DNA of 57,178 nucleotides from Piscinibacter sp. (lineage in GTDB: Bacteria > Pseudomonadota > Gammaproteobacteria > Burkholderiales > Burkholderiaceae_C), in assembly GCA_019635485.1 (NCBI GenBank), contig JAHBZL010000035.1, forward strand, positions 1 to 57,178, given 5' to 3'. How positions within the stretch are numbered: the stretch's first letter is position 1; each line of letters starts with the position of its first letter. The position numbers and the translations under genes are program-made. The notes below the pieces were generated by a model. The model made no database searches, had not been told where the DNA came from, and saw only the letters and a list, made by a program, of their open reading frames with translations. Positions 1 through 57,178 of this stretch are shown here, one piece after another.

Positions 1-378
1 CCCGCACCGGCGCCGGCGCCGGCGTTGAAGCCCGCGGAGCAACAGGCGGCGCGCGAGCGTGCGCTGAAGGCCCGGGCCGAGCGCGAGGCCCGCGCCAAGC
101 AGCTGGCCGAGCAGCGCGAGCAGGAGGCTGCACGCCTGCGTGCCCAGCAGGAAGCCGAGCGCAAGCAGGCCGAGCAGGCAGCCGCCAAGGCGGCTGCGGC
201 GCCGGCGCCCGCCCCGGCCCCGGTGCAGCGCCGCACCGTCGCCGAGGCCTGCGCCGGCACCAACCTGCTGCTGCGCGGTTCCTGCGAGCAGCGCGAATGC
301 GCGCGGCCCGACGCCGCGTCCGACCCCACCTGCGTCCGCCTGCGCGAGCGCGAGCAGCGCCGCCTGTTCAACCAGTAG
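1..378 (+). CDS. C-terminal end of an Ala/Pro/Lys-rich protein (5' partial)
   Basis: The reading frame is already open at base 1, so the gene begins upstream; 125 residues are visible. They start with a Pro-Ala repeat, continue as a highly charged helical stretch rich in Ala, Arg, Glu, Lys and Gln (likely coiled coil, about residues 10-65), pass through a second Ala/Pro linker, and end in a compact Cys-containing tail with four cysteines (ACAGT, SCEQRECAR, TCVR). The stop is TAG at 376-378, 12 bases from the convergent hslO stop. A similar Cys-bearing tail is, from memory, found at the end of some Burkholderiales serine/threonine kinases or secretion-related membrane proteins, but no kinase motif is in view. 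The family cannot be decided from this fragment. Confidence 0.7.
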   Translation, partial: PAPAPAPALKPAEQQAARERALKARAEREARAKQLAEQREQEAARLRAQQEAERKQAEQAAAKAAAAPAPAPAPVQRRTVAEACAGTNLLLRGSCEQRECARPDAASDPTCVRLREREQRRLFNQ

Positions 379-390
379 CGGCCGGCAGGA

Positions 391-1350
391 CTAGTTGAGC
401 GCGTCGGAGCCGGGCAGGTGCTGCCCGGCCGGCGCGAAGAGCGCGGCCGCGTCGATCGGGTCGAACTGGTACTTGATGCCGCAGAAGTCGCAGCCGATCT
501 CGACCCGGCCCTGCTCGGCGACGATGCCGTCGACCTCCTCGCGGCCCAGACCGCGCAGCATTCCCGCCACGCGCGCGCGCGAACAGGTGCATTCGAAGCG
601 CGGTGACAGCGGCTCGAACCGGCGCAGGTCCTCCTCCCAGAAGAGGCGGCGCAGCAAGGTGTCGGTGGGCAGGGACAGCAGTTCCTCGCGCGTCAGCGTC
701 GAGGCGAGGTGGGCGATGCGGTTGAAGTGTTCGTTGATGCCGATCTCGTCCTCGTTGCGAGCGCCGGCGAGGTTGCCCGCCCCTTCGACCGGCAGACGCT
801 GGATCAGCAGGCCGGCCGCGACCCGGTCGTCGGCCGCCAGCAGCAGCCGCGTGTCGAGCTGCTCCGACTGCAGCATGTAGTGCTCCAGCACCTTCTCCAG
901 GCGCTGCAGCGGCTCGCGCCGGTCGCCGTGCAGCGGCACGATGCCCTGGTAGGGCTGCTGGCCGGGCAGCTTGTCCTTCGGGTCGAGCGTGATCGCGCAG
1001 CGCCCCTGGCCATGTTCGTTCAGCAGGGCCTCGAGCTGCGCGTCCGCGGGCACGGCACCGACCACCTTGGCGGTGGCGCGGAACGCGAGGTCGGGCTGCG
1101 CCTCGGCCACCGCCAGCTTGACCGGACCGTCGCCGAAGATCTGCAGGACGAGCGCGCCGTTGAACTTGATGTTGGCCTGCATCAGCGTCGCTGCCGCGGC
1201 CATCTCGCCCAGCAGCGCCCGAACCGGCGCCGCGAAGCCATGCTCGGCGTGCTCGCGGCGCGCCAGCAGTTCCTGCCACGCATCCGTCAGGCGCACCAGC
1301 ATGCCGCGCACCGGCAGGCCTTCGAACAGGAACTTGTGCAGTTCCGACAT
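391..1350 (-). CDS. hslO: Hsp33 redox-regulated chaperone HslO
   Basis: 319 residues, the usual size for Hsp33, a cytoplasmic holdase that is switched on by oxidation and unfolding of a zinc centre and protects unfolding proteins during oxidative stress. The C-terminal redox switch is complete: Cys254-x-Cys256, a 30-residue spacer, then Cys287-x-x-Cys290. The chosen start (ATG at 1350, MSELHKF) gives the family-standard N-terminus; the frame stays open further upstream, but that part overlaps the next gene in another frame and is not Hsp33. Its ATG shares one base with the stop of the upstream gamma-carbonic anhydrase gene (TGATG), so the two are probably translationally coupled and cotranscribed from the promoter at 1881-1886. 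Confidence 0.96.
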   Translation of the reverse strand: MSELHKFLFEGLPVRGMLVRLTDAWQELLARREHAEHGFAAPVRALLGEMAAAATLMQANIKFNGALVLQIFGDGPVKLAVAEAQPDLAFRATAKVVGAVPADAQLEALLNEHGQGRCAITLDPKDKLPGQQPYQGIVPLHGDRREPLQRLEKVLEHYMLQSEQLDTRLLLAADDRVAAGLLIQRLPVEGAGNLAGARNEDEIGINEHFNRIAHLASTLTREELLSLPTDTLLRRLFWEEDLRRFEPLSPRFECTCSRARVAGMLRGLGREEVDGIVAEQGRVEIGCDFCGIKYQFDPIDAAALFAPAGQHLPGSDALN

Positions 1351-1874
1351 CAGCCGATCTTCCGCAGCCCGCGGCGATAGCGCTGCGCGTTCTCGACGTA
1401 GTGCTCGGCGCTGAGGTTCAGACGCTGGAACTGTGCCGGGCTCAGCTCGCGCACGACGCGGGCCGGCGCGCCCATGATCAGCGAGCCGTCCGGAAACTCC
1501 TTGCCCTCGGTGACCACCGATCCGGCACCGACCAGGCAATGGCGCCCGATCTTCGCCCCGTTCAGCACCACCGCCTGCATGCCGACCAGAGAACCGTCGC
1601 CGATGACGCAGCCGTGCAGCATCACCTGGTGTCCGATCGTCACGTCCGCACCGATCGTCAGCGGCGAGCCGATATCGGTGTGCAGCACGCTGCCGTCCTG
1701 CACGTTGGAGCCGCGCCCGACGGTGATCCACTCGTTGTCGCCGCGCAGGATGGCGCCGAACCAGACGCTCGCATCGGTCTGCAGTTCCACGCGGCCGATC
1801 AGCTGCGCGCTGTCGGCCACCCAGGCCGTGTCGGCGATGCGCGGGGCCTCGCCGTCGAGTTCGTAGATTGCCAT
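1350..1874 (-). CDS. Gamma-carbonic anhydrase family (left-handed beta-helix) protein
   Basis: 174 residues of imperfect hexapeptide repeats, typical of the YrdA/PaaY branch of the gamma-carbonic anhydrase family, which folds as a trimeric left-handed beta helix with zinc between subunits. The three expected metal ligands are visible as His65 (VLHTD), His82 (IGHQV) and His87 (LHGCV). The C-terminal helix (about 140-174) is the family's usual cap. Whether it has real CO2 hydration activity is not known; many members have none measurable or use CoA thioesters. It is the first gene of a two-gene unit with hslO. No Shine-Dalgarno precedes the ATG, and a TACACT box lies six bases before it, so the message may be leaderless. 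Confidence 0.92.
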
Positions 1875-1880
1875 CCGGCG

Positions 1881-1886
1881 AGTGTA
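1881..1886 (-). promoter_or_regulatory. Candidate -10 box for leaderless transcription of gamma-CA/hslO
   Basis: On the minus strand TACACT is followed by exactly six bases (CGCCGG) and then the ATG at 1874. There is no Shine-Dalgarno sequence, and the predicted transcription start falls on the start codon. No convincing -35 hexamer is visible. The same layout recurs at other starts in this window. Confidence 0.45.
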
Positions 1887-1887
1887 G

Positions 1888-3828
1888 TCAGAGCCGCCGG
1901 TTGGCGGCCTCGTCGGCGCGGGTCATCACACGGATGCACGGGGTATAGCCGTCGTGCACCACGCCGTGCAGGTCGGTGCGCTTGTGCGAACGCATCAGCG
2001 AGAGCAGGAACTGCACGATCTCGCGCGTGATCACCTGCCCCGGCACCAGCGCCGGGATGCCCGGCGGATACGGCACGATCTGGTCGGCGCAGACGCGGCC
2101 CTCGAGCGCCGGGTTGGCGTGCTCGTCGTCGTCGATCAACGGCACCAGCTCGCCCGCGCAGTAGAACGCGTCGCGCGGCAGGTAGCGCAGCTCGGTGAAG
2201 CCGGCGATCTCCGGCGCGCGCACCAGCTTGCGCGGCGCCCTCGCCTCGCGCGCCAGGCGCAGCAGTGCGTCGTGCAGGCGCGAGACCTTGCTGCGCGTCG
2301 TGCCGATCGTCAGCAGCAGCGTCACGGTGTTGAAGGTCGACTTCTCGACCTGGATGTTGAAGCGCTCGAACAGCACCTGCTGGAACTCGGCCACCGTGAA
2401 GCCCGACTTCGAGATGTCGACCGTGATCTTGGTCGGATCGAGCCGGATGCCGTCGCCCTGCACCTCGGCGGGCAGCAGGTCGGTCAGGGTCAGCGCCTGG
2501 AAGGCATTGGTCGCGTCGATCGCCTCGCGCAGCTCGGCCGCCAGTTCGAGCGTGCGCTGCAGCAGCTTGTAGCCTTCCATCATCGCCTGCTGGCGGCCGA
2601 CGTCCAGGCTCGCGATGATCCCGTACTGCGGGCTGGTCGACGCGTGCATGTTGAAGTTCTCGCGGAACAGGTGCGCGTCGAACGCTGGGTCGTTCACGTG
2701 GATCATGCTGGCCTGGCTGAGCGCCGAGAGCACCTTGTGGGTCGACTGCGTCGCGTAGTCGGCGCCGGCCTCCATGGCCGTCGGGCGGAACGCGGGGTGG
2801 AAGCGCGCATGCGCGTACCAGGCCTCGTCGATGATCACCTTGATGCCCTTCGCATGCGCAGCCGCGATGATCGGCGGCAGGTCGTAGCGCAGGCCGTCGT
2901 AGGTGCAGGAGGTCAGGATCAGCGCCTTGGCGTCCGGATGCGCCTCGATGGCCTCGAACAGGGTCTTCTTCGGCACCGGGCCGAACAGGCCGTAGGTGCG
3001 GTTCACCGAGCTGTTCAGGTACACCGGCCGCGCACCCGACAGCACCACGCCGTGGTGCACGGACTTGTGGCAGTTGCGGTCCAGCAGCAGCTTGTCGCCC
3101 GGCGCGAGCAGGGTCTGGAAGATGACCTTGTTCGCGGTCGAGGTGCCGTTGGTCGCGAAGAAGGTGCGCTGCGCGCCGAAGGCCCGCGCGGCCATGTCCT
3201 GCGCCTGTGCGATCACGCCCTTCGGGTCGAGCAGCGAGTCGAGCATGTCGACCGAGACCGACAGGTCGGCGCGCAGCAGGTTCTCGCCGACGAATTCGTG
3301 GAAGCCGTGCGACCAGGGGCTGGCGCGCAGGCTGTCGCCCGACGAGTGGCCGGGTGTGTGCCAGGCGTCCTTGGCCATCAGCACGTACTCGCGCAGCGCG
3401 TCGAAGAACGGCGTGCGCGACTTCTCCTGGATCTCGGCCTGGATGATGCGGAACCAGCCGCGCGGATCCGCCTCGTCGCGGATGAAGAAGCCGTCGATCG
3501 CCTCGCGGATCAGTTCGCCGACGGTCTCCTCGTCGCGCGCGCTGTCCACCAGCACGTACAGGTCGAGCTCGGGGCGCAGCGCGTGCAGCGCCGGCACCAG
3601 TTCGTCGGCACGCCAGCCCTCGCCGCCCAGTCCGTCGATCAGCACGCTCTGCAGATCACCATCGACGCGCGCCGCCTCGAGCGCCTCGGCGGCCGTGCCG
3701 ACACCGCTGAAGGCGATGCCGCACGGGTTGTCGAGGCTCTTCGCGGCCGCGGTCAGCCCCTTGAGCAGGCCGCGGCGCAGCGTGGCATCGGCGAGGACGA
3801 GCAGGACGTGGCTGTGCGGGCGCGGCAT
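1888..3828 (-). CDS. Orn/Lys/Arg decarboxylase family, PLP-dependent
   Basis: 646 residues. The first ~130 resemble the receiver-like wing domain of bacterial inducible basic amino-acid decarboxylases ([13 protein letters not shown]), followed by the fold-type I PLP domain and the C-terminal domain. The PLP lysine is Lys365 in [11 protein letters not shown], the signature of this family; DEAWYAH upstream carries the Asp that pairs with the pyridine nitrogen. The enzyme should decarboxylate ornithine, lysine or arginine to putrescine, cadaverine or agmatine, for polyamine supply or acid resistance. It is shorter than the ~710-755-residue enterobacterial forms. The start MPRPHSH was chosen because the wing domain begins there; residues upstream in the open frame are low-complexity Arg/Pro. 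It stands alone, divergent from the DUF455 gene. Substrate is not decidable from sequence. Confidence 0.9.
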
Positions 3829-3872
3829 GGGCGGGTGCGTGGACGGGGAGCGCGAGCTTAGCAAGCCGCCGC

Positions 3873-3878
3873 GATAAT
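3873..3878 (+). promoter_or_regulatory. Candidate -10 box for leaderless DUF455 gene
   Basis: GATAAT is followed by six bases (CCGCCG) and the ATG at 3885, with no Shine-Dalgarno sequence. It lies in the 56-base divergent gap with the decarboxylase gene. Confidence 0.45.
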
Positions 3879-3884
3879 CCGCCG

Positions 3885-4667
3885 ATGGAACTGCGTGCCG
3901 AGGCGCTGCGCCTGTTGCAGCTCGACGAGCCGGTCGCCAAGGCGGCCGCGGTGCGCGTGCTGGCCGACACGGCACCGCCGCCCGACCCGGCACGGACGAT
4001 CGACGAGCCCCCCGGCCTGCCGGGCCGCCCCGCACGCCCGCGTCTCGTGCCGGCGAAGGACGTGCCGACCCGTTCGCCCTTCACGCGCGAAGGCCGGGCG
4101 GCCCTGCTGCACGCCATCGCCCACATCGAGTTCAACGCGATCAACCTGGCGCTCGATGCCTGCTGGCGCTTCGCGGGCTTTCCCGCCGCGTTCTACCGCG
4201 ACTGGCTGCGTGTCGCGGCCGAGGAGGCGCTGCACTTCACCCTGCTGCGCGAGCACCTGCTGTCGCTCGGGCACGTCTATGGCGATTTCGACGCCCACGA
4301 CGGTCTCTGGCTGATGACGGCGCGCACCGCGCACGATCCGGTCGCGCGCCTCGCCCTCGTGCCGCGCACGCTGGAGGCGCGTGGCCTGGACGCGACGCCG
4401 CCGCTGCAGGCCAAGCTCGCGAAGGCGGGGGACGACCGTGCGGTCGCGATCCTCGACGTGATCCTGCGCGACGAGATCGGCCATGTCGAGATCGGCAACC
4501 GTTGGTACCGCTACGCCTGTGACCGCGCCGGACTCGATCCGGAGGCGCTCTACCCCGAGCTGGTACAGCGCTACGCCGCGCCGCGGCTGCGCCCGCCGTA
4601 CAACGAGGCGGCGCGCCGCGCGGCCGGCTTCAGCCAGGCCGAACTCGACTGGCTGGCCCGCCCGTGA
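3885..4667 (+). CDS. DUF455 family ferritin-like protein
   Basis: 260 residues matching the DUF455 family, a ferritin-like four-helix bundle group related to diiron proteins. Possible carboxylate/histidine metal ligands fall in three helices: His80/Glu82 (AHIEFNAI), Glu113-114 with His117 (EEALHF), and Glu197 with His200 (DEIGH), the spacing expected of a diiron site. The biochemical function of the family is not established; a tRNA-hydroxylase-like (MiaE) role has been suggested only by fold. The N-terminal 60 residues are Pro/Arg-rich and probably extended. The stop overlaps the ATG of the M81 peptidase gene (TGATG), indicating translational coupling, although no shared pathway is obvious. 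Confidence 0.88.
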   Translation: MELRAEALRLLQLDEPVAKAAAVRVLADTAPPPDPARTIDEPPGLPGRPARPRLVPAKDVPTRSPFTREGRAALLHAIAHIEFNAINLALDACWRFAGFPAAFYRDWLRVAAEEALHFTLLREHLLSLGHVYGDFDAHDGLWLMTARTAHDPVARLALVPRTLEARGLDATPPLQAKLAKAGDDRAVAILDVILRDEIGHVEIGNRWYRYACDRAGLDPEALYPELVQRYAAPRLRPPYNEAARRAAGFSQAELDWLARP

Positions 4668-6181
4668 TGCGCATTTTCGTCGCCGGCTTCCATCACGAGA
4701 CCAACACCTTCGCGCCGTCGGTGGCCGACTGGGCCGCGTTCGAGGCCGGTGCGGGCTACCCGCCGTTCACGCGCGGCGCGGCGATGCTCGACCTGCACCG
4801 CGACGGCAGCCTGGCGCTGGGCGGGTTCATGGAGGAAGCCCGGGCACGCCGCTGGACGCTGGTGGCGTCCGCCTGGGCCGGTGCCATGCCGAGCAACCGC
4901 ATCACGCGCGACGCCTTCGAGCGCATCGCCGGGGCGATCGTCGAGGACCTGCGCAGCGCCCTGCCCGACGGCCTGGACGGCCTCTTCCTCGACCTGCACG
5001 GCGCGGCGGTCGCCGAGGGCTATGACGATGCCGAAGGTGAACTGCTGGCGCGCCTGCGCGCCGTGGTCGGGCCGGCGCTGCCGATCGTCGCCACGCTGGA
5101 CCTGCATGCGAACGTCACCGCACGCATGCTGGCCGGCGCCAGTGGGCTGACCGCGTACCGCAGCTATCCGCATGTGGACATGCGCGCCAGCGGCGCCCGC
5201 GCGGCGGGCATGCTGGCACGCCGCCTCGGCTCCGGCGCTCCGGCCTTCGTCACCGAAGCGCGCCGCGTGCCGTTCCTGCTGCCGCTGAACGGGCAGTGCA
5301 CGCTGGTCGAACCGGCGCGCTCGGTGATCGACCGGCTCGAGGCGCTCGAAGCGCAATCCGGCGACCTGGAGCTGAGCTTCGCGATGGGCTTCGCCGCGGC
5401 CGATTTCCCCGAGTGCGGCCCGGTGCTGTTCGGCCACGGTCGCGACGGCGCACAACTGCGGCATGCCGTCGCGGCGCTGCACGAGGAGGTGACCGGACGC
5501 CGACGCGAGTGGGCCATCGCGCTGCCCCCGCCGGCCGACGCCGTCGAGCAGGCCATCGCGCTCGCCGCTGCCGCGCGCGGCCCGGTGCTGATCGCGGACA
5601 CGCAGGACAACCCCGGCGCCGGCGGCGATGCCAACACCACCGGCCTGCTGCATGCACTGCACGCCGCGCGCGCCGGGCAGCGCCTCGGCGGTGCGGTGGC
5701 CCTGGGGCTGCTCCACGACCCCGAGGCCGCCGCGGCGGCCTGCGCGGCCGGTGTCGGCGCACGACTGAACCTGTCGCTCGGTCGCGCCGTGCCCACCTGG
5801 CGCGGTGAACCGAGCGACCCACCGCTGCACGCCGAAGTCGTCGTGCGCGCCGTGCACGACGGTGAACTCGCGCTGCACGGTCCGATGACCGCCGGCCTGC
5901 ACACCCGCCTCGGCCCTTGTGCCTGCGTCGAGATCGACGGCCTGCGCGTGCTGCTGGCCAGCGCGAAGATGCAGGCGCTCGACCTCGACCTGTTCCGCTT
6001 CCTCGGCGTCGAACCCGCGGCGATGAAGCTGCTGGTGCTGAAGAGCTCGGTGCACTTCCGCGCCGCGTTCGCGCCGATCGCCGGGCCGATCCTGGTCGCG
6101 AAGGCACCCGGGCCGATGGCGGCCGATCCGGGCGAACTGCCGTGGACGCGCCTCGCGCCCGGTACGTCGCCGCGTCCTTGA
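4667..6181 (+). CDS. M81 family metallopeptidase (MlrC-like)
   Basis: 504 residues covering the whole M81/MlrC family, zinc metallopeptidases named for the microcystin-degradation protein MlrC but widespread in bacteria without that pathway. Family marks are the N-terminal VAGFHHETNTFAP with paired histidines, LHGAAV at about residue 110, DLHAN at about 145, and HVDM at about 170. The second half (from about 300) has IADTQDNPGAGGD, the conserved loop of the C-terminal MlrC domain. ATG 4667 was preferred because it overlaps the preceding stop; a GTG one codon earlier is an alternative. The physiological substrate, perhaps a small peptide or amide, cannot be predicted from context. Confidence 0.88.
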   Translation: MRIFVAGFHHETNTFAPSVADWAAFEAGAGYPPFTRGAAMLDLHRDGSLALGGFMEEARARRWTLVASAWAGAMPSNRITRDAFERIAGAIVEDLRSALPDGLDGLFLDLHGAAVAEGYDDAEGELLARLRAVVGPALPIVATLDLHANVTARMLAGASGLTAYRSYPHVDMRASGARAAGMLARRLGSGAPAFVTEARRVPFLLPLNGQCTLVEPARSVIDRLEALEAQSGDLELSFAMGFAAADFPECGPVLFGHGRDGAQLRHAVAALHEEVTGRRREWAIALPPPADAVEQAIALAAAARGPVLIADTQDNPGAGGDANTTGLLHALHAARAGQRLGGAVALGLLHDPEAAAAACAAGVGARLNLSLGRAVPTWRGEPSDPPLHAEVVVRAVHDGELALHGPMTAGLHTRLGPCACVEIDGLRVLLASAKMQALDLDLFRFLGVEPAAMKLLVLKSSVHFRAAFAPIAGPILVAKAPGPMAADPGELPWTRLAPGTSPRP

Positions 6182-6294
6182 CCCTGACCCGGGCCCGCTC
6201 CTTGCTGGAGGCTCCGGCAGGGGCGCTTACACTCCCGGCCACGCCCGATGGCGCCACCGCGCCTAGGCGCTGAGCACATTCCAAAGAGGAATTC

Positions 6295-7164
6295 ATGACC
6301 ACCTTCACCACCCGTCGTTTCCTGCAATCGCTCGGCCTGCTGGCCGTGGGCACACTGCTCGCCGCCTGCGGCAAGAAGGAGGCGGAGACCCCGCCGCCCG
6401 CCGAGGCCCCCGCCGCCGTCGCCGCCGCCTCGGCTGCGCCCCCGCCGCCGGCCAAGGTCTACGTGGTCGGCACCGATGCCGCCTACGCGCCGTTCGAACT
6501 GCAGAACGAGAAGGGCGAGATCGTCGGCCTGACGATCGACATCGTGAGCGCCGTGGCGCAGAAGGCCGGCATCGAGGTGAAGTTCGTCAACACGCCCTGG
6601 GAAGGCATCTTCAACTCGCTGCAGCAGGGCGACCGCGACATGCTGGCCTCGTCGATCACGATCACCGACGAGCGCAAGCAGACGATGGACTTCACGAACC
6701 CGTACTTCGACGCCTACCAGCTCATCGCGGTCAAGGAGAACTCCAAGGTCGCGAAGTTCGACGACCTGAAGAAGCTGAAGGTCGGCGTGCAGACCGGCAC
6801 CACCGGCGACGAGGCCGTGACCAAGCTGCTCGGCAAGAACAGCACCGCGATCAAGCGCTTCGAGTCGACCCCGCTGGCACTGAAGGAACTCGAGGCGGGC
6901 GGTGTCGATGCCGTGGTGGCCGACAACGGCGTGGTGGTCAACTACGTGACCAACAACGCCGGTGCCAAGTTCAAGACCGTCAGCGACAAGGCCTTCGTGC
7001 CGGAGCAGTACGGCTTCGCAGTCAAGAAGGGCAACACCGAACTGCTCGAGAAGCTGAACAAGGGCCTGGCGGACATCAAGGCCGACGGCACCTACGACCA
7101 GATCTACGCCAAGTACTTCGGCGCGCCGGCCGCTGCGGCACCGGCCATGGCCGCCTCCAAGTAA
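6295..7164 (+). CDS. Amino-acid ABC transporter substrate-binding lipoprotein
   Basis: 289 residues, SBP family 3. The N-terminus has a signal with an Arg pair and a lipobox LLAAC, predicting acylation at Cys23 and anchoring in the periplasm. A Pro/Ala/Glu linker (about 24-56) precedes the binding domain, which opens with YVVGTDAAYAPFE and shows the family pattern ITDERKQTMDFTNPY. The protein ends in an unusual Ala-rich tail. It should deliver a polar or basic amino acid to the permease encoded 15 bases downstream. A good Shine-Dalgarno (AAAGAGG near 6281-6287) supports the start, and TTACACT at 6227-6233 is a possible -10 element. No ATPase gene follows. Confidence 0.92.
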   Translation: MTTFTTRRFLQSLGLLAVGTLLAACGKKEAETPPPAEAPAAVAAASAAPPPPAKVYVVGTDAAYAPFELQNEKGEIVGLTIDIVSAVAQKAGIEVKFVNTPWEGIFNSLQQGDRDMLASSITITDERKQTMDFTNPYFDAYQLIAVKENSKVAKFDDLKKLKVGVQTGTTGDEAVTKLLGKNSTAIKRFESTPLALKELEAGGVDAVVADNGVVVNYVTNNAGAKFKTVSDKAFVPEQYGFAVKKGNTELLEKLNKGLADIKADGTYDQIYAKYFGAPAAAAPAMAASK

Positions 7165-7179
7165 GCGGCAGCGGTCGGC

Positions 7180-7932
7180 ATGGACCTGCGCTGGGAGATC
7201 CTGGCCGGCTACGGGCCGCTCTTCGCGAGCGGCCTGTGGATGACGATCCAGCTGACCATCGTCTCGATCGGCGCCGGGCTGGTGCTCGGCATCTTCCTCG
7301 GCCTCGTCAGCAGCTCGCGCGACGCGCCGGCGCCGAAGTCCGCGCCGCTGCGCTGGACCCTGGTGGTGGCGCGCGGCATCACCCGCGCCTACGTGGCGTT
7401 CTTCCGCGGCACGCCGCTGTTCGTGCAGATCCTGCTGGTGCACTTCGCGCTGATGCCGGTGCTGATCCACCCGGACAACGGCCTGCTGCTGTCGGGCGAA
7501 GCGGCCCGCGAGTTCCGGCAGTCGCACGGCGCGTTCTTCTCCGGCGCGCTGGCCATGACGCTGAACGCCGGCGCGTACATCTCCGAGATCTTCCGCGCCG
7601 GCATCCAGAGCATCCACCTCGGCCAGACGCAGGCCGCCTACAGCCTCGGGTTCACCCATCCGCAGGCGATGCGATTCATCGTGCTGCCGCAGGCCTTCCG
7701 GCGCATGGTGCCGGCCCTGGTCAACGAAGGCGTCACGCTGATCAAGGACTCCTCGCTGGTGTCCGCCATCGGCCTGGCCGAACTGGCGCTGGCAGCACGC
7801 ACCGTTGCCGGGGCCTACTCCCGCTACTGGGAGCCCTACCTCGCCATCTCGGCGGTCTACCTGGTGCTGACGCTGCTGCTGTCGACCCTGGCCAAGCAGC
7901 TCGAGGCGCCCTCCCACCTGCGCGGACGTTGA
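7180..7932 (+). CDS. Amino-acid ABC transporter permease (HisM/GlnP type)
   Basis: 250 residues with the polar amino-acid permease topology of about five membrane helices and the cytoplasmic EAA loop AYSLGFTHPQAMRFIVLPQA, which docks the ATPase. AFFRGTPLFVQILL is the characteristic segment after the second helix. It follows the binding-protein gene by 15 bases and is surely in the same operon. The loop between about residues 90 and 115 is longer than in HisM. The partner ATP-binding subunit is not in the window, so the pair must borrow one encoded elsewhere or the operon has lost it. Confidence 0.93.
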   Translation: MDLRWEILAGYGPLFASGLWMTIQLTIVSIGAGLVLGIFLGLVSSSRDAPAPKSAPLRWTLVVARGITRAYVAFFRGTPLFVQILLVHFALMPVLIHPDNGLLLSGEAAREFRQSHGAFFSGALAMTLNAGAYISEIFRAGIQSIHLGQTQAAYSLGFTHPQAMRFIVLPQAFRRMVPALVNEGVTLIKDSSLVSAIGLAELALAARTVAGAYSRYWEPYLAISAVYLVLTLLLSTLAKQLEAPSHLRGR

Positions 7933-7951
7933 TCCGCCCCCCTAATCCGTT

Positions 7952-7972
7952 GACAACTCGAAAGAAGTTGTC
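7952..7972. promoter_or_regulatory. Inverted repeat upstream of the porin gene
   Basis: GACAACT (7952-7958) and AGTTGTC (7966-7972) form a perfect 7-bp inverted repeat with a 7-base spacer. The left arm overlaps TTGACA at 7950-7955, which looks like a -35 hexamer, although no good -10 follows at the right distance. A second candidate -10, TAACAT, is at 8016-8021. The repeat could be an operator for the porin or a weak 3' hairpin of the permease transcript; it has no T-run. Confidence 0.35.
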
Positions 7973-8088
7973 TCGCGGATGCAACGCACCTGGGGGTTTT
8001 CCAGGACAGAGGGCCTAACATTCGAGCTCTCACTCCGGCGTTGTCATACGCCGGCCATCGTTTCCAAGTCGACCAAAAAGGTTTACGC

Positions 8089-9123
8089 ATGAAGCGTTCC
8101 ATCGCTCTGGCCGCAGTGGCCACCCTGGCCAGCGGCGCCGCTCTGGCCCAAAGCAACGTCACGATCTACGGCCGCCTGAACGTCTCGGTCGAGCGCCAGA
8201 AGCAGGTTTCCATCCTCGACGCCGGTGAAGGCGGCTTCGTCACCCAAGAACGGGACATCTGGGCGCTGCAGAACGCCTCCTCCCGTATCGGCTTCAAGGG
8301 CTCGGAAGATCTGGGCGGTGGCCTGAAGGCCTTCTTCCTGATCGAGCACGGCTTCAACGTCGACACCGGTGCGGCTTCGGGCGCCATGTGGGGTCGCGAG
8401 AGCAACGTCGGCCTCGAAGGCTCGTTCGGCAAGGTGCGCCTGGGCAACATGGGCCCGACGGCGGCCTACTTCGCCACGGCCGACTACATCAGCATGCACA
8501 ACCACGACACCGGTACGTCGTCGGATGCGTTCTACCTGTACCCCGGTGACGTGCGCAACACGATCGCCTACACGACCCCGAGCATCTCCGGCTTCCAGGC
8601 CGAAGTGCAGGTCGGCCTGAAGGAGACCGACGCTGCCGGCGCGAAGAACACCTTCGTGCTGGCCGGCAACTACGACGCGGGCCCGCTGCACCTGGGCGCC
8701 AGCTACGTGTCGGCCAACCAGGGCTTCGACACGCTCAGCGGTGACGGCAAGGAATTCGGCCTGCGCGGCCTGTACGAGTTCGGGCCGTTCACGGTCGGTG
8801 CGTACTTCATCAACAACAAGATCGAAGACGACTTCGGCAACGAGCTGAAGCGCAACGCGTTCCGCCTGTCGGGCATGTACGTGATGGGCGCCAGCGAGTT
8901 CCACCTGAACGTCGGCAAGGCGGGCAAGTTCAAGGCCAACGGCACCACGGTCGACGGCACCGACGCCACCCAGGCCACCATCGCCTACAACTACAACCTG
9001 AGCAAGCGCACCAAGGTGTACGCCTTCTACACGAAGCTCAGCGGCGACTTCGCCGACTTCTACGCCCAGAACGTGGGCGGCGTGAAGAGCGCCTTCGCGC
9101 TCGGCCTGCGCCACAACTTCTGA
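8089..9123 (+). CDS. Gram-negative general porin (trimeric, porin_4 type)
   Basis: 344 residues starting with a clear signal peptide (MKRSIALAAVATLASGAALA, cleaved before QSN) and the porin opening NVTIYGRLN. The rest alternates short beta strands and loops typical of a 16-strand barrel, and the protein ends in LRHNF, the C-terminal Phe needed for BAM-mediated outer-membrane assembly. NVGLEGSFGKVRLGNM is the conserved constriction-region segment. It forms a passive channel for small hydrophilic solutes. The frame is open 48 bases upstream, but the signal peptide fixes the start at 8089. It is a single-gene unit with an upstream inverted repeat and a strong terminator; codon use is strongly biased, as expected for an abundant protein. 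Confidence 0.95.
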   Translation: MKRSIALAAVATLASGAALAQSNVTIYGRLNVSVERQKQVSILDAGEGGFVTQERDIWALQNASSRIGFKGSEDLGGGLKAFFLIEHGFNVDTGAASGAMWGRESNVGLEGSFGKVRLGNMGPTAAYFATADYISMHNHDTGTSSDAFYLYPGDVRNTIAYTTPSISGFQAEVQVGLKETDAAGAKNTFVLAGNYDAGPLHLGASYVSANQGFDTLSGDGKEFGLRGLYEFGPFTVGAYFINNKIEDDFGNELKRNAFRLSGMYVMGASEFHLNVGKAGKFKANGTTVDGTDATQATIAYNYNLSKRTKVYAFYTKLSGDFADFYAQNVGGVKSAFALGLRHNF

Positions 9124-9149
9124 TCGATCGCGGCTCGTTCCGCATCGAG

Positions 9150-9175
9150 GGGCCGGTCGCGAGACCGGCCCTTTT
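9150..9175 (+). terminator. Rho-independent terminator of the porin gene
   Basis: A 9-bp perfect GC-rich stem (9150-9158 with 9163-9171) closed by a GCGA tetraloop is followed directly by TTTT and then ACTTT. It lies 26 bases after the porin stop and is the clearest intrinsic terminator in the window. Confidence 0.9.
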
Positions 9176-9205
9176 ACTTTGCCGCCCTCAAGGCCCCGCG
9201 CGGGG

Positions 9206-9799
9206 TCACCCCAGGAAGTAGCGCTTCAGCCCCGCGAGGATCATCTCGACGGCGATCGCCGTCAGCACCAGCCCCATCAGCTTCTCGGTGGCGGCCACGA
9301 CCGAATCGCCGACCCAGCGCCGGATACGCTCGCACAGCAGCAGCACGAGGCCGGAGACGGCCATCGCACAGGTCAGCGCGGCGGCCCAGGTCAGCATCCT
9401 CTCCGGTTGGCGCGAGGCGAGCAGCAGCACGGTGGCCATCGCCGACGGGCCGGCCAGCAGCGGCACGGCCAGCGGGAAGATCAGCGGCTCGCGCCCCTCC
9501 GGCGTGCCGTACACGCCGCCCTCGGCGCTGAAGATCATGCGGATCGCGACCATCAGCAGGATCACCCCGCCGGCCACCTCGAGCGAGCGCTCCGACAGGC
9601 GCATCACGCTCAGGAAGGTCTCGCCCAGGAACATGAACGCCAGCAGCACGCCGAAGGCGATCGTCACTTCGCGCAGCGCGACGCGCCGGCGCCGTTCACG
9701 CGGTACGGTGGCCATGATCGGGATGAAGATCGGCAGGCTGCCCAGCGGGTCGAGCACCAGCAGCAGCAGGATGAGCGCGGAGACGAAGCTGTGGTCCAT
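9206..9799 (-). CDS. MarC family integral membrane protein
   Basis: 197 residues of almost entirely hydrophobic sequence forming about six helices, matching the MarC/UPF0056 family. Family signatures are the N-terminal LVLDPLGSLPIFIPI and the mid-protein PLAVPLLAGPSAMATV, two related half-repeats carrying the conserved Pro-Gly positions. Members were once linked to multiple antibiotic resistance; that role was withdrawn and the transported substrate remains unknown. ATG 9799 (MDHSFVSAL) matches the typical family start; ATG 9820 adds seven residues and is an alternative. The gene runs divergently from the first MalT-like regulator with a gap of less than 60 bases, so it could share an operator with it. 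Confidence 0.9.
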   Translation of the reverse strand: MDHSFVSALILLLLVLDPLGSLPIFIPIMATVPRERRRRVALREVTIAFGVLLAFMFLGETFLSVMRLSERSLEVAGGVILLMVAIRMIFSAEGGVYGTPEGREPLIFPLAVPLLAGPSAMATVLLLASRQPERMLTWAAALTCAMAVSGLVLLLCERIRRWVGDSVVAATEKLMGLVLTAIAVEMILAGLKRYFLG

Positions 9800-9808
9800 G
9801 GGGCCGGC

Positions 9809-9830
9809 ATTCTCCGGCATGGCCGAGAAT
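9809..9830. promoter_or_regulatory. Inverted repeat in the marC/MalT-like divergent gap
   Basis: ATTCTC (9809-9814) and GAGAAT (9825-9830) are perfect inverted arms with a 10-base spacer that itself is partly symmetric. The element lies between two divergent starts in a gap of about 57 bases, a sensible place for an operator acting on both genes. No regulator is identified. Confidence 0.3.
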
Positions 9831-9856
9831 TCGAGCTCTCCGTTGCCGCTGACACC

Positions 9857-12592
9857 GTGAGCCCGAGCTTCGCCTTCACCAAGATCCAGGCCCCGCGCCA
9901 GCGCGCCGGGCTGGTCGAACGCGGGCCGCTGCAAGCGCGGCTGGGCGACGCGCTGGCCACGCAGCGGGTCGTGCTGCTGTGCGCCCCGGCGGGCTTCGGC
10001 AAGACCGCGCTGCTGTCCGCGACGCTGGCCAGCCTGGTCCCTGCAGTGCCGGCCGCCTGGGTCTCGCTGGACGAGGACGACGACCTGCAGCGCCTGCTGG
10101 CCTGCTTGGTCGCGGCGCTCGAGCCCTTCGATCTGCCCTGGCGGACCGCGCCGGAGGCGCTCGTCGCGCTGGCCGGCGGGAGCCGCGCCGACCGCCGCCA
10201 GAGCGTCGACGCGGTGATCAACGCGCTCGCCGCCGCGGATGCACCGCACGCGCTGCTCGCGCTCGACGATCTGCACCGGATCACCGATCCCACCGCCTTC
10301 GAATGGCTCGACGCCTTGATCGAGCGCCTGCCGCCGGCCTGGACCGTCGCGCTGTCCACCCGGGCCGAGCCGCCGCTGGCACTGCCGCGCTGGCGCGCCG
10401 CGGGCGACCTCGCCGAGTTTCGTGAACCGGACCTGCGCTTCACGCCCGAAGAGGTGCACTCGCTCGGTCGTCTGGCCGGCGCGTCGAGCCTCGCCCTGGC
10501 GGCGGACGACATCGACCTGCTGCTGGCGCGCACCGGCGGCTGGGTGGCCGGGCTGCGCCTGGCATTGCGGGCACCCGCCGGCGAAGGGCTGGCGTGGTCG
10601 CACGCCGGCAGCGCACTGGACCGCCACGCCTTCGACTACCTGGCCAGCGAGGTCCTCGACGAGCTGCCGGACGATCTGCGGCGCTTCCTGCTGCGCTGCT
10701 CGGTGCTCCCGGAACTGAGCGCGGCCCGCTGCGAGGACCTGCTCGGCGAGCCCGGCGCGGGCCGTCACCTGGCCGAGATCGAACGCCGCGGCCTGTTCGC
10801 CTCGGTGCTCGACGACGGCGCACTGGCCCTGCGCCTGCACGACCTGTTTCGGGACTTCCTGGAGGATCGCCTGCGCCGCGAGGCCCCGCAGGATTGGCCG
10901 TTGCTGCTGCGCCGCGCCGCGGCCAGCGAGCCCGACGATGCCCGCCGGGTGGGCGGCCTGCTGCGCGCCGGCGACTGGGCCGGCGCGGAGGCCGCCCTGG
11001 ATGCGGTGGCACGCGACTGGCTCGGCGCCGGCCTGGTGGCGCAGACGCGCCGCCTGCTCGAGCAGTTCCCGCCCGAATGGCAGGCGAAGTCGGCGCGGCT
11101 CGCGCTCCTGCAGGGGCTGGCCGCCTGGGCGGCGTGGGAATTCGTCGCGATGGACGAGCACTTCGAACGCGCCCACCGGATCGCGGCGGCCGCGGGCGAG
11201 CGCGACATGGCCCTGCGCACACGCGCCTACCAGGCGCTCGGCCACTGCCAGATGGACCGGCGCGAGGCGGCCGCCGACGCGCTGGCCGAGCTGCGTGCCC
11301 AGCCGCTGCCGGACGATGTCGCGATCACGATGCTGACCGCGGCGCTCTGGTACGCCGGCGACTACGGCCCGGCCGGGCATGCGGCGGCCTGCATCGAGGA
11401 GCGCAATCGGCTGCTGCTGCGCGTCGACGACGCCAGCCTCTGGTACCAGGCGACGCCGAACCCGCGCGACATCATGCTGCCCGGTACGCGGCTGCCGCTG
11501 CGCACCTTCATCGACGGTGCGCTGGCACAGCCCGGCGAGCGGGCCACGCCGCTGCGGGCCATCGCCACCCTGATGCAGGGCCTGATCGCCCTGTGGGAAG
11601 GTGACGCCGTGCTGGCCGCGCAGCGGCTGGCCGAAGCCGAAGGCGCCGCGCGCTGGCTGGGTCGGCCGCGCAACGTGTGCACGCTGCTCGCCCTCGCCCG
11701 CGGCTGGCAGCACGCCCTGTGCGGCGACCTCGACGCCTGCCGCGCCGCGATGGACGAACTGCTGGCCGATCCGGACCGCGAGCCGCCCGGGCCGCGCCAG
11801 CAGAAGCTGCGCCGCTACATGCAGGGGCAGGCGCTGCGGCTGGCGATGACCGCCGGTGACGCCGAGACCGCACGGCACCTCGTCGCGGCCCTCGGCAACG
11901 GGCAGGCGCCTGGCAGTGAACGCATCGCCCAGCGGGCACGCGAGGCGGTGCTGCCGGCGTTCGCGGCCGAACTCGCCCAGGACTGGCCGGCGGCCGCGCG
12001 CGCCTGGCAGGCCGCGCTGGCCGATCCCGGCGGCCTCGAGTGGTACGGCCTGCGCACCGACGGCCAGCTGCGCGCAGCGGCGGCCTGCCTGCGCTGCGGC
12101 GACCCGCGCACGGCCGAGGCGCTGGTCGAGCAGGCCCGGGCGCGCTGCGCCGCCGATGGCTGGGCCGGTCCGGCGCTGCTGGCCGGCCCCGCGGTGCTCG
12201 CCGTCCTGGCCGAGGGCCTGGCGGCCACGTCCGTGCACGCCGTGCTGGCCGCCTGGCTGGCGGCGGCTCAGCGTCTGCGTCGCCCGCGCCTGGCCGACGC
12301 GGCGCCGCTGCGCGCGGCCTGGCCGCTGCCGGGCGACGCGCTGCCCTCCGCCAATCCGGCATCGGTCCCCTCGGCCATCCCGCGGCCGCCGGCCGACCAT
12401 GACCTGAGCCAGCGCGAGTGCGAGGTGCTCGACCGCATCGCCGCCGGCGACAGCAACAAGGTGATCGCACGCGCGTTCGGGCTCAGCCCGCATACCGTCA
12501 AGCGGCACGTGGCCAACATCCTGGACAAGCTCGGGCTGGCCTCGCGCGGACAGGCTGCCGCGTGGTGGCGCTCGCGCGGCGGCGGCGGATGA
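9857..12592 (+). CDS. MalT-like LuxR family ATPase regulator, copy 1
   Basis: 911 residues with the signal-transduction ATPase (STAND) layout of MalT: an N-terminal NTPase with Walker A CAPAGFGKT (about 42-50) and Walker B ALLALDDLH, an arginine/proline element PPLALPRWR, a winged-helix region, a long helical tetratricopeptide-like sensor domain (about 350-800), and a C-terminal LuxR helix-turn-helix of about 60 residues (LSQRECEVLDRIAAGDS, SPHTVKRHV). Such proteins bind a ligand in the sensor domain, oligomerise with ATP and activate transcription. GTG 9857 was chosen because the protein then begins like its downstream paralogue (FAxTKIQxPR); the open frame upstream overlaps marC antisense and is not real. 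A second copy follows 16 bases later. The ligand is unknown. Confidence 0.9.
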   Translation: MSPSFAFTKIQAPRQRAGLVERGPLQARLGDALATQRVVLLCAPAGFGKTALLSATLASLVPAVPAAWVSLDEDDDLQRLLACLVAALEPFDLPWRTAPEALVALAGGSRADRRQSVDAVINALAAADAPHALLALDDLHRITDPTAFEWLDALIERLPPAWTVALSTRAEPPLALPRWRAAGDLAEFREPDLRFTPEEVHSLGRLAGASSLALAADDIDLLLARTGGWVAGLRLALRAPAGEGLAWSHAGSALDRHAFDYLASEVLDELPDDLRRFLLRCSVLPELSAARCEDLLGEPGAGRHLAEIERRGLFASVLDDGALALRLHDLFRDFLEDRLRREAPQDWPLLLRRAAASEPDDARRVGGLLRAGDWAGAEAALDAVARDWLGAGLVAQTRRLLEQFPPEWQAKSARLALLQGLAAWAAWEFVAMDEHFERAHRIAAAAGERDMALRTRAYQALGHCQMDRREAAADALAELRAQPLPDDVAITMLTAALWYAGDYGPAGHAAACIEERNRLLLRVDDASLWYQATPNPRDIMLPGTRLPLRTFIDGALAQPGERATPLRAIATLMQGLIALWEGDAVLAAQRLAEAEGAARWLGRPRNVCTLLALARGWQHALCGDLDACRAAMDELLADPDREPPGPRQQKLRRYMQGQALRLAMTAGDAETARHLVAALGNGQAPGSERIAQRAREAVLPAFAAELAQDWPAAARAWQAALADPGGLEWYGLRTDGQLRAAAACLRCGDPRTAEALVEQARARCAADGWAGPALLAGPAVLAVLAEGLAATSVHAVLAAWLAAAQRLRRPRLADAAPLRAAWPLPGDALPSANPASVPSAIPRPPADHDLSQRECEVLDRIAAGDSNKVIARAFGLSPHTVKRHVANILDKLGLASRGQAAAWWRSRGGGG

Positions 12593-12608
12593 AGGACACT
12601 CCGGGCCC

Positions 12609-15293
12609 ATGCCCGGAACCGGATTCGCCCAGACCAAGATCCAGCCTCCGCGCCTGCGCCCGGGCCTGGTGGCCCGCGAGGGCCTCGAGGCGGCGCTCGG
12701 TGATGCGCTGGCGCAGCAGCGCCTGGTGCTGCTCAGCGCGCCCGCCGGCTTCGGCAAGACCGCGGCGCTGACGCGCCAGCTGGCGCAGCTGCCGCCGGGC
12801 ACGGGCGTCGCCTGGGTCTCGGCCGACGCCGATGACGACCTCGGCCGCTTCGCCGACTGCCTGCTCGCCGCCCTCGATCCCTTCGACCTGCCCTGGCGCA
12901 CCGCACCGGAAGCCCTGGTCGGGGCGCTGGACAGCGGCCGGGCCGCGCTCGCCGCGCTCGCCTCCGAGCTCGTCAACGCGCTGCTGCGCACCGAGCTGCC
13001 GCGCGGCCTGATCGTCATCGAGGACAGCCACCGCATCGAGGACCCGGCGGTGTTCCGCTTCCTGGACCTGTTGCTCGAGCGGCTGCCGCACCACTGGGGG
13101 CTGGTGGTGGCGGGCCGTGTCGACCCGCCCCTCGCGCTGGCCCGCTGGCGCGCCCGCGGCGAGCTCGCCGAGTTCCGGCAGGATCAGCTGCGCTTCGACG
13201 ACGCCGAGGTTCGGCGGCTGCTCGACGCGGTCGCCCCTGGCCGCGACCTGGGCGAGTTGCGCACGCTGCTGGAGCGCGTCGAAGGGTGGGCCGCGGGCCT
13301 GCGGCTCGTGCTGGGCAGCGGCGGCGATGCGCGCGCGGTGCGCGCCGGTGCCGGCCAGCGGCACCTGTTCGATTTCCTGGCCAGCGAGGTGCTCGACGGC
13401 ATGCCTGCCGAGCTGCGCGGCTTCCTGCTGCGCTGCGCCGTGCTGCCGGAACTGAGCGTGGCGCGCTGCGCCGCAGTGTCCGGCCATCCGGATGCGGCTC
13501 GCCTGCTCGAGCAGGTCGAGCAGCGCGGGCTGTTCGTCAGCGTGCTGGACGAACAGCAGCCGGTGCTGCGCCTGCACGACCTGTTCCGTGACTTCCTCGA
13601 GGATCGCCTCGCGCGCGAGCTCCCGGACGAGTTGCCGGCACTGCTGCAGCGCGCGGCCGACGGCGAGCCCGATCCGACACGGCGCATCGGCTACCTCGCC
13701 CGAGCCGGCGCCTGGGCGCAGGCCGAGGCGGCGCTCGCGCAGGTCGGCGCCGGGCTGGTGGCCGGCGGCGCCGTGCCGCAGGTGCTGCGCCTGCTCGAGC
13801 AGTTCCCGCCCGACTGGCGCGACGCGTCACCGCGCCTCGCGCAGCTGCGCGGCCTGTGCGCCTGGGCGCACTGGGACATCGTCGCGATGTGCGCCTCGCT
13901 CGAGCAGGCGGCCGAACGCTTCGACCGGGCCGGCGACGCGCGCGCGGCGCAGCATGCGCGGGCCCAGCAGGTGATCGGCCTGACGGCCTGCGGCGCCGTG
14001 CCGCAGGCGATGGCCCTGCTCGCCCGCGTGCTGGCCGGGCCGCAGGACGAGGTGCTCGCCATCACCGTGGCGCAGGCGCAGAGCTGGCACGCCCTGGCGG
14101 CGCTGCGCATGCAGGAGGTGGCGCCGCCGCTGGGCCGGATGGTCGAGGCACTCGAACGCGCCGGCACGCCGATGGCCTGGTTCCAGGGCGTACCGCCGAC
14201 CGCGATGATCGGCCTGCCCGGCACCCGGGCGGTGATGCAGCGGTACGTCGACGGCGCGCTGGCGCGCACGCCGGCCGATCCGCCGGCGCCGCTGCGGGTG
14301 CTGGCGGAGATCCTGCAGGCCGGGCTGCGACTGTGGGCCGGCGAGCACGAACCGGCGGTGCAGGCGCTGCGCGCCGCCGAGGCGGATTGCCGCTGGCTGA
14401 ACCGGCCACCCAACCTGATCGGCCACCTGAACACCTACGCGGCGCTGGCCCACGCAGTGCGCGGCGAACGCGATGCCGCCCTCGCCGCCGCCGATGCGCG
14501 CCTGGCCGGCCTCACCGACGACCCGCGCACCAGCGGTCGCGAGACGGTCTGGCTGAACCACTTCCTGTTCTTCAAGCTGCGGGTCGCCGCCGCGCTGGAC
14601 GACACCGCGACCGTCCGGACCCTGGCCGAGGCGCTGGCCGCCCAGCCCAATCCGGCCGAACCGCCGACGCTGCTGCCCGAGCGCATGACGCTGCCCGCCC
14701 GACTGGCCGAAATCGACGGCCGCTCGGAGGCAGCGGCCGAAGGTTTCGCCGCCGCCCTGCAGGACGCCGCACGGATCGACTTCTACGGTCAGGCCCGCGA
14801 GGTGCGCCTGCGCCTGGCCGCGGCCTGCCTGAGGCTGGGTCGGCCCGAGGCGGCCGCCGGGGCGCTGGCCCCGCTGTTCGCGGGATCGGCCGAGGGCGAG
14901 CCGGGCGGTGCCCTGCTCGCCGGCCGGGCCGTGCTGGGGCGGCTGGCCGCGGCGGACTGGGGCGGGCACCTGCCGGACGCGGGCGTGGCGTTGCTGCGGC
15001 GCTGGGCCGGGATGGCCGGAGCGACCGACGCGGCGCCGCCCGCGACGGCGCATCCACCTACGACGTCGGCCCCGGTCGGCGCACCACAGCCGGAGCCGGC
15101 CAGCGGCCTCAGCCAGCGCGAGCTCGAGGTGCTGGCCCGGCTGGCGGCGGGCGACAGCAACAAGCTGATCGCGCGGGCATTCGACCTCAGCCCGCACACC
15201 GTCAAGCGGCACGTCGCGAACATCCTCGACAAGCTGGCGCTGCAGTCGCGCGGCCAGGCCGCTGCCTGGTACCAGGGGCGTTCGCTGCACTGA
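12609..15293 (+). CDS. MalT-like LuxR family ATPase regulator, copy 2
   Basis: 894 residues with the same architecture as the preceding gene: Walker A SAPAGFGKT (about 43-51), Walker B-like LIVIEDSHR, the PPLALARWR element, a helical sensor region and a C-terminal LuxR helix-turn-helix (LSQRELEVLARLAAGDS, SPHTVKRHV). The two proteins align over their entire length, strongest in the ATPase and DNA-binding ends and weakest in the sensor region, the pattern expected of a tandem duplication followed by divergence in ligand recognition. The Walker B region has Glu-Asp where copy 1 has Asp-Asp. The short 16-base gap implies cotranscription. The HTH recognition helices are nearly the same, so both may bind the same DNA sites, perhaps as heteromers. 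Confidence 0.9.
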   Translation: MPGTGFAQTKIQPPRLRPGLVAREGLEAALGDALAQQRLVLLSAPAGFGKTAALTRQLAQLPPGTGVAWVSADADDDLGRFADCLLAALDPFDLPWRTAPEALVGALDSGRAALAALASELVNALLRTELPRGLIVIEDSHRIEDPAVFRFLDLLLERLPHHWGLVVAGRVDPPLALARWRARGELAEFRQDQLRFDDAEVRRLLDAVAPGRDLGELRTLLERVEGWAAGLRLVLGSGGDARAVRAGAGQRHLFDFLASEVLDGMPAELRGFLLRCAVLPELSVARCAAVSGHPDAARLLEQVEQRGLFVSVLDEQQPVLRLHDLFRDFLEDRLARELPDELPALLQRAADGEPDPTRRIGYLARAGAWAQAEAALAQVGAGLVAGGAVPQVLRLLEQFPPDWRDASPRLAQLRGLCAWAHWDIVAMCASLEQAAERFDRAGDARAAQHARAQQVIGLTACGAVPQAMALLARVLAGPQDEVLAITVAQAQSWHALAALRMQEVAPPLGRMVEALERAGTPMAWFQGVPPTAMIGLPGTRAVMQRYVDGALARTPADPPAPLRVLAEILQAGLRLWAGEHEPAVQALRAAEADCRWLNRPPNLIGHLNTYAALAHAVRGERDAALAAADARLAGLTDDPRTSGRETVWLNHFLFFKLRVAAALDDTATVRTLAEALAAQPNPAEPPTLLPERMTLPARLAEIDGRSEAAAEGFAAALQDAARIDFYGQAREVRLRLAAACLRLGRPEAAAGALAPLFAGSAEGEPGGALLAGRAVLGRLAAADWGGHLPDAGVALLRRWAGMAGATDAAPPATAHPPTTSAPVGAPQPEPASGLSQRELEVLARLAAGDSNKLIARAFDLSPHTVKRHVANILDKLALQSRGQAAAWYQGRSLH

Positions 15294-15387
15294 GCCGCCG
15301 GATGGCTCCTCCGGGCGATGCCGCCGGGCGGCCGCCTCGGGACACTGCAGGCTTCGGTCATCCTGCCCCGCCGACCGGGGCCCGCCC

Positions 15388-15879
15388 ATGTACGTCGTCC
15401 ACCATGCCCACCTCGCCTGCCGGACCCTGGAAGGCCAGCGGCACCTCATCGTCGCCGGGCGCGAGCAGGGCATCGACGCGTTCCAGGTCGGGCTGAGCAC
15501 GCTGGAACCGGGCGCGGCCACGGTCGAGCTGCAGCACGACGGGCAGCTGGTCGCGCTGGCGCTGCAGGGCGGCGGCAAGCTGCTCGTGGACGGCGGCCCG
15601 CAGCGCTTCCACGCGCCGTGCTCGATGCTGATACCGCCGGGGCGTCCGTACCGCGTCGCCAACAACGGCAGCGTGCCGCTGCAGCTCGTGTGGGTCTGCA
15701 CCCGGCCACCACGGGCCGTGGCCCCCTCCCCCGAAAGCGGTGGCCCGTCGCCGGACGGGCCATGGCTCCTTCAGCCGATGCCGGAAGGCTCCTCCGACGG
15801 AACACTGGCGGACATGCCGCTGCGCAAGGCGGCAGATCCGCAAGAACCGCCCAACGACCACGACGAGGACCGCCCATGA
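15388..15879 (+). CDS. Small cupin-fold protein
   Basis: 163 residues. Residues about 35-110 have a single cupin beta-barrel pattern: a strand-rich section with GGGKLLVDGG followed by IPPGRPYRVAN, which matches the second cupin motif. The metal ligands are poor: the first motif has only one histidine (LQHDG) and the second has Tyr where His is normal, so this is probably a non-metal or sensory cupin. The last ~50 residues are Pro/Ser/Asp-rich and look disordered. It lies 94 bases after the second MalT-like regulator, and its stop overlaps the hemerythrin ATG (ATGA), so those two are coupled. A role in sensing or binding a small ligand is inference only. Confidence 0.75.
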   Translation: MYVVHHAHLACRTLEGQRHLIVAGREQGIDAFQVGLSTLEPGAATVELQHDGQLVALALQGGGKLLVDGGPQRFHAPCSMLIPPGRPYRVANNGSVPLQLVWVCTRPPRAVAPSPESGGPSPDGPWLLQPMPEGSSDGTLADMPLRKAADPQEPPNDHDEDRP

Positions 15880-16613
15880 ACACGCCCGCCGCCGCCGCCC
15901 GCACCGCCCCGGCCGCCACCGTTGCCCGCTTCGACATGTACGTGTCGATCCATAAGGCGCTGCGCCACTTCATGACCGACACGCTGCACCGCGTCGGCCG
16001 CCTGGATGTCACCGACGCCGACGAGGTGACGCGGGTGCTGGGCCAGGTCGACACGCTGCTGACCCTGTGCCTGGACCACGTGCACAACGAGAACCGCTTC
16101 GTGCACACCGCGATCGAGGCACGCCAGCCCGGCAGCGCCGCCCGCACCGCCGAGGACCATGTCGAGCACCTGGAGAGCATCGACGTGCTGCGCCACGAGA
16201 CGCGTGCGCTGGCCGGCGCGCCGGCCGCCGAGCGCAACGCGCTGGCGCTGCGCCTGTACCGCCACCTCGCGCTGTTCGTGGCGGACAACTTCCAGCACAT
16301 GCACTTCGAGGAAACCCACAACAACGCCGCGCTCTGGGCCGCCTACAGCGACGAGGAGCTGCTGGGCATCCATCGCAGCATCCTGGCCGCGCTGCCGCTG
16401 GAGGAGACGCTGCTGGTCTCGCGCTGGATGATCCCCGCCAGCAACCCGGCCGAGCGCGCCGCGATCGTCGGTGGCATGAAGGCCGGCGCCCCCGCGCCGG
16501 TGTTCGCGCAGGTGGTCGACGCATTCCGCCCGCACCTGGACGAGACGGCCTGGGACAAGCTGGCACGCGCCATCGGCGTCGCGCAGCAGCCCGGCCTGGT
16601 CGACGTCCGCTGA
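15876..16613 (+). CDS. Hemerythrin-like domain protein
   Basis: 245 residues. The histidine and carboxylate pattern of a hemerythrin-type four-helix bundle is visible: SIHKALRH near residue 25, DHVHNENRF near 65, EDHVEHLE near 90, and FQHMHFEETHNN near 145. These give enough ligands for a non-haem diiron centre that binds O2 or NO, or acts in iron-sulphur repair or redox sensing. The C-terminal ~75 residues (from about 170) are an added helical region outside the core domain. Translation is coupled to the cupin gene by an ATGA overlap. The physiological ligand is unknown; the following diheme cytochrome gene makes a redox role plausible. Confidence 0.85.
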   Translation: MNTPAAAARTAPAATVARFDMYVSIHKALRHFMTDTLHRVGRLDVTDADEVTRVLGQVDTLLTLCLDHVHNENRFVHTAIEARQPGSAARTAEDHVEHLESIDVLRHETRALAGAPAAERNALALRLYRHLALFVADNFQHMHFEETHNNAALWAAYSDEELLGIHRSILAALPLEETLLVSRWMIPASNPAERAAIVGGMKAGAPAPVFAQVVDAFRPHLDETAWDKLARAIGVAQQPGLVDVR

Positions 16614-16650
16614 TCGCCCCGTTACCTGCCACGAGCGGCGCGCGCCGCCG

Positions 16651-16690
16651 GTCGCCCGACGCCCGGTGAACCCACCGGGCGCCGGGCGAC
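16651..16690. repeat. Long near-perfect hairpin between hemerythrin and cytochrome genes
   Basis: An 18-bp stem (16651-16668 with 16673-16690) contains a single A/C mismatch and a 4-base AACC loop. There is no T-run after it, so it is not a classical terminator. It could be a Rho-assisted or mRNA-stabilising hairpin or a REP-like element separating the two transcription units. Confidence 0.6.
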
Positions 16691-16720
16691 GGCCGTCGCA
16701 CGCGCCCCGGAAATCGTCCC

Positions 16721-17626
16721 ATGCGAACCTGGATCATCCGCATCGTCTTCGCGCTGGTCGCCCTGCTGGCCTGCGCCGCGCTGGGCGCCGTCGCCCTCGC
16801 AAGCTACGGCGAGCGCAAGGCCCGGCGCCACGTCGAACTGACCGTCGCCGCGGTGGCCATCCCCACCGAAGCGACCGCCATCGAGCGGGGCCGCTACCTG
16901 TTCCGCTCGCGCGGCTGCGCCGATTGCCATGGCATCGACGGCACCGGACACGATGTCGTCAACGACGGCAAGGGCCTGCACGTGCGCGCACCGGCCATCA
17001 CGCCGCACCCGGACAACGCGGTTGCTCGTTATGCCGACGTCGACTGGGTCCGCACCATCCGCCACGGCGTCGCGCCGGGCGGCCGGCCGCTGCTGATCAT
17101 GCCGAGCGAGGACTACAACCGTTTCACCGATGCGGACGTCGGCGCGCTGATCGCCTATCTGCGCCAGTTGCCGCCGCTGCCTGGCGCCGGCGCACTGATC
17201 GAACTGCCCCTGCCCGTGCGGGCGCTGTACGGTGCGGGCGTGATCCGCGACGCGGCGGCGAAGATCGATCACTCGCGGCCGCCGTCGGTGCCGGTGCCGG
17301 AGGCCGTGACGCCGGAACACGGCGCCTACGTGGCCAACACCTGCATCGGCTGCCACGGCGCGGGCCTCGCGGGTGGCCGCATCCCCGGCGCACCGCCGGA
17401 CTGGCCCGCCGCGGCCAACCTGACACCCGGCAGCGGCAGCGCGATGACGACCTATGCCGATGTCCAGGCCTTCGTGTCGATGATGCGCAGCGGCCGCCGC
17501 CCGGACGGCAGCGCCGTCAGCCCGGTGATGCCGTTCGCCGCGCTGAAGGAGATGAACGACACCGACCTGCAGGCGCTGTACCTGCACCTGAAACGACTGC
17601 CACCGCGCGACGGCGGCACCCGCTGA
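16721..17626 (+). CDS. Membrane-anchored diheme cytochrome c
   Basis: 301 residues. An N-terminal hydrophobic helix (about 5-28, no clear cleavage site) is followed by two class-I cytochrome c domains. Haem motifs are CADCH (66-70) and CIGCH (208-212); plausible distal methionines are in LLIMPSEDY (Met127) and SPVMPF in the second domain. The IMPSEDY segment and overall size resemble the cytochrome subunits that accept electrons from periplasmic alcohol, aldehyde or gluconate dehydrogenases, although those usually carry three haems. It should move electrons in the periplasm towards the respiratory chain. No dehydrogenase partner is next to it; the small lipoprotein gene follows after 19 bases and is likely cotranscribed. 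Confidence 0.9.
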   Translation: MRTWIIRIVFALVALLACAALGAVALASYGERKARRHVELTVAAVAIPTEATAIERGRYLFRSRGCADCHGIDGTGHDVVNDGKGLHVRAPAITPHPDNAVARYADVDWVRTIRHGVAPGGRPLLIMPSEDYNRFTDADVGALIAYLRQLPPLPGAGALIELPLPVRALYGAGVIRDAAAKIDHSRPPSVPVPEAVTPEHGAYVANTCIGCHGAGLAGGRIPGAPPDWPAAANLTPGSGSAMTTYADVQAFVSMMRSGRRPDGSAVSPVMPFAALKEMNDTDLQALYLHLKRLPPRDGGTR

Positions 17627-17645
17627 CGAACCCGAGGAGCTTTCG

Positions 17646-18020
17646 ATGACTCGCCTGACAACTGCATTGGCCGCGCTGACCGCCGCCGCCCTGCTCTCCG
17701 CCTGCGGCGGCGGTCAGAACGACACCACGCTCGCCGCGCTGATCCCGGCGCCGGACGCCATGGACGTTGCTCCTGCCAGCGTACCGCTCGAAGGCTGCAT
17801 CGCCGGCGCGGACGGCCGCACGCTCGCCGTGCATGCCACCGGCATGGATGGCCGCCTGCTGGGCACTGCGTTGACCGATCCGACCACCGGCGTGTTCCGG
17901 ATGGAGGTGCCAGCGCGGCAGACGGTGCGGCTCGATACGGGGACGAACGCCACAGGCGGGCTCGCGGTGCTGACCGGATCGCACCCGCTGACGATCGGCG
18001 CCTGCCTGCACGCCGCCTGA
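17646..18020 (+). CDS. Small lipoprotein with a possible carboxypeptidase-regulatory-like fold
   Basis: 124 residues. The signal ends in LLSAC, so Cys20 should be lipidated, followed by GGGQND. The mature part has a beta-rich pattern (GRTLAVHATGMDG, TGVFRMEVPA) reminiscent of Ig-like carboxypeptidase-regulatory domains, and two further cysteines (GCIAG and GACLHAA) that could form a disulphide. Shine-Dalgarno GAGGAG at 17634-17639 fits the ATG well. It sits directly after the diheme cytochrome and may act with it in the envelope, but no function can be assigned. A strong hairpin follows its stop. Confidence 0.8.
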   Translation: MTRLTTALAALTAAALLSACGGGQNDTTLAALIPAPDAMDVAPASVPLEGCIAGADGRTLAVHATGMDGRLLGTALTDPTTGVFRMEVPARQTVRLDTGTNATGGLAVLTGSHPLTIGACLHAA

Positions 18021-18032
18021 AGCCGTGTCTCC

Positions 18033-18062
18033 CCGGCGTCGCGATCACAACCGCGACGCCGG
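18033..18062 (+). terminator. Terminator-like hairpin after the lipoprotein gene
   Basis: An 11-bp perfect stem (18033-18043 with 18052-18062) has an 8-base loop and begins 12 bases after the stop codon. It lacks a T-tract, so termination may need Rho or NusG. Confidence 0.55.
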
Positions 18063-18165
18063 CAGGGGACATCCCCCGTTGTGGTGTGGACCACCCCCAT
18101 GGCTGAGGCAGTGCCACTCGGCGGCCGCGCCGCAATCATGCGTCCATCAGCACAGGGAGCCTCAC

Positions 18166-18417
18166 ATGGCCATCAGCACTCGCCTCTCGCACCTGAACGC
18201 CGGCATCCGCCTGCGCGACGCCGTGCCGCCGGTAGACATCCCGCCCGGTCATGTCGGCCCGGTCGTGCTGCCCGGCAGCGGACGACTGATCTGGTGGACC
18301 GGGCGGGTCGCGATCGGCCTGCGCCATCAGCCGGAACGTTGCCACGAGGTACCGTCGCAGTCCGCGCTGTGGGTGCAGGACCTGATGCTCGGCGGCGCGC
18401 TGTCAGCCCGGCACTGA
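18166..18417 (+). CDS. Hypothetical 83-residue protein
   Basis: A short gene with a good Shine-Dalgarno (AGGGAG, 18154-18159) seven bases before its ATG. The protein opens MAISTRLSHLNAG, then IPPGHVGPVVLPGSGRLIWWTGRVAIGLRH, and ends QSALWVQDLMLGGALSARH. The paired Trp and Gly-Arg pattern looks like a small folded domain rather than noise; no signal peptide or membrane helix is present. Its last 15 bases overlap the 3' end of the convergent MscS gene. I do not recognise the family; a 5'-extended frame upstream has no ribosome-binding site and was not used. Confidence 0.65.
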   Translation: MAISTRLSHLNAGIRLRDAVPPVDIPPGHVGPVVLPGSGRLIWWTGRVAIGLRHQPERCHEVPSQSALWVQDLMLGGALSARH

Positions 18418-19719
18418 CCCACCGGTCGAAGGCGGTTCCGGCGGCGGTTCGGACGCGGGTTCGGGCGGCGGCCGCTGGTGCATCACCCGCTGCGGGAACG
18501 GAATCTCGATGCCCTCGCGGGCGAACAGGTCCAGCACCGCCAGATTGACCTCGGAGCGCACGTTGCCTTGACCGTTCTCGGGGTCACTGATCCAGAACAG
18601 GATGTTCAGGTTCATGCCGTCGGCGGCGAACTCCGCCAGCTGGCAACCCGGCCCCGGGTCGGCGACCACGCGCGGCACGCTCTTCACCACGTCCACCACC
18701 TTGGGCTGCAGCGCCCTGACGTCGGTGCCGTAGGCGACCTGCACGGTCGTCGCAAGCAGCACCTTCTGGTCGGCCAGCGACAGGTTCTCGACACGCTGCG
18801 TGATCAGCATCTCGTTCGGCACGATGGCCTCGCGCCCGCTGAGGGCGCGGATCACGGTGTAGCGGGTGCGGATGTCGGTGATGCGCCCGTCGAAGTCGTC
18901 CACCTTGACCATGTCGCCGATGCGCAGCGAGCGCTCGGCCAGGATCACGAAGCCGCTGACATAGTTTGCGGCGATCTTCTGCAGGCCGAAACCGAGGCCC
19001 ACACCCACCGCACCACCGAGCACCGAAAGCGCCGTCAGGTCGATGCCGACCGCCGACAACGCCAGCAGCAGGCCGACGAACAGCAGCAGCGCCCGCACGA
19101 GGTTGGCGGCGATCTTGCGCAGCGACAGATCGTCGCCGGTGCCGCGCAGCAGCTGCCGTTCGATCGCGGCGGAGATCCACAGCGCGACCACCAGCACCAG
19201 GCCCGCGGTCAGCGTGCCTTCGATCGCGTTGCGCAGCGTCAGGCGCGTCGCGCCGACCTTCCAGCTGATCTCGTCGGCCGCGTCCAGCATCAGCGGCAGC
19301 ACGCCGGTGATCCACAGCACCACCGCCAGCCAGGCGACCCAGGACACGGTGCGCTCGATGACCCGCACCCAGCGGGCCTCGTGGAAGGTGACCTGCAGGA
19401 CCCGCACCGCCAGCCGGATCACCAGCAGCGACAGCAGGATCGGGATCGCGAGCTTGAACACCGCGATCGGCACCACGCGCACCAGCGCCATCCGTGCCAC
19501 GAAGGCCAGCGTCAACGCGAGCACCGGAAACAGCACGCCGTCGATGATGCGTTCGCCGAACCAGATCGAGCCGTGCTGCGCCGTCGCGCCGCGCACCAGC
19601 CGGACGATCGCCCACGCCAGCAGCAGGCAGCCGGCCAGCACGCCGAGCTCGGCGAACGCCGACGGCTGCTGCAGCGCGCCGACGAGTTGGTTCAGTTCTT
19701 CGGCGTCGAGCGCGGCCAA
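18403..19719 (-). CDS. MscS family mechanosensitive channel
   Basis: 438 residues. Several N-terminal membrane helices (about 20-215) lead to the MscS pore helix and beta domain: LTALSVLGGAVGVGLGFGLQKIAANYVSG is the Gly/Ala-rich TM3 typical of the family, then SLRIGDMV and the conserved VPNEMLITQRVENLS. The protein ends with a Pro/Glu-rich tail. It should open under membrane tension to release solutes during osmotic downshock. The only plausible start is TTG 19719, two codons after the in-frame stop of the deacetylase gene, with AGGGG as ribosome-binding site inside that gene. The two are therefore one transcript and probably translationally coupled. Confidence 0.92.
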   Translation of the reverse strand: MAALDAEELNQLVGALQQPSAFAELGVLAGCLLLAWAIVRLVRGATAQHGSIWFGERIIDGVLFPVLALTLAFVARMALVRVVPIAVFKLAIPILLSLLVIRLAVRVLQVTFHEARWVRVIERTVSWVAWLAVVLWITGVLPLMLDAADEISWKVGATRLTLRNAIEGTLTAGLVLVVALWISAAIERQLLRGTGDDLSLRKIAANLVRALLLFVGLLLALSAVGIDLTALSVLGGAVGVGLGFGLQKIAANYVSGFVILAERSLRIGDMVKVDDFDGRITDIRTRYTVIRALSGREAIVPNEMLITQRVENLSLADQKVLLATTVQVAYGTDVRALQPKVVDVVKSVPRVVADPGPGCQLAEFAADGMNLNILFWISDPENGQGNVRSEVNLAVLDLFAREGIEIPFPQRVMHQRPPPEPASEPPPEPPSTGGSVPG

Positions 19720-19722
19720 CGC

Positions 19723-20658
19723 TCAGACCCCTGTCAGCACACGCAGGTGGGCGGCGACGCTGCGCGCCAGCGCGCTGAGGTTGTAGCCGCCTTCCAGGCA
19801 GGACACGATGCGCCCCTGCGCATGCGCGTCGGCAACGGCCTTGATGCGCAGCGTGATCCATTCGTAGTCGGCCTCGACGAGGCCGAGCTGCCCGAGATCG
19901 TCCTCACGATGGGCGTCGAAGCCGGCCGAGACGAAGATCATCTCGGGCCGGAACGCCTCCAGCGCCGGGATCCAGTTGGCCTCGATCAGCTCGCGCAGCT
20001 CGCCGCCCCGCGTATACGGCGGGATCGGCAGGTTCAGCATGTTGGTGCCCTTGGGCACCGCGCCGCTGTACGGGTACAGCGGATGCTGGAAGAAGCTGAC
20101 CATCAGCACACGGTCGTCGCCGGCCAGGATGTCCTCGGTGCCGTTGCCATGGTGCACGTCGAAGTCGATCACGGCGACCCGCTTCAGCCCGCGCACGTCC
20201 AGCGCATGGCGCGCCGCCACCGCGACATTGTTGAAGAAGCAGAAGCCCATCGCCTCGCCGCGGGTCGCGTGGTGGCCGGGCGGGCGCACCGCGCAGAACG
20301 CGTTCTCGGCACGGCCGTCGAGCACCGCGTCGGTGGCCGCCACCGCCGCGCCGGCGGCGCGCAGCGCGGCACGCCAGGTGCCCGGGCAGGCGGCCGTGTC
20401 CGGGTCGAGCGCCCGGCTCTCGCCGGACGCCTCGATCTGCTCCAGCAGGTCCTTCAGCTCGGCGACGTAGCGGTGCGTGTGCGCCAGCTCGACGTCGCGC
20501 AGGTCCACCAGCGGCGCGTCGTGCCGGGTCAGCGCGATGTCCAGTCCGGTGGCCAGCAGGTGATCGTCGATCGCGTCGAGCCGCTGCGGGCACTCGGGGT
20601 GGCCGGCACCCATGTCGTGGCGGCGGCAGTCGGGATGGCTGAAGAACGCGGTGGTCAT
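19723..20658 (-). CDS. Histone deacetylase superfamily (acetylpolyamine/deacylase) protein
   Basis: 311 residues covering the full arginase/deacetylase fold of the bacterial class II HDAC-like group. Catalytic elements are complete: paired histidines in PPGHHA, zinc ligands in DFDVHHGNGT (Asp and His) and in SAGFDAH (Asp), and the active-site tyrosine in LEGGYNL. HPECPQRL near residue 20 is the usual N-terminal motif. Substrates of bacterial members include acetylpolyamines, acetoin-related or acylated proteins; the choice is not evident here, though a polyamine-forming decarboxylase is encoded earlier in the window. It is divergent from the MoxR gene (37-base gap) and precedes MscS in the same transcript. 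Confidence 0.93.
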   Translation of the reverse strand: MTTAFFSHPDCRRHDMGAGHPECPQRLDAIDDHLLATGLDIALTRHDAPLVDLRDVELAHTHRYVAELKDLLEQIEASGESRALDPDTAACPGTWRAALRAAGAAVAATDAVLDGRAENAFCAVRPPGHHATRGEAMGFCFFNNVAVAARHALDVRGLKRVAVIDFDVHHGNGTEDILAGDDRVLMVSFFQHPLYPYSGAVPKGTNMLNLPIPPYTRGGELRELIEANWIPALEAFRPEMIFVSAGFDAHREDDLGQLGLVEADYEWITLRIKAVADAHAQGRIVSCLEGGYNLSALARSVAAHLRVLTGV

Positions 20659-20683
20659 GTCTCGTGGTCTTGATCTTTTCGGT

Positions 20684-20689
20684 TAATGT
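20684..20689 (+). promoter_or_regulatory. Candidate -10 box for leaderless MoxR operon
   Basis: TAATGT is followed by six bases (GGACGC) and the ATG at 20696, in an AT-richer patch than its surroundings. No Shine-Dalgarno is present. Confidence 0.45.
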
Positions 20690-20695
20690 GGACGC

Positions 20696-21622
20696 ATGAA
20701 TCAGCCTCTGGCCACCCAACTCGAACAACTGATAGACCAGATTAGCACGATCATCGTCGGCAAGCGGCCGCAGATCGAAGACTGCGTCGCCTGCCTGCTG
20801 GCGGGCGGCCACCTGCTGATCGAGGACGTGCCCGGCGTCGGCAAGACGACGCTGGCGCAGACACTGGCCGTCTCGCTCGGCCTGCGCTTCTCGCGCAGCC
20901 AGTTCACGGCGGACCTGATGCCCTCCGACCTGATCGGGGTCAGTGTCTACGAACGCAGCAAGGAGGCCTTTGTCTTCCATCAAGGGCCGGTCTTCGCGCA
21001 GGTCCTGCTCGCCGACGAGATCAACCGCGCGGGCCCGAAGACGCAGAGCGCGCTGCTCGAGGCGATGGAGGAACACCAGGTCAGCGTCGAGGGCGAGACC
21101 CGCCGCCTGCCCGAACCCTTCTTCGTGATCGCGACCCAGAATCCGACCGACCAGCTCGGCACCTACCCGCTGCCGGAATCGCAGCTGGACCGCTTCCTGA
21201 TGTGCATCACGCTCGGCTATCCGGATGCGCTCAGTGAACGCGCCCTGCTGTCCGGCCAGGACCGGCGCGAGGCCATCCATGCACTCCGCCCGGTGATGAC
21301 ACCTGCCGAACTGCTGGCGGCACAGAAAGCCGTGCAGGCCGTGCATGCGTCGGAGGCCCTGCTGGACTACCTGCAGGCGCTGATCGGCGCGACGCGATCC
21401 GGCCGCTGGTTCGTCGACGGGCTGTCGCCGCGGGCCGGCATCGCCGTGCTGCGCGCGGCCAAGGCCCGTGCGTTGCTCAGCCAGCGCGACTATGTCGCTC
21501 CGGACGACCTGCAGGCGGTGCTCGCGCAGACCATCGCCCACCGTCTCGTGCCGGCCGCCGGCGCCGGGCGCGGACGTGTCGAGCAGGTGCGCGCGATGAT
21601 CGCGGCCGTTCCGGTGCCATGA
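20696..21622 (+). CDS. MoxR family AAA+ ATPase
   Basis: 308 residues with the MoxR layout: Walker A EDVPGVGKTTLA (about 44-55), Walker B VLLADEINRAGPKTQSALLEAMEE, the sensor ATQNPTDQLGTYPLPESQLDRF, and the C-terminal lid. MoxR ATPases act as chaperones that mature protein complexes, usually together with DUF58 or von Willebrand-type proteins. Here the next genes encode DUF58 and a TgpA-type transglutaminase, the common envelope version of the cluster. The ATG lacks a Shine-Dalgarno sequence but sits six bases after a TAATGT box. Confidence 0.95.
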   Translation: MNQPLATQLEQLIDQISTIIVGKRPQIEDCVACLLAGGHLLIEDVPGVGKTTLAQTLAVSLGLRFSRSQFTADLMPSDLIGVSVYERSKEAFVFHQGPVFAQVLLADEINRAGPKTQSALLEAMEEHQVSVEGETRRLPEPFFVIATQNPTDQLGTYPLPESQLDRFLMCITLGYPDALSERALLSGQDRREAIHALRPVMTPAELLAAQKAVQAVHASEALLDYLQALIGATRSGRWFVDGLSPRAGIAVLRAAKARALLSQRDYVAPDDLQAVLAQTIAHRLVPAAGAGRGRVEQVRAMIAAVPVP

Positions 21623-21674
21623 GCCTTCGCTGCGGTCACCGCGCGCGGGATTCGGCAGCCGCGGAGGGCGGCTC

Positions 21675-22670
21675 GTGAGCGCCGTGCTGCCCGGACGCGG
21701 ATCGCCGCTGCAGGCGGTCCGCGCGCGCTGGCGTGCTTGGTGGGCGTCGCGCCAGCCGCGCACCGACACGCTGCTGCTCACGCAACGCAACATCTACATC
21801 CTGCCGACACGTGCCGGCGTCGCCTATGCCGTGACGTTGATCGTGCTGCTGCTGGCCTCGATCAACTACCAGCTCAACCTGGGCTACGTGCTGACCTTTC
21901 TGCTGGCCGGCAGTGGCGCCGTGGCGATGCACGTCACCCACAACACGCTGCGCACGCTGACGCTGCGGCTGCGCCCGCCGGCCGCGGTGTTCGCCGGCGA
22001 GCCGGCCCTGCTCGAGGTGGTGCTGAACAGCCCCGGCCATGCCCGCTTCGGCATCGGCCTGCGCCTGCTCGGCGCGCCGTGGTCGACGCTGTCGTGGATC
22101 GACGTCCCCGCGATGGGCCAGGCCAGCGCCCGCGTCAGCTTCGTGCCGACGCGACGCGGCCTGAACGAACTGCCGGCGCTGAGTGTCGAGACGCGCTTCC
22201 CGCTCGGCCTGTTTCGAGCCTGGTCGGTGTGGCGCCCGGCATCGACACTGCTGGTCTACCCCGCGCCCGAGCGGCCGGGCGCCCCGCTGCCGGCCGCCCG
22301 ACCGATGCCCGGCGGCCCGCAGCGCGGACGCTCGCTCGACGGCGGCGAGGTCGAGGGCGTGCGCAGCTACCGCCGGGGCGATCCGCTCAAGCTGGTCTAC
22401 TGGAAGAAGGCCGCCAAGTCGATCGCCAGCGGCGGCGACCTGGTCAGCCGCGACACCGCCGGCACGGTGCAGCGCCAGCTCTGGCTGGATTGGCAGGCCT
22501 GCGGGCACCTGCCCGCCGAGGAGCGCCTGTCGCGTCTCGCGGCCTGGGTGCTGGCCGCACAGCGATCGGGTGCGGAATACGGCGTCGGCCTGCCCGGCGT
22601 GTCGATCGAACCGGCCGAGGGCGAGGCCCACCGGCGGCGCTGCCTGGAGGCCCTGGCGCTGTGGACCTGA
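21675..22670 (+). CDS. DUF58 domain membrane protein
   Basis: 331 residues. Two hydrophobic segments (about 45-90) are followed by an extracytoplasmic beta-rich part and the DUF58 signature LDGGEVEGVRSYRRGDP with LVYWKKAAKS. DUF58 proteins pair with MoxR ATPases, and the two genes are adjacent here. GTG 21675 is supported by GGAGGG six bases upstream. The 3' end overlaps the TgpA start by ten bases, so translation is probably coupled. The molecular role of DUF58 is unknown; with TgpA it is thought to serve cell-envelope integrity. Confidence 0.9.
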   Translation: MSAVLPGRGSPLQAVRARWRAWWASRQPRTDTLLLTQRNIYILPTRAGVAYAVTLIVLLLASINYQLNLGYVLTFLLAGSGAVAMHVTHNTLRTLTLRLRPPAAVFAGEPALLEVVLNSPGHARFGIGLRLLGAPWSTLSWIDVPAMGQASARVSFVPTRRGLNELPALSVETRFPLGLFRAWSVWRPASTLLVYPAPERPGAPLPAARPMPGGPQRGRSLDGGEVEGVRSYRRGDPLKLVYWKKAAKSIASGGDLVSRDTAGTVQRQLWLDWQACGHLPAEERLSRLAAWVLAAQRSGAEYGVGLPGVSIEPAEGEAHRRRCLEALALWT

Positions 22671-24688
22671 CGCTGCCGCGCTGGCCCGGCTGGTCGCGCC
22701 TGCCGCGCGAGGGCCGCGACACGCTGTTCCTGCTCGGCGTGATCGCCTGGACGCTGCTGCCCCATGTCGGGCACCTGCCCGCCTGGTGCCTGGCGCTGAC
22801 GGCCCTGGTGCTCGCCTGGCGCAGCCACCTCGCAGTGGTCAACGGCCCGCTGCCGGGTCGCTGGCTGCTGATCGGCGTGCTGGCCGTCGCCGCCGGCCTG
22901 ACGATGTTCAGCTACGGCACGCTGCTCGGCAAGGAGCCGGGCGTGACCATGGCGGTCGTGCTGATGACGCTGAAGACCCTCGAGCTGCGTGCGCGGCGGG
23001 ACGCCTTTGTCGTCTTCTTCCTGGGCTTCTTCCTGGTGCTGACGCACTTTCTCTACTCGCAGTCGCTGCTGGTCGCACTGGCGATGCTGGTCTCCGTGTG
23101 GGGCCTGCTGACCGCGCTCGTGCTGGCCCACATGCCGGTGGGGCAGCCCAGCCTGCGCCAGGCGGCGACGCTGGCCGGCCGCACCGCCCTGCTCGGCGCG
23201 CCCATCATGGTGCTGCTGTTCCTGCTGTTCCCGCGCATCGGCCCGCTGTGGGGTGTCCCGCAGGATGGGTTGGCCGGCACCGGGCTGTCCGACCGCCTGC
23301 GCCTGGGCGCCATCGCCGAGGCCGCGCTGGATGACCGGATCGCGCTGCGCGTGCGTTTCGACGGCACGGCGCCGCCGCCCGAGGCGCTGTACTTCCGCGG
23401 TCCGGTGCTGGGTCGCTTCGACGGCCAGGAGTGGCGCCCACTTGCCGGCTTCTGGCCGGCGCGCGCCACGCCCGGCGATCAAGCCCGCTTGATCGGGCCG
23501 GCGATCGGCTACGAGGTCACGCTCGAGCCACACCGGCTGCCGGTCCTGCCACTGCTGGAGCTGACGTCCCGCGTCGACGAGATCGAGGGCCTGCGCACCC
23601 GCGTCACCGACGAGATGCTGTGGCTGGCCGATCGCCCGGTGGTGGAGCGGCTGCGCTTCCGAGCCGAGGCCCACACGCGCTTTCAGCTCGGACCGGTTGG
23701 AGACGGCGCGCAGCCGCGCCAATACCTGGAGCTGCCGCCGGGGTTCAACCCGCGCACGCTGCAGTGGGCCGCCGAACTCCGCCGCGACCCTCGTTACGCC
23801 AGAGCGACACCGCGCGAGCTCGCGCGGGCCGTGCTGCGCCACATCGGCAGCGCCGGCTACACCTACACGCTGGCGCCGGGGACCTACGGCCGGGACGCCA
23901 TCGACGAGTTCTGGCTCGACCGCAAGGAGGGCTTCTGCGAGCACTTCGCGGCCGCCTTCGTCGTCGTGATGCGTGCGCTCGACGTGCCGGCACGGATCGT
24001 CACCGGCTACCAGGGCGCCGACCCGGAACCGGTGGACGGCTACGTCGTCGTGCGCCAGAGCGCCGCCCACGCCTGGGCCGAGTTCTGGCAGGCCGGTGCC
24101 GGCTGGGTCCGGGCCGACCCGACCGCCGCCGTCGCCCCGGACCGCATCGCGCGCAGCCGCAACCTGCTGCCCGAGCCGGGGCTGGTGGCGGGCGCCATGC
24201 GCGCGGTCAGCCCGGCCCTCGTCGATCAACTGCGCACGGCCTGGGAAGCGCTGAACAACCGCTGGAACCAGTGGGTGCTGAACTACTCGCGCGGCCAGCA
24301 GTTCGACCTGCTGAAGGAACTCGGCGTGCGCGCGCCTGACTGGGCCGACCTGGCGATGCTGCTGATCGGCGCGCTCAGTTCGCTCGCCGTGCTGGGTGCG
24401 TCGTGGGCCTGGTGGGACCGCCACCGCGTCGACCCCTGGGTGAGGCAGCGCGACACCCTGCTCGCCAGCCTGGCGCGCCTGGGGATCCCGGCCGGGCCGC
24501 AGGATCCGCCGGGCACACTGGCACGCCGCCTGCGAGAGCGGCACGGCGACGCGGCCGAGCCGCTCGCCGCTCTGCTCGAGCGTCTGCAGGTGCAGCGCTA
24601 CGGCCGTGACGCGCTGCGCCGTCCGGATGCCGACCTGACCCGCTCCTTCGTCGCCGCGGCCCGCGCGCTGGCGGTGCGCGCTTCATGA
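22661..24688 (+). CDS. tgpA: TgpA-type membrane transglutaminase-like protein
   Basis: 675 residues, close to Pseudomonas TgpA. About five to six N-terminal helices (15-195) precede a periplasmic domain with the DUF3488 region (about 200-380) and a transglutaminase core: catalytic Cys426 (GFCEHF), His470 (AAHAW) and Asp486 (RADPT). A further membrane helix (about 570-590) and a cytoplasmic DUF4129-like tail close the protein. TgpA is essential in Pseudomonas aeruginosa and is linked to peptidoglycan or envelope maintenance; its substrate is not settled. The start GTG 22661 lies inside the DUF58 gene with GGAGG ten bases upstream. The frame is open far upstream, but that part is antisense-like noise in another gene's frame. 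Confidence 0.92.
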   Translation: MDLTLPRWPGWSRLPREGRDTLFLLGVIAWTLLPHVGHLPAWCLALTALVLAWRSHLAVVNGPLPGRWLLIGVLAVAAGLTMFSYGTLLGKEPGVTMAVVLMTLKTLELRARRDAFVVFFLGFFLVLTHFLYSQSLLVALAMLVSVWGLLTALVLAHMPVGQPSLRQAATLAGRTALLGAPIMVLLFLLFPRIGPLWGVPQDGLAGTGLSDRLRLGAIAEAALDDRIALRVRFDGTAPPPEALYFRGPVLGRFDGQEWRPLAGFWPARATPGDQARLIGPAIGYEVTLEPHRLPVLPLLELTSRVDEIEGLRTRVTDEMLWLADRPVVERLRFRAEAHTRFQLGPVGDGAQPRQYLELPPGFNPRTLQWAAELRRDPRYARATPRELARAVLRHIGSAGYTYTLAPGTYGRDAIDEFWLDRKEGFCEHFAAAFVVVMRALDVPARIVTGYQGADPEPVDGYVVVRQSAAHAWAEFWQAGAGWVRADPTAAVAPDRIARSRNLLPEPGLVAGAMRAVSPALVDQLRTAWEALNNRWNQWVLNYSRGQQFDLLKELGVRAPDWADLAMLLIGALSSLAVLGASWAWWDRHRVDPWVRQRDTLLASLARLGIPAGPQDPPGTLARRLRERHGDAAEPLAALLERLQVQRYGRDALRRPDADLTRSFVAAARALAVRAS

Positions 24689-24707
24689 ACCCGTTCCCGT
24701 GTTCCCG

Positions 24708-25730
24708 ATGTCCCGTCTGTTCGCCTGCCTCGTCTGCCTGCTCCTTACCGCCGGCGCCACCGCGCAATCAAAGGTCGCCGACGACCTCCCGGCCTACGGC
24801 GAGCGCGCCGACGTGATGCGCTTCGCCGACGACGCCGCAGCCCGCCTGGGCAGCGACGTGGCACCGGTGCGGGACGTGCTGGCCCGGGCGCGCTACGTGC
24901 CGGCCGTGGCCCGCCTGATCATGCCGCCACCGGCCGGCACGGCGAAGGACTGGGCCGCCTACCGGCGCCGCTTCGTCGAGCCGAAGCGGATCGCCGCCGG
25001 CCTCGCGTTCTGGCGCGACAACGAACGCTGGCTCGAGCTGGCCGAGGAACGCTATGGCGTTCCGCCGGCCATCGTGGTCGGCATCGTCGGCGTGGAGACG
25101 ATCTACGGGCAGCAGACCGGAGGTTTCCGCGTGCTGGATGCGCTGGCCACGCTGTCGTTCGACTTCCCGTCCGGCCGGCGCGACCGCAGCGCGTTCTTCC
25201 GCGACGAGCTGGAGGCCTTCCTGCGCCTGTGCCGACGCGAGGGCCTGGACCCGCTGGAGCCCAAGGGCAGCTACGCCGGCGCTATGGGACTGCCGCAGTT
25301 CATGCCCTCGAGCATCCTGCAGTACGCGGTGGATTTCGATGGCGACGGCCGCATCGACCTGCACGGCAGCGCGGCCGACGTGATCGGCAGCGTGGCCGCC
25401 TACCTGGCCGAGTTCGGCTGGCAGCGCGGCGCGCCGACGCACTTCGGCGTCGCCGCACCGGTGGAGGTGCGCGACCGCGCACTGATGCTGGTGCCGGACA
25501 TCGTGCCGACCTTCGACGCCGCGCAGTTCGCCGAGCGCGGCGCGCGGCTGGACGAGGCCGGTGCCCGCTGGTCCGGCAAGCTGGCGCTGATCGAACTGCA
25601 GAACGGCGACGCCGCGCCGAGCTACGTGGCCGGCACCGGCAACTTCTACGCGATCACGCGCTACAACTGGTCGAGCTACTACGCGATGGCCGTGATCGAA
25701 CTGGGCCAGGCGATCGGGCGCCAGCGCTGA
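24708..25730 (+). CDS. mltB: Lytic murein transglycosylase B
   Basis: 340 residues. A signal peptide (LFACLVCLLLTAGATAQ) lacks a lipobox, so this looks like a soluble periplasmic member rather than the lipoprotein form. The SLT-family active site is GIVGVETIYGQQTG with catalytic Glu130, followed by GAMGLPQFMPSS, the substrate-groove motif. It cleaves glycan strands to 1,6-anhydromuramyl products during wall remodelling. It lies 19 bases after tgpA and its stop overlaps the next start (TGATG), suggesting one envelope operon from MoxR onward. ATG 24708 is preferred over a GTG three codons earlier. Confidence 0.93.
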   Translation: MSRLFACLVCLLLTAGATAQSKVADDLPAYGERADVMRFADDAAARLGSDVAPVRDVLARARYVPAVARLIMPPPAGTAKDWAAYRRRFVEPKRIAAGLAFWRDNERWLELAEERYGVPPAIVVGIVGVETIYGQQTGGFRVLDALATLSFDFPSGRRDRSAFFRDELEAFLRLCRREGLDPLEPKGSYAGAMGLPQFMPSSILQYAVDFDGDGRIDLHGSAADVIGSVAAYLAEFGWQRGAPTHFGVAAPVEVRDRALMLVPDIVPTFDAAQFAERGARLDEAGARWSGKLALIELQNGDAAPSYVAGTGNFYAITRYNWSSYYAMAVIELGQAIGRQR

Positions 25731-27433
25731 TGCACCACGAACTCTCGCTGATCACCACCGTCGCCGTCGCGCTCGGCCTGGCGCTGGTGCTGGGCTTCGT
25801 CGCTGCCCGCCTGCAGCTGCCGGCGCTGGTCGGCTACCTCGCGGCCGGCATCCTGATCGGCCCCGGCACGCCGGGCTTCGTCGCGGACCTGGACATCGCG
25901 TCGCAGCTCGCCGAGATCGGCGTGATGCTGTTGATGTTCGGCGTCGGCCTGCACTTCTCGCTCGACGACCTGATGGCCGTGAAGCGCATCGCCGTCCCCG
26001 GCGCGGTGGTGCAGATGGCCGTCGCGACGGGCCTGGGCGCGGCGCTGGCCGGCTGGTGGGGCTGGTCGCTCGGTGCCGCGCTGGTCTTCGGGCTGGCGCT
26101 GTCGGTCGCCAGCACGGTGGTGCTGCTGAAGGCGCTGGAGAGCCGCGGCGTGCTCGATTCGCAGAACGGGCGCATCGCGGTCGGCTGGCTGGTCGTCGAG
26201 GACCTGGCGATGGTGCTGGTGCTGGTGCTGCTGCCGGCGCTGGCGCCGATGATGGGCGGCAGCGCCGGCGACGCACCGCCGGCCGGGAGCCTCTGGCTGG
26301 CCCTCGGGCGCACGCTGCTGGAGGTGGCGCTGTTCGTCGCACTGATGCTCGTGGTCGGCCGGCGCCTGTTCCCCTGGCTGCTGTGGCAGGTCACCAAGAC
26401 CGGCTCGCGCGAACTGTTCACGCTGTGCGTGGTCGCCGCCGCGGTCACAATCGCCTTCGGCTCGGCCGAGCTGTTCGGCGTCTCATTCGCGCTCGGCGCG
26501 TTCTTCGCGGGCATGGTGCTGCGCGAGTCCGAGTTCAGCCACCGCGCGGCCGAGGAGTCGCTGCCGCTGCGCGACGCGTTCGCGGTGCTGTTCTTCGTCT
26601 CGGTGGGGATGTTGTTCGATCCCCGGGTGCTGCTCGAGCAGCCGCTGCAGGTGCTGGCGGTGGTCGCCATCGTGATCGTCGGCAAGTCGCTCGCCGCGTT
26701 CGGGCTGGTGCTGCTGTTCCGCTACCCGCTGAACACCGCGCTGACGGTCTCGGCCAGCCTGGCGCAGATCGGCGAGTTCTCGTTCATCCTCGCCGCGCTC
26801 GGCCTGTCGCTGAAGCTGCTGCCGCCGGACGGGCAGAGCCTGATCGTGGCCGGCGCGCTGTGCTCGATCGCGCTGAACCCGCTCGTCTTCTCGCTCGTCG
26901 AGCCCGGCGCGCGCTGGATGCGCCAGCGCTCGGCGCTCGCCCGCCGGCTGGACGAGCGCGACGACCCGCTCGCCGAGCTGCCCGTGCACACGGAGGCGAA
27001 GTACCTGGCGCGCCAGGTCGTGCTGGTCGGCTACGGGCGGGTCGGCCGGCAGCTCGCGCAGGCGCTGCAGGCACAGGGTGTACCGGTGGTGGTGGCCGAG
27101 CGCAACCGCGAACGCGTCGAGGAGCTGCGCGCCCAAGGCTTCCCGGCCGTGCTGGGCGACGCCTGCGAGCCGGCCGTGCTGATCCAGGCGCACATCGCGC
27201 ACGCCGCCGTGCTCGCGATTGCGGTGCCGGACACGCTCGGTGCGCGCCGCATGGTCGACACGGCCCGGCAGCTCAACCCGGCGGTCCAGGTGATCGTGCG
27301 CGCAGCGAACGACGAGGAGGCCGGCCTGCTCAAGTCCGCCGGGGCCGCGCACGCGCCAGTTGCCGAGCGCGAACTCGCGCAGGCCATGCTCGGCCTGGCG
27401 CTGCGGGCGGCCCGGCCAGACCCCACGGTCTAG
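25730..27433 (+). CDS. ybaL: YbaL-like CPA2 cation:proton antiporter
   Basis: 567 residues. The first ~380 form about 12 membrane helices of the Na+/H+ exchanger fold, with VGYLAAGILIGPGTPGF, DLMLM-like LLMFGVGLHFS, and LAQIGEFSFILA. Residues about 400-540 are an RCK/TrkA-N domain, opening VVLVGYGRVGRQLAQAL, which binds NAD or nucleotide and gates transport. The family exports K+ or Na+ in exchange for protons and includes Escherichia coli YbaL and Kef proteins. There is no TrkA-C domain after the N domain. ATG 25730 overlaps the mltB stop. The link to envelope genes may simply be shared stress regulation. Confidence 0.92.
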   Translation: MHHELSLITTVAVALGLALVLGFVAARLQLPALVGYLAAGILIGPGTPGFVADLDIASQLAEIGVMLLMFGVGLHFSLDDLMAVKRIAVPGAVVQMAVATGLGAALAGWWGWSLGAALVFGLALSVASTVVLLKALESRGVLDSQNGRIAVGWLVVEDLAMVLVLVLLPALAPMMGGSAGDAPPAGSLWLALGRTLLEVALFVALMLVVGRRLFPWLLWQVTKTGSRELFTLCVVAAAVTIAFGSAELFGVSFALGAFFAGMVLRESEFSHRAAEESLPLRDAFAVLFFVSVGMLFDPRVLLEQPLQVLAVVAIVIVGKSLAAFGLVLLFRYPLNTALTVSASLAQIGEFSFILAALGLSLKLLPPDGQSLIVAGALCSIALNPLVFSLVEPGARWMRQRSALARRLDERDDPLAELPVHTEAKYLARQVVLVGYGRVGRQLAQALQAQGVPVVVAERNRERVEELRAQGFPAVLGDACEPAVLIQAHIAHAAVLAIAVPDTLGARRMVDTARQLNPAVQVIVRAANDEEAGLLKSAGAAHAPVAERELAQAMLGLALRAARPDPTV

Positions 27434-27537
27434 GGGGTGGGCGCGGCGGACGGGGCGAACCTGCAAGACCTGACAGGTGCGGCCCGGGCGGACCCTTGGG
27501 TATGGTCCGTCGAGAAGCGCCAAGCCGGAGCAGATTG

Positions 27538-27981
27538 ATGTCCCTGGAGACCGACGAAGGCACCCTGAAGCTGATCGTGTACCTCGGCGTCCGCAAGCGC
27601 CATCGACTGCTGGTCGTGCAGTACGAGGTGCCGCCGCACCCCGACAAGCCCGGCTGGTGGATTCCGGCCCCGGAACTGGCCTGGGGCACCGACCCGTACT
27701 ACCTGGCGATCGCCGAGGCGGCGCGGCTCGGTTATGCCCACGCGGCGCCGCGGCTGATGGACGTCGAGAGCTTCACGCTGGACGAGTCGGGCTGGCACGT
27801 CATCGTGCACTACGTGCTCGACGTCGACGCCGATCCGGTCCCCGGGCCGAACGTGCGCGAGTGGCGCTGGTGCGCCGCGCACGAACTGCCGGACGCCGCC
27901 AGCTTCGCACACCGGCGCTGGGAGGCGGAACTGGCGCGGCGCATGCTCGGCTTCGAGGCGATGCGCGCGATGATGGCCTGA
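27538..27981 (+). CDS. Nudix-fold protein with a lost catalytic box
   Basis: 147 residues. The order of strands and the GWWIPAPELAWGTDPYYLAIAEAARLGY segment follow a Nudix hydrolase from its GGxxExGE start to the helix, and WRWCAAHELPD matches the usual end of the domain. However the Nudix box residues are gone: where REUxEExGU should carry the metal-binding glutamates there is AIAEAARLGY, and the leading glycine pair is replaced by Ala-Pro. The protein is therefore likely catalytically inactive and may bind a nucleotide or act as a regulator. GGAG lies nine bases before the ATG. It follows ybaL after 104 bases and converges on the small minus-strand gene at 27993. Confidence 0.75.
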   Translation: MSLETDEGTLKLIVYLGVRKRHRLLVVQYEVPPHPDKPGWWIPAPELAWGTDPYYLAIAEAARLGYAHAAPRLMDVESFTLDESGWHVIVHYVLDVDADPVPGPNVREWRWCAAHELPDAASFAHRRWEAELARRMLGFEAMRAMMA

Positions 27982-27992
27982 GGGGCCGCCAT

Positions 27993-28223
27993 TCAGGGCG
28001 CGCTGGGCAGCGCCCGCTGCACCGCCTCCAGCCACTCGTCGAGCCGGCCGTCCTCGCACACCTGCAGCCCGCGCTCCAGCTCCCGGCTCGACTCGAACCA
28101 GCCGGGGCCGCATTCGCTCCCGTCCTCCTCGCCGACACGCATCATGCGGAAGCGACGCAGGAACTGCTCCTCGGCCGCGCGCTGTCGGCACAGGTCGGCG
28201 ATGCGGGTGATGAAGCGGGCCAT
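27993..28223 (-). CDS. Hypothetical 76-residue charged protein
   Basis: A strong Shine-Dalgarno GGAGG sits five bases before the ATG, supporting a real gene. The protein (MARFITRIADLCRQRAAEE..., ending LDEWLEAVQRALPSAP) is largely helical and charged with two cysteines, and has no signal peptide or membrane segment. It is 119 bases downstream of the transglutaminase stop, on the same strand, so it might be read from the ATP-grasp operon or from its own promoter. I do not recognise the family. Confidence 0.65.
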   Translation of the reverse strand: MARFITRIADLCRQRAAEEQFLRRFRMMRVGEEDGSECGPGWFESSRELERGLQVCEDGRLDEWLEAVQRALPSAP

Positions 28224-28325
28224 CTCGTCCTCCGGGTCTCGATGCGACTGGGAGGCAGTGTTGCGGCCGGGGACGGCGCGCGAAATCCCGCCGGGGTCGG
28301 CCCCCGCCCCGGGGCCCGCCGGGTG

Positions 28326-28343
28326 GTCCCCCAGGCGGGGGAC
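28326..28343 (-). terminator. Hairpin at the end of the ATP-grasp/transglutaminase operon
   Basis: A 7-bp GC stem (28326-28332 with 28337-28343) with a 4-base loop overlaps the last base of the transglutaminase stop codon. It has no T-tract; more GC-rich symmetric sequence follows to about 28290. Confidence 0.45.
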
Positions 28344-29233
28344 TATTCGACCGGCAGCACGCTGACGGCGACGTCCATGGTCTGGGTTCCTCCGCCGAGG
28401 ATCACGCCGCGCAGCGGCACAACGTCGGCGAAGTCCGCGCCCCAGGCCAGCGTGATGTAGCGCTGGTCGGCGAGCTGATCGTTGGTCGGGTCGAACTCCA
28501 CCCAGCCGTGGCGGGGGGAATGCGCCGCCACCCAGGCGTGCGAGGCGTCCACCCCCATCAGGCGGGGCTGCCCTGGCGGCGGTTCGGTCAGCAGATAGCC
28601 CGAAACGTAGCGCGCGGGCAGCCCGAGGCCGCGCAGGCAGGCGAGCATCAGGTGCGCGAAGTCCTGGCAGACGCCGCGCTTCTGGACCAGCACCTCGTCG
28701 ACCGAGGTGCTGACCGTGGTGGCCCCGGGATCGAACTCGAAGTCGGCATGGATGCGCCGCATCAGCTCCGTCACGCCTTCCAGCCAGTCGCGCCCGGCCT
28801 CGAACGACGGGCGCGCATAGGCCAATGCCGCGTCGGACAACGGCAGCAGCGCTGTCGGCTCGCCCATGCGCGCGACCTCCAGGTCGACCAGGGCGTCGGG
28901 GGCCGGCTGGCGAAGCGCCTGCCGAACGACCTCCCAGGGTTCATCCTCGTCATGCTGCGCCGGGGGCCGTGCGTCCACCTCGACCTGGCAGTTCATCTGC
29001 ACGCGCAGCCAGCGGTGCCCGCCGTGCAGGCCGAAGTGGGTGACGCGGTTGCCGAAGCTGTCCGGCGCGTCGTGCCATTCGTCCGGGCGCGGATCGATCA
29101 CCAGCTGGTGGCTCAGCAGCCGCTGCCACGGCAGCGAACGCGGCGTCAGCCGGGCCAGCTGCCACGACTGCGAGACCGGCGCGTCGTACGCGTAGCGGGT
29201 CTCGTGCTCGACGTGGTAGCGCACCGCGCTCAT
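28343..29233 (-). CDS. Transglutaminase-like protein, second module
   Basis: 296 residues. An N-terminal beta-sandwich region (RYHVEHETRYAYDAPVSQSW, typical of the bacterial transglutaminase N domain) is followed by a transglutaminase core with a complete triad: Cys189 (GVCQDF), His232 (SHAWV) and Asp248 (EFDPTN). There is no signal peptide, so it should act in the cytoplasm. In this family the fold is used as a peptidase or amidase as well as a crosslinker. GGAGG seven bases upstream picks ATG 29233 over a start ten codons earlier. It is the last gene of the six-gene operon, 49 bases after the ATP-grasp-alpha-E fusion, and presumably processes what that enzyme makes. Confidence 0.9.
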   Translation of the reverse strand: MSAVRYHVEHETRYAYDAPVSQSWQLARLTPRSLPWQRLLSHQLVIDPRPDEWHDAPDSFGNRVTHFGLHGGHRWLRVQMNCQVEVDARPPAQHDEDEPWEVVRQALRQPAPDALVDLEVARMGEPTALLPLSDAALAYARPSFEAGRDWLEGVTELMRRIHADFEFDPGATTVSTSVDEVLVQKRGVCQDFAHLMLACLRGLGLPARYVSGYLLTEPPPGQPRLMGVDASHAWVAAHSPRHGWVEFDPTNDQLADQRYITLAWGADFADVVPLRGVILGGGTQTMDVAVSVLPVE

Positions 29234-29282
29234 GTTGCGGCCTCCGACCGGCGGCCGCGACACCCTATGGAAGTCGCCCGCG

Positions 29283-31769
29283 TCATGCCACCAGCGACAG
29301 CACGCTGCGCGAGCTGCCGTGCGAGAAGAACTTCAGCGTCAGCTCGTCCGAGACCTGGTTGGCGATGCGCTGCAACTGGTCGAGCACATTGGCCAGCGCC
29401 TCGCTCTCCGGGTGCAGGTCGGCCGGCGTCAGCGCCGCCAGCGCCGCGTGGCCGGGCGCCACGACCGCACCCGCGAAGCGTCCATGGCTCATCTCCAGCT
29501 TGGCGACGTACTCGGACAGCCCCTTGACCTGGAAGGCCAGCGAACGGGGCACCGCGTCGTCGCGCACCAGCAGGTCCAGCACCGGCAGCCACTCCGGCGC
29601 GACCAGGTAGCGTGCGCGGTAGGTCACCGACGAATCGGCCCAGTCGAGCAGCCATTGCAGTCCCTGCGCGCGGCCTTCGCGCGTGGCCACCTGCAGCGCC
29701 GCAGTCAGGTGCCAAAGCCGTTCGACGCGCCGGCCCATCGACAGGAAGCGCCAGCCGGTGCCGCGCGTCATGCCGTCCAGCACGAACCCGGACAGCGTGA
29801 CCATCGCCGCCACCGCACGGTCCAGCCAGGCGAGCGCCAGCGGCAGCCGCATGCGCGCCGAGGGCACGTGGCGCTGGAACACCGGGTCGCCGATCAGCTG
29901 GTTGATGGTGCGCCAGTGGTCGCCGGACAGGCGGTCCCGCAGATTGAACGCCACACGCGCGAGCTGGTCCAGGCACTGCGCGAGCGCCCCCTCCGGGTGG
30001 GTCGCCGAGCGCAGCAGCGCGATCGCCGGCTCCTCGTCCTCCTCGTCGACCAGGCCGAGCCGCTGCGCGAGCACCAGGGCCGGAGCGACACCGCCAGCGG
30101 CATCGTCGCCCTCCTCCAGCAGCCCGTCGATCGCCACGCGAAGCAGGCGCAGCGCGGCATCGCAGCGCTCGCCGTAGCGGCCGAACCAGAACAGGTTCTC
30201 CGCGGTGCGCGAGGGCACGTTGGCCCGCGAGCTGACCAGCCCGGCCGGCGTCACCGTGGTCGACAGCAGCGAGAACGCTGCGTTGACCGGCGCGTCGGAG
30301 ATCACCCAGGTGTCCTTCGAGCGCCCGCCGCGCTGCATCGCGACCACCCGCGGCGCCTCGTCGCCGGCGACCCGCGTCAGGCCGCCGGGCATGACGCGGT
30401 AGCCGTCCGGCGTCGCCACCGCGAAGACCCGCAGCCCCACCGTGCGGGCGGCCAGCGACTCGCCCGAGCGGCCGTGCGTCGACCGTTCCAGCACCGGTGC
30501 CTGCGACACGTGCACCCACTCCTGCGCGACGTAGCGCTGCGGGCGCGCGGCCACCCGCGCGCGCAGCTGCTCGCGCTGCGCCGCGTCCAGGTCGGCGCCG
30601 AACACCGCCGGCTGGCGCGCCGAGCGCTCCAGCGGCTTGATCAGCAGGTGGTCCAGGCGGGTCCACGCGTCGTCGAACGCGGCCGGCTCCCCGAGCCACC
30701 AGGTCGCGACCGACGGCAGCTTCAGCGGCTCGCCGAGCAGATGCTCGGACAGGCGCGGCAGGTAACCGAGCAGCGCCCCGGACTCGATCACGCCCGAACC
30801 CAGCGAGTTGGCGATCAGCACCGAGCCGCGCCGCGCGCACTCGGTGAGGCCGGGCACGCCGAGCGCCGAATCGGAGCGCAGCTCGAGCGGATCGCAGTAG
30901 TCGTCGTCCTGCCGGCGCAGGATCGCGTGCACGCGCTGCAGGCCCTCGATCGTCTTCATCCATACGTAGCCGTCGCGCACCGTCAGGTCGCTGCCCTCGA
31001 CGAGCGCGAAGCCGAGGTAACGCGCCAGCAGCGCATGCTCGAAGTAGGTCTCGTTGTACGGGCCCGGCGTCAGCAGCGCCACCTGCGGCGGCCCGTCGCC
31101 CGGGCCGTGGCGCGGCGCCCAGTGCAGCAGCGACTCGCGCATCGCCGCGAAGAACGACGCCAGGTGCTGCACGCGCAGGTCGCGGAACAGGTCCGGGAAC
31201 ACGCGCGAGACGATCAGCCGGTTCTCGAGCGCGTAGCCGGCGCCGGACGGCGCCTGCGTTCGGTCACCGACCACCCACCAGCGGCCGTCCGGCGAGCGCG
31301 CCAGGTCCGCGGCGTAGTGGAACAGGTGCACGCCGCCGCTCGGCCGGATGCCGTGCGCCGGGTGCAGGTAGCCGCCGTGGCCGTAGATCACCGAGGCCGG
31401 CACCTCGCCGCTGCGCAGCAGCTGCTGCTCGCCGTAGACATCGGAGAGCACGCGGTTCAGCAGCTCGGCACGCTGCACGATGCCCTCCTCGATCTCGCGC
31501 CATTCGTCGGCGCCGATCAGCAGCGGCAGCGGGTCGACCTCCCAGGGCCGGTCCTTGCCCTTCGGGTCGGCGTACACGTTGTACGTGATGCCGTTCTCGT
31601 GGATCTCGCGTTCCATCAGCGCGAGCGCGTCGCCGATGGACACCCCGCCGCGCCCCTCGAGCCCGCGCAGGAAGGCGTGCCAGTGCTCGCGCGGCGCCTG
31701 CGGCCCCGCCAGCATCTCGTCATAACGCCCGGGCTGCGCGGCGTAGGCGGCGAGCAGTTTCTTGAGCAT
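29283..31769 (-). CDS. Circularly permuted ATP-grasp fused to alpha-E domain
   Basis: 828 residues. About 1-510 match the circularly permuted ATP-grasp (DUF404/DUF407) protein encoded at 37068, and about 517-828 match the alpha-E (DUF403) protein encoded at 36089; the joint falls just before PSRTAENLFWFGRYGER, the start signature of alpha-E. Conserved ATP-grasp segments include ITYNVYADPKGKDRP, LTPGPYNETYFEHA, and PGGLTRV with SKDTWV near the end of the domain. The Gly-rich nucleotide loop of the split copy (VVKEVHGAGGYG) is here LLIKPLERSARQP, so ATP binding may differ. ATP-grasp enzymes of this group are predicted to ligate amino groups to carboxylates. The alpha-E domain is a helical domain of unknown function, always tied to them. 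Confidence 0.9.
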   Translation of the reverse strand: MLKKLLAAYAAQPGRYDEMLAGPQAPREHWHAFLRGLEGRGGVSIGDALALMEREIHENGITYNVYADPKGKDRPWEVDPLPLLIGADEWREIEEGIVQRAELLNRVLSDVYGEQQLLRSGEVPASVIYGHGGYLHPAHGIRPSGGVHLFHYAADLARSPDGRWWVVGDRTQAPSGAGYALENRLIVSRVFPDLFRDLRVQHLASFFAAMRESLLHWAPRHGPGDGPPQVALLTPGPYNETYFEHALLARYLGFALVEGSDLTVRDGYVWMKTIEGLQRVHAILRRQDDDYCDPLELRSDSALGVPGLTECARRGSVLIANSLGSGVIESGALLGYLPRLSEHLLGEPLKLPSVATWWLGEPAAFDDAWTRLDHLLIKPLERSARQPAVFGADLDAAQREQLRARVAARPQRYVAQEWVHVSQAPVLERSTHGRSGESLAARTVGLRVFAVATPDGYRVMPGGLTRVAGDEAPRVVAMQRGGRSKDTWVISDAPVNAAFSLLSTTVTPAGLVSSRANVPSRTAENLFWFGRYGERCDAALRLLRVAIDGLLEEGDDAAGGVAPALVLAQRLGLVDEEDEEPAIALLRSATHPEGALAQCLDQLARVAFNLRDRLSGDHWRTINQLIGDPVFQRHVPSARMRLPLALAWLDRAVAAMVTLSGFVLDGMTRGTGWRFLSMGRRVERLWHLTAALQVATREGRAQGLQWLLDWADSSVTYRARYLVAPEWLPVLDLLVRDDAVPRSLAFQVKGLSEYVAKLEMSHGRFAGAVVAPGHAALAALTPADLHPESEALANVLDQLQRIANQVSDELTLKFFSHGSSRSVLSLVA

Positions 31770-31789
31770 CGTCCGATTGTCGTCGCGCG

Positions 31790-31810
31790 CCGGCGGGCGA
31801 CGCCCGCCGG
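31790..31810. repeat. Hairpin inside the ATP-grasp operon
   Basis: A 9-bp perfect GC stem (31790-31798 with 31802-31810) with a 3-base loop lies in the 57-base gap between the DUF2126 gene and the ATP-grasp-alpha-E fusion gene. It may lower expression of, or protect, part of the operon transcript. Confidence 0.5.
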
Positions 31811-31826
31811 TTCGAGGGGCTGGTGT

Positions 31827-34800
31827 TTACACGGTGGCGCGACGCAGGTCGAGCGTGAACGGGAAGTTCGGGTTGCGTTCGTCCTTCGGAACGTTCATCT
31901 CGCCCGGGGTGTGGCCGATGCGGAAGAAGCGCGCCAGGCGCCGGGCCTCGGCCTCGTAGGCGTTGACCGGGAAGGTGCTGTAGTTGCGCCCGCCCGGGTG
32001 CGCCACGTGGTACTGGCAGCCGCCCATCGAGCGGCTCATCCAGGTGTCGACGAGGTCCAGGGTCAGCGGCACGTGCACGCCGATGGTCGGATGCAGCGCC
32101 GAGGGCGGGTTCCAGGCGCGGTAGCGCACCGCGCCGACGAACTCGCCGACCCTGCCGGTGGGCTGCAGCGGCACGACGCGGCCGTTGCAGGTCAGCACGT
32201 GGCGGTCGCCGACCAGCCCGGTGACGTGCACCTGCAGGCGCTCGACCGAGGAGTCGACGAAACGCACCGTGCCGCCGGGGGCCCCCTCCTCGCCCATCAC
32301 GTGCCAGGGCTCGAGCGCGAGGCGCAGTTCGACGTCCACCCCCTTGGCGGCGAACTCGCCCAGGCGCGGGAAGCGGAAGTTGTGGTGCGGCGCGAACCAC
32401 TCGGTCTTCATCGCGTAGCCGAAGTCGTTCAGCTCCTCGATCACGTCGCACAGGTCCTCCCAGACGAAGTGCGGCAGCATGAAGCGGTCATGCAGTTCGG
32501 TGCTCCAGCGCTTCAGGCGGGCCGGGCGGTACGGGTGCTGCCAGAAGCGTGCGACCAGCGAGCGCATCAGCAGCTGCTGCGTCAGGCTCATGCGCGCATG
32601 CGGCGGCATCTCGAAGGCGCGCATCTCGAGCAGGCCGAGCCGCCCGGTCGGTCCGTCGGGCGAGTACAGCTTGTCGATGCAGAACTCCGCCCGGTGCGTG
32701 TTGCCGGTGACGTCGATCAGCAGGTTGCGCAGCAGCCGGTCGATCAGCCACGGCGGGCAGGCGGCCGCGCCGGGCGCGGTCTGGCGCTGCAGCTCGGCGA
32801 ACGCGATCTCGAGCTCGTAGACCGAGTCGTTGCGCGCTTCGTCGACCCGCGGCGCCTGGCTGGTCGGCCCGATGAACAAACCAGAGAACAGGTACGACAG
32901 TGCCGGGTGGTTGTGCCAGTACGCGATCATGCTGGCCAGCAGGTCCGGCCGGCGCAGGAAGGGCGAGTCGGCCACCGTCGCGCCGCCGAGCACGAAGTGG
33001 TTGCCGCCGCCGGTGCCGGTGTGGCGCCCGTCGAGCATGAACTTCTCGGTCGACAGCCGCGTCTCGTGGGCCGACTGGTACAGGTGGGTGGTCTGGTCGA
33101 CCAGTTCCTCCCACGAGTGCGCCGGATGGATGTTGACCTCGATGACGCCGGGATCGGGCGTCACGCGCAGCTGCGACAGGCGCGGGTCCCGCGGCGGCTC
33201 GTAGCCCTCCAGGATCAGCGGCAGCTTCATCTCGACCGCCGTGTCCTCCACGGCGGCGACGAGCTCGAGGTAGTCCTCCAGCGCCGTGGTCGGCGGCATG
33301 AAGACGTACAGCCGCCCGTGGCGCGGCTCGGCGCACATCGCCGTGCGGGTGATCCAGCCGGCCGACTCGAAGCGCTGCGGCATGCGCGTCTCGCTCTGGG
33401 CCGGCGGCGGCACGTTGCCCGGCCCTGCATCGCCGCGCAGCGCGGCGCGCGATCGTTCCGCGAAGCCGCCCGGTGCGCGCGACGCCTCGTTGTCGGCCTG
33501 GCCCGACTCTCCGCCGCCGAGCGGGTTGAAGAAGCGCAGGCGCTGGTACGGCGGCAGCGGCGCGAAGGGCTGCGTCGGGTCGGGCTGGTGCACCCAGGGG
33601 TAGTCCGTGCCGGTGGCCCAGGGCTGCGAATCGAGCGGCAGGCGATAGCCCAGCGGCGAATCGCCCGGAACCAGGTAGCAGCGCTCCGAGCGCAGGAACC
33701 ACGGGCCGGTCTGCCAGCGTGCCGGGCCGTCGAAGCTGCGCAACACCGGCAGCACGTGGCCGACCACCTTGTCCAGTCCCTGCGTGAACACCTTGCGGAT
33801 GCGGTCGCGTTCCAGCGGATCGGAGAGCCGGGCATCGAACGGATCGACGTTGACCGGCAGCTTGCGCTCCCGCCACAGGTAGTACCAGACGTCCTCGAAG
33901 GCCGGGAAGACGTACTTCGGGTCCAGCGCCAGCCGCTTGGCGACACCCTTCAGGAACTGGCGCGCATGCACGTCGGTCACGCCGTAGTCCTTGTGCTCGT
34001 CGGCGAACAGTTCCGGATGCGTCCAGATCGGCTCGCGGTCCTTGCGCCAGAAGAGGTTCAGGCTCCAGCGTGGCAGCTGCTCGCCCGGGTACCACTTGCC
34101 CTGGCCGTAGTGCAGCAGCCCGCCGTCGCCGTACTTCAGGCGCAGCTTCTCGAGCAGCTCGGCGGCCAGCAGGCGCTTGGTCGGCCCGAGGGCGTCGGTG
34201 TTCCACTCGGCGCCGTCGCGGTCGTCCACCGAGACGAAGGTCGGTTCGCCGCCTTGCGTCAGCCGCACGTCGTGGGTGCGCAGGTCCTCGTCGACCCGGT
34301 GCCCGAGCGCCTCGATCTCGGCCCACTGCTCGTCGCTGTACGGCAGCGTGACACGCGGCGCCTCCCAGACCCGCGAGACCTGCATGTGGTGCTCGAACTC
34401 GGTCTCGCAGTCGTCGATCATGCCCGTCACCGGCGCGGCCGAGCCGGGATCGGGCGAGCACGCCAGCGGGATGTGGCCTTCGCCGGCGAGCAGGCCGGAG
34501 GTCGGATCGAGCCCGATCCAGCCCGCGCCGGGCAGGTAGACCTCGCACCAGGCGTGCAGGTCGGTGAAGTCCACCTCGGTGCCGCTCGGCCCGTCGAGCG
34601 ACTTGACGTCCGGCTTCAGCTGGATCAGGTAGCCCGACACGAAGCGCGCCGCGAAGCCGAGGTGACGCAGCAGTTGCACCAGCAGCCAGCCGGTGTCGCG
34701 GCACGAGCCGCTGGCGTTCTTCAGCGTCTGCTCCGGCGTCTGCACGCCGGGCTCCATGCGGATCAGGTAGCCGATCTCATGCTGCAGCTTCTGGTTCAGC

Positions 34801-35240
34801 TCGACCAGGAAGTTCGTGGTCTGCTTCTTCTCGCGTGGGATCGCGTCGAGGTAGGCCTTCAGCAGCGGCGTCAGCTCGCCCTTCAGGCGGTACGGCGCCA
34901 GCTCGTGCGCGAGCGACGGGTCGTACTCGAACGGGAAGTTCTCCGCCGACGGCTCGAGGAAGAAGTCGAACGGGTTCAGCACCGACATCTCGGCGACCAG
35001 GTCGACCTCGATGCGGAAGCTGGTCGTCTTGTCCGGAAAGACCAGCCGGGCCAGGTAGTTGGACTGCGGGTCCTGCTGCCAATTGATGAAGTGCGTGCCC
35101 GGCTCGATGCGCATCGAGTAGCTCAGGATGCGCGTGCGCGAGTGCGGCGCCGGGCGCAACCGGACGACCTGCGGGCCGAGGTTGATCGGCCGGTCGTACC
35201 GGTAGTGGGTCACGTGGTTGAGCGCGACGTGGATGGACAT
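31827..35240 (-). CDS. Transglutaminase fused to DUF2126 putative amidoligase
   Basis: 1137 residues, the standard length of this large family. The N-terminal ~290 residues are a transglutaminase-like domain with a full triad, Cys180 (GSCRD), His229 (LHAW) and Asp245 (LDPTS). The rest is DUF2126, described in Pfam as a putative amidoligase of the glutamine-synthetase/GCS-like superfamily; visible conserved parts are LTQGGEPTFVS (about 340), GKWYPGEQLPRW, VNIHPAHSWEEL and the GTGGGNHFVLGG loop. The fusion joins a probable amide-bond breaking or swapping domain to a probable amide-forming one. It starts immediately after the preceding stop (TGAATG, zero gap), implying coupled translation. No signal peptide. 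Confidence 0.93.
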   Translation of the reverse strand: MSIHVALNHVTHYRYDRPINLGPQVVRLRPAPHSRTRILSYSMRIEPGTHFINWQQDPQSNYLARLVFPDKTTSFRIEVDLVAEMSVLNPFDFFLEPSAENFPFEYDPSLAHELAPYRLKGELTPLLKAYLDAIPREKKQTTNFLVELNQKLQHEIGYLIRMEPGVQTPEQTLKNASGSCRDTGWLLVQLLRHLGFAARFVSGYLIQLKPDVKSLDGPSGTEVDFTDLHAWCEVYLPGAGWIGLDPTSGLLAGEGHIPLACSPDPGSAAPVTGMIDDCETEFEHHMQVSRVWEAPRVTLPYSDEQWAEIEALGHRVDEDLRTHDVRLTQGGEPTFVSVDDRDGAEWNTDALGPTKRLLAAELLEKLRLKYGDGGLLHYGQGKWYPGEQLPRWSLNLFWRKDREPIWTHPELFADEHKDYGVTDVHARQFLKGVAKRLALDPKYVFPAFEDVWYYLWRERKLPVNVDPFDARLSDPLERDRIRKVFTQGLDKVVGHVLPVLRSFDGPARWQTGPWFLRSERCYLVPGDSPLGYRLPLDSQPWATGTDYPWVHQPDPTQPFAPLPPYQRLRFFNPLGGGESGQADNEASRAPGGFAERSRAALRGDAGPGNVPPPAQSETRMPQRFESAGWITRTAMCAEPRHGRLYVFMPPTTALEDYLELVAAVEDTAVEMKLPLILEGYEPPRDPRLSQLRVTPDPGVIEVNIHPAHSWEELVDQTTHLYQSAHETRLSTEKFMLDGRHTGTGGGNHFVLGGATVADSPFLRRPDLLASMIAYWHNHPALSYLFSGLFIGPTSQAPRVDEARNDSVYELEIAFAELQRQTAPGAAACPPWLIDRLLRNLLIDVTGNTHRAEFCIDKLYSPDGPTGRLGLLEMRAFEMPPHARMSLTQQLLMRSLVARFWQHPYRPARLKRWSTELHDRFMLPHFVWEDLCDVIEELNDFGYAMKTEWFAPHHNFRFPRLGEFAAKGVDVELRLALEPWHVMGEEGAPGGTVRFVDSSVERLQVHVTGLVGDRHVLTCNGRVVPLQPTGRVGEFVGAVRYRAWNPPSALHPTIGVHVPLTLDLVDTWMSRSMGGCQYHVAHPGGRNYSTFPVNAYEAEARRLARFFRIGHTPGEMNVPKDERNPNFPFTLDLRRATV

Positions 35241-36074
35241 TCAGGACTCCAGGGTGATCTCTTCGCCGACGGGCATGATCCGCACGCGCACGCGCATCGA
35301 TTCGTCGCCGCCGCCTTCGCGCACCCCGCGCACCGGCGCGCAGGCGGCATAGTCGGGCCCGACGGCCAGGCGCACGTGGCGCTCGTCCATCAGGCCGTCG
35401 TGGGTGATGTCGACGCTGAGCCAGCGCCGCGCCGCAACGTCGACGCAAACGTCGGCCCAGGCATGGCTGGCCAGCTCGGCGGCCGACGGGGAATGGAAAT
35501 AGCCGCTGACGTAGCGCGCCGGCCACCCCGCCGCGCGGCACGCCGCGATGAAGACATGCGCCTGGTCCTGGCAGACGCCGGCGCCATGGTCCAGCGCCTG
35601 TTGCGCGGTGGTGCCCACATGCGTGATGCCCGGCTGGTAACGCACGGCGGCGCGCACCGCGGCGCCGAGCTGCAGCAGCGCCGTCTCGTCGGCGCCGGCG
35701 CGCAGGTGCGCGAATCCGAGCTCGCGCAGGCGCGGGTCCGGCTCGGTCAGCGCGGTCGGCCGCAGGTACAGCGCCGGAGGGGGCTCGCCCGGCGCGTCGA
35801 CCAGCCAGGGCGAGGCATGCGTGCGCACGGTGCCGGCTGCGCACACGCTGCCGCGGTAGATGTGCCGGCCGGCCCGATGCCGGGCCAGGCTCCAGCTGTG
35901 CGCGAGGTTGCCGTAGCCGTCGCGCTGCGCGTACAGCGGCGCCGGCGCCGAGAGCGCCCAGTCCAGCACCTCCTGGTGGGCGCTCGGCTGCGGCGTCAGG
36001 CACAGGTGCTGCAGCGCGTACTGCAGCGGAGCGCTGTACTCGTAATGCGTTTCGTGCTCGATGCGCAGCTTCAT
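35241..36074 (-). CDS. Transglutaminase-like protein, first module
   Basis: 277 residues with the N-terminal bacterial transglutaminase domain (MKLRIEHETHYEYSAPL) and a catalytic core containing Cys168 (GVCQDQ), His204 (SHAWA) and Asp222 (VDITH). It resembles the 296-residue protein at 28343 in size and arrangement, and both begin with the same HETxYxY pattern, so they look like paralogues serving the two ligase sets. No export signal. It follows the alpha-E gene by 14 bases and abuts the DUF2126 gene. The expected role is peptidase or amidase action on the product of the neighbouring ATP-grasp enzyme; this is inference from recurrent gene association. Confidence 0.9.
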   Translation of the reverse strand: MKLRIEHETHYEYSAPLQYALQHLCLTPQPSAHQEVLDWALSAPAPLYAQRDGYGNLAHSWSLARHRAGRHIYRGSVCAAGTVRTHASPWLVDAPGEPPPALYLRPTALTEPDPRLRELGFAHLRAGADETALLQLGAAVRAAVRYQPGITHVGTTAQQALDHGAGVCQDQAHVFIAACRAAGWPARYVSGYFHSPSAAELASHAWADVCVDVAARRWLSVDITHDGLMDERHVRLAVGPDYAACAPVRGVREGGGDESMRVRVRIMPVGEEITLES

Positions 36075-36088
36075 CGCGCCGCGTGCCG

Positions 36089-37063
36089 TCACTGCACCGG
36101 GACCAGGAAGTCGCGGCTGATGCCGATGCCCAGCGTGTTCACGCGGTCCAGGAACTGCGTCAGGAACGCGTGCAGGCCGGTGGACAGGATCTCGTCGATG
36201 CGGCCGTACTGCAGATCCGCGTACAGCCGCCCGGCGCGCCGCAGGGTCTCGCCCGACTGTTCGTTGGCGACCCGGGTCAGGTTGGTCTGCACCTCGTGCA
36301 TGCAGGCGGCCAGCGAGCGCGGCATGTCCAGGCGCAGGATCAGCAGCTCGGCCACCTTCTCGGGCTTGATGACGTTGCGGTAGGCCTTGCGGTAGACCTC
36401 GAAGCCGGACATCGAGCGCAGCACCGCCGACCAGTGGTAGAAGTCGAACTCGACGTCGCGCCCGTTGCCCTGCGCCTGCGACTGCGTCGCGCCGAAGAAC
36501 TCGCTTTCGACGGCGTGGAACTTCACGTCCAGCAGGCGCGCGGTGTTGTCGGCCCGCTCGAGGAAGCTGCCGATGCGCAGGAAGTGGAAGGCCTCGTCCT
36601 GCAGCATCGTGCCGACCGTCACGCCGCGCGACAGATGCGAGCGGAACTTGACCCACTCGAACAGCGCACTCGGGTCCTTGTGGAAGCCGCCGCCGGCGGC
36701 CATGCGCTGGAACTCGAGCCAGGTCTGGTTCTGTGTCTCCCAGACCTCGGTGGTCAGCGCCCCGCGCACCGCGCGGGCGTTCTCGCGCGCCGCCATCAGG
36801 CAGGAGCGGATGCTCGACGGGTTCTGCGCGTCCGCCACCATGTACTGCATGACGTTGCGCGCCGTCATCGGGCCGAAGCGCTCGGCGAAGTCGCCCGACA
36901 GCTCGGAGATGCCGAGCAGGCCCTTCCAGCCCTTCTCGGCGGCGTCGGCCGATTGCGGCAGCAGCGAGGTCTGGTAGTTGACGTCGAGCATGCGCGCGGT
37001 GTTCTCGGCGCGCTCCATGTAGCGCGACATCCAGAAGAGGTGGTCTGCGGTTCGGGACAGCAT
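36089..37063 (-). CDS. Alpha-E (DUF403) protein
   Basis: 324 residues, almost all helical, with the family opening LSRTADHLFWMSRYMERAENTARMLDV. The domain takes its name from conserved helices with glutamates and has no known activity; it occurs only with circularly permuted ATP-grasp proteins and transglutaminases, sometimes fused, as at 29283 in this same operon. Its gene follows the ATP-grasp gene by four bases. It probably binds the ATP-grasp enzyme, its peptide substrate, or both. Confidence 0.92.
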   Translation of the reverse strand: MLSRTADHLFWMSRYMERAENTARMLDVNYQTSLLPQSADAAEKGWKGLLGISELSGDFAERFGPMTARNVMQYMVADAQNPSSIRSCLMAARENARAVRGALTTEVWETQNQTWLEFQRMAAGGGFHKDPSALFEWVKFRSHLSRGVTVGTMLQDEAFHFLRIGSFLERADNTARLLDVKFHAVESEFFGATQSQAQGNGRDVEFDFYHWSAVLRSMSGFEVYRKAYRNVIKPEKVAELLILRLDMPRSLAACMHEVQTNLTRVANEQSGETLRRAGRLYADLQYGRIDEILSTGLHAFLTQFLDRVNTLGIGISRDFLVPVQ

Positions 37064-37067
37064 CTTC

Positions 37068-38504
37068 TCAGGCCTCCAGCACCCACGTGTCCTTGGTCCC
37101 GCCGCCCTGCGACGAGTTGACCACCAGCGAGCCTTCCTTCAGCGCGACGCGCGTCAGCCCGCCGGGCACCATCTGCACCTCCTTGCCCGACAGCACGAAC
37201 GGCCGCAGGTCGATGTGGCGCGGCGCGATGCCGCTCTCGACGAAGGTCGGGCAGGTCGACAGCGACAGCGTCGGCTGCGCGATGTAACCGGCCGGATTGG
37301 CCTCCAGGGCCTTGCGGAACTCCGCGATCTCGGCCTTGGTGGCCGCCGGCCCGACCAGCATGCCGTAGCCGCCGGCGCCGTGCACCTCTTTGACGACCAG
37401 GTCGGGCAGATGGTCCAGCACGTATTTCAGATCCTCGGCCTCGCGGCACAGGTAGGTGGGCACGTTGTTCAGGATCGGCTTCTCGCCGAGGTAGAACTCG
37501 ACCATCTTCGGCACGTACGGGTAGATCGACTTGTCGTCCGCCACGCCGGTGCCGATCGCGTTGCACAGCGTCACGTTGCCGGCGCGGTAGACCGACAGCA
37601 GCCCGGCACAGCCGAGCGTCGAATCGGGGCGGAACGCGAGCGGGTCGAGGAAGTCGTCGTCGAGGCGGCGGTAGATCACGTCGACGCGCTTCGGCCCCTG
37701 CGTCGTGCGCATGTAGACGAAGTTGTCCTTGACGTACAGGTCCTGCCCCTCGACCAGCTCGACCCCCATCTGCTGCGCCAGGAAGGCGTGCTCGAAGTAG
37801 GCGCTGTTGTACATGCCGGGCGTCAGCACCACGACGGTCGGGTCGTTCACCGCCGCTGGCGCAACCGCGCGAAGCGTCTCCAGCAGCATGTCCGGGTAGT
37901 GCGCGACCGGCTCGACACGGTGCTGGCTGAACAACTCCGGGAACAGCCGCATCATCATCTTGCGGTTCTCGAGCATGTAGCTCACGCCGCTGGGCACGCG
38001 CAGGTTGTCCTCCAGCACGTAGTAGCTGCCGCTGCCGTCGGGGTTGGCGGCGCGCACGATGTCCACGCCGGCGATGTGCGAATAGACCCCGCCGGGCACG
38101 TCCACGCCCATCATCTCGGGCCGGAACTGCGCGTTCTTGAAGATCTGGTCGGCCGGCACGAGGCCGGCGCGCACGATCTCCTGGTCGTGGTAGACGTCGT
38201 GGATGAAGCGGTTCAGTGCCGTCACGCGCTGCGCCAGCCCCTTCTCCATCTCGGCCCATTCGTGTGCCGGGATCACACGCGGGATCAGGTCGAACGGGAT
38301 CAGCCGCTCGGTGCCCGAGCCTTCCTCGTCCTTGGCGCCGTACACGGCGAAGGTGATGCCGACCCGGCGGAAGATCATCTCCGCCTCTTCGCGGCGCGAC
38401 TTCATGACGTCGCGCGGTTGTTCGGCGAGCCAGCGATCGTAGCCCCGGTAGTGCTCGCGCACCGTGGTGCTCGTGGCTTGCATCTCGTCGAAACTGGGTC
38501 TCAT
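37068..38504 (-). CDS. Circularly permuted ATP-grasp protein, stand-alone
   Basis: 478 residues, typical of the circularly permuted ATP-grasp type 2 family. The nucleotide-binding strand and Gly-rich loop are intact: Lys372 in LVVKEVHGAGGYGMLVG. Further conserved segments are FAVYGAKDEEG near the N-terminus, LTPGMYNSAYFEHAF (about 228-241), and VPGGLTRVALKEG with GGGTKDTWVLEA at the very end. It is predicted to activate a carboxylate with ATP and ligate an amine, forming a peptide or amide. It is the first gene of the operon; an AT-richer patch (TTTATTGCTAAC on the minus strand near 38530) and GGAG nine bases before the ATG fit a promoter and start in the 86-base gap after comEC. Confidence 0.93.
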   Translation of the reverse strand: MRPSFDEMQATSTTVREHYRGYDRWLAEQPRDVMKSRREEAEMIFRRVGITFAVYGAKDEEGSGTERLIPFDLIPRVIPAHEWAEMEKGLAQRVTALNRFIHDVYHDQEIVRAGLVPADQIFKNAQFRPEMMGVDVPGGVYSHIAGVDIVRAANPDGSGSYYVLEDNLRVPSGVSYMLENRKMMMRLFPELFSQHRVEPVAHYPDMLLETLRAVAPAAVNDPTVVVLTPGMYNSAYFEHAFLAQQMGVELVEGQDLYVKDNFVYMRTTQGPKRVDVIYRRLDDDFLDPLAFRPDSTLGCAGLLSVYRAGNVTLCNAIGTGVADDKSIYPYVPKMVEFYLGEKPILNNVPTYLCREAEDLKYVLDHLPDLVVKEVHGAGGYGMLVGPAATKAEIAEFRKALEANPAGYIAQPTLSLSTCPTFVESGIAPRHIDLRPFVLSGKEVQMVPGGLTRVALKEGSLVVNSSQGGGTKDTWVLEA

Positions 38505-38590
38505 CGCGGGCGTCTCCTCGCAGGCAGGGTTAGCAATAAACAGGCCACTGGCGCCGTTCCAGCCGCCCTTCCGGCCACCCGCCCGGCCGC

Positions 38591-41002
38591 TCACGGCGGC
38601 GCGTCGGCAGCCCGATGGTGCCAGTAGCGGCGCGCCACGTCACGCTCGCATTCCTCCCCGGTCGCGCGCAGCGTCCACGCCCCGCAGGCGGCGCTGGTCA
38701 CGATACCGATGCCGGCACCCCGGTAGCGCGCGAGCACGTCCGCGGCGGGATGGCCGAACCGATTCAGATAGCCGGCCTGCACCACCGCCACCCGTGGCTG
38801 CACGACGGCAAGGAACTCGGCCGACGAGGAACTGCGGCTGCCATGGTGCGGCACCAGCAGCACGTCGCTGCGCAGCGATGGCGCCTGCCGCTCCAGCAGT
38901 GCCAGTTCCTGCTCGCGTTCGATGTCGCCGGTCAGCAGCACGCTGGCCTGGCCCGGCGCATCGACCCGCAGCACGCAGGAGCGGGCGTTGGGTCGGGCAA
39001 CCTGCGCCAGGTCGGCGGCGCGCGGGTGCAGGACCTCGAAGCGCACACCGTCCCAGGTCCACGCCTGGCCGGCCTCGCAGGGGCGGTCCCGCGCCGCCCG
39101 GGCGCGCAGGGGATGGCCGTCCTCGAGCGAGCTGAGCAGTTCGCCGACGGGCCAGGTCGCCAGCAGCACCGCCGCGCCGCCGACATGGTCCGTGTCGCGG
39201 TGGCTGAGCATCAGCAGGTCGATGCGCCGTTCGCCGCGTGCCCGCAGCAGCGGCGCCAGCACGCGCTCGCCGGCATCGTCCTCGCGCGAATACTGCGGCC
39301 CGGCGTCGTAGACCAGCAGGTGGGCGTGGGTGCGCACGAGCACCGCGGTGCCCTGGCCGACGTCGGCGGCGACGAGTTCGAAGCGCCCTGGCGCCGGTCG
39401 GTCGACGGCTGGCAGCAGCAAGGGCAGCGCCAGCGGCAGGGCCAGCGCGCGCAGCCGCCAGGGCAAGGGCATCACCAGCAGCGCGCCGGCCAGCAGCCCG
39501 GCCGCCCGGGCCCACAGCGGGGCGGCCGGCACGGTCCAGACCGCCAGCGGCCAGGCGGCCAGCCATTCCAGCCAGGCGGTCAGCGGCCGCAGCAGCAGCG
39601 CCGCGAGGCTCCAGGCCGGTGCCGCCAGCATGCCCAGCAGCGCGAGCGGCGTGACCAGCAGCGTGATGAGCGGGATCGCCACCAGGTTGGCGACGAAGCC
39701 CACCAGCGAGAGCTGCTGGAAGAACAGCAGCGTCAGTGGCGCCAGCCCGAGCGTCGCGACCAGCTGCGTGCGCCCGGCCCCCAGCAGCACCTGGCGCACG
39801 CGCGCGAGCCGGGATTCGGTGCCCGGACCCTCGGCTGGCAGCCGCGCGGGCTCGGAGGCCATCAGCAGGGCGACGGCGGAGAAGGAGAGCCAGAAGCCGG
39901 GCTGCAGCAGCGCCCACGGATCGACGACGCTGACCGTCAGGGCCGCCGCCAGCAGCACCAGCGGCCAGGGCCAGCGCAGGCCGGCCGCACGCAGCAGCAC
40001 GGCCGCGGCGAGCATCCAGACGGTGCGCTGCGCCGGCACCCCCCAGCCGGCGAACACCGCGTAGGCCAGCGCGGCCGCCAGCCCGCCCCAGCGCGCCGCC
40101 TGCACGGCCGGCAGCCGGAGCAGCGCCCGACTGCTGCGCCGCCAGGCCGCGCCGATCAGCGCGCCGGCCAGCCAGGCGAACATCGTCACGTGCAGCCCGC
40201 TGATCGACATCAGGTGGCCGAGCCCGGTGGCCCGGAACAGCGCCCAGTCGTCGCGCGGGATCGCCCCCTGATCGCCGACCGCCAGGGCCGCCAGCACCCC
40301 GGCCGCCCGCGGATCGGCCACGTGCGCGCGGATCGCGTCGCGCACGCGCTGCCGCGCGCGCTCCACCGGGGCGGCCACGCCGTCCGCGAGGCGCTCCGGC
40401 ACCGGCCGGTCGCGCACCGCGCCGACCGCGCGCACGCCCTGCTCGAACAGCGCCAGTTCGAGGTCGTAGCCATGCGGGTTGAGCTGCCCGTGCGGCTGGC
40501 GCAGGCGGACGCCGAAGCGCCAACGCTGCCCGGCACGCAGGGCCGCCTGAGGGGCGCTCAGCGTGGCGTCCTCGTGGAAGCCCGTGTACCAGCCGAGCGA
40601 AACCACCGCCGGCAGCGCCACCGGGCGGCCCGCCGCTTCCGCCTGCTCCACCGCGAAGCGGAAGCGCAGGCCGTTCGGCCCGGTCTGCGGCAGGCTGGCG
40701 ACCACGCCGGTCAGCACCAGATCCTGCCCTTCGAGTTCCGCCGGCAGGAGCTCGGCCAGTCGCAGCGAGGCGCGCCCGCTCGTGCTGCCGAAGGCAATCA
40801 GCGCGATGCCCAGGCAGACCGCCACGCCGCCCCCGCGCCGCCAGCGCAGGCCGATCGCGAGCAGCAGCACGCCGGCGCCGAGCAGCGCCAGCGCGGCGGC
40901 CGCCGGCCATAGTTCGCGCTGCTGCAGCTGCAGCGCGACCCCGGCCGGCCAGGCCAGCATCGCCGCGAGCAGCCGCCCCCCGGTCAGCCCCGCTCCTCCC
41001 AT
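38591..41002 (-). CDS. comEC: DNA uptake channel ComEC/Rec2
   Basis: 803 residues. An N-terminal soluble DUF4131 region with flanking helices, the ten-or-so-helix competence domain (for example GLGHLMSISGLHVTMFAWLAG around 215, the family signature), and a C-terminal metallo-beta-lactamase domain with LMLSHRDTDHVGG and VPHHGSRSS. ComEC carries single-stranded DNA across the inner membrane in natural transformation; the C-terminal domain is thought to degrade the non-transferred strand. No other competence gene is nearby. The ATG has no Shine-Dalgarno but lies six bases after a TACACT box. It is divergent from the RidA gene. Confidence 0.95.
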   Translation of the reverse strand: MGGAGLTGGRLLAAMLAWPAGVALQLQQRELWPAAAALALLGAGVLLLAIGLRWRRGGGVAVCLGIALIAFGSTSGRASLRLAELLPAELEGQDLVLTGVVASLPQTGPNGLRFRFAVEQAEAAGRPVALPAVVSLGWYTGFHEDATLSAPQAALRAGQRWRFGVRLRQPHGQLNPHGYDLELALFEQGVRAVGAVRDRPVPERLADGVAAPVERARQRVRDAIRAHVADPRAAGVLAALAVGDQGAIPRDDWALFRATGLGHLMSISGLHVTMFAWLAGALIGAAWRRSSRALLRLPAVQAARWGGLAAALAYAVFAGWGVPAQRTVWMLAAAVLLRAAGLRWPWPLVLLAAALTVSVVDPWALLQPGFWLSFSAVALLMASEPARLPAEGPGTESRLARVRQVLLGAGRTQLVATLGLAPLTLLFFQQLSLVGFVANLVAIPLITLLVTPLALLGMLAAPAWSLAALLLRPLTAWLEWLAAWPLAVWTVPAAPLWARAAGLLAGALLVMPLPWRLRALALPLALPLLLPAVDRPAPGRFELVAADVGQGTAVLVRTHAHLLVYDAGPQYSREDDAGERVLAPLLRARGERRIDLLMLSHRDTDHVGGAAVLLATWPVGELLSSLEDGHPLRARAARDRPCEAGQAWTWDGVRFEVLHPRAADLAQVARPNARSCVLRVDAPGQASVLLTGDIEREQELALLERQAPSLRSDVLLVPHHGSRSSSSAEFLAVVQPRVAVVQAGYLNRFGHPAADVLARYRGAGIGIVTSAACGAWTLRATGEECERDVARRYWHHRAADAPP

Positions 41003-41008
41003 GGGTGC

Positions 41009-41014
41009 AGTGTA
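41009..41014 (-). promoter_or_regulatory. Candidate -10 box for leaderless comEC
   Basis: On the minus strand TACACT is followed by GCACCC and the ATG at 41002, the same six-base spacing as at other starts in the window. The box is in the 56-base divergent gap with ridA. Confidence 0.45.
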
Positions 41015-41058
41015 GGATCGCGGCTCCCTGCGTCATCCCGCCGCGCCCGGCCGACATC

Positions 41059-41523
41059 ATGAGCTCCTCTTCCGTCTACGACCGCTTGCGCGACCTCGGC
41101 ATCACGCTGCCGCCGCTGGCCGTGCCGGCCGCGGCCTACGTGCCCTTCGTGCGCACCGGCAACCTGGTGTTCCTCTCCGGCCACATCGCGCGGCGCGACG
41201 GCAAGCCCTGGGTCGGCCAGCTCGGCCGCGAGATCGACACCGCCACCGGCAAGGAGGCGGCACGCGCCGTCGCGATCGACCTGCTCGGCACCTTGCACGC
41301 CGCGGTCGGCGACCTGAACCAGGTGGCGCGCATCGTCAAGGTGATGAGCCTCGTCAACAGCACGCCGGACTTCACCGAGCAGCACCTCGTCACGAACGGC
41401 TGTTCCGAGCTGCTCGGCGCGGTGTTCGGCGACAAGGGCACGCACGCCCGCAGCGCCTTCGGCGTGGCACAGATCCCGCTGGGCGCCTGCGTCGAGATCG
41501 AGTTGATCGCGCAGGTGGCCTGA
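41059..41523 (+). CDS. RidA/YjgF/YER057c family protein
   Basis: 154 residues of the longer RidA subfamily. LGNVLF-type core strand GNLVFLSGHIARRDGKPWVG and the closing AFGVAQIPLGACVEIELIAQV are diagnostic. RidA proteins hydrolyse reactive enamine/imine intermediates from PLP enzymes. The canonical catalytic Arg of RidA proper (in the RxxxxVxxLP context) is replaced in this subfamily by ARSAFGVAQIPLG, which keeps an Arg three residues ahead of the core strand; activity is not certain. It is followed two bases later by dsbB. Confidence 0.92.
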   Translation: MSSSSVYDRLRDLGITLPPLAVPAAAYVPFVRTGNLVFLSGHIARRDGKPWVGQLGREIDTATGKEAARAVAIDLLGTLHAAVGDLNQVARIVKVMSLVNSTPDFTEQHLVTNGCSELLGAVFGDKGTHARSAFGVAQIPLGACVEIELIAQVA

Positions 41524-41525
41524 CG

Positions 41526-41996
41526 GTGCCGGCCCGCGCCTGGTCGATCCTCGTCGCACTGGCCTGCTTCGCCGCCGTCGGTGCGGCGCTGGTCAGCCAG
41601 CATCTGTTCGACATGCAGCCCTGCCCGTGGTGCATCCTGCAGCGGCTGATCTTCGCCGTGATCGGCGTGCTGGCACTGCTGGCGGCGCTGCTGCGCGGCG
41701 TGCCGCGCGCGCTGCTCGGCGCCGGCATGCTGCTGCTCGCCGGCGGCGGCGCGGCCGCGGCGGCCTACCAGCACTTCGTCGCGGCCAAGTCGCAGTCGTG
41801 CAACCTGACGCTGGCGGACCGCATCGTCTCCGGCATCGGCGTGGACCGCCTGCTGCCGGAGGTCTTCGAGGTGCGCGCCAGCTGCGCCGACGCCGCGGTG
41901 AACCTCGCCGGCGTGCCGTACGAGTTCTGGAGCCTCGGGCTGTTCGTGCTGGTCGGTGCCATGGCGCTGCTCGTGATGCTGGGGGCACGACGCTGA
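41526..41996 (+). CDS. dsbB: Disulphide bond formation protein DsbB
   Basis: 156 residues with four membrane helices. The first redox pair is CPWC (residues 33-36) followed by ILQR, whose Arg binds quinone; the second pair is the Cys of QSCNLT and that of RASCAD in the second periplasmic loop. DsbB re-oxidises DsbA and passes electrons to quinone. GTG 41526 is two bases after the ridA stop. The 3' end overlaps the next gene (TGATG). Adjacent c-type cytochrome clusters elsewhere in the window would depend on the thiol-redox balance it sets. Confidence 0.94.
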   Translation: MPARAWSILVALACFAAVGAALVSQHLFDMQPCPWCILQRLIFAVIGVLALLAALLRGVPRALLGAGMLLLAGGGAAAAAYQHFVAAKSQSCNLTLADRIVSGIGVDRLLPEVFEVRASCADAAVNLAGVPYEFWSLGLFVLVGAMALLVMLGARR

Positions 41997-43201
41997 TGCG
42001 GCCACGCCAGGCCCGCGCGCTGCGTGCGGACCTGGACCGCGGACTCGCGCTGCACCGGCAGCAGCAACTGGAAGCCGCGGCAGCCGTCTACCGCGGCATC
42101 CTGAAGTCGGCGCCCGACCATCCGGATGCGCTGCAGCTGCTCGGCGCGATCGAGGGCCAGCAGGGCCGCTACGACAGCGCGATCGCGCTGCTGCGGCGGG
42201 CCGTCGCCGCGGCGCCGGACAGCGCCGTCGCCCACAACAACCTCGGCAACGCCCTCGCGTCCGCGCAGCGCCACGCCGAGGCACTGCCCTGCTTCGAGCG
42301 GGCGCTGCGGCTCAAGCCGGACAACCCGAAGGCGCTGCGCAACCGCGGCAACGCGCTGCGCAAGCTGAACCGCCTGCCCGAGGCACTGGAATGCATCGAC
42401 CGCGTGCTGGCGCTGCAGCCCGGCTCGCTCGAGGCGACGGTCGACCGCGGCGAGCTGATGGTCAGCCTGGGCCGCCACGAGGAGGCCATCGCCTGCTTTC
42501 GCGCCGCACTGGCAGGCGGCAAAGACCTCGAGACGCTGCGCTACGTGCTGGCCTCGCTGGGGGCCGGCGAGGCACCGGAACAGGCGCCGCCGGACTACGT
42601 CAAGGGACTCTTCGACCAGTACGCCGCCACCTTCGACCACCATCTGGTCGACGTACTCGGCTACCACACGCCGGACCAGCTGCTTTCGGTGCTGCGGCCG
42701 CTGCTGCCCGCCACGCCGGTCGACATCGTCGACCTCGGCTGCGGCACGGGGCTGTTCGGCGCGCTGCTGCGCCCGCTGGCGCGCCGGCTGGTCGGCGTGG
42801 ACCTGTCGGACGGCATGCTCGAGCGCGCACGCGCCGCCGGGCACTACGACGAACTCGCCTGCGCCGAACTGGTCGCGTGGCTGGACGGCACGGCCGAGCG
42901 CTTCCACGTGGCCGCCGCCTGCGACGTGCTGAACTACCTCGGTGCGCTGGACACGCTGTTCGGTGCCGTGCGACGTGTCCTGCAGCCCGACGGGCTGTTC
43001 GCGTTCTCGGTCGAGGCCGGCGAGGACGACGGCTTCCAGCTGCGTGCCACGCGCCGCTACGCGCACTCGCGAACCTACCTCGAGCGCTGCGCCGCCGCGC
43101 ACAAATTCTCGGTGACCTCGGTGCAGCAAGCCGTGCTGCGCAAGGATGCCAACCTGCCGGTACCGGGCCTGATCGTGGTGCTCCGCACGTTGCCGGCCTG
43201 A
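41996..43201 (+). CDS. TPR-repeat protein with C-terminal methyltransferase domain
   Basis: 401 residues. About 15-185 are five tetratricopeptide repeats (for example AVAHNNLGNALASAQRHAEAL and ALRNRGNALRKLNRLPEAL). From about 205 a class-I SAM-dependent methyltransferase follows, with motif I VDIVDLGCGTGLFG (242-255) and VGVDLSDGMLERA as the acidic loop. Similar TPR-methyltransferase proteins occur beside glycosyltransferase and secretion genes, but the substrate is not known. Translation is coupled to dsbB. The frame is open upstream inside dsbB, yet the first credible start is ATG 41996. Confidence 0.88.
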   Translation: MRPRQARALRADLDRGLALHRQQQLEAAAAVYRGILKSAPDHPDALQLLGAIEGQQGRYDSAIALLRRAVAAAPDSAVAHNNLGNALASAQRHAEALPCFERALRLKPDNPKALRNRGNALRKLNRLPEALECIDRVLALQPGSLEATVDRGELMVSLGRHEEAIACFRAALAGGKDLETLRYVLASLGAGEAPEQAPPDYVKGLFDQYAATFDHHLVDVLGYHTPDQLLSVLRPLLPATPVDIVDLGCGTGLFGALLRPLARRLVGVDLSDGMLERARAAGHYDELACAELVAWLDGTAERFHVAAACDVLNYLGALDTLFGAVRRVLQPDGLFAFSVEAGEDDGFQLRATRRYAHSRTYLERCAAAHKFSVTSVQQAVLRKDANLPVPGLIVVLRTLPA

Positions 43202-43319
43202 ACGACGCCGCCACGGTGCTTTCACGCCCCTGGTGCACTCCGGTGCGGTGTTAGATTCGGCGCCGTTCGCTTCGAACCGCGCGGCCGCAGAGCCGTCCAG
43301 TCCTTTCGGGAGGTCCGTC

Positions 43320-44048
43320 TTGTTCCATCGTCTCGCCGCCACCGCGCGGCGCTGCAGCGGCGCGCTGCTCGTCTCCGTGCTGGCGTCCACGGCCCTGCCC
43401 GCCCTGGCCCAGACCCCGTCCCGGAACCTCGCACCCGGATTCACGCACCTCGAACGGTCCGACAAGATCGTGCTGATGCCGGTGGACGTCGAGCTGTTCT
43501 CGCTCTCGGCCGGCGGCGTGCCCGAGCCGAAGGCCGACTGGACGGCCGATGCGCTCGGCCACATGAAGACCGCGCTGTCGAACAAGACCGCTGCCCTGGG
43601 TGTCGCCTTCGACGCCGTCGACGACGCGACCGCCGACGAATTCGCCGAGCAGTCCGCGTTGCAGGCGGCCGTGGCCCGCTCGATCGCGCTGCACCACGGC
43701 GTGGGCGGCGGCTGGGCGCTGCCCACCAAGCAGGGCAAGCTCGACTGGAGCCTGGGCGACACCATGAAGCCGATCGCCCAGCGCACCGGCGCCCGCTACG
43801 GCCTCTTCGTCTGGGTGCGCGACAGCTACGCCAGCGCCGAACGCAAGGCCGCGATGGTCGCGCTGGCCCTGCTGGGCATCGGCATCGCCGGCGGCACGCA
43901 GGTCGGCTACGCCTCGCTGGTCGACTTCGAGACCGGCCGGGTGCTGTGGTTCAACCGCCTGCTGCGTGCCGACGGCGACCTGCGCGACGCCACCGCGGCG
44001 GCCGAGACGATCAACGTGCTGATGACCGGGTTCCCTGCCGTCCGATGA
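43320..44048 (+). CDS. Exported protein of unknown function, TTG start
   Basis: 242 residues. TTG 43320 is chosen because GGGAGG lies six bases before it and the protein then begins with a signal peptide ending ALPALAQ; an upstream ATG has no ribosome-binding site. The mature protein contains DKIVLMPVDVELFSLSAGGVPEPKADWT, a region about 60-200 of mixed helix and strand, and a hydrophobic segment (MVALALLGIGIAGG) near residue 180. It overlaps the M48 peptidase start by four bases (ATGA) and is the first of three overlapping envelope genes, so it probably works with that peptidase. No domain is recognised. Confidence 0.8.
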   Translation: MFHRLAATARRCSGALLVSVLASTALPALAQTPSRNLAPGFTHLERSDKIVLMPVDVELFSLSAGGVPEPKADWTADALGHMKTALSNKTAALGVAFDAVDDATADEFAEQSALQAAVARSIALHHGVGGGWALPTKQGKLDWSLGDTMKPIAQRTGARYGLFVWVRDSYASAERKAAMVALALLGIGIAGGTQVGYASLVDFETGRVLWFNRLLRADGDLRDATAAAETINVLMTGFPAVR

Positions 44049-45238
44049 AGCGGCGGCAACTGCTCGCGGCCGGCTGCGCCCATTGCGCCGCCCTCGGCCT
44101 GCTGGGCGCCGGCCGCGCCGCCGCACAGGCCGGCGGCGTCGAGTGGGCGATGCCGCAGCGCTTCGCCCGGCCCGAGATCGCCAGCGACGAAGGCGGCCTG
44201 TGGGCGATGATGGACCGCGAGGAAACGCGGCTGCGCCGCAGCCCCTTCGTGATGCGCGACCCGGCCCTGCGCCAGTACCTGCAGGGCATCGCCTGCAAGC
44301 TGGGCGGCTCGCACTGCCAGGACACCCGCGTGTATCCGGTGCGCACCCCCTTCTTCAACGCCAGCATGGCGCCCAACGGCATGATGCAGGTCTGGAGCGG
44401 TCTGCTGCTGCGGGTGGAGAACGAGGCGCAGCTGGCCGGCGTGATCGGCCACGAGCTGGGCCACTACCTGCAGCGCCACCTGCTCGAGCGGCTGCGCGAC
44501 CTCAAGGCGCGCTCGGCCTTCGGCGCCTTCATGTCGATGTTCGGCCTGGCCGGCCTGGTGGTGCAGATGGCGTCGCTGGCCGGGGCCTTCGCCTTCTCGC
44601 GCGATCACGAGCGCGAAGCCGACCGCATCGGCCTCGCCCTCATGCGCCAGGCCGGCTACGACCCGCGCGAGGCGGCCAAGGTCTGGGCCAACCTGCTCGA
44701 CGAAATGAAGGCGACGCCGGGCGGGGATCCGTCCAAGACCAGCCCGCTGTTCGCCACCCACCCCGCCTCCGAGGAGCGCAGCCAGACCCTCGCCGCGCTG
44801 GCCGAGGGCGGCAGCGGTTTCCTCGGCGAGGCCGAATACGTAGCGCGCATCGCGCCCTTCCTGACCGACCTGCTCGACGACGAGCTGGCGCGCGGGCAGC
44901 ACGGCGAGACGCTGATCCTGCTGGATCGCATGGTGGCGCGCCGGCCGGAGGGGAGCGACCTGCTCTTCTACCGCGCCGAGACGCGCCGCCTGCGCGATGC
45001 CGAGGGCGACGCCGACGCGGCGCTGGCCGACCTGCACGCGGCGATCCGGATCGGCGGCGAGCCGGCGCGCAGCCACCGGGCACTCGGCTACATCCATCGC
45101 CAGCGCGGCCAGACCGACGAGGCCCGGGCCGCCTTCACCCGCTATGTCGAACGCGCGCCCGGCGCGCCCGACGTCGACCTCATCCGCAGCTACCTCGCCG
45201 AACCGGGCACCGCCCGCAACGACCCCGCCACCTCATGA
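44045..45238 (+). CDS. M48 family zinc metallopeptidase with C-terminal TPR region
   Basis: 397 residues. An Arg-Arg signal-like N-terminus (MKRRQLL, then a hydrophobic stretch ending AAAQ) suggests export, perhaps by Tat. The zinc site is HELGH (136-140) with the downstream glutamate in DHEREADRIG. The C-terminal ~120 residues contain helical TPR-like units (GETLILLDRMVARRPEG, SHRALGYIHRQRGQTDEA), the same plan as BepA/YfgC, which repairs or degrades misassembled outer-membrane proteins. It overlaps both neighbours by four bases. The N-terminus carries an unusual CAHC next to the hydrophobic part. Confidence 0.92.
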   Translation: MKRRQLLAAGCAHCAALGLLGAGRAAAQAGGVEWAMPQRFARPEIASDEGGLWAMMDREETRLRRSPFVMRDPALRQYLQGIACKLGGSHCQDTRVYPVRTPFFNASMAPNGMMQVWSGLLLRVENEAQLAGVIGHELGHYLQRHLLERLRDLKARSAFGAFMSMFGLAGLVVQMASLAGAFAFSRDHEREADRIGLALMRQAGYDPREAAKVWANLLDEMKATPGGDPSKTSPLFATHPASEERSQTLAALAEGGSGFLGEAEYVARIAPFLTDLLDDELARGQHGETLILLDRMVARRPEGSDLLFYRAETRRLRDAEGDADAALADLHAAIRIGGEPARSHRALGYIHRQRGQTDEARAAFTRYVERAPGAPDVDLIRSYLAEPGTARNDPATS

Positions 45239-45831
45239 ACCTCCTCCCCCTCCTCCCGCGCCGCGCCGCCGCCCTGCTGCTGGCCCTCGTCCTGGCCGGC
45301 TGCGCCAACGTCACCAAGGTCGCCAGCGGCGAGACCGTCGTGCGCGAACGCCTCGTGGTCTCGGTGGACCGCGAGTGGAACCAGTTCGAACGCGGGCTGG
45401 CCGACAACACGCCGACCTGGACCGTCGAGGGCATCACCATCGACGCGCTGCAGTTCTACGTCGGCATCAAGAACGGCGAGCTGATCGCGCCGACCCCGCG
45501 CGAGGGCAAGGGCGTGCAGCCGCTGACCTTCCGCTCGACCATGCAGGCGGCCGACATCATCGGCCTCTATCAGAGCCTGCTGACGCGCGACGGCTCCAGC
45601 TTCACGCTGGAGAAGGTCGAGGCCACCCCGTTCGCCGGCCAGCCCGGCTTCCGCTTCCAGTACGCGCTGATCCGCAAGGTCGACGACGTGCGGCTGCGCG
45701 GCGTCGCCTGGGGAACGGTGCACAACGGCGAGCTGTTCCTGATCAACTACTCGGCCCCGCGCCTGGGTTTCTTCACGCGCCACGTCGACCACGTGGAGGC
45801 GCTCGTCAAGACGGCGCGCATCCGCTCCTGA
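45235..45831 (+). CDS. Lipoprotein of unknown function
   Basis: 198 residues. Signal peptide with lipobox VLAGC predicts a lipid-modified Cys near residue 23. The mature part has a single mixed alpha/beta domain (TVEGITIDALQFYVGIKNGE, MQAADIIGLYQSLL, LFLINYSAPRLGFF). It is the last gene of the operon with the M48 peptidase, starts by ATGA overlap, and its stop directly abuts the convergent parC stop with no intergenic base. A role in envelope quality control alongside the peptidase is inference. Confidence 0.85.
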   Translation: MNLLPLLPRRAAALLLALVLAGCANVTKVASGETVVRERLVVSVDREWNQFERGLADNTPTWTVEGITIDALQFYVGIKNGELIAPTPREGKGVQPLTFRSTMQAADIIGLYQSLLTRDGSSFTLEKVEATPFAGQPGFRFQYALIRKVDDVRLRGVAWGTVHNGELFLINYSAPRLGFFTRHVDHVEALVKTARIRS

Positions 45832-48138
45832 TCAGCTCGCGGCCAGCACCCGCATCGCCTTCATGCCGTCGACCGCGCGGCCCTTGCGCGCCCGCTTGCC
45901 GGCGTAGGCCGCGAGCGCGGCGCCGCGCAGCACGTCCTCGCGCGGCTTGTCGCCGCGCAGTGCCTTGCCCAGCACCTGCAGCGCGGCGCCGAACGCCGCG
46001 ACGCTCACCAGCGCGTCCTTCGCGTCCAGGTCCATCAGCGTCAGCCCGCGCCCGCCGTTGGGCTGCAGCTTCAGCTCGTCCAGGCCGAAGGTCAGCAGCC
46101 GCCCGCCGAGCGACAGGCAGGCGACCTGCGCCTGGCCGTCCGTCACCGAGGGCGGCAGCGGCTTCTCGCCTTCCTCCAGCGCGAGGAAGCTCTTGCCCCC
46201 GCGCTGGCGCGCCAGCAGGTCGCCGGCGCGGGCGAGCAGCCCGAAGCCGCCGGTGTGCGCGAGCAGCAGCGTGGTGCCCGGCGCGCCGGCGAAGTAGTGC
46301 GCCGGCTGCGTGCCGCTTTCCAGGTCGATCAGCGTCGTGATGGGGGCCCCGTCGCCGCGCCCGCCGGGCAGCCCGGCGACCGGCGTCGAATAGACCCGGC
46401 CATTGCTGCCGAACACCAGCAGCGCCTCGACGCTGCGGCAGGCGAAGCAGCCGTACAGGCCGTCGCCGGCCTTGAAGGCGAGCGTCGCCGCATCGACCTC
46501 GTGGCCCTTCAGCGCGCGCACCCAGCCCTTCAGGCTGACCACCACGGTGACCGGCTCGTCGACCACGCGGACCTCGGCGACCGCGCGCTTGTCCTCCTGG
46601 ATCAGCGTGCGGCGCGCGTCGCCGAACTGCTTCGCGTCGGCCTCGATTTCCTTGATCACCGTGCGCCTGAGCGTCGCGGCGCTGCCGAGGATGTCCTCCA
46701 GCTTGGCCTGCTCGGTGCGCAGCTCCTTGAGTTCCTGCTCGATCTTGATCGCCTCCAGCTTCGCCAGCTGGCGCAGCCGGATCTCGAGGATGTCGTCGGC
46801 CTGGCGGTCGCTGAGCTTGAAGCGTGCGATCAGCGCGGCCTTCGGCTCGTCGGCGGCGCGGATGATGCGGATCACCTCGTCGATGTTCAGCAGCACCAGC
46901 TGCCGGCCCTCCAGCACGTGGACGCGCTCGAGCACCTTGTCGAGCCGGTGGCGCGTGCGCCGCTGCACGGTGGCCAGGCGGAACGCGATCCATTCGGCGA
47001 GGATCTCGCGTAGGCTCTTCTGCGTCGGCCGGCCGTCGGCGCCCACCATCGTCAGGTTGACCGGCGCGCTGGTCTCCAGGCTGGTCTGGGCCAGCAGCAC
47101 GTTGATCAGTTCCTGCTGCTCGACGGTGCGGGTCTTCGGCTCGAACACCAGGCGCACCGGCGCGTCCTTGCTCGACTCGTCGCGCACCGCGTCGAGCACC
47201 GCGAGCACCGTGGCCTTCAGCTGGGTCTGTTCGGCGGTGAGCGACTTCTTCCCGGTCTTGACCTTCGGGTTGGTCAGTTCCTCGATCTCTTCCAGCACCT
47301 TCTGCGCACTCGTGCCCGGCGGCAGCTCGGTGACGACCAGCTGCCACTGGCCGCGCGCCAGGTCCTCGATCTTCCAGCGCGCGCGCACCTTCAGGCTGCC
47401 GCGCCCGCCGGCATAGGCGGCGCGGATCTCGTCGGCGCTGCTGATGATCTGCCCGCCGCCCGGGAAGTCCGGCCCCGGCAGCAGCGCAAGCAGGCCCTCG
47501 TCCGGGAGCTTCTCGTCGCGGATCAGCGCGACCGCCGCGGCGGCGACCTCGCGCAGGTTGTGGCTCGGCACCTCGGTGGCCAGGCCGACGGCGATGCCGC
47601 TCGCCCCGTTGAGCAACACGAAGGGCAGGCGCGCCGGCAGCTGGCGAGGCTCGCGCTCGGTGCCGTCGTAGTTCGGGATGAAGTCGACCGTGCCTTCGTC
47701 GATCTCGTCCAGCAGCAGGCGCGAGATCGGTGCGAGCCGCGCCTCGGTGTAGCGCATCGCCGCCGCACCGTCGCCGTCGCGGCTGCCGAAGTTGCCTTGG
47801 CCATCGACCAGCGGGTAGCGCTGGCTGAAGTCCTGCGCCATGCGCACCATCGCGTCGTAGGCTGCCGTGTCGCCGTGCGGGTGGTACTTGCCGAGCACGT
47901 CGCCGACCACGCGCGCGCTCTTCACCGCCTTCGGGCCGCTGGCCGTCGTGAAGGCCAGCCCCATGCGCTGCATCGCATACAGGATGCGGCGCTGCACCGG
48001 CTTCTGGCCGTCGCACACGTCGGGCAGCGCGCGGCCCTTGACCACCGAGAGCGCGTATTCGAGATAGGCGCGTTCGGCGTAGTGCGCCAGCGCGATCGCG
48101 TCGTCCGGCGCGGGCGGTTGGCTGAAGAGGTCGTCCAT
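45832..48138 (-). CDS. parC: DNA topoisomerase IV subunit A
   Basis: 768 residues. The breakage-reunion domain contains the winged-helix and active tyrosine region ([11 protein letters not shown]), preceded by the quinolone-determining segment [14 protein letters not shown], where Thr and Asp replace the Ser80 and Glu84 of Escherichia coli; this variant looks normal for betaproteobacteria rather than a resistance change. Coiled helices (about 400-480) and a beta-pinwheel C-terminal domain follow. With ParE it decatenates daughter chromosomes. Its partner parE lies 5.8 kb upstream on the same strand with an opposite-strand redox cluster between. Confidence 0.96.
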
Positions 48139-48547
48139 GGCGTGCAGTGATTCGAGGGCGCGGTCCGGCCGCGCACGGGGCGCCGATGCTACCAAGCCCG
48201 CCCGCCCCACTCGTGCGCCGGCGCTGGGCGCCGTGCTCGGCCTTTGTGCGCCCGGGTGCGCCCCGTTGCAGCGCATCGGCACCGCCGTCGCTCCTGGCCA
48301 TCGCAAAGCCGTGCGGCGCCACACCAAACCGGTGAGTTTCGCGATCGAAGCTCATGGCACAGCGCTTGCAACTCGGCGCCCATCCGGGTCGCTCGCGGCC
48401 CGGCTGCGGCAACGACGCCGCAGTGCCTGACGCGCCACGGCATCGTCCGCCGGCAGCGCGTGCGAGATCAGAGGCGATCTCCTGCTGGGTCCTTGGTCGG
48501 CGTGTCGGCAACGACATGCCGGAAGAGCCTTCGACGAGGAGAGACGC
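48139..48547. other. 409-base intergenic region between parC and the redox cluster
   Basis: No gene is supported here; the frames that cross it are antisense or extension noise. The parC promoter must lie in its first part (a TAGCAT box on the minus strand near 48190 is a weak candidate). The plus-strand side holds a sigma-54 promoter at 48355-48370, giving a leader of about 165 bases before the Shine-Dalgarno GAGGAG (48536-48541). GGTGC near 48255 and GCACC near 48280 make a loose inverted pair upstream of the promoter that could be part of an enhancer. Confidence 0.6.
48355..48370 (+). promoter_or_regulatory. Sigma-54 (-24/-12) promoter of the redox cluster
   Basis: TGGCAC at 48355-48360 and TTGCA at 48366-48370 are separated by five bases. 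The invariant GG (48356-48357) and GC (48368-48369) are exactly ten bases apart, as RpoN promoters require. It is the right way round for the gene at 48548 and lies in the longest gap of the window. Transcription should start near 48381 and depend on an enhancer-binding protein encoded elsewhere. Confidence 0.75.
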
Positions 48548-50506
48548 ATGCCCGACGCCCCCCCCGCGTCCGAGCAGGCACCGATCGTGATCGTCGGCGC
48601 CGGCCCGGTCGGCGTCCGCTGCGCGCAGGAACTGCGCCGGCGCGATCCGGCCGTTCCGATCGTCGTCTATGGCACCGAGGCCTGGCAGCCGTACAACCGC
48701 GTCAAGCTGTCCTCGCTGCTCGCAGGCGACAGCGCCTGGAGCGAGCTGACCGACGGCCTGGCGCTGCCCGACGACATCGAACTGCGCCTCGGCTGCAGCG
48801 TGCTGGCGATCGACCGCGAGCGCCGCACGGTGAGCGACAGCACGCGCCGCGTGCAGCCCTACGCGGACCTGGTGCTGGCCACCGGCTCGCGTCCGCACGT
48901 GCCGGACGTGCCCGGCATCGGCCAGGCGCATGTCTACGTCTTCCGCGACCTCGACGACGCGCAGGCGCTGGTGGCGCGGCGCGCGCGCAGCCGCCGCACG
49001 GTGGTGATCGGCGGCGGCCTGCTCGGCCTCGAGGCCGCGCGCGCGATGCAGCGCCTCAACACGGAAGTCTGGGTGATCGAGCACGGCCCGCGCCTGCTCG
49101 GCCACCAGCTCGACGAGCCCGGTGCGCAGCTGCTCGCCGCGCACGCGCGCCGGCAGGGCCTGCAGGTGCTGACCGGCGAACGGGTCAAGGCGATCAACGG
49201 GCATGGCTCGGTGACCGGTGTGACGCTGCGCAGCGGCGAACGCATCGACTGCGACACGGTGATCGTCGCCGCCGGCATCCGGCCGAACGTCGAGCTGGCG
49301 CTCGACGCCGGGCTTCCGATCGGCCGCGGCGTGCGCGTCGACGACCGCATGGCCAGTGCCGATCCGCATGTGTTCGCGATCGGCGAATGCGCCGAGCACC
49401 GCGGGCGCGTCTACGGCCTGCTGGCGCCGGGCCTCGAGCAGGCGGCCGTGGCCGCGCACAGCCTGCTCGGCGGCACGTCGCGCTACCAGGGTTCGCTGGT
49501 GGCGACGCGCCTGAAGGTGCTGGACCTTCCGCTGTTCTCGATCGGCGAGGTGGAGGTCGACGTGGCGACCGCCGGCCGGCGCCTGCGCAGCGTCGACCAC
49601 GATGCCGACGGCGTGCACCGCCGCCTGGTCCTCGAGCGGGGGCGCCTGATCGGCGCGCTCGCCGTCGGGCCCTGTGCCGAGATGGGCCGCCTGCAGGAAG
49701 CGACGCTCGCGCAGCGCCGCATCCGCCCCTGGCAGGCCTGGCGCTTCCGGCGGCGCGGCGCGCCGTGGGGCGAAGCGGCCGCCGGCGCCAGCGTGCTGCA
49801 CTGGCCCGGGCCGGCGATCGTCTGCAACTGCAATGGCGTGACGCGCGCCCAGCTCGGCGACGCGCTGGCCGGCGGCTGCCGCAGCGTCGCCGAGCTGAGC
49901 GCCTGCACCCGCGCCGGCAGCGTGTGCGGCTCGTGCAAGCCGCTGCTCGCCGAACTCGCCGGCGCGCCCGCCGCCCCGGTGCCGACCGCCTGGGGCCTGG
50001 GCAGCCTGGCCGGCGTCGCGGCACTCGCCGCACTGCTGTTCCTGCTGCTGCCCGGCGTCGGCTACCAGCTCAGCGTGCAGGAGCCGCTGAACTGGGACCG
50101 CCTGTGGCGCGACGGCCTGTTCAAGCAGGTGAGCGGCTTCACGCTGCTCGCGCTGAGTGTCGCCGCCGTCGTGCTCGGGCTGCGCAAGCGCGTGCCGCGC
50201 TTCACGCTCGGCCGCTTCGACCTCTGGCGGCTGGTGCACGTCGCCATCGGCGCCTCGACGCTGCTGGTCCTGCTGGCCCACACCGGCGGCCGCATTGGCC
50301 ACGCGCTGAACATGAGCCTGGTGCTGTTCTACGGCGGCCTGCTGCTGCTCGGCGCGCTCGCCGCCGGGACGATCGCCTTCGAGGGCCGGCTGCCGGCCCG
50401 CGCGGTGCGCGCCTGGCGCGAGAAGTCGGTGTGGCTGCACATCCTGCTGTTCTGGCCCGTGCCGGTGCTGCTGGGCCTGCACGTGCTGAAGACCTACTTC
50501 TACTGA
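48548..50506 (+). CDS. FAD/NAD(P)H oxidoreductase fused to BFD [2Fe-2S] and diheme-b-like membrane domain
   Basis: 652 residues. 1-400: NirB-like pyridine-nucleotide oxidoreductase with FAD motif IVGAGPVG (15-22) and NAD(P) motif GGGLLG (155-160), and the second FAD motif near 288 (VFAIGECAEH). 420-475: BFD-type [2Fe-2S] domain with Cys426, 428, 460 and 463. 480-652: about five membrane helices; two of them carry histidine pairs 14 residues apart (His564/578 and His631/645), the arrangement that holds two b haems in ferric-reductase-like proteins. There is no sirohaem or siroheme-Fe4S4 domain, so it is not a complete NirB. It should carry electrons from cytoplasmic NAD(P)H through the membrane to the cytochromes encoded next. 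Confidence 0.85.
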   Translation: MPDAPPASEQAPIVIVGAGPVGVRCAQELRRRDPAVPIVVYGTEAWQPYNRVKLSSLLAGDSAWSELTDGLALPDDIELRLGCSVLAIDRERRTVSDSTRRVQPYADLVLATGSRPHVPDVPGIGQAHVYVFRDLDDAQALVARRARSRRTVVIGGGLLGLEAARAMQRLNTEVWVIEHGPRLLGHQLDEPGAQLLAAHARRQGLQVLTGERVKAINGHGSVTGVTLRSGERIDCDTVIVAAGIRPNVELALDAGLPIGRGVRVDDRMASADPHVFAIGECAEHRGRVYGLLAPGLEQAAVAAHSLLGGTSRYQGSLVATRLKVLDLPLFSIGEVEVDVATAGRRLRSVDHDADGVHRRLVLERGRLIGALAVGPCAEMGRLQEATLAQRRIRPWQAWRFRRRGAPWGEAAAGASVLHWPGPAIVCNCNGVTRAQLGDALAGGCRSVAELSACTRAGSVCGSCKPLLAELAGAPAAPVPTAWGLGSLAGVAALAALLFLLLPGVGYQLSVQEPLNWDRLWRDGLFKQVSGFTLLALSVAAVVLGLRKRVPRFTLGRFDLWRLVHVAIGASTLLVLLAHTGGRIGHALNMSLVLFYGGLLLLGALAAGTIAFEGRLPARAVRAWREKSVWLHILLFWPVPVLLGLHVLKTYFY

Positions 50507-50515
50507 GGCCGACGA

Positions 50516-51994
50516 ATGTCACGTGCGCGTCGCTGGTGGCTGGGCTGGTCGGTGCTGAGCGTGCTGCTCGCGGCGCTGTTCGGCGCCGCGCTGTGGACAC
50601 CCGGGGTCGCCGCGGTGCCGGTGCTGGCCCAGGTGCGCAGCTGGCTGCAGCCGGGGCCCATGACCCACGGCCACCACCAGATCGAGCTCGCCTGCGAGGC
50701 CTGCCACGGCCAACCCTTCGCCGGTGCGGCGGCGCTGCAGGAGGCCTGCGTCGGCTGCCACGGCGCGGCGCTGAAGGAAGCCGACGACAAGCACCCGGCG
50801 AGCAAGTTCGAGGACCCGCGCAACGCGTTCCGCCTCGAGCGCATCGACGCCGTGCGCTGCGTCACCTGCCACGTCGAGCACCGGCCGGAGACCACGCATG
50901 CGATGGGGGTCACGCAGCCGGGCGACTACTGCGCGCATTGCCACGCCGGCAAGGACGAGATGCCCGCCGACCATGCCGGCTTCCCGTTCGACGGCTGTGC
51001 CTCGGCCGGCTGCCACAACTACCACGACAACCGGGCGCTGTACGAGGACTTCCTGCTGCGCCACGCCGACCAGCCGGAAATGCTGCCCAAGACGCTGCTG
51101 CGTGCCCGCGCGCTCGGCGAGGACCTGATGGCGAGCATGGCCTACCCGCAGGCGCGCTACCCGTTCGAGGCGCTGGACGCGACGCGCGTCGACGCCCCGC
51201 CGGCCGCGCGCCAGGAGACCGCGGTCGCGGACTGGCTGGCCTCGCGCCACGCGCAGGCCGGCGTGAACTGCAGCGCCTGCCACGTGCCGGGCACCACGCT
51301 GACCGAAGGCGCCAGCGCCCCGGCCGCCGCCGGCCGGTGGGTCGATCGCCCCACGCTGCCCGGGGCCTGCAACGGCTGCCACGTCGAGGAGGTGCGCGAC
51401 TTCCAGGGCGGCCTGCACGGCATGCGCCTGGCCCAGAAGCTCGGTCCGATGACACCGGCGCTGGCGCGCCTGCCGATGCGCCGCGACGCAGGTCACGCCG
51501 ATCCGTCGCACGCGCAGCTCGACTGCGCGACCTGCCACGCGCCGCACCGCCCGGACCTGCGCCGCGCCGCCGTCGAAGCGTGCCTCGGCTGCCACGCCGA
51601 CCGGCACTCGCTCGCCTTCGAAGGCACGCCGCACGAACGCCTGTGGCGCAAGGAACTCAGCGGCGAGGCGCCGGCCGGCAGCGGCGTCAGCTGCGCGAGC
51701 TGCCACATGCCGCGCGAGAAGCTGATCACCGCCGACGGCGCGCGCTACGGCGTGCAGCACAACCAGAGCGCGACGCTGCAGCCCAACGAGAAGATGCTGC
51801 GCCCGGTCTGCATGAACTGCCACGGCCTCGCGTTCTCGATCGACGCGCTGGCCGATCCGGCGCTGATCGAGCGCAATTTCGCCGGCCGCCCGGCCCGCCA
51901 CGTCGAGAGCATCGACATGGCCCTCGCCAAGGACCGCGCGCACCGCGCCGCCAAGACCCCCGCTTCCCAGCCCGAAAGGAGAGAGAGCCCATGA
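50516..51994 (+). CDS. Membrane-anchored undecahaem cytochrome c
   Basis: 492 residues. An uncleaved N-terminal helix (about 9-28) anchors it facing the periplasm. There are ten CxxCH haem motifs, at 60, 78, 115, 139, 252, 285, 337, 356, 393 and 432, plus one CX4CH (CASAGCH, 161-167), as found in some c3-type cytochromes. Extra histidines suit bis-His ligation. A haem-poor gap of 85 residues separates five N-terminal from six C-terminal motifs, suggesting two modules. The last part (CASCHMPREK, then HNQS) has a flavour of multihaem nitrite or hydroxylamine enzymes, but no catalytic CxxCK is present. It likely takes electrons from the upstream fusion protein. Its stop overlaps the DUF3365 start. 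Confidence 0.88.
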   Translation: MSRARRWWLGWSVLSVLLAALFGAALWTPGVAAVPVLAQVRSWLQPGPMTHGHHQIELACEACHGQPFAGAAALQEACVGCHGAALKEADDKHPASKFEDPRNAFRLERIDAVRCVTCHVEHRPETTHAMGVTQPGDYCAHCHAGKDEMPADHAGFPFDGCASAGCHNYHDNRALYEDFLLRHADQPEMLPKTLLRARALGEDLMASMAYPQARYPFEALDATRVDAPPAARQETAVADWLASRHAQAGVNCSACHVPGTTLTEGASAPAAAGRWVDRPTLPGACNGCHVEEVRDFQGGLHGMRLAQKLGPMTPALARLPMRRDAGHADPSHAQLDCATCHAPHRPDLRRAAVEACLGCHADRHSLAFEGTPHERLWRKELSGEAPAGSGVSCASCHMPREKLITADGARYGVQHNQSATLQPNEKMLRPVCMNCHGLAFSIDALADPALIERNFAGRPARHVESIDMALAKDRAHRAAKTPASQPERRESP

Positions 51995-52560
51995 AGACGA
52001 CCCTGATCCGTTCCGCCTGCCTGAGCCTGTGCGGTGCCGCCGCCCTGACGCTGGCCGCCGGCGCCCGCGCGCAGTCGATCTCGCCGAAACAGATGGCCGA
52101 CGCGCTGCACGCCGTGATGGCCGCCGACCGCACGGTCTACACGCGGCTGATCGTGAACCGCCTGCAGAACGAGGAGAAGCTGCTCAAGGCGACCGAGCAC
52201 TGGAAGGACGAGAAGACGCTGGTGCTGCCGGCGCAGATGTTCCGCTACGGCTCCGAGGAGGTCGCGAAGACCAACAAGGACTTCAGCTACTCGCTGCTCT
52301 CGTCCTGGCCGGTCAACAAGCAGAACGCGCCGCGCACGCCGGTCGAGAAGGAAGGCCTGGAATCCGTCGCCAAGACGCCCGCGCAGCCGTTCTACAAGGA
52401 GGAGACGCTGGGCGGCAAGAAGTACTTCACCGCCGTCTACGCCGACCGCGCCGTCGCGCCGGCCTGCGTCACCTGCCACAACGACCACAAGGACAGCCCG
52501 CGCAAGGACTTCAAGATCGGCGACACGATGGGCGGCGTGGTCATCCGCATCCCGATCTGA
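51991..52560 (+). CDS. DUF3365 monohaem periplasmic protein (Tll0287-like)
   Basis: 189 residues with a signal peptide (cleavage after GARAQ). The mature part is a PAS-like DUF3365 domain whose single haem motif is CVTCH near residue 160, followed by NDHKDSP and FKIGDTMGGVVI, the usual context in this family. Members are c-type haem sensors or electron carriers; the cyanobacterial protein Tll0287 is one with a known structure. ATG 51991 overlaps the preceding stop (ATGA) and has AAGGAGAG as ribosome-binding site, so translation is coupled. Its place among cytochromes makes either a carrier or a ligand-sensing role plausible. Confidence 0.88.
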   Translation: MKTTLIRSACLSLCGAAALTLAAGARAQSISPKQMADALHAVMAADRTVYTRLIVNRLQNEEKLLKATEHWKDEKTLVLPAQMFRYGSEEVAKTNKDFSYSLLSSWPVNKQNAPRTPVEKEGLESVAKTPAQPFYKEETLGGKKYFTAVYADRAVAPACVTCHNDHKDSPRKDFKIGDTMGGVVIRIPI

Positions 52561-52561
52561 G

Positions 52562-52930
52562 ATGACCACGCTGCGCCTCGCGCTGGGCGCCGCGCTGCTC
52601 GCGGTCGTCGTGCTGCCGGCTGCGGCGGCCGACGACGAGCAGGCCTTCCCGCGCTTCGCCGACGACCGCGGCGACCGCGGCCGCACGGTCTGGCTCGGCA
52701 CCTGCCGCGCCTGCCACGGCGAAGGCTTCGCCGACGCGCCCGCGGTCGGCGACCGCGCCGCCTGGGCGCCGCGCGTGGCCAAGGGCAAGCCGGTGCTCTA
52801 CGAGCATGCGCTGAAGGGCTTCTTCGGCCCGGCCAGCCAGATGATGCCGCCGCGCGGCGGCAACCCGGCCCTCAGCGACGAGGAAGTGCGCCTGGCCGTC
52901 GACTACATGGTCCGACTCGTCACCCGTTGA
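52562..52930 (+). CDS. Cytochrome c5-like monohaem cytochrome
   Basis: 122 residues. A signal peptide ends AAAADDE. The haem motif is CRACH (near residue 49) and the distal Met is in QMMPPRGGNPALSDEE, the hallmark of c5/c555 cytochromes, followed by VRLAVDYMV. It is a soluble periplasmic electron carrier. It starts one base after the DUF3365 stop and is therefore in the same transcript. It could link the multihaem protein to the general respiratory chain or to a terminal reductase. Confidence 0.92.
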   Translation: MTTLRLALGAALLAVVVLPAAAADDEQAFPRFADDRGDRGRTVWLGTCRACHGEGFADAPAVGDRAAWAPRVAKGKPVLYEHALKGFFGPASQMMPPRGGNPALSDEEVRLAVDYMVRLVTR

Positions 52931-52960
52931 TCCACCCCCAACCCTGAAAGGGAACCCGCC

Positions 52961-53377
52961 ATGACCCCGCAACAGATCGCCCTCGTCCAGTCGTCCTGGC
53001 AGAAGGTCGTGCCGATCAAGGAGAAGGCCGCCGAGCTGTTCTACGGCAAGCTGTTCGAGCTCGACCCCACGCTGAAGCCGCTCTTCAAGGGCGACATGAC
53101 CGAGCAGGGCCGCAAGCTGATGGGCATCATCAACACCGCCGTCGGCAGCCTGACCAACCTGGGCGCGATCGTCCCGGCCGTGCAGGAGATGGGCAAGCGC
53201 CACGTCGGCTACGGCGTCAAGGACGCGCACTACGACACGGTGGCCGCCGCGCTGCTGTGGACGCTGGGCGCCGGCCTGGGCGACGCCTTCACCGACGAGG
53301 TGAAGGCCGCCTGGACCGAGACCTACGTGACGCTGGCCACCGTGATGAAGCAGGCCGCCGCGACCGTGCCGGCCTGA
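52961..53377 (+). CDS. Single-domain bacterial globin (Vitreoscilla type)
   Basis: 138 residues, one globin domain with no reductase part. The proximal haem ligand is His81 in KRHVGYGVKDAHY, matching Vitreoscilla haemoglobin His85 by context, and the distal position is probably Gln49. It is cytoplasmic (no signal). Such globins bind O2 or NO and can act as NO dioxygenases with an external reductase; the cluster's first gene offers an FAD/NAD(P)H candidate. AAAGGG lies seven bases before the ATG. It is the last gene of the cluster, 30 bases after the cytochrome c5 gene. Confidence 0.93.
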   Translation: MTPQQIALVQSSWQKVVPIKEKAAELFYGKLFELDPTLKPLFKGDMTEQGRKLMGIINTAVGSLTNLGAIVPAVQEMGKRHVGYGVKDAHYDTVAAALLWTLGAGLGDAFTDEVKAAWTETYVTLATVMKQAAATVPA

Positions 53378-53385
53378 GCGCCCGC

Positions 53386-53402
53386 GCCGGGCTCAGCCCG
53401 GC
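53386..53402. terminator. Bidirectional terminator-like hairpin between globin and GNAT
   Basis: A 7-bp perfect stem (53386-53392 with 53396-53402) has a 3-base loop. The loop, TCA, is exactly the stop codon of the minus-strand GNAT gene, so the element lies at the 3' ends of two convergent transcripts. It has no T-tract. Confidence 0.45.
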
Positions 53403-53904
53403 GGCTCGAGCCCGAGGGCGACGCGCGCGTCGTACTCGCGGTCGAGCAGCGACATCACGATCAGCGAGTCGTAGCCGTCGCCGACGCGCACGCTCTCCCG
53501 CAGCCGGCCTTCCTCGACGAAGCCCTCGCTGCGGTAGAGCGCGAACGCGCGCGTGTTCAGCGTCTTGACGTCGAGCCAGAAGCGGTGCGCGTGCAGGTCG
53601 CGGAACGCCATCTGCTTGAGCAGGCGCACGCAGGCGCGGCCGAGGCCCTGGCCCTTGTCCTGCAGCACGATGCGCTTGAGTTCGATGCTGCGGTGCGGGT
53701 TGCGGCAGCCCTGCAGGATCACGAAGCCGGTGCGGTCGTCCTGCGCCCCGCCCTCGACGATGAAGTGGCGGAAGTCCGGGAAGCGCACCGCCCCCTCGTG
53801 CTGCGTGCGGTCCCAGGGCGTGATGAACGGCAGGTTGCGGCTGTCGGTCTCGACCCCGATCACGAAGTCGAGGTCCGACAGCATCGTCGGGCGCAGCCGC
53901 AGCG

Positions 53905-53908
<4 letters not shown>
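53393..53908 (-). CDS. GNAT family N-acetyltransferase
   Basis: 171 residues. LRLRPTMLSDLDFV is a typical first strand and helix of GNAT enzymes; IELKRIVLQDKGQGLGRACVRLL contains the acetyl-CoA pyrophosphate-binding loop (Q-x-x-G-x-G/A pattern) and HRFWLDVKTLNTRAFALYRSEGF is the RimJ-like end. GTG 53908 is used because it keeps the first strand and overlaps the parE stop; ATG 53884 is an alternative. The acceptor is unknown. It is probably cotranscribed with parE. Confidence 0.88.
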
Positions 53909-55875
<1,967 letters not shown>

Positions 55876-55883
55876 GGCGCCGG

Positions 55884-55889
55884 ATTCTA
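55884..55889 (-). promoter_or_regulatory. Candidate -10 box for parE
   Basis: On the minus strand TAGAAT is followed by eight bases and the parE ATG, without Shine-Dalgarno. It resembles the TANNNT-N6-ATG starts elsewhere in the window, although the spacing is two bases longer. Confidence 0.35.
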
Positions 55890-55931
55890 GGAGCGCCGCC
55901 GGCGCGCTCCGGGAACCCGCACCGTCGCGCC

Positions 55932-56366
55932 TCAGGCAGCCGGGGCGCCCGGCCCGGTCGGCCGCTCCTCGTCGGCCTCGCCGGCGTCGACCGCGCCACC
56001 GGACTCCGCCTCCGCCACGGTTTCCGCCTCGGCCTCGGGCGCGTCCGACGGCAACAGTTCCTCCGCGGCGGCAGCAGCCGTCGGCGAGGCTTCGAGTGCC
56101 TGCAGCGCCGCAGCGATCGTGCTGGTGCCGAGCCGGCCGAGCAGGCGTGCCACCTGTTCCTCCAGTTGCGGCCGCGTCCGGCGCAGTCGCTGCGCCAGCG
56201 CGCCCACATCCTCGCCCCGAGCCAGCATCTTCAGCAGACGCTGCGCGCGGGCGCCGGGCCGTGGCGCGTGGCCGGGCCGGCCGCCGGGGCGGCCGCCGCC
56301 GTGCACGTTCTGCGGATCGTGGCCGCTGCCATGCGCCCCAGCGGGACGATTCGAAGCTTGTCTCAT
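55932..56366 (-). CDS. Hypothetical 144-residue protein, His/Gly-rich then acidic
   Basis: GAGGAG lies six bases before the ATG, a strong ribosome-binding site, so the gene looks real. The first ~38 residues are Gly/Arg/Pro/His-rich (GGGRPGGRPGHAPRPG) and probably disordered; about 40-90 are amphipathic helices (RLLKMLARGEDVGALAQRL, QLEEQVARLLGRLG); the rest is a Glu/Ala-rich acidic tail. No signal peptide or membrane helix. It lies ten bases after the M15 peptidase gene on the same strand and likely shares its transcript. The family is not recognised. Confidence 0.7.
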   Translation of the reverse strand: MRQASNRPAGAHGSGHDPQNVHGGGRPGGRPGHAPRPGARAQRLLKMLARGEDVGALAQRLRRTRPQLEEQVARLLGRLGTSTIAAALQALEASPTAAAAAEELLPSDAPEAEAETVAEAESGGAVDAGEADEERPTGPGAPAA

Positions 56367-56376
56367 GTTCGTCTCC

Positions 56377-56835
56377 TCAGCAGTTGGTGGTCAGCCCGGA
56401 CACGTACTTGCCCTTCGAGCCGATCGACAGCAACTCGCGGCGCGGCGTCCGGCCTGGCAGCGCGAGGCCGAAGTGCACCCAGCGGCCGTATTCGTAGATG
56501 ACCTGGTCGAAGTCCGGGAACGCGTCGACGACGGCACGCGCGGTCTGCAGCACGGTGCCGTACGAGGGCACGATGAAATCGGCCGCCAGGCCCTGCATGT
56601 GCGCGCTGGTCTTGGAGCCGCCGACCGCGCTGTTCAGCGCCGGGCAGCGGTAGCCGCTGCTGATGCTGACCGGCCGGTTGCCGAGCCGGCTGCGCACACG
56701 CTCGAGCGCGCTGGCCAGCGCGCGCAGGTTGCGCAGCGCCGCGGCATCGGGCGTGTTGTCGATGCCCTCGCGGGCCGCCGTCTGGCTGATCGTGAATTCG
56801 TCGAGCGTGAAGTGGTCGGTGAGCTGTCGGGCCAT
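56377..56835 (-). CDS. M15A family D-Ala-D-Ala carboxypeptidase-like protein
   Basis: 152 residues. The zinc site of the M15/VanY group is visible: SAHMQGLAADF gives His79 and Asp86, and WVHFGL gives His121; SSGYRCPALN before it is the usual substrate-side motif. Size and lack of a signal peptide match phage-endolysin-like or cytoplasmic members. It should cleave peptide stems of peptidoglycan if it reaches the periplasm. Shine-Dalgarno AAGGAGG fits ATG 56835. The Cys at the extreme C-terminus (TTNC) is unusual. No holin, spanin or other phage gene is beside it. Confidence 0.88.
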   Translation of the reverse strand: MARQLTDHFTLDEFTISQTAAREGIDNTPDAAALRNLRALASALERVRSRLGNRPVSISSGYRCPALNSAVGGSKTSAHMQGLAADFIVPSYGTVLQTARAVVDAFPDFDQVIYEYGRWVHFGLALPGRTPRRELLSIGSKGKYVSGLTTNC

Positions 56836-57002
56836 GGTGCTTCCTCCTTGGGATGCCGGTTGGGGGGCTGCGGCGCAGCCGGGGGCTCGCCACGGGCCAC
56901 AAGGTAGGCGCGGGGTCGCATGGCGGGATCCGCGCCGCCACCCAATTCGGGCCGGTCCGGTACCCAGATCGGCCGCCGCCTGCAGCGCGGCGGGCGTTCG
57001 GC

Positions 57003-57008
57003 TAGAGT
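57003..57008 (+). promoter_or_regulatory. Candidate -10 box for leaderless MFS gene
   Basis: TAGAGT is followed by GCCCGG and the ATG at 57015, again six bases, with no Shine-Dalgarno. Confidence 0.4.
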
Positions 57009-57014
57009 GCCCGG

Positions 57015-57178
57015 ATGTCCGCCACCGTCCCCTCCCCCGCCCGCCTGTCGATGACGCAGGTGCTGATCTGCGGCGCCGCGATCGTCACGCTCTCGATGGG
57101 CATCCGCCACGGCTTCGGGCTGTGGCTGCAGCCGATCACGATGGACCGCGGCTGGTCGCGCGAGACCTTCGCGTTCGC
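57015..57178 (+). CDS. MFS transporter, N-terminal part (3' partial)
   Basis: 54 residues are visible before the window ends. After a short Ser/Pro leader the protein enters a first membrane helix (VLICGAAIVTLSMG) and continues IRHGFGLWLQPITMDRGWSRETF, a loop typical of the OxlT/NarK-side major facilitator transporters common in Burkholderiales. Substrate cannot be told from this part. It is divergent from the M15 peptidase gene across a 179-base gap. Confidence 0.8.
   Translation, partial: MSATVPSPARLSMTQVLICGAAIVTLSMGIRHGFGLWLQPITMDRGWSRETFAF

Follow-up and report, generated by a model that had tools for sequence, protein, structure and literature searches.

A conserved multihaem electron-transfer gene cluster with a globin and a probable link to nitrate assimilation in Piscinibacter and other bacteria

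Assimilatory nitrate reduction is generally held to be cytoplasmic, and sigma-54 initiation together with an ANTAR/NasT-type leader constitutes two classical signals of this metabolism. Among the described systems, the narK-bjgb-flp-nasC operon of Bradyrhizobium japonicum serves nitrate assimilation and NO detoxification: the haemoglobin and flavoprotein of this NasT-controlled nas operon protect against NO arising from nitrate assimilation, with Flp as the proposed electron donor of NasC; NO consumption was higher in the bjgb mutant, an effect that the study attributes to induced NorCB (PMC4724949). On the regulatory side, the Klebsiella nasF leader furnishes the rule for ANTAR hexaloops, namely A at position 1 and G at position 4 (PMC3369931), and Paracoccus nasA combines NtrC with nitrate-responsive NasT antitermination in nitrate assimilation (PMC5424462). 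The gene set considered here resembles, in some of its loci, the Bradyrhizobium operon, which joins a single-domain haemoglobin and an NAD(P)H flavoprotein to nitrate-assimilation genes, near an NrtABC-type transporter and under NasS-NasT control (PMC4724949). In contrast, the Bradyrhizobium Flp is described as a typical cytoplasmic NAD(P)H oxidoreductase, nasC lies within the operon itself, and the consulted passages of the paper make no mention of transmembrane b haems or of multihaem or Tll0287-like cytochromes (PMC4724949). The five-gene combination described below has no description among the matches listed in the open PubMed Central literature, and the available parts of the Gallionellaceae and Idiomarina papers do not describe it.

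The window, i.e., the whole stretch of 57,178 nucleotides of Piscinibacter sp. that was analyzed, carries this cluster between positions 48355 and 53377:

48355-48369, + strand: sigma-54 (-24/-12) promoter, TGGCACAGCGCTTGC, exact consensus
48404-48423, + strand: first leader hairpin, ANTAR-type hexaloop AACGAC (A1, G4)
48464-48481, + strand: second leader hairpin, ANTAR-type hexaloop AGAGGC (A1, G4)
48548-50506, + strand: g1, 652 aa, NirB-type NAD(P)H/FAD and BFD [2Fe-2S] domains with a C-terminal transmembrane dihaem-b domain
50516-51994, + strand: g2, 492 aa, 11-haem c-type cytochrome, membrane-anchored
51991-52560, + strand: g3, 189 aa, exported Tll0287-like (DUF3365) monohaem c protein
52562-52930, + strand: g4, 122 aa, exported class-I monohaem cytochrome c
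52961-53377, + strand: globin, 138 aa, single-domain

The tightly spaced five-gene cluster of the first-pass annotation is borne out: the open reading frames run along the + strand from 48548 to 53377 with gaps of 1-30 bases or a 4-base overlap (9, -4, 1 and 30 bases in order from g1 to the globin). So is its count of 13 c haems, with 11 in g2 (10 CXXCH and one CX4CH) and one each in g3 and g4. The placement of the proteins in the cytoplasm or periplasm is that predicted from their domains, signal regions and c-haem motifs.

The flavocytochrome g1 combines the Pfam domains Pyr_redox_2, Rubredoxin_C and Fer2_BFD, and its residues 13-470 match positions 1-464 of the 794 in the NirB model. It scores 383 bits against the NirB equivalog, which is below the curated cut-off of 578, and NIR_SIR is absent. 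Thus, it has the FAD, NAD(P)H and BFD [2Fe-2S] domains in common with the N-terminal half of NirB (the NADH dehydrogenase part of assimilatory nitrite reductase), but the sirohaem half is missing and the C-terminal end is instead a dihaem-b membrane domain. Across all 33 aligned sequences, that of the window among them, exactly four histidines of this b domain are invariant; they sit in pairs on two helices, a pattern that agrees with the expectation for two b haems. The predicted fold (pLDDT 70) resembles an NAD(P)H ferredoxin reductase in its N-terminal part, while a PDB search with the b domain recovered no credible relative, only two ribosomal proteins at E 1.5-1.7.

The second protein, g2, is matched in Pfam by Cytochrom_c3_2, Cytochrome_C7 and, weakly, Cytochrom_C552, and accompanies its 11 haem motifs with 11 further histidines that are invariant in all 39 sequences. 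Its best PDB profile matches are the octahaem nitrite reductase (1.2e-9) and NrfA (1e-8), and hence it might be seen as a periplasmic ammonium-forming nitrite (or hydroxylamine or NO) reductase of that kind, fed by g1; we consider this improbable. Other multihaem chains match nearly as strongly, e.g., 6r2q_A at 4.7e-8 (which we take to be the MtrA wire, though its PDB listing carries another name) and a cytochrome c7-like protein at 5.7e-8, so part of the profile score would come from CXXCH composition. The CXXCK motif, the mark of the catalytic haem of NrfA and the octahaem enzymes, occurs in 0 of 39 sequences. At the position seven residues ahead of a CXXCH followed by xPK/R, where a histidine would presumably be the catalytic one of these reductases, His is found in one of 39 sequences and Pro in 22, the window among the latter. 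Moreover, with 11 further invariant histidines for 11 haems, no haem is obviously vacant. As CXXCK is missing in 39/39 and the catalytic His in 38/39, g2 reads as a wire, and the earlier suggestion of a classical nitrite reductase is not upheld; what g2 shares with TvNiR (the octahaem nitrite reductase) and NrfA is a distant profile similarity to stretches of the protein, from which its 11 haems further set it apart. The predicted structure of g2 (pLDDT 38) is unusable.

Of the two exported monohaem proteins, g3 matches the Pfam family Tll0287-like (2.1e-21), presumably the one formerly named DUF3365, with one c-haem motif; its orthologues have signal regions, many relatives appear lipoprotein-like by eye, and a sequence search of the PDB with g3 found no relative. 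The class-I cytochrome c g4 (Cytochrome_CBB3/Cytochrom_C; one c-haem motif) is present in 17 of 37 loci. The globin belongs to PF00042 and matches the NO-inducible flavohaemoprotein model at 9.3e-21, under that model's cut-off. Its pocket residues Tyr28 (27/27), Gln49 (26/27), Leu53 (27/27) and His81 (27/27) are conserved in 27 rows, a set that includes the window and counts one place twice; we take them to be TyrB10, GlnE7, LeuE11 and HisF8, the marks of an NO-dioxygenase-type globin, a type that the window globin would fit by these residues. The closest solved structures are 3wfw (1.1e-31) and 3s1i (9.3e-29), which we presume to be the Methylacidiphilum (Hell's Gate) single-domain globins. 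In contrast to these, the window globin is encoded inside an electron-transfer operon, and it has no Roadblock domain, whereas the annotation of 3wfw describes a fusion with one.

The genes do not co-occur in this genome alone: of 38 further distinct loci from Burkholderiales, other Gammaproteobacteria and Planctomycetota, 37 keep g1, g2 and g3 together. Spongiibacter pelagi and Rhodopirellula europaea are examples of cultured bacteria with the cluster. The return of the identical gene order in distant phyla places the cluster beyond chance; a chance neighborhood with no system behind it has thus next to no probability, being refuted by this synteny with nothing found in its favor. A globin accompanies the trio in 27/37 loci, with a truncated haemoglobin in three (followed by a ferredoxin reductase in L005 and L162), and 10/37 are without a nearby globin. 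The cluster appears to be old and to have spread by transfer; a search of PLSDB for plasmid spread with g2 as the query returned no match.

Nitrate-assimilation genes lie in the flanks of 15/37 loci and ANTAR (NasT-type) regulators in 13/37, with one or the other in 18/37, whereas the remaining 19/37 flanks, some of them short contigs, have no counted genes of either kind. The window is like the latter: its flanks contain neither, and no nas genes were found on its contig, those of this genome lying on another (C10), as does its ANTAR regulator (L122, 15184-15522). Elsewhere, complete nas clusters adjoin the gene set in G137, G221 and G486, L160 carries on one strand ANTAR, globin, g1, g2, g3, nrtA, nrtB, nrtD, nirB, nirD and nasA, and L179 and L180 have nasA immediately before g1; it is in L160 and the other nas-adjacent loci that the pairing of haemoglobin and NAD(P)H flavoprotein falls within a nas gene order. 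A NasA-like protein occurs in 37 of 41 bearing genomes, a count with no background rate beside it, and some assemblies among the four exceptions look fragmentary. In one sample, NirB exceeds the cut-off in 22 of the 27 genomes that bear the cluster and in 144 of the 342 that do not (Fisher p 6.6e-5, which ignores relatedness), leaving five of the 27 without it. Replacement of NirBD by the cluster is rejected, as NirB-length PF01077 proteins (about 800 aa or more by open-frame length) are found in 33/41 bearing genomes (8/9 plus 25/32).

The leaders carry a parallel signal. The exact sigma-54 consensus has 17 matches in this genome against 3 for the reversed pattern, and sites with at most one mismatch precede g1 in 16/37 leaders against 0.45 expected; the promoter proposed earlier, a perfect site in the window, is supported. 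Of the 108 hexaloops in the 37 leaders, 36 are of the A1/G4 kind, where shuffles average 3.9; 22/37 leaders have one or more, and the window leader has both the sigma-54 site and such loops. This genome's nitrate transporter gene also has tandem A1/G4 hexaloops upstream, one of them again AACGAC. An intrinsic terminator is clear by eye behind the hairpins in leaders such as L005, L154, L164, L165, L170 and L171, and a scan with lax criteria found one in 31/37 leaders against 9-15 in five mononucleotide shuffles. The NtrC consensus palindrome occurs with at most two mismatches in 21/36 upstream regions (mean 11.5 and maximum 17 in 60 shuffles) and is perfect in L155. In the window, antitermination and NtrC control are only suggested, since the scan found no T-run terminator in its leader, the second hairpin is absent from the minimum-energy fold and competes with a larger fold (the first hairpin does form), and the single NtrC-like site has two mismatches, no better than chance. 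An Rfam scan of 48200-48600 gave no family at gathering score and one weak match (RsmW, E 3). These leaders have the A1/G4 hexaloop hairpins in common with the Klebsiella nasF leader (PMC3369931), but unlike the NasT/NasR-controlled nas leaders, they precede genes for a globin and a chain of haem electron carriers, and the window leader is without a clear T-run.

Comparison across many genomes thus links the g1-g2-g3 core, usually with a globin, to nas, nrt and nir genes and, as far as sequence signals indicate, to sigma-54 initiation and an ANTAR/NasT-type leader. In light of this, we give about an even chance to the cluster being an accessory module of nitrate assimilation that moves electrons of NAD(P)H outward and disposes of NO. 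Of the first-pass reading, the continuous electron route, so far as the domains reveal it, the promoter and the nitrogen-oxide context hold, the last being narrowed to assimilatory nitrate metabolism by the nrt/nir/nas neighbors and the NasT/ANTAR signals, whereas g2 as a classical nitrite reductase does not; its NO-defense role fits the globin and the experimentally tested Bradyrhizobium precedent (PMC4724949). The likely order and direction of the carriers, and their substrate, would be as follows. Electrons from NAD(P)H would enter the FAD and [2Fe-2S] of g1, cross the inner membrane via its two b haems to the 11-haem wire g2, and pass in the periplasm to g3 and, where present, g4. The globin would act as a cytoplasmic NO dioxygenase and regain its electrons from g1 or, at certain loci, from a dedicated ferredoxin-type reductase. 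Their joint job might be the removal of NO, perhaps also nitrite or hydroxylamine, leaking from NasA and NirB, split between the globin in the cytoplasm and the low-potential haems ending at g3 in the periplasm. More tentatively, the NirB-derived flavocytochrome, the wire and a Tll0287-type haem that itself reduces periplasmic NO, nitrite or hydroxylamine could, with the cytoplasmic globin clearing the other compartment, amount to a new transmembrane enzyme of nitrate assimilation. That a conserved exporter, carrying as many as 13 c haems in the periplasm, should share the nitrogen and nitrate switches of nitrate assimilation suggests either a periplasmic branch of that pathway or a two-compartment defense against its toxic by-products; an uncharacterized gene cluster thereby gains a testable job, and the Tll0287-like haem family and an uncharacterized multihaem family gain a concrete nitrogen-oxide context.

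The same neighborhoods admit a rather unlikely alternative, in which g1 serves mainly to feed electrons to NasA, as proposed for Flp and NasC, and the haem chain lets it take electrons from the membrane or periplasmic pool, or trade them with it, so that less NAD(P)H is spent. The FAD/BFD half that g1 has in common with NirB is in keeping with it, as is the position of nasA immediately upstream of g1 in L179 and L180, although the L179 nasA already adjoins a likely partner of its own, a 4Fe-4S/DmsC-type anchor protein. In several genomes that bear the cluster, a short NasA-like protein of about 730-760 aa is found, which stops ahead of the C-terminal extension; in the long form from G137, this extension holds a BFD [2Fe-2S] domain. 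Bradyrhizobium requires Flp for growth on nitrate (PMC4724949). However, inward flow would probably run from the positive to the negative side through low-potential FAD and [2Fe-2S], seven further genomes of the genus yielded no g2, and the globin would be left unexplained.

Finally, a multihaem wire with monohaem cytochromes is in outline like the chains of general periplasmic or extracellular electron export, for metals or redox balance, not particularly connected with nitrogen oxides. We hold this for quite improbable in view of the nas neighborhood, the ANTAR leaders and the globin, and inspection of loci by eye revealed no extracellular decahaem partner. There is likewise little for the metal reductase once offered as an alternative: L158 and L163 do have Alginate_exp-type outer-membrane genes close to the cluster, but both of these loci also contain nas genes.

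The five-gene transmembrane electron-transfer cluster proposed in the first-pass annotation lies where it had been placed, with the predicted order borne out by the ORF positions, all on the + strand, and by intergenic distances of 9, -4, 1 and 30 bases from g1 through to the globin gene. The sigma-54 promoter claimed upstream is likewise upheld by an exact site, exact matches numbering 17 across the genome vs 3 for the reversed pattern.

48355-48369, + strand, sigma-54 site, exact consensus match
48548-50506, + strand, g1, NirB-type FAD/[2Fe-2S]/dihaem-b fusion
50516-51994, + strand, g2, 11-haem cytochrome
51991-52560, + strand, g3, Tll0287/DUF3365 haem protein
52562-52930, + strand, g4, class-I cytochrome c
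52961-53377, + strand, globin

Domain searches on all five products agree with the gene types originally assigned. In g1 they detect FAD/NAD(P)H, Rubredoxin_C and BFD [2Fe-2S] together with an alignment to positions 1-464 of the 794 of the NirB model (its score being under the model cut-off). The haem motifs of g2 are ten CXXCH and one CX4CH; g3 is of the Tll0287-like kind and has a single CXXCH. Of the remaining two products, g4 belongs to the class-I cytochromes c and the fifth is a single-domain globin. In the last 175 residues of g1, four His arranged as two pairs are invariant across all 33 aligned sequences, the window included—the same paired arrangement as in dihaem-b membrane domains—and a comparison of this part with the PDB gave no credible relative.

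Across the genomes searched g2 is rare: it occurs in 2/149 relatives and 5/399 genomes of the order (own genome included in both), in 27/369 genomes of a class sample around Spongiibacter and 7/392 of a phylum sample around Rhodopirellula (each including the named genome), and it is absent from all seven further members of the window's genus that were searched. This host range, together with that absence, suggests that the cluster was acquired by transfer. The bearing genomes number 41, including those of loci L005 and L006, which were reached by a g1 scan of genome contigs; flanking sequence was retrieved from 38 of the 40 apart from the window's, and the 39 loci compared represent 38 distinct places, as L007 and L184 coincide. 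Co-occurrence in other genomes, which the annotation had named as a check, is evident: g1-g2-g3 stand together in the same order in 37 of the 38 places (g1 being truncated by the contig end in L168 and L177), the sole exception being L176 with g2 alone. With L007 and L176 left out, g4 is present in at least 17 of 37 loci and the globin adjoins the trio in 27. In the window the cluster sits in a slot at 48150-53393, between what we take to be parC and a GNAT-parE pair; in four relatives the slot is occupied by different sequence, 1.6 to 6 kb long. The slot is variable within the genus and, since it holds differing sequence in these relatives, may be an insertion hot spot.

Each of the 11 haem motifs of g2 has a terminal His, and another 11 His are conserved without exception in 39/39 sequences, so that every haem could have two His ligands. 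In profile searches, stretches of g2 distantly resemble octahaem nitrite reductase and NrfA. The scores of other multihaem chains come close to these, however, CXXCK is absent from all 39 sequences, and the catalytic His position of the NrfA/octahaem type is His in only one; g2 would thus likelier be a wire than an enzyme. Since g3 accompanies g1 and g2 in all 37 places, and Arg, Tyr and Trp are invariant at many of its positions in the 36 sequences compared, it could possibly house a substrate site. The globin pocket is TyrB10/GlnE7/LeuE11/HisF8, as in NO-handling bacterial globins. A truncated haemoglobin takes the globin place in L005 (a Bac_globin domain), L162 and L171, and this takeover by another globin type suggests that globin activity, rather than one particular protein, is conserved in the cluster. 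In L005 (12362-13719) and L162 (6228-7574) the gene after the truncated haemoglobin encodes a fusion of plant-type ferredoxin and NAD(P)H reductase, likely a dedicated globin reductase.

The nearest tested case, in the available text of PMC4724949, is the NasT-controlled nas operon of Bradyrhizobium, in which bjgb and flp protect against NO and flp is required for growth on nitrate; the bjgb mutant shows higher NO consumption, ascribed there to induced NorCB. Taken with the wire-like g2, the conservation of g3 and the globin pocket, this case makes removal of NO in both compartments the best reading, to which we give about even chances. Its main rival, g1 as the electron donor of NasA, appears rather unlikely. 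Nas-type control and the pairing of a globin with a flavoprotein are already known; none of the matches listed from the open PubMed Central literature describes a set in such a role that joins a transmembrane NirB-type flavocytochrome to an 11-haem wire and a Tll0287-like protein. Should g3 or g2 prove to be the enzyme, the cluster would be a new kind of system.

In many of the other loci the neighbourhood points towards nitrate assimilation. In genome G137 (L003, L126) an ANTAR regulator and a sigma-54 site precede g1-g2-g3-g4-globin, followed by a second ANTAR regulator, nrtA-B-D, an MFS transporter, a PP2C/kinase protein, nirB, nirD (Rieske) and nasA (a molybdopterin protein with a C-terminal BFD domain), the nrt, nir and nas names being assigned from Pfam hits. 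The same set is found rearranged in G486 (L006/L123) and G221 (L121/L125), and L160 has, on one strand, ANTAR, globin, g1, g2, g3, nrtA, nrtB, nrtD, nirB, nirD and nasA. Among the 37 loci of a flank count that does not include the window, nrtA/nrtB/nasA/nirB/nirD lie near the cluster in 15, ANTAR in 13 and either in 18; among the other 19, L120 has MFS and PP2C genes, L154, L178 and L183 have only weak nrtD-like (ABC ATPase) matches, and 15 flanks, several on short contigs, have none of these genes; nor does the window. NirB above cut-off is found in 22/27 bearing vs 144/342 other genomes of one sample (Fisher p 6.6e-5, relatedness of genomes ignored). In L179 and L180, from the planctomycete sample, nasA is immediately 5' of g1. 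NasA-like proteins (E up to 1e-60) occur in 37 of the 41 bearing genomes, to which that count is confined; the 57-kb window has no nas genes, those of its genome lying on contig C10, which also carries an ANTAR gene. Several further observations concern these genomes. Two genes (536 and 287 aa) separate nrtD from nasA in L179 (14470-16948) and L180 (14525-17014), the larger L179 product being a 4Fe-4S/DmsC-type anchor fusion, possibly a NasA membrane partner, and the smaller having a weak GAF match. The window's genome also encodes, on contig C42 (16370-18514), another NasA-like molybdopterin protein, which is more divergent (38% identity). L158 (12664-13875) and L163 (7043-8251) each have a gene of the Alginate_exp family, an outer-membrane type, close to the cluster. 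Several class-sample bearing genomes code for paired PF01077 proteins of about 420-460 and 360-390 aa, which we take to be dsrAB-like, so some of the hosts may oxidise sulfur.

Control signals were sought in 37 leaders (the window and 36 loci, one place counted twice; L168, L176 and L177, without full g1, left out). When no more than one mismatch is allowed, 16 of them have a sigma-54 site (mean 0.45, max 3 in 100 dinucleotide shuffles). Of 108 hairpin hexaloops, 36 have A as the first base and G as the fourth (shuffle mean 3.9, max 9), the ANTAR rule given in the available text of PMC3369931; 22 leaders have at least one such loop, and fewer have a pair. The window leader has two, AACGAC and AGAGGC, 3' of the sigma-54 site, its minimum-energy fold forming the AACGAC hairpin only; a scan found no T-run terminator in it, and strong ones occur in several relatives' leaders. 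The window's genome also has tandem A1/G4 hexaloops, AACGAC and AGCGAG, 5' of its gene for the nitrate MFS transporter (L122 on C10, - strand, 14734 and 14690). NtrC-like palindromes are mildly enriched (21/36 upstream regions vs mean 11.5, max 17 in 60 shuffles), the window's own being no better than chance. A double switch that answers to nitrogen via NtrC and to nitrate via NasT is described for the Paracoccus nas genes in the available text of PMC5424462. The nirB gene on C10 (L122) has an exact sigma-54 site at 11582-11596, whose distance from the start codon, about 25 bases, leaves no room for an ANTAR-type leader.
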